The position numbers and the translations under genes are program-made. Below, in pieces: positions 1-23,729 of a DNA stretch of 23,729 nucleotides (positions are counted from its first letter, which is position 1; every line of letters starts with the position of its first letter). The DNA is taken from positions 1 to 23,729 of the IMG/VR virus record IMGVR_UViG_3300037137_002295. One strand, given 5' to 3'. This DNA comes from a virus. The notes under the pieces were generated by a model. That model was not told the origin of the DNA, did no database searches, and saw nothing but the letters and a program-made list of their open reading frames with translations.

Positions 1-2
1 TT

Positions 3-1565
3 CTCGGTGGGGTACGTGGGAACGGGTCCCCTGTTGCCCTCCCCACAGACTTCGACGGGAATCTGATTCCCGGACCGGGAGACGACTTCTTCGAGCACAT
101 CATCTATATCCCCACATCGATCGCCGCGGGAGTGGTGTTGACGACCAAGACGTACTACATCGAACTCTATAGCAGTTATCGGCGGGAGACCCGGGTCTTC
201 CAGAGTTATCTCAACACGGCGGGGGCAGGAATCGTCATTACGAACCTCCCCGCCCTCCCGTCCAGCACCCCGCCGCAGTCCGGCTACAACCTAATCCTGC
301 AGGTCCTCACCAGCGGTCCGCCAACGATCCTGGGCGAGCTGGATTTCGGATTCGACACGGTGATGGTCGTCCTCCCGATCACGGGGCAGCGGACGATTCT
401 CTTCCCGTACGAACCCGAGACGCCGATCATCGAACACCTGAGCTTCCTTACCGACGTCCGGCTGCGGCGCGACGGCACGGAGCAGCGGTCCTCCCTCCGC
501 GCCTTCCCTCGGCAGATGTTCGAGGCGAACTACCTCCTGGACGGCGTGGAGCGGCAGGCATTCCAGGCAAACATCTTCGACGGACAGAATAACCCGCTGG
601 GAATGCCGGTCTGGTTCGAGTCGACAGTCACGACGGCGGCCGTCACGGCCGGCGATTTCACGATCGCAGTAGAGAGCACCGCCTACACCGACCTCCGGTC
701 CGGATCCCTGATGGTGGCCTACACCGACTACCAGACCTTCGAGGTCCTCTCCGTCGACTCCTACGACGCGACCCATGTCACGTTCACCAGCGCCTTCCTG
801 GGATCCTTCCCCGCCGGGACGCGGATCATGCCGGTCCGCATGGCCTATGCCGACGCCAGCATCAAGGCCGGGAAGCGGCTGCGCGCTGTCGAAAACTGGA
901 ACGTCCTCTTCTCTATCTACGACAACACTGTGGACCTGTCCAGTACGGCCGCCTTCTCCTCCTTCAATACCAAGGTCCTCCTGGACGATCCGAACATGGT
1001 CGCCGGAGACACTCTCCAGGAGTCGCTGGAGAACCTGCTCAGAAATATCGACAATGAGACGGGGACCTTCCAGATCACGAGCGACTGGACGGCGGCTCGC
1101 CCCGGGGCGGTTAAGCGGTTCAGTACCCGGACGCGGCAACACCTCTGGGAAGTCCGACAGCTCCTTCACGCGCTGCGCGGGCGTGCGATCAGCTTCTACT
1201 TGCCGACCTTCTTCCCCGACCTCACCGTGACGAGTAATATCCAGACGGCCTCTGCGGTTCTGACCATCACGAACATCGGATATACGAAGTATATTCGAAA
1301 CCGCCAGCCGCTCAACGTCGTCCGGATCACCTTCACCGATGGGACCAGTATCATTCGGACTGTCCTGTCGAGTGCCGAGATTAGTGCAATCGAAGAGCAA
1401 CTCACGATGACCGCCCCCTTCGGCGTCAACAAGACTGTCGCACAGGTATCCAGGGTGGATTTCATTACGAAGGTGCGGATGGACTCCGACGAGGTCACGA
1501 TCCACCACCTCAGCGCCTTGGGTGACGCCGTGGTTGAGATTCCCGTCAAGACCGTCCTGGAGTAG
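3..1565 (+). CDS. Phage tail structural protein, 5' end cut by window edge
   Basis: The frame is open from the first full codon of the window to the stop at 1565, so the true start lies upstream. A GTG at 132 is available but sits inside coherent protein sequence and is probably internal. About 520 residues are visible. They include beta-rich stretches and a conserved-looking block, LTDVRLRRDGTEQRSSLRAFPRQ, around 4 residues after PIIEH. I recognise this type of protein as the one commonly found just before the DUF2163/BR0599 gene in siphovirus tail modules, so it is probably a distal tail or tail-tube-associated structural protein. The next gene starts 5 bases after the stop, which suggests one late operon. 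The exact role is inferred from position. No enzymatic motif is seen. Confidence 0.75.
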   Translation, partial: LGGVRGNGSPVALPTDFDGNLIPGPGDDFFEHIIYIPTSIAAGVVLTTKTYYIELYSSYRRETRVFQSYLNTAGAGIVITNLPALPSSTPPQSGYNLILQVLTSGPPTILGELDFGFDTVMVVLPITGQRTILFPYEPETPIIEHLSFLTDVRLRRDGTEQRSSLRAFPRQMFEANYLLDGVERQAFQANIFDGQNNPLGMPVWFESTVTTAAVTAGDFTIAVESTAYTDLRSGSLMVAYTDYQTFEVLSVDSYDATHVTFTSAFLGSFPAGTRIMPVRMAYADASIKAGKRLRAVENWNVLFSIYDNTVDLSSTAAFSSFNTKVLLDDPNMVAGDTLQESLENLLRNIDNETGTFQITSDWTAARPGAVKRFSTRTRQHLWEVRQLLHALRGRAISFYLPTFFPDLTVTSNIQTASAVLTITNIGYTKYIRNRQPLNVVRITFTDGTSIIRTVLSSAEISAIEEQLTMTAPFGVNKTVAQVSRVDFITKVRMDSDEVTIHHLSALGDAVVEIPVKTVLE

Positions 1566-1569
1566 ACAC

Positions 1570-2385
1570 ATGACCTTCGCCGCCTACGAGACCAGCGCCG
1601 AGTCAGGACAGCCGATCGAGTTATATGAATTCCTCTTCGGGTCCACCTATTACCGATATACCTCGAACTCGATCGACGTCGTGATCGCAGGCGCCACGTT
1701 CACGGCCACACCGATCAGCCGCAATAACCTGATGGCGTCGAAGGACGACAAACAGGGGGACCGCCTTCAGGTCACGGTCCCGGGGAACAACCTGCTCATC
1801 CAGAACTACACCAACATCGTGCCCGGCAAACGGACGACGTTGACTCTCTATCAGATGCATCGCAACGATCCGGCCCTGGAGACCATTATCGCCTTCAAGG
1901 GGCAGGTGCAGTCCGTGAAATTCAACGACAACTACTCCTCGGCCCAGATGGAAATCCTGCCGATCACTGCTGCGCAGGTGCGCCTGATCCCGCGGGAGAC
2001 GTACCAGAACCTGTGCAACCACATGCTCTATGACGGCCGGTGCCAGGTCCCCGAGCTGAGTGCCACTTGGAGGAAGACGTTGACGGTGTTGACAGTTGTC
2101 AACACCGTCCTCACCGTTCCTGGCGCCGGGGCGTGCGGATCTGACTTCTTCGTGGGCGGGTACGTCCTCTTCCAGGGCGACTATCGCCTCGTGGCGGCGC
2201 AGGACACGGACGATCTGACGCTGCTCGTGCCATTCTCCGTCTCGCCAGTTGGGCAGATCGTGATAGTTCAGGCCGGCTGCAAGCACCGCCTGATTGCGGA
2301 CTGCCAGACCAAGTTCTCCAACGTCGCCAACTTCGGTGGATTCCCTTTCGTTCCTCTCAAGAATCCTTTTAACACTGGAATCTGA
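1570..2385 (+). CDS. Tail hub/baseplate protein, BR0599/DUF2163 family
   Basis: This 271-residue protein is expected to form part of the hub at the distal end of the tail, between the tail tube and the tip protein. The C-terminus is diagnostic: GCKHRLIADCQTKFSNVANF followed by GGFPFVPLKNPF matches the Cys/Asn-Phe-rich ending of the BR0599 family (DUF2163, related to gp13 of the Rhodobacter gene transfer agent). Another Cys pair occurs in CNHMLYDGRC near residues 165-174. The ATG at 1570 was chosen because it follows the TAG of the upstream gene by 4 bases and begins the conserved N-terminal region; GGAG at 1558-1561 may serve as ribosome binding site. The next gene begins 2 bases after the stop. 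Family assignment is confident; the structural role is known from family members. Confidence 0.85.
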   Translation: MTFAAYETSAESGQPIELYEFLFGSTYYRYTSNSIDVVIAGATFTATPISRNNLMASKDDKQGDRLQVTVPGNNLLIQNYTNIVPGKRTTLTLYQMHRNDPALETIIAFKGQVQSVKFNDNYSSAQMEILPITAAQVRLIPRETYQNLCNHMLYDGRCQVPELSATWRKTLTVLTVVNTVLTVPGAGACGSDFFVGGYVLFQGDYRLVAAQDTDDLTLLVPFSVSPVGQIVIVQAGCKHRLIADCQTKFSNVANFGGFPFVPLKNPFNTGI

Positions 2386-2387
2386 CC

Positions 2388-5303
2388 ATGACCTATGCAC
2401 CCATCCTGGCCGTCATGGGCTGGGACGACGCCCTGATCTTCACGGCCATCTCTCTCGCCATGGCCGCCACCTGCATGGTCCTGTCGGAGTTCCTCCGGCC
2501 GAAGATCGGAGTGGAGAATGCTCGCCCCGCCTCCTTGGGCGACTTCTCGTTTCCCACCGCAGAGCAGGGGCGCGTCATCCCGATTCTCTGGGGCACCGTG
2601 AAGATCGCCGGGCCGAACCTCGTCTGGTACGGAGACTTCCACCAGGAGGCGATGTCGAAGAAGGTAAAGACGGGCCTGTGGTCCTCGGAGACCATGGTCC
2701 TTGGGTACCACTACTTCCTGGGACTCCAGATGGCGCTCTGCCGTGGGCCAGTGGACAACCTGCGCCGAATCTGGATCAACGACAAAGTGCTGTGGGGTCC
2801 CTTCCCGGGTCCCTATGCCGACGGTCCGATCCTCATCGCCGACGACAAACTGTTCGGCGGCGACAAGTTCGGCTCGGGAGGGATGCATGGGACAGGGTAC
2901 ATCTACTCTGGCTCCGCGGGGCAGACGCTCGACGCCATGGACTACATCTACAACTTCCAGAGCCCCTTGCCGAACTACCGAGGCACCTGCTTCGTCACCT
3001 ATCACGGGTGGGTCGGCAACACCACCCAGGTCGCCCCCTGGGCGTTCGAACTCAGTCGATTCCCCAACGGTCTCGCAATCACCGGCGGCAAGCACATCGT
3101 CAACACCTACGACCTGAATCCCATTGCAGCCCTCTACGAGATCCTCACGGACACGGACTGGGGATTCGGGTTCGACCCGTCCCTGGTTGACCTCGTCAAC
3201 TTCCGGACCGCGGCGGACACTCTCCATACGGAAGGGAATGGGATGTCGCTCATGCTCGACACCCCCAAGGAGGCCAGCGATATTCTGGGGGAGATCCAGA
3301 GGCAGATGGACGGAACCCTCTACCTCGACCACATCACCGGGCAGTTCAAGATCTCCCTTGCCCGGGGCGGGTACAACATCAACACCGTCCCGCAGATCGG
3401 CTCCACGAACATCATGGAGATCTCCAACTTCTCCCGCGGGACGTGGGACGAGACGATCAACCAGGTGCGCATCGCCTTCTCTTCCCGAGCCCTGGACTAC
3501 CAGGAGACCTTCGCCCAGGCGGCAGACCTGGCGAACCAGCGGATCCAGCTCGGGGCTCTCATCTCGACCCAGCTCACCTACCCCGGCGTGAAGAACGAGA
3601 CCCTGGCGGCGAACATTGCGTCCCGTCAGCTCCGGTATCTGTCGACGCCGCTCGCCGCGGCCACGATCGTCGTGGACCGCAGCATGTGGCAACTCAAGCC
3701 TGGGGACGTGGTTGCCTGGACCGACGCCGGCCTGGGGTTCTCGAAGATGCCCATGCGCGTCGGCCGGGTGGACTTCGGGAAGATGAACGACGGCCGGATC
3801 TCGCTGTCCCTGACGCAGGACATCTTCCAGTTCGCGCAGCCGTTCGATGGAGAGAACGGTTCCACGAGTTGGGTGCCCCCGACGCAGGGAGTCACGGCGT
3901 TCCCTCCGACGCAGCAAGTGATCGAGGAGGCGCCCTACGCCCTGACGCGGCGCGACGTGGATTATCCAGGGGTGGTGGACCGCCTCTTCACGGCCGGCCG
4001 CTCCCAAGGCAGCGGAGAGACGGATTACAAGATCTACCAGCGCAACGCCGCCGGCGCTCCCGCCGGGAGCTGGATCGATTCCGGAGAGGTCTTCTCCTTC
4101 ATGCTTGCCGGTGCATTGCGTTCGGCGCTTCACGACGAAGATGCTAACCCCACGACGACTTTCGATGTCGATGCTACCCCGGATACCGTGGACGATATCA
4201 TCGCGGCATTCACGCCGGACCCCACCGCCTCCGACATGGGCCAGAACCTGGTCAACCTGGTCCTCTGCGGCACGGAGTTCATGCTGGTCAAGACGGTGGT
4301 CAACCACACCTCCTACGTCTCCTTCCAGACCGTCTACCGGGGAGTCCTGGACACCGTGCCACAGGAGCACGCCATCGCGGCTCCGATCTACCTCGTCTGC
4401 GCCGGGGCGGGACTGTCGGACGTGGCGATCCCCCGGGGGTACAACGTCCAGGGGCAGATTCGACCAAAGAGTCGGGACAATGAGGTCACGTCGGTCCAGG
4501 CCACCACGGTCGCCCTGACCATGCTCGACCGCGTCCGGTGCCCCTACCCGCCGGTTGAGATGTACCTGAATGCCGTCCGGTACCAGGCGTCGGTCAACCT
4601 CGACACGATGAAGGCCGGCGGGACGACCGATGACGACCGCGGCGTTGTGGTGACGTTCCGCCGTCGCGACTACCGGACCTATGACGAGGTGCAGGGACTC
4701 GGCGCCGACGCCTCGACTTTCGCCGCGGACTTCCCGGCCGCCAACACGACGGAGTATTCGGCGTCGATCATCAAGGATCCCTTGGGGTCTCCGTCTCTAA
4801 TCGAGGCGTCGTCCTATGCTAACGTGACGTCGGTCTTCTTCTCTCGGACGAAGATCCTGGGGGCGAATCTGGGCGCCATGCCCACCATCCTGCGCTCGGA
4901 AGTATCGTCCCAGCACACGCTCCAGAGCGAGGTCTTCACCTCCCTCCAGGCGCTGGGATACACGTTCGCCATCGCCGCCTCGGAGCTGGACAACGACCAG
5001 AACATGGGTGTCCTCGCCCAGAATCAGGTCGGAGTGGGTTACACAGCGCCCGTCAACGGCACCTACGCCTTCTCTGTGGGACCTGTCATGGGAGTCGGGG
5101 CGGCAATCGAGGCCCGCCTCAACGGCGGAGGATGGGTTGCCATCATCACCGCCGGCAACCGCACGGGAAACCTCGCCGGGGTGATTGCGGCCGATACCAT
5201 CGAGGTTCGCTCGACGCAGGCTACAACGGGGGCGTCGGAAACCTTCCTTCGTGTTGATGCCCCAGGGAATACTGTCGACGCATACGCGGTGATTCTCCTC
5301 TGA
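2388..5303 (+). CDS. Tail tip / central hub protein (J-like, Phage-tail_3 type)
   Basis: This 971-residue protein is the probable tip attachment protein, which would contact the host surface and continue the tail channel. A hydrophobic segment lies at about residues 12-34. A conserved central region at about 290-480 (DTPKEASDILGEIQRQMDGT, then the LKPGDVVAWTD block and the LTQDIF ending) resembles the Phage-tail_3 / J-protein hub domain. The C-terminal third is more repetitive and glycine/threonine-rich (the last 100 residues include GVGAAIEARLNGGGWVAIIT), as expected for receptor-proximal domains. It follows the BR0599-type hub gene immediately, which is the usual order in siphovirus tails. 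The stop at 5301-5303 is followed by a conserved 22-nt motif that probably starts a new transcript. Function is inferred from order and family resemblance. Confidence 0.8.
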   Translation: MTYAPILAVMGWDDALIFTAISLAMAATCMVLSEFLRPKIGVENARPASLGDFSFPTAEQGRVIPILWGTVKIAGPNLVWYGDFHQEAMSKKVKTGLWSSETMVLGYHYFLGLQMALCRGPVDNLRRIWINDKVLWGPFPGPYADGPILIADDKLFGGDKFGSGGMHGTGYIYSGSAGQTLDAMDYIYNFQSPLPNYRGTCFVTYHGWVGNTTQVAPWAFELSRFPNGLAITGGKHIVNTYDLNPIAALYEILTDTDWGFGFDPSLVDLVNFRTAADTLHTEGNGMSLMLDTPKEASDILGEIQRQMDGTLYLDHITGQFKISLARGGYNINTVPQIGSTNIMEISNFSRGTWDETINQVRIAFSSRALDYQETFAQAADLANQRIQLGALISTQLTYPGVKNETLAANIASRQLRYLSTPLAAATIVVDRSMWQLKPGDVVAWTDAGLGFSKMPMRVGRVDFGKMNDGRISLSLTQDIFQFAQPFDGENGSTSWVPPTQGVTAFPPTQQVIEEAPYALTRRDVDYPGVVDRLFTAGRSQGSGETDYKIYQRNAAGAPAGSWIDSGEVFSFMLAGALRSALHDEDANPTTTFDVDATPDTVDDIIAAFTPDPTASDMGQNLVNLVLCGTEFMLVKTVVNHTSYVSFQTVYRGVLDTVPQEHAIAAPIYLVCAGAGLSDVAIPRGYNVQGQIRPKSRDNEVTSVQATTVALTMLDRVRCPYPPVEMYLNAVRYQASVNLDTMKAGGTTDDDRGVVVTFRRRDYRTYDEVQGLGADASTFAADFPAANTTEYSASIIKDPLGSPSLIEASSYANVTSVFFSRTKILGANLGAMPTILRSEVSSQHTLQSEVFTSLQALGYTFAIAASELDNDQNMGVLAQNQVGVGYTAPVNGTYAFSVGPVMGVGAAIEARLNGGGWVAIITAGNRTGNLAGVIAADTIEVRSTQATTGASETFLRVDAPGNTVDAYAVILL

Positions 5304-5312
5304 AAATTGGGG

Positions 5313-5334
5313 TCATGAGTGGGTGGTATATTAG
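5313..5334 (+). promoter_or_regulatory. Copy A of a 22-nt conserved motif, probable extended -10 promoter
   Basis: TCATGA, then four bases, then GTGGTATATTAG. The same 22-nt pattern recurs at 5561 and 19052, with 16 invariant positions among the three. The TGG-TATATT part (5324-5332) matches an extended -10 element (TGn-TATAAT). No conserved -35 is seen. If transcription starts about 6-8 bases after the hexamer, the message of the 5343 gene would be nearly leaderless. Confidence 0.55.
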
Positions 5335-5342
5335 AAAAAGTC

Positions 5343-5555
5343 ATGGAAACCTGCCCGATCAATCCCGACTGTGCAGCGCGCCTCGCTCGCTTGGAGGAAC
5401 GCAGCAAGACGACTGCAAAGACTCTCGATCGCGTCGAAGGGAAAGTTGATCTCTTGAAGGACAGCGTCTGGGGCGTGAAACTTCGCGTAGCTGTAATTGC
5501 CGCCATGTCCGGTGGTACTGTCGCCGGTCTCCTCAAGATCTTCCACTTCACCTGA
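5343..5555 (+). CDS. Small coiled-coil plus membrane-segment protein, XhlA/holin-accessory-like
   Basis: This 70-residue protein has an N-terminal CPINPDC motif, a heptad-like stretch (ARLARLEERSKTTAKTLDRV, continuing through GKVDLLKDSV) and one C-terminal hydrophobic segment (LRVAVIAAMSGGTVAGLLKI). This layout resembles XhlA-type and other small phage lysis-associated or tail-anchored membrane proteins, and its position just after the tail tip gene fits a lysis-module location. I prefer the ATG at 5343 over an in-frame GTG at 5319 because the GTG lies inside the 22-nt promoter-like motif. Only a weak AAAAAG lies before the ATG. No endolysin is seen beside it, so lysis function is a guess; a membrane-tethered accessory role is equally possible. 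Confidence 0.6.
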   Translation: METCPINPDCAARLARLEERSKTTAKTLDRVEGKVDLLKDSVWGVKLRVAVIAAMSGGTVAGLLKIFHFT

Positions 5556-5560
5556 TCAAG

Positions 5561-5582
5561 TCATGAGGGGGTGGTAGAGTAG
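5561..5582 (+). promoter_or_regulatory. Copy B of the 22-nt conserved motif, probable promoter
   Basis: TCATGA, four G residues, then GTGGTAGAGTAG. It begins 6 bases after the stop of the 5343 gene and ends 27 bases before the GTG of the metallophosphoesterase gene. AAGGAAA at 5597-5603 gives that gene a ribosome binding site after a plausible transcript start near 5588. The 16 shared positions with copies A and C make a functional role likely. Confidence 0.6.
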
Positions 5583-5609
5583 TCCTCGGCAGTAACAAGG
5601 AAATTTGAA

Positions 5610-6791
5610 GTGTCCAAGAAGCCGTCTCGAATTGTCAATAAGCTGCTCCAGGAGCACAAGGCGAAGTTCGCTGCGGCACGGGAACGGGGAGTCCCGTTCT
5701 CCGAGACTCTTGGTGAGGACCGTTTGGACTTCACCGCCCAGGACTGCATCGACCTACTCCGCGGCGTAGCGGAAGCGCTACCGGAGCAGGTCATCTCCAG
5801 GAACTTCTTCCGCGTCCATTCCGGTGTGACGGAACGTACCTGGAATAGGTACTTCGGCTCCTTCCGCGAGTACAAGCGCCAGGCGAACATCATCACCAGC
5901 CGGCAGGTGCAGAAGCTCGAGCTGGAGATCGCGAAGCACGCCTCGGTCGACCATTACCGAAAGATGCGGAAGGAGCTGGAGGCGTGGGCAGGGAAGTATC
6001 TGCGGCCGTCGTCTGGTCGGTTCCAGACGATTCTGGTCGGCGCAGATTTTCATGATCGCGAATGTGATCCATTTGCGCTGAAAATCTTCATTGAGACCGC
6101 GGCGCGTGCGCAGCCCGAGACGATTGTCCTGGGCGGGGACATCTTCGATCTGCCGGAGATGGGGAAGTACACCACCGATCCACGGGCATGGGATGTCGTG
6201 GGGCGGATACGTTTCGTTCACAACGAGATCCTTGCTCCTCTCCGAGCCGTCTGCCCAAAGGCACAGATAGATCTGATCGAAGGTAACCACGAAGCTCGGA
6301 TTATTCGCCACCTGGCGGACAAGACCCCCTCGATGCTGGTCATCCTCGCCGACCTCATGGACATGAAGATCGAAGATCTCCTGGGGCTCAAGAAGTACCA
6401 AGTCAACTACGTCGCCAAGGCGGACCTCGCCTCGTGGACGAAGGGAGACCAACTCAAGGAGATCAAGCGGAACTTCAAGGTCTACCACGATTGTTTTCTG
6501 GTCCATCACTTCACGGACCAGGGCAAGGCGAAGCAGATGCCGGGTGTCTCCGGCCACAGCCACAAGCATCTCTCATGGAGTTATGAGAGCCCTACCTTTG
6601 GATCTTATGAATTCCACCAGATGGGGGCCATGCACATTCGAGACGCGACCTACACTGACGGAGAGAAGTGGTCAAATGGATTTGCACTGGCTCACATCGA
6701 CACGGTGAAGAAGCGCGCCGTGATCGATTACGTTCCTGTTGGTGAAACAATGGCGTGTGTGGGCGGCAAATTCTATTTTAGGGAAGCATGA
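5610..6791 (+). CDS. Metallophosphoesterase with N-terminal helical extension
   Basis: This 393-residue protein contains all calcineurin-like phosphoesterase motifs: GADFHD (D146, H148), GGDIFD (D177), EGNHE (N226, H227), a VHH site (H299/H300) and GHSHKH (H316, H318). These residues bind two metal ions in the family, which hydrolyses phosphomono- or phosphodiester bonds in nucleotides, DNA or RNA. About 140 residues precede the catalytic domain, rich in basic and helical sequence; VTERTWNRYFGSFREYKRQA at about 73-92 looks like a DNA-binding segment. That would fit a nuclease or DNA-end-processing role, but this is inference. The start is GTG at 5610, with AAGGAAA upstream. Copy B of the 22-nt motif lies just upstream. 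An HNH endonuclease remnant follows almost directly. Confidence 0.85.
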   Translation: MSKKPSRIVNKLLQEHKAKFAAARERGVPFSETLGEDRLDFTAQDCIDLLRGVAEALPEQVISRNFFRVHSGVTERTWNRYFGSFREYKRQANIITSRQVQKLELEIAKHASVDHYRKMRKELEAWAGKYLRPSSGRFQTILVGADFHDRECDPFALKIFIETAARAQPETIVLGGDIFDLPEMGKYTTDPRAWDVVGRIRFVHNEILAPLRAVCPKAQIDLIEGNHEARIIRHLADKTPSMLVILADLMDMKIEDLLGLKKYQVNYVAKADLASWTKGDQLKEIKRNFKVYHDCFLVHHFTDQGKAKQMPGVSGHSHKHLSWSYESPTFGSYEFHQMGAMHIRDATYTDGEKWSNGFALAHIDTVKKRAVIDYVPVGETMACVGGKFYFREA

Positions 6792-6795
6792 CTAA

Positions 6796-7029
6796 CTTGC
6801 AAGAGGAGAACGGCATGGAACGCACACCCATCCAGAGAGTAGAGCACGGGGCGAATGTGGCGGCAATACAAGATTGACAGCCGACAAGGTGCGTGGAATA
6901 CGTAGAGCGTCCTCTGCCGGAGTCCTGTCGCAGAGAGCAATTTCGTCCCTCTATGGAATCAGTGAGCAGACAGTCTGCGATATTCTCCACGACCGCAGTT
7001 GGTCCTGGTTAGACAAGGAGCAGGAATGA
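6796..7029 (+). pseudogene. Remnant of an HNH homing-type endonuclease (C-terminal half only)
   Basis: The frame is open from 6796 (after TAA at 6793) to TGA at 7027. It encodes about 77 residues with no ATG. The translation begins LARGERHGTHTHPESRARGE, continues GNTRLTADKV, and ends with a helix-turn-helix pattern, LSQRAISSLYGISEQTVCDI followed by LHDRSWSWL. Repeated GE-x-(N/H)G blocks followed by a resolvase-like HTH are typical of the C-terminus of phage HNH homing endonucleases, including the intact one at 17439. The HNH nuclease half is missing, so this looks like a decayed gene. TTG (6874) or GTG (6889) could still start a short HTH peptide. Its TGA overlaps the ATG of the next gene as ATGA, so any translation could be coupled to it. 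Confidence 0.6.
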
Positions 7030-7481
7030 AGATCGGCGACACCGTATACCTGTGCGGACCCATGACCGGATGGGAATACGATGATTGTAACGACTGGCGC
7101 ATTGACGCCAAGAAGCGCCTCGAAGCCTCCGGATACTTCGTCATCAGTCCTCTCCGGGGTAAGGACTATCTACAAGGACATGGTCCGCTCGTCGAGACTA
7201 ATCAGCAGGGACCCTATTCCACGAATCCGGCCATTAAGCGCCGCGACAAGTGGGACGTGGAACGGTGCGACATTATTCTTGCCAACCTAACTGGGGCCAA
7301 GAAAGCCAGCATTGGGTCCTGCTATGAAATGGCATGGGGCGAGGAATTCAACAAATTCGTCCTGGTAGCCCTGGACGAGGACAATCCCCACAACCACGCA
7401 TTTGTCCTCGAATGTGCAAGCCTGGTTCTTCCGACGTATGAGGAGTGTCTTCAGTATCTCCTCAACGTGGCAAACGCGTAA
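7026..7481 (+). CDS. Nucleoside 2-deoxyribosyltransferase-like protein (DUF4406-like)
   Basis: This 151-residue protein starts at ATG 7026 with a good ribosome binding site, AAGGAG (7015-7020). It shows the family signature: YLCGPMTG at residues 8-15, DWR shortly after, CDIILANL and SIGSCYEMAWG. The Glu in the last motif corresponds to the nucleophile position of nucleoside 2-deoxyribosyltransferases, which move deoxyribose between bases. Phage members often have unknown substrates and are labelled DUF4406. An earlier in-frame GTG at 6999 lacks an SD and was rejected. The gene lies between two endonuclease remnants and upstream of the replication genes, which fits a role in nucleotide supply or modification. 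Catalysis is a family-based expectation only. Confidence 0.75.
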   Translation: MKIGDTVYLCGPMTGWEYDDCNDWRIDAKKRLEASGYFVISPLRGKDYLQGHGPLVETNQQGPYSTNPAIKRRDKWDVERCDIILANLTGAKKASIGSCYEMAWGEEFNKFVLVALDEDNPHNHAFVLECASLVLPTYEECLQYLLNVANA

Positions 7482-7493
7482 GGAGGTTGTGTA

Positions 7494-7808
7494 ATGGCCG
7501 GTAGTCCCCCGATAATCAAACTCGAAGCCTGGCCGCTCAAAATCGCCGTCTGGGAAAACACGATCACACCGGCAAACGGCAAGTCGTTCAAAACGTACTC
7601 CGTCAAGTTGGTCCGCGTCTACATGGACAAGAAGACGAACAAGTGGGAGGAGACGACGGGCCTCTCGGACAAGGATCTCCTGGGCGCCGCGGCGCTCCTC
7701 ACGGAGGTCTGGCGCACGATCAGCGTGAAGGAGGGGAAAACCTCTGCCGCTGCGGCGCAGCCCGAGTCGTACTCCCCGTCTCGTGACGAAGGCGATCATC
7801 CATTCTGA
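7494..7808 (+). CDS. Small conserved protein with SSB-like acidic tail, possible nucleic-acid binder
   Basis: This 104-residue protein is preceded by an excellent AAGGAGG (7481-7487). Residues 15-75 form a beta-rich domain (LKIAVWEN, then FKTYSVKLVRVYMDK, then KWEETTGLSDKDLLGAAALL). It resembles a widespread small phage and bacterial hypothetical family. The linker is Ala/Ser/Pro-rich and the protein ends DEGDHPF. That acidic tip with a final Pro-Phe resembles the C-terminal tip of bacterial SSB (DDDIPF), which recruits partner proteins. Together with its position directly before the helicase genes, this suggests a single-strand-binding or replication accessory role. This is inference; no family with a proven function was recognised. 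Confidence 0.6.
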   Translation: MAGSPPIIKLEAWPLKIAVWENTITPANGKSFKTYSVKLVRVYMDKKTNKWEETTGLSDKDLLGAAALLTEVWRTISVKEGKTSAAAAQPESYSPSRDEGDHPF

Positions 7809-7816
7809 CGATTAAC

Positions 7817-7882
7817 AGGACCCACCTCGACTGATCACACTACACCACTCAGTTGTTGAAGGGATTTCAGCGGGTGGGTCCT
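7817..7882 (+). repeat. 66-nt structured element closed by a 10-bp inverted repeat
   Basis: AGGACCCACC at 7817-7826 is the exact reverse complement of GGTGGGTCCT at 7873-7882. A smaller inner stem, ACTGA/TCAGT (7830-7834 and 7849-7853), fits inside. TTATTCTCTT follows. It could be a terminator or attenuator after the 7494 gene, or a footprint left by the loss of the 5' part of the endonuclease VII gene. The 46-nt loop is long for an ordinary intrinsic terminator. Confidence 0.4.
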
Positions 7883-8029
7883 TTATTCTCTTACAGAGTG
7901 GATCACGTACATCAGACAGGAGTAGTTAGGGGCCTTCTCTGTCGTAAATGTAACGCCGCTCTTGGATTGTTTAAAGAATCTCCGGAAATTGTCAGTTCTG
8001 CTCTGCAATATCTAACTAAGCATGTTTAA
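7835..8029 (+). pseudogene. Remnant of recombination endonuclease VII (C-terminal part)
   Basis: The frame is open from 7835 (after TGA 7832) to TAA at 8027-8029. From 7898 it reads VDHVHQTGVVRGLLCRKCN, then AALGLFKESP and a helical end, SALQYLTKHV. This matches the endonuclease VII signature (VDHxHxTGxVRGLLCxxCNxxLG). Members are His-Me-finger nucleases that cut branched DNA or act in homing. The DH-x-H active-site strand, one CxxC and the following Asn are present, but the first zinc-binding CxxC and the N-terminal third are absent. There is no ATG start; TTG 7853 or GTG 7874/7898 would be needed. The stop overlaps the start of the SNF2 helicase gene by 8 bases, and that gene has no obvious SD, so a short product may survive for translational coupling. 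Confidence 0.6.
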
Positions 8030-9470
8030 AACAAAGCCCTTCGCACATCAACTCGCTGAATGGGAATCTTCTAAAGACGTTCCATCCAAAGCGTGCTTCT
8101 GGCAGCAAGGGACTGGAAAGTCCTGGCTGGCCCTGAACACGGCGGCCCATATGTATCGGACAAACAAGATCAATGCTATGCTCGTAATAGCTCCTCCCGG
8201 AGTGACCACGAACTGGACTGTGGACGAAGTTCCAAATCACCTTCCAGATGATGTCCCTGTCCTTTCACACGCCTATGTGACCCAGAGCGCGAAGACGAAA
8301 TGGCACCGGAACGAAATCCAGGCGCTCCTCGCTTTCGAGGGCCTTTCGTTCCTCGCCATGTCCTACAACGCCTTCATGACCAACGAGGGTAGAAGGACTG
8401 CCGAGTCCTTCTTCGCTCGTCGCAAGGTCTTCTACGTCCTCGACGAGTCGCACCGCATAAAGAACCCCGGAGCTAAGCGGACGAAGTCCATCGTCGCCAC
8501 AGGGCGCCGCACGCCCTACAAGCGGATCCTGACTGGAACGCCGGTCACCAACAAGCCCTTCGACTGCTACTCCCAGATCAAGTTCCTCAACGAGGAGTTC
8601 TGGAAGACTCGTGGCTTCGCCTCCTACGAGGCATTCAAGGTCTACTTCGGTAATTGGGAGCAGCGCATCAACGGAGCGACCGGGCAGCGGTTCAACACCG
8701 TCGTCTCTTTCAAGAACCTGGAGCAACTCTGTCGAATGGTCGCGGAGATCTCCAGCCGGGTGACGAAGGCGGAAGTGCTGGATCTCCCGGCGAAGGTCTA
8801 CCAGAAGAGGTATTTCGACCTGTCCGAGGCGCAGAAGACCGCCTACGCCCAGCTCCGGGACGAGTTCCTTCTGTTCCTGGAGAGCGGTGAGACGGTGACC
8901 GCCGCCCTCGTCATCGTGCGCCTGCTGCGCCTGCAGCAGATCACCTGCGGATACTTGCCGGTGGACTCGGTGGATGGAGGTCCAGCTCGGCTGGACCGGT
9001 TCCCCGAGAATCCACGTCTCGACGAACTGATGGACCTGCTCGAGGACGTTGAGGGCAAGGCGATCATCTTCGCTCGCTTCAGGGCGGACGTGGACCAGGT
9101 GATGGAGAAGTTGGGGACGGACGCCGTCAGATACGACGGTGCGGTGGACGACGAAGGGCGCCTGGAAGCGCGCCAGCGCTTTCAGGACCCCGGGTCCGAC
9201 GTGCGGTACTTCGTCGGCAACCCCGCGGTCGCCGGCGTCGGTCTCACGCTCCACGCCGCCTCGACGGTCGTCTACTACTCGAACTCGTTCGACCTCGAAC
9301 AGCGACTCCAGAGTGAGGATCGAGCGCACCGCATAGGGACGAAGAAGACCGTCAACTACATCGACCTCATAGCCAAGGGGACCGTCGACGCGAAGATCGT
9401 CCGCGCCCTGCGCGAGAAACTCAATATCGCGTCTCAGATCACCGGGGATTCAGCTAAGGAGTGGCTCTAA
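8022..9470 (+). CDS. SNF2-type superfamily 2 DNA helicase/translocase
   Basis: This 482-residue protein is an ATP-dependent DNA translocase of the compact phage SNF2 type. Motif I is QQGTGKS at 28-34. Motif II is DESH at 141-144. Motif III is LTGTP around 160-164. The second RecA domain includes AGVGLTLHAASTVVYY and motif VI QRLQSEDRAHRIG at about 417-429. Phage homologues usually sit beside DNA polymerase and ssDNA-binding genes, as here, and are thought to remodel replication or recombination intermediates. The ATG at 8022 starts the natural N-terminus (MFKTKPFAHQ), but no SD is visible and the endonuclease VII remnant ends 8 bases inside the gene, so reinitiation is likely. The TAA overlaps the next ATG. 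Confidence 0.9.
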   Translation: MFKTKPFAHQLAEWESSKDVPSKACFWQQGTGKSWLALNTAAHMYRTNKINAMLVIAPPGVTTNWTVDEVPNHLPDDVPVLSHAYVTQSAKTKWHRNEIQALLAFEGLSFLAMSYNAFMTNEGRRTAESFFARRKVFYVLDESHRIKNPGAKRTKSIVATGRRTPYKRILTGTPVTNKPFDCYSQIKFLNEEFWKTRGFASYEAFKVYFGNWEQRINGATGQRFNTVVSFKNLEQLCRMVAEISSRVTKAEVLDLPAKVYQKRYFDLSEAQKTAYAQLRDEFLLFLESGETVTAALVIVRLLRLQQITCGYLPVDSVDGGPARLDRFPENPRLDELMDLLEDVEGKAIIFARFRADVDQVMEKLGTDAVRYDGAVDDEGRLEARQRFQDPGSDVRYFVGNPAVAGVGLTLHAASTVVYYSNSFDLEQRLQSEDRAHRIGTKKTVNYIDLIAKGTVDAKIVRALREKLNIASQITGDSAKEWL

Positions 9471-10015
9471 TGTACGACCCCAACGAACGCCTCGACTGCG
9501 AAGACGTAGCACATTATTCGGACATGAACCGTCTCTCCCAGCTCGCCGACGAGCTGGCGCGCCGCAAGGCCCGCGTCCTCCTGGTCGAGGCCGAGTTGCG
9601 CGAGGCGCAGAAGTCCGTGAAGGACATCGAGGAGGGCACGCTGCCCGCCGTCATGGATGAACTTGGCGTGGCGTCCTTCCAGACGATCAGTGGTTTCCAG
9701 ATAGAGATCGAGGAGGCGATTCATCCCTCGGTCCTTGTTGACAACCGTCAACGGTTCTTCCACTGGCTGGAGGAGCGCGGCCACGGCGGCTTGATTAAGC
9801 GAGCCGTGACGATCGCGTTCAACAAGGAGCAGGGCGAGGCCGCTCGCGCGCTCCAGGATGAGTTGATGGGTCGCGGATACCCGGGCGTGAAGTCAGACGA
9901 GTCAGTCCACCCGTCGACTCTGAAGTCCTGGGTAACCCACCGTCTTGAAGACGGCGAAGAGATCCCGGACACGATCGCTCTCAATCCCATTCGAATTGCC
10001 AAGATCACGAAGTAG
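9470..10015 (+). CDS. Conserved phage replication-associated protein, function unknown
   Basis: This 181-residue protein starts at ATG 9470, sharing one base with the helicase stop (TAATG), with AAGGAG at 9455-9460. Residues 17-60 form a long charged helix, probably coiled coil (LADELARRKARVLLVEAELR). A compact domain follows (LPAVMDELGVASFQTISGFQ, then HPSVLVDNRQRFFHWLEERG, then LKSWVTHRLEDGEEIP). I recognise this general pattern in phage proteins encoded beside SNF2 helicases and ssDNA-binding proteins, but I know of no established activity. Operon position and overlap suggest it works with the helicase. No catalytic motif, zinc site or membrane segment is seen. Confidence 0.7.
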   Translation: MYDPNERLDCEDVAHYSDMNRLSQLADELARRKARVLLVEAELREAQKSVKDIEEGTLPAVMDELGVASFQTISGFQIEIEEAIHPSVLVDNRQRFFHWLEERGHGGLIKRAVTIAFNKEQGEAARALQDELMGRGYPGVKSDESVHPSTLKSWVTHRLEDGEEIPDTIALNPIRIAKITK

Positions 10016-10093
10016 GCATCGTCCGCCTTTTCAGGACGACGCCCCAAGTGTGGGAGGGCGGTAAAGGGTCCCACCGATTTGTAAGGAGGCCAC

Positions 10094-10897
10094 ATGGCCG
10101 ACGAGAACGTTGTCGCGACGGTGGAGGATCAGGGAGGCGCCCTGGCGGTGTACGACTTCGGGTCGGACGCCGGGCGGGGCTTCGAGGACCAGACGTCCGA
10201 GGAGTTTCAGCTCCCGTTCATCGCCCTGCTCCAGGACCTGTCCCCGCAGGTCACCGGAGAGGACGGCAAAGGCATCGAAGGCGCAAAGGCCGGGATGTTC
10301 CTCAACACGGTGACGAACGACCTGATCGAGAAGTCGTTCGAGTTCACGCCCTCGCACAAGGAGCGGGCCTTCGTCGAGTGGAAGCCGCGGACCGCCGGCG
10401 GCGGGTTCGTCTCCCGCTTCCTGCCGGACGATCCGATCGTCGCCAAGGCGCGGAGCGAGTCGAAGGAGTTCGGACAGTACCGGACCCCGGCCGGCAACAA
10501 CCTCGTCGACACAATCTACCTCTTCGGGATCGTGGACAAGGGCGACGGCAACCTGCAGCAGGCATGCCTGGTCTTCACCTCGACCAAGATGAAGATCTAC
10601 AAGAAGTGGAACACGGTGGTCAACGCCTTCAGCGTCGTCCTGGCTGACGGCACTCGGCAGCAGCCGCCGCGGTACGCGCACCTGCTGAGGATCTCTTCGA
10701 AGCGGGACAAGTCCCCGAAGGGAAGTTTCTACAACGTCGTCGTCGAGCCGGCGCAGGGAGGGATCAAGGACTCGCTACTCCGCCCCAACGATCCTCGCTA
10801 CCTGGCCGCCAGGTCCCTCGCCGACCTGGTGAAGAAGGGCGTGGCGAAGGTTTCCGAGGCGGTCGAGACCGACAACGACGCGGACGGCCCGTTCTGA
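10094..10897 (+). CDS. Probable phage single-stranded DNA-binding protein
   Basis: This 267-residue protein has a strong ribosome binding site, AAGGAGG (10083-10089). It has the look of a phage replication protein family often annotated as ssDNA-binding: an N-terminal LPFIALLQDLSPQV block, then EGAKAGMFLNTVTND, then ERAFVEWKPR followed by a glycine-rich GGGF, and a beta-rich centre. The C-terminus is acidic and ends DNDADGPF, similar to the SSB tip that binds partner proteins. It lies between two helicase genes. The role in coating unwound DNA is inferred from these features; homology should be confirmed by profile search. The 78-bp gap before it contains a weak inverted repeat (CCGCC/GGCGG) but no clear promoter. 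Confidence 0.65.
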   Translation: MADENVVATVEDQGGALAVYDFGSDAGRGFEDQTSEEFQLPFIALLQDLSPQVTGEDGKGIEGAKAGMFLNTVTNDLIEKSFEFTPSHKERAFVEWKPRTAGGGFVSRFLPDDPIVAKARSESKEFGQYRTPAGNNLVDTIYLFGIVDKGDGNLQQACLVFTSTKMKIYKKWNTVVNAFSVVLADGTRQQPPRYAHLLRISSKRDKSPKGSFYNVVVEPAQGGIKDSLLRPNDPRYLAARSLADLVKKGVAKVSEAVETDNDADGPF

Positions 10898-10908
10898 TCG
10901 ACTAATCC

Positions 10909-11014
10909 GCCTGGGGTCTGGGTAACCACACGCCAGGCTATTCGACGCCCCGGACAGTGTGCATAGGCCATAGCCGACAAGCACCGAGAGGTGTTGACGC
11001 AGCTCTCCGGGGCG
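10909..11014. repeat. Intergenic region with two inverted repeats
   Basis: Between the ssDNA-binding gene and the 11041 gene, GCCTGG (10909-10914) pairs with CCAGGC (10933-10938), and CGCCCCGGA (10946-10954) pairs with TCCGGGGCG (11006-11014). Neither is followed by a T-run. They could form a structured leader or a rho-independent-like stop with weak tail; no function can be assigned. Confidence 0.4.
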
Positions 11015-11040
11015 CCTTCTCTTACCCACAAGGACTCCTC

Positions 11041-11217
11041 ATGAAGATCTACACCACCGAACACCGTGAGTACACCAGCGTCACCGACGAGGAGATGACG
11101 CAGATCATCGTCAGTCTGCGGAAGGACGGCTTCACCCTGGACAAGGTCGAGACATCGCCCTGGCATCGCACCAACGGGCGCGTCGTCGGGACGAAAAAGA
11201 CGGAAACGACGGTCTGA
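11041..11217 (+). CDS. Small hypothetical protein, 58 residues
   Basis: The ATG at 11041 follows AAGGA (11030-11034). The product is polar and charged (MKIYTTEHREYTSVTDEEMT, then LRKDGFTLDKVETSPWHRTN). It ends with a basic tail. No family is recognised. Its TGA overlaps the ATG of the RecD-like helicase gene as TGATG, so the two are probably translated together. An upstream in-frame ATG at 10957 lies in the structured intergenic region and lacks an SD, so it was not used. Confidence 0.6.
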   Translation: MKIYTTEHREYTSVTDEEMTQIIVSLRKDGFTLDKVETSPWHRTNGRVVGTKKTETTV

Positions 11218-12410
11218 TGTGCTGGTCCCCTCAACAGGCCGCCGCCCTTGATGACGTCGCCGGGTGGTTGCAGACCGACAGCAAGCCGATCTTCTACGTG
11301 GCAGGCTACGCCGGGACGGGGAAGACCATGCTGGCTTGCCACCTCGCCAAGCAGGCGGCCGGGAAGGTGCTTTACGCGGCGTTCACCGGGAAGGCGGCGT
11401 CCATCATGCGCTCGAAGGGCTGCGCGGGCGCGACCACGATCCACTCGCTGATCTACAAGCCGAAGGATAAAAGCGGGGAGACACTCCGTTTTCTTGAAAC
11501 AAAACTGGACCGCCTGGAGGCGGAGACCCCGCCAGATCTCGCCAAGATCGAGAACACGAAGCGCCTGGTGGAAGCCGAGAAGCGCCGCGTGCGGCAGCCG
11601 GCGTTCCTCCTGAACCCTGACTCAGAGCTGCGCGGAGCCGCTCTGCTCGTCATCGACGAGTGCTCCATGGTCGGGCAGGAAATGGGCCAGCACCTCCTGT
11701 CCTTCGACGTGCCGATCCTGGTCCTGGGGGATCCCGCACAGCTCCCACCCGTGGCGTCCGCCGGGTATTTTACCCGGCGTACACCAGACGTCATGCTCAC
11801 CGAGATCCACCGCCAGGCCGGGGACAATCCGATCATTGACATGGCGACCAGGGTGCGTGAAGGACGCGGCCTCCCCTACGGTGCCTACGGGGAGAGCCGC
11901 GTCCTTCGCCAGTCCGAGTTCGACCGGGACGAGGCGATCCAAAGCGGGGCGCAGATCCTGGTGGGGCGCAACGAGACACGAAGACGCGCGAACTCCCGTG
12001 TACGGGAGTCGCGTGGCTTCACTGACATATACCCCGTTTCTGGAGACCGGCTCGTGTGTCTGAGGAACGACCACGACATCGGCCTCCTGAACGGAACCAT
12101 CTGGACCGTGACGAAGACCCTCGGCGGCGGGGACCAGACCCGCTACCTGCAGGTCCGCAGCGAGGACGACGTGGAGATCGTCGTGGAGGCGCACGCTGCC
12201 CCGTTCCTCGGCGAGGAGGTGCCTGTCCACGAGATCCGTGACGCTCAGATGTTCGATTGGGGCTACTGTTTGACTGTTCACCGCGCACAGGGCTCTCAGT
12301 GGGATGAAGTTGTTCTTATCGACGAAAGTAGTTGTTTCAGGGAGCATGCCGATAAGTGGCGTTATACCGGTATTACACGAGCATCTAAACGTGTGACGGT
12401 GGTTCGATAG
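11217..12410 (+). CDS. RecD/Dda-like superfamily 1B DNA helicase
   Basis: This 397-residue protein has the full SF1B set: Walker A GYAGTGKT at 30-37, FTGKAA near 56-61, Walker B IDECSM at 146-151, motif III GDPAQLPPVA at 171-180, EIHRQ at 196-200, the SH3-like insert region, VHRAQGSQWDEV at 354-365 and motif VI YTGITRASKRV at 383-393. It is close in size to T4 Dda (about 440 residues). Such enzymes move 5'-3' on ssDNA, strip proteins and assist fork progress or recombination. It overlaps the preceding small gene by one base. The last 130 bases are noticeably less GC-rich than the rest. An 11-bp palindrome follows the stop, marking the operon end or an operator. Confidence 0.92.
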   Translation: MCWSPQQAAALDDVAGWLQTDSKPIFYVAGYAGTGKTMLACHLAKQAAGKVLYAAFTGKAASIMRSKGCAGATTIHSLIYKPKDKSGETLRFLETKLDRLEAETPPDLAKIENTKRLVEAEKRRVRQPAFLLNPDSELRGAALLVIDECSMVGQEMGQHLLSFDVPILVLGDPAQLPPVASAGYFTRRTPDVMLTEIHRQAGDNPIIDMATRVREGRGLPYGAYGESRVLRQSEFDRDEAIQSGAQILVGRNETRRRANSRVRESRGFTDIYPVSGDRLVCLRNDHDIGLLNGTIWTVTKTLGGGDQTRYLQVRSEDDVEIVVEAHAAPFLGEEVPVHEIRDAQMFDWGYCLTVHRAQGSQWDEVVLIDESSCFREHADKWRYTGITRASKRVTVVR

Positions 12411-12430
12411 TCCAGATCCGGGACATTCCA

Positions 12431-12453
12431 AATGTAGGGACCGTCCCTACATT
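12431..12453. promoter_or_regulatory. Perfect 11-bp palindrome, operator or terminator stem
   Basis: AATGTAGGGAC, one base, GTCCCTACATT: the arms are exact reverse complements with a single central base. It begins 20 bases after the RecD-like helicase stop and about 60 bases before the next start. No T-run follows, so it fits an operator for a dimeric regulator at least as well as a terminator hairpin. Confidence 0.5.
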
Positions 12454-12512
12454 AGAAATTCATAACCTCAATACTTACGTCGTGGAACGGGACGTGCATT
12501 GTCGGGATCAAC

Positions 12513-13307
12513 ATGGACCTGGATAGCATGACCCTTCCGGAACTCGCAGCCCTCTACAACAGACTGACAGGTAAGAAAGTGAACAAATTTCCCTACAAGA
12601 TCGTTGCTGTCCAAAAGTGCCGGGAAGCTCTCGTCTTCCATGGTCCGTGTATAGTAGAAAGGGTCCCCTCGCATTACAGGAGTTCCGTCCATGCGGAAGA
12701 TCTTCTTCCTGGCGTTTCTGACTCTCGGCCTGTCTCTCATGTCCTGTGCTGCGCTCGACGCGCTGCTGATTCCCAAGAAGCCGGGGGGCCAGTCCCAGGC
12801 GCAACAGGGAGTCCAGTCGGGTCTGGACCTGGGAGTGATTCCGTCCCCGTGGGGACAGATTCTCCTGGGAGCGTTGAACGTGGTCCAGGCCGGGTACATC
12901 GGAATCCGGGGAAAACAGAACGCGACCCAGAAGCAGGAATCCAAGTCGAAGATCGAGGAAATCGAAATGACGATCTCGGACCTGATGAAGACCCTCGCCC
13001 AGCAGAAGGAGGAGAGCACGGAGACAGCCACCAGGCACAGGTCGACGATCACGGAGTTGACGAAATCCCTCTCCGACAATTTGTCGAAGGCGTTAGATCC
13101 GACCTCGTCTCCGTCCGACTCCACCTCACCCCCAGTCGCGTCGACCGAATCCGTTTCCTGATGACGAAAATCCGGGCGCACGATGAGGAAGACCTCATCG
13201 TGCGTGCGCTGGAATATTACGACCGTGCAGTGTGCGCGGCCGTCATAGAGAAGTCCTCGATCGTTGCTCGTCACAGAGACGGGACGATCGAGGACTTGTC
13301 CCCGTAG
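12513..13307 (+). CDS. Ambiguous long frame; only the first ~45 codons look like a real protein
   Basis: A single frame runs from ATG 12513 for 264 codons. Residues 6-40 (MTLPELAALYNRLTGKKVNK, then the KIVAVQKCREAL block) resemble the start of small phage proteins that begin with an LxALYNxLTGK helix. After about residue 45 the sequence becomes Pro/Gly/Ser/Arg-rich and looks like the alternative reading of another gene, the lipoprotein at 12691, which it overlaps completely. The last 48 codons coincide with the separate small gene at 13161. The natural stop of the first gene was probably lost or shifted. A GGGA 5 bases upstream of the ATG is a weak SD. Either a truncated gene or a run-on product is possible. 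Confidence 0.35.
   Translation: MDLDSMTLPELAALYNRLTGKKVNKFPYKIVAVQKCREALVFHGPCIVERVPSHYRSSVHAEDLLPGVSDSRPVSHVLCCARRAADSQEAGGPVPGATGSPVGSGPGSDSVPVGTDSPGSVERGPGRVHRNPGKTERDPEAGIQVEDRGNRNDDLGPDEDPRPAEGGEHGDSHQAQVDDHGVDEIPLRQFVEGVRSDLVSVRLHLTPSRVDRIRFLMTKIRAHDEEDLIVRALEYYDRAVCAAVIEKSSIVARHRDGTIEDLSP
12637..12657 (+). promoter_or_regulatory. Copy D (loose) of the promoter-like motif
   Basis: TCCATGGTCC followed by GTGTATAGTAG. It keeps the ATG, GTG and TANANTAG parts of the 22-nt motif but is one base shorter and needs gaps to align. TATAGT (12649-12654) would be the -10. It lies 34 bases before the lipoprotein ATG, inside the ambiguous 12513 frame, and probably drives the lipoprotein gene. Confidence 0.4.
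12691..13161 (+). CDS. Lipoprotein with coiled coil
   Basis: This 156-residue protein has a classical lipoprotein signal: MRK, a hydrophobic core (IFFLAFLTLGLSL) and a lipobox-like LMSC, with C19 as the expected lipidated residue. Met at -2 is slightly unusual. A second hydrophobic stretch lies at about 49-72 (SPWGQILLGALNVVQAGYIG). A charged coiled coil lies at about 80-130, and the C-terminus is Ser/Thr/Pro-rich. AGGAG (12678-12682) precedes the ATG. The TGA overlaps the next ATG (TGATG). It would sit on the outer leaflet of the inner membrane or in the outer membrane of a Gram-negative host. Candidate roles are outer spanin, superinfection exclusion or adsorption interference; the sequence does not decide. 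No adjacent inner spanin is recognised. Confidence 0.75.
   Translation: MRKIFFLAFLTLGLSLMSCAALDALLIPKKPGGQSQAQQGVQSGLDLGVIPSPWGQILLGALNVVQAGYIGIRGKQNATQKQESKSKIEEIEMTISDLMKTLAQQKEESTETATRHRSTITELTKSLSDNLSKALDPTSSPSDSTSPPVASTESVS
13161..13307 (+). CDS. Small hypothetical protein, 48 residues
   Basis: The ATG at 13161 shares a base with the lipoprotein stop (TGATG), which suggests translational coupling. The product (MTKIRAHDEEDLIVRALEYY, then AVCAAVIEKSSIVARHRDG) has a coherent amphipathic helix and reads like true coding sequence, unlike the upstream part of the same frame. AGGAAAGG follows its stop and serves the next gene. No family is recognised. Confidence 0.55.
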   Translation: MTKIRAHDEEDLIVRALEYYDRAVCAAVIEKSSIVARHRDGTIEDLSP

Positions 13308-13319
13308 GAAAGGAAAGAC

Positions 13320-13562
13320 ATGATCCCCCGCCGTGCGTCCCCGTTTTTCCAGCCCAAGATCCGCGCCGTCGCCGCTCGGCGAGCGGACAAGGTGTTCGAG
13401 AGCGCCATCGACCAGGGTCTCTCGGTAGCGGATGCCCGGGACATCATGGCTGAGACGTACGCCAAGGCCATTGTCGAGCTTAACGAGGCACATCCGGAGG
13501 TAACTCCTGCCAACCCAGGACCGCTGATCGTCGAGGTGATGAAGAAGGACGCGAGGTCGTGA
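13320..13562 (+). CDS. Small hypothetical helical protein, 80 residues
   Basis: The ATG at 13320 is preceded by AGGAAAGGAA, a good ribosome binding site. The product is mainly helical (RRADKVFESAIDQGLSVADA, then IMAETYAKAIVELNEAHPEV), soluble and unrecognised. The stop TGA overlaps the GTG start of the Mom-like gene (GTGA), so the two are probably expressed as one unit and may act together. Confidence 0.6.
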   Translation: MIPRRASPFFQPKIRAVAARRADKVFESAIDQGLSVADARDIMAETYAKAIVELNEAHPEVTPANPGPLIVEVMKKDARS

Positions 13563-14098
13563 CTCTCGTCGAGCCGGCGTCCGTGGCCGACCTGCTCAAG
13601 GCCAAGCACTACCTCGGTCCAACCCGGCGGGGGTTCGCCCTACAAGACATGGCTGGGGTCCTGGTCTTCGCGGCACCGACGTCCCGCCGGCTGCCGAAGG
13701 AATGGCTGGAGTTGACCCGTTGGTGCATCACCGCGGGGAAAAAGAACACCGGGTCGCAGCAGTGGGCGCGGGCGGCAAGGTGGCTGAAGCAGAACCGGCA
13801 GGAGACGACCGTCGTTTCGTACTCCGACCCGGCGGTCGGCCACACGGGCGCGCTCTACCGTGCCTGCAACTGGGAGTGGGCTCCTACGTGGCTGCGTCTC
13901 CGACCTCCGCCTTCTGGGCAGGGGTGCTGGAAAGGCACCAAGCAGGAGTCCGTCAAGGACCGCTGGGTATTCTCTCTCCGCCCGGACGACCGTCGAGGCG
14001 TTCTGCTCCAAGTCATGGACAAGAGCATTGTGAAGAGGATGCCGTGGGCAAGTTACCCCGGAAACTACCAGCGATGGAAGAAGGAACAGGCAGCATGA
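13559..14098 (+). CDS. Mom-like / GNAT-fold phage DNA-modification candidate
   Basis: This 179-residue protein begins with a GTG that overlaps the upstream stop. Conserved-looking blocks are KHYLGPTRRGFA (residues 15-26), GVLVFAAPTSRRLP, WLELTRWCI, KKNTGSQQWARAARWLK, VVSYSDPAVGHTGALYRACN and KDRWVF. The pattern of SYSDP-x-x-GH-x-G-x-x-Y-x-A-x-NW resembles the core of Mu Mom-type acyltransferase-fold enzymes, which alter adenine in phage DNA to evade restriction. I read this as membership of a Mom-like phage family, not as proof of Mom chemistry. The ATG of the DUF5664 gene overlaps its end by 4 bases, and a deoxyribosyltransferase-like gene lies 6 kb upstream, which fits a nucleotide or DNA-modification theme. 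Confidence 0.55.
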   Translation: MTLVEPASVADLLKAKHYLGPTRRGFALQDMAGVLVFAAPTSRRLPKEWLELTRWCITAGKKNTGSQQWARAARWLKQNRQETTVVSYSDPAVGHTGALYRACNWEWAPTWLRLRPPPSGQGCWKGTKQESVKDRWVFSLRPDDRRGVLLQVMDKSIVKRMPWASYPGNYQRWKKEQAA

Positions 14099-14607
14099 TT
14101 TCGGACATCAAAGACTCCGGTAAACGTGAGTCGTTCAACACGGGGTCTGTTCGCGACACCCGGGAAGGCAAGGGGCGATTCGACCTACTCCCCCCGACTG
14201 TCATGCGGCTCCTCGCAGTCCACTACGAAAAGGGTGCCCTGAAGTACGGCGACCGTAACTGGGAGAAAGGACAACCCCTGAGTCGGACCCTCGATTCCGC
14301 CATGCGACACATCAATGAGTATCGCGAGGGGCTTCGAGACGAGCCGCATCTGGTCGCTGCGACCTGGAACCTTATGGCCGCACTGCACACCTTGATCATG
14401 ATCGAGCGGGGAATACTTCCGGCAAAACTGAACGATATTCCATCGTATCAAACTAAAGAGATCCCTGCGTCCGGTGGACAAGATCAGTCCACCGGTCCAA
14501 GTCCGTCGTCTAAAGGACAGGACAACCAGCGACAGGGGAGCGGTACCGCCCCTACTAAGTTGGGAGATGCGGGTTCGAATCCCGCCGGCCAGGGATCCTT
14601 ATCATGA
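14095..14607 (+). CDS. DUF5664 dATP/dGTP pyrophosphohydrolase-like protein
   Basis: This 170-residue protein starts at ATG 14095, overlapping the previous gene. Residues 20-105 carry the DUF5664 signature: GKGRFDLLPPTVMRLLAVHY, EKGALKYGDRNWEKG, LDSAMRHINEYREG and LVAATWNLMAALH. The family is related to all-alpha (MazG-like) nucleotide pyrophosphohydrolases and is annotated as dATP/dGTP diphosphohydrolase N-terminal. The Glu/Asp and Arg/Asn residues in these blocks would bind metal and phosphate. The last 45 residues (from about QTKEIPASGGQDQSTG) are low complexity and are encoded by a hairpin and a tRNA-like sequence, so the gene seems to run through non-coding RNA-like DNA before stopping. 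The stop overlaps the next ATG. Confidence 0.7.
   Translation: MISDIKDSGKRESFNTGSVRDTREGKGRFDLLPPTVMRLLAVHYEKGALKYGDRNWEKGQPLSRTLDSAMRHINEYREGLRDEPHLVAATWNLMAALHTLIMIERGILPAKLNDIPSYQTKEIPASGGQDQSTGPSPSSKGQDNQRQGSGTAPTKLGDAGSNPAGQGSLS
14471..14495. repeat. 9-bp perfect hairpin beside the tRNA-like sequence
   Basis: CCGGTGGAC (14471-14479) pairs exactly with GTCCACCGG (14487-14495) around the 7-nt loop AAGATCA. It ends 3 bases before the candidate acceptor strand of the tRNA-like element. It could be a processing or terminator stem, or a tRNA arm relic. It lies in the low-complexity end of the DUF5664 gene. Confidence 0.5.
14499..14593 (+). tRNA. Degenerate tRNA-like sequence with oversized anticodon loop
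   Basis: The T arm is perfect: GCGGG-TTCGAAT-CCCGC at 14569-14585, with a 5-nt variable region before it. A tRNA-Glu/Gln-style D arm lies at 14506-14523 (TC, GTCT, AAAGGACA, GGAC). An anticodon-like stem forms between CCAGC (14526-14530) and GTTGG (14559-14563) with one G-U pair. The loop it closes is 28 nt rather than 7, and holds a 20-nt self-complementary hairpin (14534-14553). The candidate acceptor (14499-14505 with 14586-14592) pairs at only 4 of 7 positions, and no CCA is encoded. It is therefore probably a pseudo-tRNA or tRNA mimic, unless an unusual intron is removed. No amino-acid identity can be assigned. Confidence 0.35.
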
Positions 14608-14792
14608 AGACCTACACCATCGTCTCCGCCATGGCCATCATTTCCCTCATGATCGCCATCTTCATCCGTGGAATCGAGCTGGACACCATTACCGCCCGCA
14701 TCTGGACGCTGGAGAAGCAGGTCAAGGCGCTGGAACAGCGCGAGAATGACTCCGTGCACGTATTCCGGTCCTTGTTCGAGAAGCACGAGTAA
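14604..14792 (+). CDS. Small membrane-anchored coiled-coil protein, 62 residues
   Basis: The ATG at 14604 overlaps the DUF5664 stop (ATGA). An N-terminal membrane segment (TIVSAMAIISLMIAIFI, residues 4-20) is followed by a heptad-rich helix (ITARIWTLEKQVKALEQREN). The predicted topology is a short N-terminus and the helix in either cytoplasm or periplasm. The TAA overlaps the ATG of the DNA polymerase gene (TAATG), so it is coupled to polymerase expression. It may tether a replication or lysis partner to the membrane; the partner is unknown. The same architecture recurs at 19123 and 20641. Confidence 0.65.
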   Translation: MKTYTIVSAMAIISLMIAIFIRGIELDTITARIWTLEKQVKALEQRENDSVHVFRSLFEKHE

Positions 14793-16687
14793 TGACCTAT
14801 CTCCAGCAACCCTTCTGCCCCCCGGCCGCTCCTTGGCGCCCGCCGGCCATGTCGACACTTCCCTCATGGAGCGGTGCCAAACGGGTAGCGATCGACATCG
14901 AGACGAATGACAAGGACCTGCTCACTCAAGGCCCCGGCGTCCGCCGCGGGGCGTACATCATTGGCGTCTCATTCGCAATCGAGGGAGGTCCCGCCCACTA
15001 CCTTCCCTTCCGCCATGAGGGCGGGGACAACCTGCCGGCCGAGGCGGTCCTTCAATACTTGAAGGATCAGGCGGCGGCGTTCAAGGGAGAGCTGGTAGGA
15101 GCCAACATTAATTACGACCTCGACTTCCTTGCCGAGGTCGGCATCAACTTCACTCCTCGATTCTTCCGCGACGTGCAGATCGCAGAGCCCCTCCTCGACG
15201 AGCTGCAGTTCTCGTATTCCCTGGAGAACATCGCCACTCGTCGGGGGATGAATGCGAAGGACGAACAACTCCTTCGGATCGCGGCCCGTTGCCACGGGCT
15301 GGACCCGAAGGCAGAGATGTGGAAGCTGCCGGCGCGGTACATCGGGGCGTACGCCGAGCAGGATGCCCGGCTGCCGCTGTTGATCCTCCGGGAGCAGGAG
15401 AAGGGACTCAGGGAGCAGAAACTCGGGTCGATATGGGACCTGGAGAGCCGCGTCCTGCCGATCCTCCTCAAGATGAGGAGGAAAGGGGTGCGGATAAACC
15501 TGAAAAAGTTAGACGAGGCAGAGGCGTGGCTGACGAAGGATGAGACCGAGTCTCTGGCGAAGGTGAAGGTGTTGTCCGGCGTCCAACTCGGCTTTGAGGA
15601 CGTCTGGGACGCCGCGGCACTGGAAAAAGTCCTCGGAGTCGCGGCCCCACGGACCCCGAAAACCGGCAAGCCCTCGGTGAAGAAGGAGTTCCTTGCCGGC
15701 CTACAGGGAGATCTTCCTCGTGCATTGGAGCGAGCCCGTAAATTCGACAAGGCCCGGCGTGACTTCATCCGGACGATCCGGGAGCACGCGGTCGGGGATA
15801 GAATTCACACTACTTTCAACCAGCTAAAGATGACCCGGGATGACGGGGACGACGCCGGCACTATCACCGGACGGCTGTCGTCAGCGTCACCCAATCTCCA
15901 GCAGATCCAGGCACGCGACGAGGAGCTGGGTCCGCTGTGCCGAGGCATCTTCATCCCGGAGGACGGTGAGATATGGGCCTCCATGGACTTCAGTAGTCAA
16001 GAACCAAGGGCCACCATCCACTTTGCTGTCAAATCTGGATGTCGAGGCGGCCTGGAAATGGCCGAGCGGTTCCGGAAGGATCCACGGACGGATCTCCATC
16101 AAGCTACCGCGGATCTTTGTGGCATCAAGCGCAAGGAGGCCAAGACGATATTCCTCGGACTCGCCTACTCTATGGGTCCGGCGAAGCTGTGCGAGCGCCT
16201 CGGTCTCCCAATCGCCGAGGGATATTCGAAACGACTACGGCGCAAGATCCCAGTGGCCGGACCCGAGGGACAGGTGATCCTGGACAAGTTTCACGCCATG
16301 GTGCCGTTCCTGAAAGAGTTGTCGGAGAAGGTTCAGGCGGCCGGTGCCCGGCGGGGATACATCCGAACCCTCCTGGGTCGCCGTTGCCGATTTCCGATCG
16401 ACTCCGAGAAGTCCGACGAGAGACACACCGAGTTCCAGCACCTGTCGAAGGCACTAAATAAATTAGTTCAATCCAGCAGCGCCGACCAGACGAAGGCCGC
16501 CATGCTGGCGGTGGACCAGGCTGGATTCTCGATCGGCCTCCAGGTACACGACGAATTGTGTTTGTCGGTACCGTCCAAGGCCGAAGCGGAACAGGTGGCA
16601 CGTATCATGGAGAACGCTGTCCCCCTCGAAGTCCCGACCGTCGTTGACGTCGAGGTGGGTCCGTCGTGGGGCGAAGCCAAGTCCTGA
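14792..16687 (+). CDS. Family A DNA polymerase with 3'-5' exonuclease, Leu at position 762 equivalent
   Basis: This 631-residue phage replicative polymerase has a proofreading domain with ExoI DIET (D35, E37), ExoII GANINYDLDF (D109/D111) and ExoIII YAEQD (Y187, D191). The polymerase domain has TGRLSSASPNLQQIQARD near 359-376, motif A MDFSSQEPR (D399, E404, R406), motif B R447-K451-L455-Y459 and motif C VHDE (H586, D587). L455 (codon CTC at 16154) aligns with E. coli Phe762 and T7 Tyr526, a residue that affects nucleotide selection and speed. No 5' nuclease domain is present, as in T7-like enzymes. The start codon overlaps the upstream stop. Two helicases and ssDNA-binding candidates lie upstream; no primase is seen in the window. 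A GACNN array begins at the stop codon. Confidence 0.95.
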   Translation: MTYLQQPFCPPAAPWRPPAMSTLPSWSGAKRVAIDIETNDKDLLTQGPGVRRGAYIIGVSFAIEGGPAHYLPFRHEGGDNLPAEAVLQYLKDQAAAFKGELVGANINYDLDFLAEVGINFTPRFFRDVQIAEPLLDELQFSYSLENIATRRGMNAKDEQLLRIAARCHGLDPKAEMWKLPARYIGAYAEQDARLPLLILREQEKGLREQKLGSIWDLESRVLPILLKMRRKGVRINLKKLDEAEAWLTKDETESLAKVKVLSGVQLGFEDVWDAAALEKVLGVAAPRTPKTGKPSVKKEFLAGLQGDLPRALERARKFDKARRDFIRTIREHAVGDRIHTTFNQLKMTRDDGDDAGTITGRLSSASPNLQQIQARDEELGPLCRGIFIPEDGEIWASMDFSSQEPRATIHFAVKSGCRGGLEMAERFRKDPRTDLHQATADLCGIKRKEAKTIFLGLAYSMGPAKLCERLGLPIAEGYSKRLRRKIPVAGPEGQVILDKFHAMVPFLKELSEKVQAAGARRGYIRTLLGRRCRFPIDSEKSDERHTEFQHLSKALNKLVQSSSADQTKAAMLAVDQAGFSIGLQVHDELCLSVPSKAEAEQVARIMENAVPLEVPTVVDVEVGPSWGEAKS

Positions 16688-16750
16688 CATGCTCAGACGG
16701 GACTCGACAGGACGCGACGACACCAGACACGACAAGACGTAACGAGACGA
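16686..16750. repeat. GACNN pentamer array 1 (13 units)
   Basis: Thirteen consecutive 5-bp units in strict register run from 16686: gacat, gctca, gacgg, gactc, gacag, gacgc, gacga, cacca, gacac, gacaa, gacgt, aacga, gacga. Ten start with GAC and two of the other three differ at one base. The last two bases of each unit vary almost freely. The array starts within the polymerase stop codon and ends 29 bases before the next ATG. Two units span about one helical turn. Confidence 0.8.
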
Positions 16751-16779
16751 TTCGTTTTAAAAGAAAGGAAGGAGTCCAC

Positions 16780-16944
16780 ATGCCCAAACCGTCCGGGAAC
16801 AAGAGTCGATACGTCCTCGGCAAAGGGGATCTGCGCCGCCCTGCGGCGATCCCCGACGAGGAGTTCGAGGAGCGGTGGAACTTCGCATTTGGCATATCGG
16901 AGAAGGTGAAAAAGGCGAAGGCGGATCCCGAGGTGAAGAAGTGA
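16780..16944 (+). CDS. Small hypothetical basic/acidic protein, 54 residues
   Basis: The ATG at 16780 has a strong ribosome binding site, AAGGAAGGAG (16765-16774), directly after array 1 and an AT-rich stretch (TTCGTTTTAAAAG). The product begins MPKPSGNKSRYVLGKGDLRR and ends in a charged helix (SEKVKKAKADPEVKK). No family is recognised. Its TGA overlaps the GTG of the next gene, so it heads a run of translationally coupled small genes. Confidence 0.6.
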   Translation: MPKPSGNKSRYVLGKGDLRRPAAIPDEEFEERWNFAFGISEKVKKAKADPEVKK

Positions 16945-17246
16945 GCGGCGGCTACTACGACTACGTCAGTTTCAAGATCGACGCGGTCGCCGATAGCATT
17001 CGGGACATGGGCGCTGAGCACGCGGCACCCCGCGCCGTCCGCCGGGCATTCAAGGAGCACCTGAAGAAGGTCGCCGCCGCCTGCCACGCGATCGAGTGGA
17101 ACGACTCGGGAGACGGGGACCGGGACGAGGAGCGCCTCGTCCGGGAGGTTCTCTCCCCCGGCGCCGTCCTCACCGAGGCGATCGATGCCGCCCAAAAAGC
17201 CGCCGCGGCGCTGGCGAGGGAACTGAAGAAAGTGGAGAAGAAGTGA
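16941..17246 (+). CDS. Hypothetical helical protein, 101 residues
   Basis: The GTG at 16941 overlaps the upstream stop (GTGA). The product is soluble and helical, with YYDYVSFKIDAVADSI at the N-terminus and a central GDGDRDEERLV. An Ala/Lys-rich C-terminal helix (AIDAAQKAAAALARELKKVE) could form a coiled coil. The stop again overlaps the next GTG. An in-frame ATG at 16875 lies inside the preceding gene and lacks an SD. No family is recognised. Confidence 0.6.
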   Translation: MSGGYYDYVSFKIDAVADSIRDMGAEHAAPRAVRRAFKEHLKKVAAACHAIEWNDSGDGDRDEERLVREVLSPGAVLTEAIDAAQKAAAALARELKKVEKK

Positions 17247-17446
17247 AAGCCACCCTCGAATTCAACATCCCCGAGGAGAACTCCGAATTCCTCCACGCGA
17301 CGAACGCCGGGCGGTACCTGAGCGCCCTCTGCGAGTTCGACGAGCGCCTGCGTGGGCTCAGGAAGCACGGCGAGGAGAAGACCCTCGCCGAGGACCTCAT
17401 CCGTGCCTGGTTCGACGCGATCGAGGACGTGGATCTCTATGAATAA
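17243..17446 (+). CDS. Small conserved phage protein, 67 residues, function unknown
   Basis: The GTG at 17243 overlaps the upstream stop. The sequence (MKATLEFNIPEENSEFLHAT, then AGRYLSALCEFDERLRGLRK) matches a common small phage family with an N-terminal LEFxLPE strand and a YxxALxxFDxxLR helix. Its function is not established. The C-terminus is acidic (AIEDVDLYE). It overlaps the HNH endonuclease gene by 8 bases, which suggests the endonuclease inserted at the end of this gene. Confidence 0.65.
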   Translation: MKATLEFNIPEENSEFLHATNAGRYLSALCEFDERLRGLRKHGEEKTLAEDLIRAWFDAIEDVDLYE

Positions 17447-17924
17447 GACACTGGAGGAGCGGTTCTGGGAGAAGGTCGACAAGACCCCTGGACACGGTCC
17501 GAACGGAGATTGCTGGGTCTGGACCGGGGCTCGAAATCCGAAAGGGTACGGAAATTTCTCATCCAACAAGCGGTTTTTCAAGGCACATCGGCATGCCTGG
17601 AGTTTGTTCAATGGGGAAATTCCTAAAAATATTTTCGTCTGTCATCGTTGTGACAATCCCTCCTGCGTGAGACCAGAACATCTCTTTTTAGGAAGCAACC
17701 AGGATAACCTGCACGACGCATCGCTTAAAGGGAGAATGTCCTCGTGGCAACGCGCCCAGGGAGAGGCTAACGGAAATTCCCGGATAGACCGACGGGCTGT
17801 TCGCGCAATTCGAGAAGCCTTCGAAAACGCATGTTTTTCAGTCAAGCAATTAGCTGACGGATTCAATATAGGTCGCAGCACGGTACTGCACATATTAAAC
17901 AGGGAGACCTGGAGGCATGTATGA
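17439..17924 (+). CDS. HNH homing-type endonuclease with C-terminal HTH
   Basis: This 161-residue protein carries a complete HNH nuclease: CWVWTG near 25-30, KAHRHAW (H50, H52), then CHRCDNPSCVRPEHLFLGSN with zinc-type cysteines and H81/N87, and DNLHD at 89-93. A GEANGNSRID linker leads to a resolvase-like helix-turn-helix (SVKQLADGFNIGRSTVLHIL). The domain order is that of free-standing phage HNH homing endonucleases, which cut at a specific site and spread their own gene. The stretch 17550-17720 is clearly less GC-rich than its neighbours, a sign of recent arrival. The ATG at 17439 lies in the end of the 17243 gene, and the stop overlaps the next ATG. Confidence 0.9.
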   Translation: MNKTLEERFWEKVDKTPGHGPNGDCWVWTGARNPKGYGNFSSNKRFFKAHRHAWSLFNGEIPKNIFVCHRCDNPSCVRPEHLFLGSNQDNLHDASLKGRMSSWQRAQGEANGNSRIDRRAVRAIREAFENACFSVKQLADGFNIGRSTVLHILNRETWRHV

Positions 17925-18355
17925 GTTCAGAAAAGGAATTTAGAAAGCGGGTCATCAAGGCCCTCAAGCCTCTCCATGCAATCGCCGTGGAAAATGGCTG
18001 CGGCCTCGGGTGTCCTGATATCAACTACGTGAACGGGTGGATCGAATGCAAGAGCATGGACGCCTGGCCCGCAAGGGCGGATACGCCTCTGCAAATCCCT
18101 CATTACAGCCAAGACCAGCGTGTCTTTGCGACCATCCGCACCCGAGCCGGCGGAGAAGTATATTTCTTCCTGAAGGTCGGGAATGACTTCTTGTTGTTCG
18201 ACGGCCTCATGGCCGCTGACCTGGTGGGGAAGCCCGGCGGCACCCAGCAAATGCTCTGGGACAACTGCCTGGTGGGCTGGGAAGGTCATCTCGAAGACAG
18301 CGAGTTGCTCGCTGTCATGCGGGGAGACGAGGTCCATCTGGAGCACGGCAAATGA
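17921..18355 (+). CDS. PD-(D/E)XK nuclease, VRR-NUC-like
   Basis: This 144-residue protein has the restriction-endonuclease-fold core: GCPD (P32, D33), then WIECK (E42-x-K44), then HYSQDQR (Q66), with the beta strands YFFLKVGNDFLLFDG following. This is the arrangement of VRR-NUC and phage Holliday-junction-resolvase-like enzymes that cut branched or flapped DNA. GGAGG at 17911-17915 is a good SD for the ATG at 17921. It overlaps genes on both sides (ATGA). Lying one gene block after the polymerase, it is a candidate for resolving replication or recombination intermediates. The substrate cannot be told from sequence. Confidence 0.75.
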   Translation: MSSEKEFRKRVIKALKPLHAIAVENGCGLGCPDINYVNGWIECKSMDAWPARADTPLQIPHYSQDQRVFATIRTRAGGEVYFFLKVGNDFLLFDGLMAADLVGKPGGTQQMLWDNCLVGWEGHLEDSELLAVMRGDEVHLEHGK

Positions 18356-18609
18356 AGAAGATCATTCAACTCGCTGATGGAGGACCCCAGATCACGGCCG
18401 AGGTCACGAAGGCCGGGATCTTCGCCATCCACAAGCCGCTTGGAGTCGCCAAGGGTTACGTCATGACACACATTCCTTCAGGAATGTGTGTCATGCTTTT
18501 CGACCGCAAGAAAGAAGCCACCGACTTCCGGAAAGAGATCGAGAGCCTGCCTTTCGACCAGATCCGGTGTAGGGTATTCAACCTACTCCAGCCTCAAGTA
18601 AGCGTCTAA
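18352..18609 (+). CDS. Hypothetical small protein containing a palindrome-encoded segment
   Basis: This 85-residue protein starts at ATG 18352 overlapping the nuclease stop (ATGA). It shows a beta-rich N-terminal half (MKKIIQLADGGPQITAEVTK) and a helical C-terminal part (DRKKEATDFRKEIESLPFDQ). Residues 38-48 (MTHIPSGMCVM) are encoded by a perfect 16-bp inverted repeat. I recognise a general pattern of phage proteins with a THxPSGxxV strand, but no function. It ends the block that began at 16780; the structured leader of the next gene follows. Confidence 0.6.
   Translation: MKKIIQLADGGPQITAEVTKAGIFAIHKPLGVAKGYVMTHIPSGMCVMLFDRKKEATDFRKEIESLPFDQIRCRVFNLLQPQVSV
18462..18495. repeat. Perfect 16-bp inverted repeat inside a coding region, terminator-like
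   Basis: CATGACACACATTCCT (18462-18477) and AGGAATGTGTGTCATG (18480-18495) are exact reverse complements with a 2-base centre. The transcript would form a 15-bp stem with a UUCA loop, followed by CUUUU. It could act as an intragenic attenuator, a processing site or a binding site for a dimeric protein. Confidence 0.65.
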
Positions 18610-18636
18610 TAAGGCGACAATTGTTGAACAGAATGC

Positions 18637-18691
18637 GCTCCGGCTCTGTCCCTGTCCGTGATTAATAAGGACTTAGAGACTGGCCCGGAGC
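18637..18691 (+). promoter_or_regulatory. Leader hairpin that would bury the SD of the 18697 gene
   Basis: GCTCCGG (18637-18643) pairs with CCGGAGC (18685-18691); CTCT (18644-18647) with AGAG (18675-18678); GTCC (18648-18651) with GGAC (18669-18672). The ribosome binding site GGAG (18687-18690), 6 bases before ATG 18697, is inside the closing stem. This looks like an RNA switch, thermosensor or protein-controlled leader. Confidence 0.45.
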
Positions 18692-18696
18692 TTGCT

Positions 18697-19038
18697 ATGT
18701 TGGATATTATGTTGAAAACCCGCACGAACCTGATATTGAAAATCATGTGGTGCCGGTCCAAGGATTGGCGCCGAAATTATGAGTTTCAAGACAAGGACGG
18801 GAACCGGTTCTTCACACGGCGTCGTCTTGATTCGCCTCTACATGGACAGGTCGGCGACATGGTAGCCGTGAGGGCAACTATTCATGGAACACGATTAACA
18901 TATCTTCGGGAACAAGTCCCAGACCAGACTACACTTGACTGGACCGAACCAGCCTTGACTTGCCGAGATAGGACTGGACCAGATATGACAAGACCTGCTT
19001 CGTTGATGGGGGCAAAAAATTTACCCGACACGACTTGA
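18697..19038 (+). CDS. Hypothetical OB-like small protein whose C-terminus is encoded by a GACNN array
   Basis: This 113-residue protein starts at ATG 18697 after GGAG with ideal spacing; an in-frame GTG at 18658 falls inside the leader hairpin and was rejected. Residues 10-75 look like a small beta-barrel (NLILKIMWCRSKDWRRNYEF, QDKDGNRFFTRRRLDS, GDMVAVRATIHGTRLTYLRE), possibly OB-fold-like and so a nucleic-acid-binding candidate. From residue 76 on, the protein (DQTTLDWTEPALTCRDRTGP and onward) is encoded by pentamer array 2, so this tail is probably a by-product of the array and not a functional domain. No family is recognised. Confidence 0.5.
   Translation: MLDIMLKTRTNLILKIMWCRSKDWRRNYEFQDKDGNRFFTRRRLDSPLHGQVGDMVAVRATIHGTRLTYLREQVPDQTTLDWTEPALTCRDRTGPDMTRPASLMGAKNLPDTT
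18922..18996. repeat. GACNN pentamer array 2 (15 units)
   Basis: Fifteen 5-bp units in strict register: gacca, gacta, cactt, gactg, gaccg, aacca, gcctt, gactt, gccga, gatag, gactg, gacca, gatat, gacaa, gacct. Nine begin GAC and the other six differ by one base in those three positions. The array overlaps the 3' part of the 18697 gene. Confidence 0.8.
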
Positions 19039-19046
19039 CGCGACTT
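19027..19046. repeat. Short GACNN array 2b (4 units), in phase with array 2
   Basis: Units gacac, gactt, gacgc, gactt run from 19027 and lie in the same 5-bp phase as array 2 (105 bases between the first units). They end 5 bases before copy C of the 22-nt promoter-like motif, so the array sits where upstream promoter contacts would be. Confidence 0.65.
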
Positions 19047-19051
19047 TTTAC

Positions 19052-19073
19052 TCATGACCCCGTGGTACAGTAG
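19052..19073 (+). promoter_or_regulatory. Copy C of the 22-nt conserved motif, probable promoter
   Basis: TCATGA, CCCC, then GTGGTACAGTAG. It matches copies A and B at all 16 invariant positions despite lying 13.5 kb away. The putative -10 is TACAGT (19066-19071). The gene with the bL12-like domain starts 50 bases downstream. The motif's own ATG (19054) opens the same frame but has no SD. Confidence 0.6.
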
Positions 19074-19122
19074 TCTCAATCACCCCTCAACCGCGGCCAC
19101 GCGCCGCAGAAGGACCCCTCAC

Positions 19123-19806
19123 ATGCTCGTCTTCGACGTCCTATTCGTAATCGCCTGTTTCGTATTGCTCGTCATGTCCGTCCACATCCTCTCCGACCGA
19201 GCGGAGCGGTGCCGCTCGTTAGCACTCGACCGAGCGGCGCAGGCCAAGAACCTTGGGGAGGAGCTTCAGATCTGTCAGGACATCGCCAACAGCGTCCCGG
19301 GCTGGCAGACCCGGGCGGACCTCTACTCCGAAGCCGCTCGCGCCGTGCGTGCGCTGCGGAACCAGTTCGAGTCGATCACCGTCGCCGATCCGGAGGAGAT
19401 CCGCGCCATGCAGGATCAGCTCTCTAAGGTGACGGAGGAGCGGGACGAGGCGCGGGCCACGATCGCCGGCCTGGAGGCGCAGGTTGAGCAACTTTCGAAG
19501 TCCTGCGATGGCCTCGCCGAGCAACTCAACGCCTCCCGCAAGGTCGCCGACGACCTGCGCGTGGCGGCGGAGAAGGGACGTGCCCCTCTCTACGACGTCG
19601 TCCTCCGCAGTCGCAAGGAGGGATCCGTGATTCCCCTCATCAAGGAGGTGAGGTCCTACTTCAGTCTGGGCCTGAAGGAGGCCAAGGATCTGGTCGACAA
19701 CATGCCCTCGTTCCTGGGACAAGGTGTGACGGGGATCACCGCCCAATCCATCAAGTGTCGCTTCGAGGCGGCCGGCGGAATCGTCACGGTAAGGAAGGTG
19801 AAGTGA
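19123..19806 (+). CDS. Membrane-anchored coiled-coil protein with bL12 C-terminal-like domain
   Basis: This 227-residue protein has three parts. Residues 4-23 are a membrane anchor (DVLFVIACFVLLVMSVHIL). Residues 85-150 are charged coiled coil. Residues 156-227 read like the C-terminal domain of ribosomal protein bL12: LYDVVLRSRKEGSVIPLIKE, then VRSYFSLGLKEAKDLVD, and an ending like the bL12 last strand (EAAGGIVTVRKVK). LGLKEAKDLV is identical to the E. coli bL12 core, and the Lys/Arg positions of the factor-binding face (IKxVR, KEAK) are kept. That domain recruits translational GTPases to ribosomes. AGAAGG (19108-19113) supports the ATG at 19123. A phage could use this to bind EF-Tu/EF-G or ribosomes at the membrane; this is inference. 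It is preceded by motif C. Confidence 0.75.
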   Translation: MLVFDVLFVIACFVLLVMSVHILSDRAERCRSLALDRAAQAKNLGEELQICQDIANSVPGWQTRADLYSEAARAVRALRNQFESITVADPEEIRAMQDQLSKVTEERDEARATIAGLEAQVEQLSKSCDGLAEQLNASRKVADDLRVAAEKGRAPLYDVVLRSRKEGSVIPLIKEVRSYFSLGLKEAKDLVDNMPSFLGQGVTGITAQSIKCRFEAAGGIVTVRKVK

Positions 19807-19808
19807 TC

Positions 19809-20087
19809 ATGGCCCGCGAGAAGGTCCTCATCATACACGCCGGACCAGAGACATATATCCGTCGGTATTGGCAGGATGTACTCGACGCCGAAGAGATCCC
19901 GCTCATTTCCTACTTCTTCGACGATATCGAGACGAACGTCCGACTCATGACAATGTGCGATTCTGTCCGCATTTGCACAGTGGCCTGTGTGATTGAACCC
20001 CAAGATATCGAACTTCTCAGGCGAATTGCCCGAGGACTTAGCAAGCCGATCGAGGAAGTTCTCTATACTCAGGAGGACTTCCTGTGA
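19809..20087 (+). CDS. Hypothetical protein, 92 residues
   Basis: The ATG at 19809 starts 2 bases after the bL12-like gene stop; GGAAGGTGA upstream can serve as SD. An in-frame GTG at 19803 is an alternative. The product alternates strands and helices (KVLIIHAGPETYIRRYWQDV, then FFDDIETNVRLMTMCDSVRI, then LLRRIARGLSKPIEEVLYT). It looks like a small alpha/beta fold. No catalytic motif or family is recognised. The stop overlaps the next GTG (GTGA). Confidence 0.6.
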   Translation: MAREKVLIIHAGPETYIRRYWQDVLDAEEIPLISYFFDDIETNVRLMTMCDSVRICTVACVIEPQDIELLRRIARGLSKPIEEVLYTQEDFL

Positions 20088-20299
20088 GATCTCCGGCTGA
20101 GCAACACCGAATCGCCCGTGAGATCGCCCAGGCGTGGGAGCACCAGGTGCGAGGACTGGACCTCGACGAAGACCTCGGTACCGTCCTGGCGACAGCCGTT
20201 GGTCTCATGGTGGGCCGAATGACGCTCGATCCTCTGGGCACGTCCCAGATCATGACCGCGGCGTTCCAGAAGGGATTGGGGGAAAGACAGTTACAGTGA
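20084..20299 (+). CDS. Hypothetical helical protein, 71 residues
   Basis: The GTG at 20084 overlaps the upstream stop, and AGGAGG (20070-20075) gives a good SD. The product is helical and acidic (EQHRIAREIAQAWEHQVRGL, then LGTVLATAVGLMVGRMTLDP), with one moderately hydrophobic helix that is too polar for a clear membrane segment. No family is recognised. It is the last gene before array 3. Confidence 0.6.
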   Translation: MRSPAEQHRIAREIAQAWEHQVRGLDLDEDLGTVLATAVGLMVGRMTLDPLGTSQIMTAAFQKGLGERQLQ

Positions 20300-20306
20300 T
20301 TTTCAG

Positions 20307-20376
20307 GTCACGACTGAACCGGACACGTTTTGACAGGATAAGACATAACACGGCAAGTCCCGACGAGACAAGACAT
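20307..20376. repeat. GACNN pentamer array 3 (14 units) running into a start codon
   Basis: Units in strict 5-bp register: gtcac, gactg, aaccg, gacac, gtttt, gacag, gataa, gacat, aacac, ggcaa, gtccc, gacga, gacaa, gacat. Seven begin GAC and most others differ at one base. The last unit supplies the A and T of the ATG of the 20375 gene, which has no recognisable SD. Confidence 0.8.
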
Positions 20377-20647
20377 GTTTTCTGATGTGCTAAAAGGTGC
20401 GTTCGAGTTAGGGGGCGCATTATTCATCTCAGTCAATATCCATGCGGTGCTTCGGGATCGCGCCGTCAAGGGCGTTTCATGGCTTCCTTCCGCGTTCTTC
20501 ATCCTGTCCGGCGGATATAACTGCTACTTCCTTCCTTTATTTGGATGTTGGTTGGCATTTACCGGAAATCTCCTCGCCGTATTGGCAAACCTCGTCTATC
20601 TTTTTCTCCTGCTCCGCTACTCGCGGAAGAAAGACCCCTCATGCTAA
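20375..20647 (+). CDS. Three-helix membrane protein, weakly SemiSWEET/PQ-loop-like
   Basis: This 90-residue protein has three hydrophobic helices: about 8-26 (GAFELGGALFISVNIHAVL), 33-52 (GVSWLPSAFFILSGGYNCYF) and 57-80 (CWLAFTGNLLAVLANLVYLF). A basic tail follows (RYSRKKDPSC). The phrase KGVSWLP before the second helix recalls the loop of PQ-loop/SemiSWEET-type small membrane proteins, and similar proteins occur in phages without known function. The ATG at 20375 is formed by the last array unit, and no SD is visible, so initiation may be leaderless, A-rich-driven or array-controlled. It overlaps the next gene by 7 bases. Confidence 0.65.
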   Translation: MFSDVLKGAFELGGALFISVNIHAVLRDRAVKGVSWLPSAFFILSGGYNCYFLPLFGCWLAFTGNLLAVLANLVYLFLLLRYSRKKDPSC

Positions 20648-21927
20648 TCGCTCTCTACATCGCCGGACTCGTCATCTTATTTCTGGTCGACGTGGGGTTG
20701 TCCCACGAGAACAGCAAGCAGAAAAAGATGGCCGTCCACGATGCCGCGACCATCAACAACCAAACGGCCATCATCCGCAATCTGCGAGAGACGGACGCCA
20801 GCCGAATCAATGGCATTGAGAAACGCGATCGTGCCATTCAAGGCTGGCGAGAGACCAAGGATCTCCTGCAGCGGGACTACGACGGCATCTACGCCTGCTT
20901 CTGCCGGCTGGCTCGTGCTGCGCTGCGTAGCCCGAACACCCTGTTCGATCGGGACGTAACGGATCGAGCGGAGAAGGAGATCACTGAGGCATACGCCGCT
21001 CGCGAGGCATCGGTCGGCCGCGAGTCGAGGATCGAGACGCGGCGGATGCAGTGCTTCGGCGACCTGGAGAACATTGAGGCGATCCTCTCCGATAAGCCGC
21101 TACCGTATCCGAGACGTATCGGAGATCACCCCGCAATCGAACGCGCCTATGGAGCGCAGGATTGCGTTACGGAAATCGCGAAAATCGTCGGGTTCGAGGA
21201 CCCACATGGCGTCAAGTCCGACAAGGTCGTCGACGCGGTCAAGAAGCTGGAGATCGACCATGGCTGCGCGAGGATCCAGGAGAACAACTTCCGGGATCTC
21301 TCGAACAACACCGTCGCGGAGAATGAGGATCTGCGGGAGAAGGTAGAGACGCTCGTCGAGAAATACCAGAAGGCGAACGAGTGCGCTCGCCAGGAGATCC
21401 AGAAGTCGTCCCGGCTAACCAATGTCCTCCGCGACGTGAAGGTCTTCCTCATAGACGGTCCGTACGACACCGACGCCTTCATCACGAGGGCGGGGGCGCT
21501 GCAGGCGTTGGTCGCCTCTGCGCTGGATGAGGAAGTTGTTCTTCCGCTGAAGTGGTACGCCAAAGGCGGCGACCTCGACTCCCTTGCCAAGAAGTGCTTC
21601 GACGAGATGCCTTTCGAGTCTCCTGGCATCAAACGCATCGGATCAAAACTCCCCGGCGCCTCTCAGGGAACACTCGCCGAGGCGGCGCGGAAGCTGCGCG
21701 AGACGGTCGTGGCCAATCTCCGCAAAGATATCTCCGGGGAATATCTACGGCGCGAGCTGGGACGCGGGAACTCTCGCAGCCGGAAGACGGAGCAGCGGGT
21801 CTATCCCTACCCGAACACAAACCTCTGCCGCCGCGCCTCGGACAAGGCGATCATCGCCAGGGACCAGCACCGCCAGCATGACGAAGCCGTGGCGATGTGG
21901 GGTGGCTGGTTCTTCGACGCGGAATAA
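20641..21927 (+). CDS. Large membrane-anchored coiled-coil protein, 428 residues
   Basis: The ATG at 20641 follows GGAAGAAAG and the leader phrase ACCCCTC also seen before 19123. An N-terminal anchor (LIALYIAGLVILFLVDVGL, residues 2-20) is followed by long charged helices. These include a 60-110 segment (INGIEKRDRAIQGWRETKDL) and a clear coiled coil at about 225-270 (NNTVAENEDLREKVETLVEK). A basic, Arg-rich tail lies near 375-390. The protein probably projects into the cytoplasm as a tethered rod. No enzyme motif is seen. Its design parallels the 19123 protein but it lacks the bL12-like domain. It might scaffold a membrane-associated phage complex; that is inference. Confidence 0.7.
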   Translation: MLIALYIAGLVILFLVDVGLSHENSKQKKMAVHDAATINNQTAIIRNLRETDASRINGIEKRDRAIQGWRETKDLLQRDYDGIYACFCRLARAALRSPNTLFDRDVTDRAEKEITEAYAAREASVGRESRIETRRMQCFGDLENIEAILSDKPLPYPRRIGDHPAIERAYGAQDCVTEIAKIVGFEDPHGVKSDKVVDAVKKLEIDHGCARIQENNFRDLSNNTVAENEDLREKVETLVEKYQKANECARQEIQKSSRLTNVLRDVKVFLIDGPYDTDAFITRAGALQALVASALDEEVVLPLKWYAKGGDLDSLAKKCFDEMPFESPGIKRIGSKLPGASQGTLAEAARKLRETVVANLRKDISGEYLRRELGRGNSRSRKTEQRVYPYPNTNLCRRASDKAIIARDQHRQHDEAVAMWGGWFFDAE

Positions 21928-21929
21928 CC

Positions 21930-22046
21930 ATGACCGCCGCATTGATCGCCGCCGCCATGATCTATGGAGCCGTCGTCTACGCCTTGCTGCGCGGGGCAAA
22001 GGCGGCGGACGACGAGGCACAACGTCAAATGGAGGACAGGAAGTGA
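21930..22046 (+). CDS. Tiny membrane protein, 38 residues
   Basis: The ATG at 21930 starts 2 bases after the upstream stop. The product has a membrane helix (LIAAAMIYGAVVYALL) and a charged tail ending EAQRQMEDRK. Its TGA overlaps the GTG of the Gp88-like gene (GTGA). The architecture is that of a small single-pass anchor; no function is recognised. GGAGG-like sequence at its end (GGAGGACAGG) is the SD for the following gene. Confidence 0.55.
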   Translation: MTAALIAAAMIYGAVVYALLRGAKAADDEAQRQMEDRK

Positions 22047-22786
22047 TTCTTACCGCCCCGGAAACGAATTCAAAACTTGGTCCGAAAGTGGTTTCGTGGA
22101 GTCGCCCTGTGGGATCTTCATGTACGGAGGATTGTCCATTCCTCACCGGGAGGCTTCCTACCGGCGAGGAACTCCCTGCGGCAGGCTTGTGTTATGCGAG
22201 CAGGCTTCAGGAGGCGGTCCCCTCGGTCGCTGCTGCATGGGAACGCAACGCCCCGGGACAGGACTGGGACGAGTGGGCGAAGCGGCTGCGGGTCGAACTC
22301 TCCCATGCTGCTTTGCGCGGACATGCTATCCGCATCCACGTCGGCGGAGACGTCATGCGACCCGACGGGAAGTTGGACTGGTGGTACGTCTCGGAGGTCA
22401 TGCACGCCTTCTCCGACGCCAGACCCCGGCCGGCTGCTTGGATCTATACACATGCCTGGCGGCAACTCGGGGCGCCGTGGCTACTCGGCTTCAAGCGGCT
22501 GGGGATCGAAATCTTTGCGTCCGTGCATTCCGAGGCGGAGGCGACGGAAGCGCGGGAGTTAGGCTACCGTTTGGCAATTGACGGCGGATATATGCCAGAC
22601 GGCCGGGTGCCGGCCTGGCGGGAGCCCGGAGTCCTCAACTGTCCCGAACAGCGGTGTCCGTCTGGTAGTATCACCTGTAGCGAATGCTGCTATTGCTTCA
22701 CGCGCGGGAAAGGAGACGTGGTCTTCTTCCGCCACTTCCCAGGTGCCCCTAATTATCGTAAAGGAGGCAAGCACGTAGAGTCCTGA
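22043..22786 (+). CDS. Cysteine-rich Gp88-like phage protein
   Basis: This 247-residue protein begins with a GTG that overlaps the upstream stop, with GGAGGACAGG just before it. An N-terminal cysteine group (C27-x3-C31, then GLCYA with C50) and a C-terminal group (C200, C205, C212, C215, C216, C218) bracket a conserved centre: IRIHVGGDV (96-104), YTHAWR (135-140) and ASVHSEAEA (159-167). The order CTxDCPFL ... CYA ... IHVGGD ... recalls phage Gp88-type proteins and some radical-SAM-like or Fe-S proteins, whose functions are unproven. Metal or Fe-S binding is likely from the cysteines; no CxxxCxxC radical-SAM triad is seen. The gene ends the accessory block. Confidence 0.65.
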   Translation: MILTAPETNSKLGPKVVSWSRPVGSSCTEDCPFLTGRLPTGEELPAAGLCYASRLQEAVPSVAAAWERNAPGQDWDEWAKRLRVELSHAALRGHAIRIHVGGDVMRPDGKLDWWYVSEVMHAFSDARPRPAAWIYTHAWRQLGAPWLLGFKRLGIEIFASVHSEAEATEARELGYRLAIDGGYMPDGRVPAWREPGVLNCPEQRCPSGSITCSECCYCFTRGKGDVVFFRHFPGAPNYRKGGKHVES

Positions 22787-22834
22787 CGTCGTCATTGTCC
22801 TGCCTTTAAACCCCTAACAATCAAAGGAGTGTTC

Positions 22835-23086
22835 ATGCCTGCCGAGAGAATTCAGAATCAGCTCGTCAAACTGGCCGATGGCCGCAAGGTCACCGGCAAG
22901 ACCGTCCGGCGTGCGTCGAGGTACCTGGTCGCTGACCTGACCATTGCCAAGTACCCCGAGGTCGTCTTCGGAAACGCAACCTACGGAACCGCGAAGGTCG
23001 ACGGGCTGGAGATCCCCGTGATACGTGGCCGCGGCCGCGGCGGTCCGTGGAAGCAGGTCGGAGACGGGAGGAGGAACAACGCCTGA
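22835..23086 (+). CDS. Hypothetical basic protein, 83 residues
   Basis: The ATG at 22835 has AAAGGAG (22823-22829) upstream. The product is strongly basic and Arg/Gly-rich at the end (IRGRGRGGPWKQVGDGRRNN), with a beta-rich centre (YPEVVFGNATYGTAKVDGLE). Nucleic-acid binding is plausible from charge alone. No family is recognised. The 48 bases before it hold no evident promoter motif. Confidence 0.6.
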   Translation: MPAERIQNQLVKLADGRKVTGKTVRRASRYLVADLTIAKYPEVVFGNATYGTAKVDGLEIPVIRGRGRGGPWKQVGDGRRNNA

Positions 23087-23087
23087 C

Positions 23088-23417
23088 ATGAACGCCTACA
23101 ACTTCAAAACGACCGTCCCCATCGACATCGAGGTCACCGTCCGTATCACGGGCCACTCGGATCCCGGCAAGACCAACGCTGACCCCGACGACTGCGTCGA
23201 GCCGTGCCGAGAGGAGGTCCGCGAGATTCTCAACATCTCGGTCAACGGGAGGCCCGTCGACCGCGCCGACGAGTTCGCCGACCTGGTGAAGGCCCTGCAG
23301 CCGGCGATCGACCGGGAGGACGTGGACGTCGAGATCCCCGAGGAGGACTTCGATCCAGATGACGATGATTTCCTCGACCTTGACCCTGGCCTTGACCTCA
23401 ACGAGGAGGTCGAGTGA
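23088..23417 (+). CDS. Hypothetical acidic protein, 109 residues
   Basis: The ATG at 23088 follows GGGAGGAGG (23066-23074), and starts one base after the upstream stop. The first half is beta-rich (FKTTVPIDIEVTVRITGHSD). The C-terminal 25 residues are extremely acidic (EEDFDPDDDDFLDLDPGLDL). Acidic tails of this kind can mimic DNA or bind basic partners, and the neighbouring upstream protein is strongly basic, so an interaction is conceivable. No family is recognised. The TGA overlaps the next GTG. Confidence 0.6.
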   Translation: MNAYNFKTTVPIDIEVTVRITGHSDPGKTNADPDDCVEPCREEVREILNISVNGRPVDRADEFADLVKALQPAIDREDVDVEIPEEDFDPDDDDFLDLDPGLDLNEEVE

Positions 23418-23617
23418 GAGAGCTGGCCAAGTCGGAGGAGATCGTCATCCGCATCAAATCGGCGGACCCCACCCTCCCCGAGCGCGCCTTCATCGCTGAA
23501 CTGGGCACTGACAAGGTCGTCTTCCGCAAGATGGGCGGTAAGGGATACCGATACCCGATCTCCTGGAAGGCGATCTTGTCCACCGCCATGATCCATTCGG
23601 AGAACGATGACCTGTGA
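23414..23617 (+). CDS. Hypothetical small beta-rich protein, 67 residues
   Basis: The GTG at 23414 overlaps the upstream stop; GAGGAGG-like sequence lies inside the end of the preceding gene (23403-23409). The product (ELAKSEEIVIRIKSADPTLP, then IAELGTDKVVFRKMGGKGYR) looks like a small barrel with the phrase FRxMGGKGYRYPISWKAI. No family is recognised. The stop overlaps the next GTG. Confidence 0.55.
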   Translation: MRELAKSEEIVIRIKSADPTLPERAFIAELGTDKVVFRKMGGKGYRYPISWKAILSTAMIHSENDDL

Positions 23618-23729
23618 ACGGAGACATTCCGATCCTGAGAACCAATCCCTGCCAAGACGCCATCGCCGCTCGCCGGAATGCTCGGGCCATGAGTAGGCCG
23701 GTGGAACCGCCACCTCCAGTTGAGGCAGC
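23614..23729 (+). CDS. Hypothetical protein, 3' end cut by window edge
   Basis: A GTG at 23614 overlaps the upstream stop (GTGA), as in the preceding gene pairs. The visible 38 residues are polar and Pro-rich at the end (MNGDIPILRTNPCQDAIAAR, then SRPVEPPPPVEA). The frame stays open to the last base. Too little is visible to suggest a family. Confidence 0.45.
   Translation, partial: MNGDIPILRTNPCQDAIAARRNARAMSRPVEPPPPVEA

Follow-up and report, generated by a model that had tools for sequence, protein, structure and literature searches.

What are the three arrays of degenerate GACNN pentamers on the plus strand of a 23,729-base IMG/VR virus record (60% G+C; this whole stretch is referred to below as the window), and what holds them in a strict 5-base register? 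An earlier note, which read the letters without knowledge of their source, had delimited 13 units at 16686-16750 (array 1), 15 at 18922-18996 (array 2) and 14 at 20307-20376 (array 3), and could put no name to an element of this form. That last statement has been overtaken by the description of VIPR guide RNAs, or vrRNAs (PMC13142463, an April 2026 preprint). It is very likely, in our assessment, that the three arrays are guide RNA genes of this type, built on a GAC/NN unit.

The arrays were confirmed at these coordinates and stand far above chance. Lag-5 identity is 0.49-0.57 within them, against 0.26 over the whole window, and arrays 1, 2 and 3 score 20.6, 22.8 and 15.4, compared with 8.4 for the best GAC array obtained when the whole window was dinucleotide-shuffled 300 times. 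No array of any other triplet was found elsewhere in the window, and four extra GACNN units at 19027-19046 (plus strand) share the register of array 2. The description of a held GAC with free NN was borne out; the NN are too diverse for slippage repeats, which the note had likewise discounted and which we reject as the origin of the arrays, and its reading that the phase is held by selection proved right. Its account of array 1 was correct for the in-phase units but not for the start, which lies 15 bases further upstream: the degenerate units GCGAA, GCCAA and GTCCT (16671-16685) belong to the 3'-terminal part of the polymerase open reading frame, and their NN continue the message decoded below. 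The note had also proposed relatives as a check on periodicity at these gene borders. We found no GAC arrays in the fetched polymerase relatives (L004-L083; 38-47% identity), so the arrays are not conserved at these positions.

The main text of the VIPR preprint describes Vipr as a Cas7-like RAMP, ancestral to Cas7, that binds vrRNAs (PMC13142463). There, a vrRNA consists of alternating GGY/NN pentamers "or a related consensus" with hypervariable NN, and is recognised by 9-16 tandem pentamers, a conserved structured 3' tail and expression as a Vipr-bound RNA of about 100 nt; its decoding on DNA skips a single base for each unit, in most cases a codon wobble position, and the examples presented, phage SUSP1 and a P. 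fulva prophage, target satellites or prophage regulators. The arrays in the window share much of this form. They are phage-borne, intergenic tandem pentamers with a fixed triplet, hypervariable NN and strict register, and their unit counts (13+3, 15 and 14) fall within the published range. They differ in their unit, which is GAC rather than the GGY stressed in the main text of the preprint, where a related consensus is allowed without an example, and in that the array-1 guide begins inside the polymerase reading frame. Two further points weigh against the VIPR reading: we saw no clear conserved 3' tail common to the three arrays, and Rfam returned no element, hammerhead included, at its gathering threshold. 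The crRNA of class 1 CRISPR, with its Cas7 backbone, is comparable in being coated by a RAMP filament with periodically unpaired bases (PMC13142463). The arrays themselves are not CRISPR arrays, since they contain only pentamers with free NN, without long repeats or spacers, and the guide is noncontiguous.

Decoding followed the published one-base-skip rule, which was set beforehand and not fitted to the window arrays. In scans of viral contigs with one base skipped per unit, eight units of array 1 matched more than 120 contigs; the two scans for array 2 gave 14 and 47, and those for array 3 gave 22 and 12. The array-1 matches place the guide on the IQGSSADQTK stretch of family-A DNA polymerase genes, and the base that is skipped falls on the codon wobble position. 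The full guide, comprising 13 units at 16671..16735 on the plus strand (NN = AA AA CT AT CA GG TC AG GC GA CA AC AA), decodes to NKLIQGSSADQTK and agrees at 26/26 bases, wobble-aligned, with this stretch of family-A DNA polymerase. The final three units, GACGT AACGA GACGA (16736..16750, plus strand), do not match the target, and the two or three units that close the arrays of other GAC genomes hardly vary; on these two grounds we infer that units 16736-16750 probably serve as a non-targeting 3' handle. Those genomes also show repeated flanks.

Among 120 contigs fetched from the scan matches, the array-1 guide agreed at 26/26 in 32 and at 24/26 or better in 111. Because these contigs were selected by the pattern itself, we took as the fair test 80 polymerase homologs that had been fetched by homology before any decoding. 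In this set the guide reached 26/26 once and 24/26 four times at a skip of one, whereas skips of 0, 2 and 3 gave at most 19/26, and 300 shuffles of unit order, tested on 40 of the 80, never exceeded 21/26. More broadly, when 155 arrays were compared with 8.6 Mb on both strands, 20/20 one-skip matches were obtained for array 1 and one low-complexity array only. Array 1 decodes as a published vrRNA does, with its skip at wobble positions and at a skip of one only, to a site in other phages; this target, a polymerase, differs from the satellites and prophage regulators reported previously.

Both the coincidence reading and the readings in which the arrays are protein-binding sites must be weighed against this result. 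That the polymerase match is accidental, the arrays being degenerate repeats of an ordinary kind, is the least probable of the explanations considered, at the edge of what we would entertain: the lack of targets found for arrays 2 and 3 speaks for it, but the decoding rule was published beforehand and no shuffled guide exceeded 21/26 on the 40 homologs. Strict 5-base spacing and the presence of several arrays per genome would suit a double-stranded DNA array that offers a cooperative binding protein two units in each helical turn, at an origin, a partition site or a repressor target. The note had proposed such a cooperative site, or an origin or partition site, and neither is supported. The NN of array 1 carry information as a gapped guide; a DNA site of this kind, which we judge very unlikely, leaves unexplained both a 26/26 polymerase match at a one-base skip only and the association with a Cas7-like protein described below. 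The note's further suggestion of an RNA signal fared better in part, in that an RNA role stands while a local transcription signal is not supported.

The phage's own polymerase gene encodes 631 amino acids (14792..16687, plus strand, from the open reading frame list; Pfam DNA_pol_A, 6.9e-50), and its last codons overlap the first array-1 guide units. The site equivalent to the target (16457..16495, plus strand) codes for NKLVQSSSADQTK and agrees with the guide at 20/26; four codons differ, two of them by synonymous Leu and Ser switches. The site thus looks as an immune allele would, but the protein is equally deviant elsewhere: it departs at 54 of 241 constrained columns and at 2 of 13 in the footprint (Fisher p = 0.83), and the nearest relatives' polymerase sites likewise match the guide at only 20-22/26. 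Selection for self-avoidance at this site is not supported on these grounds. No close named relative of the window was found; its polymerase shares about 53% identity with Mesyanzhinovviridae polymerases, among them that of Pseudomonas phage Lucjan, and because the Lucjan genome measures 59 kb the window probably covers well below half of a genome. Elsewhere in the window, positions 13559-14098 encode a Mom-like DNA modification protein (phrog_1384, 1.2e-17), and 19123-19806 a coiled-coil protein with a C-terminal ribosomal L7/L12 domain (PF00542, 5.7e-15).

Arrays 2 and 3 yielded less. The guide of array 2 probably spans 18922-18981, its final three units being handle-like. Two exact viral scans for each array produced no match that spanned the whole guide and read in frame, and this, too, counts against the VIPR reading. 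Close at hand, the array-2 guide finds an antisense, wobble-aligned match of 17/24 at 18748-18782, within the short open reading frame immediately upstream (18658..18921, plus strand; p = 0.002 by unit-order shuffling). A gene for a small predicted membrane protein at the end of array 3 (20375..20647, plus strand) holds a weak antisense, wobble-aligned match to the guide of that array (14/22 at 20417; p = 0.046). Neither of these small neighbour genes has a named relative among phage records.

Is the GAC unit found beyond this phage, and in what company? When viral contigs were searched for six GACs spaced in a 5-base register, more than 120 stretches were returned, many of them simple slippage repeats; about 30 loci combined near-perfect GAC with free NN, at 37% to 70% G+C and often with several arrays per contig, the longest such run counting 34 perfect units (L120). 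Consecutive arrays with a small phase shift occur in L138, L179, L191, L107 and L114, and overlap between their guides is possible, as in the staggered arrays that figure in the VIPR preprint (PMC13142463). An all-against-all comparison of neighbouring proteins revealed one recurrent family of about 190-300 amino acids, phrog_4652, whose function is not annotated. Of 29 records, made up of 28 with NN-diverse arrays and the array-free relative L004, 23 carry this family; among 29 slippage-array records drawn from the same scan as a control, 2 do. The SUSP1 protein at 28477-29061, which is flanked by GGY arrays and has the right size and place for Vipr, belongs to the same family (E = 1.4e-96), and its neighbour, a member of phrog_5926, is likely Vap1. 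Arrays similar to those in the window thus adjoin the family of the SUSP1 Vipr, a protein that has been studied by experiment. By its AlphaFold model (pLDDT 90.6), the GAC-type Vipr is predicted to fold like Cas7, its best PDB matches being Csm3 and type VII Cas7 (E = 1e-6).

In a quick tree, GAC arrays accompany several Vipr clades, and GGY arrays mainly SUSP1-like Viprs. A scan of bacterial genomes added a few loci, with NN-diverse arrays beside Vipr in one contig each of the FCB group, Geobacteraceae, Gemmatales and Blastocatellia; actinobacterial contigs such as L446 (Pseudonocardia) carry long, low-diversity GACNN-like slippage repeats with Vipr not nearby. The record GU169904.1 ("Staphylococcus phage SA1") encodes, at 91679-92263, a Vipr that shares 98.5% identity with the coliphage SUSP1 protein, and may for that reason be a composite.

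These neighbours also bear on a different RNA-based explanation. TRAP, a ring-shaped protein, recognises G/UAG triplets at a spacing of 2-3 nt, and the spacer bases carry no message. The arrays likewise present triplets separated by two free bases, and they lie on the coding strand near start codons, as would a leader RNA that a TRAP-like ring protein wraps to control how the next gene downstream is translated. The triplet here, however, is GAC; the NN of array 1 are informative; GACNN arrays elsewhere reach about 45 units and are placed after as well as before genes; and the protein that recurs beside them is Cas7-like, not TRAP-like. We consider such a leader highly improbable, marginally more so than a DNA-binding array.

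The window itself contains no Vipr that phrog_4652 could detect, and a custom profile for divergent Viprs, run over all six frames, had as its best hit an antisense open reading frame at E = 0.018; a divergent Vipr hidden in the window was therefore rejected. The two named relatives, of about 59 kb each, are also without a Vipr by our searches. This absence, from the window and from both relatives, sets the case apart from the published systems and speaks against the VIPR reading, although absence from a 23.7 kb fragment does not imply absence from the genome. Five records of 33-93 kb carry NN-diverse arrays and no detectable phrog_4652 (L094, L122, L128, L134 and L153), which again weighs against the VIPR reading; these arrays are possibly orphan guides, or their Vipr may have diverged.

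The arrays in the window could themselves be orphan or decaying vrRNAs whose Vipr has been lost and whose GAC is eroding, so that they are now non-functional or are served by the Vipr of a co-infecting phage or prophage. This is a sub-case of the VIPR reading as regards origin, and a rival to it only for present function. The fragment without a Vipr, the many units one base off GAC and the five comparable records would all fit; yet the array-1 guide is still perfect at 26/26, imperfect GAC units occur as well in Vipr-bearing records such as L114 and L124, and the window is a fragment, set against relatives of about 59 kb. We regard orphan or decaying guides as a real but minority prospect, with perhaps one chance in four.

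Under the VIPR reading, the arrays would be transcribed along with phage genes, and copies of a Cas7-like Vipr, encoded outside the fragment, would line each RNA with one subunit per pentamer. GAC would form the protein scaffold, while each NN would pair with two bases of the DNA target, after which one target base would be skipped. Array 1 would be aimed at the conserved NKLIQGSSADQTK stretch in the family-A polymerase genes of competing phages, with the skips on codon wobble positions, and binding would silence the rival's polymerase gene; arrays 2 and 3 would act alike on targets of their own.

The position of array 1, a guide beside a homolog of its target, raises a further idea, which we hold only tentatively: that in some phages a VIPR guide adjoins, or even overlaps, the phage's own allele of the gene that it attacks in rivals. 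The guide would then be passed on with a mismatched, "immune" allele, as an RNA-guided counterpart of marker exclusion by homing endonucleases. Free-standing homing endonucleases are gene-linked elements that often adjoin polymerase genes. Here the interval that separates arrays 1 and 2 contains an HNH endonuclease gene (17439-17924; PF13392, 7e-16), at a distance of 0.7 kb from array 1. The likeness lies in a gene-linked element that puts a rival's version of the neighbouring gene at a disadvantage; the difference is that array 1 would act by RNA-guided binding, and that the linkage is strong for array 1 only. Array 1 and the polymerase form the clear case. Array 2 and its upstream open reading frame offer a suggestive second one, as do two arrays of one other phage, on contig 3300037070_005035 (L113/L124); wobble-aligned in both instances, one guide matches an HTH-like gene at 18/26 (p = 5e-5) and the other a gene resembling an integrase at 19/26 (p = 3.5e-4). 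For the integrase guide, 21 matches were obtained in viral contigs, which is at chance level, and no integrase target was recognised among them. Across 138 arrays, matches to the upstream neighbour reached p<=0.01 in 2, about what chance gives, and neighbour targeting as a general rule is not supported. We treat the linkage as a lead and not as a result.

VIPR is a known kind of system, to which this case adds a GAC triplet, a polymerase target and an overlap with a gene. Since the guide was spotted without knowledge of VIPR, it provides independent confirmation, from sequence alone, of a claim only months old: read by the published rule, array 1 fits an essential gene of other phages without a mismatch, its skips at wobble positions. 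The picture of VIPR is thereby widened to include GAC units, replication-gene targets and guides embedded in the end of an open reading frame, and the case provides a convenient means to test the working of Viprs that read GAC.
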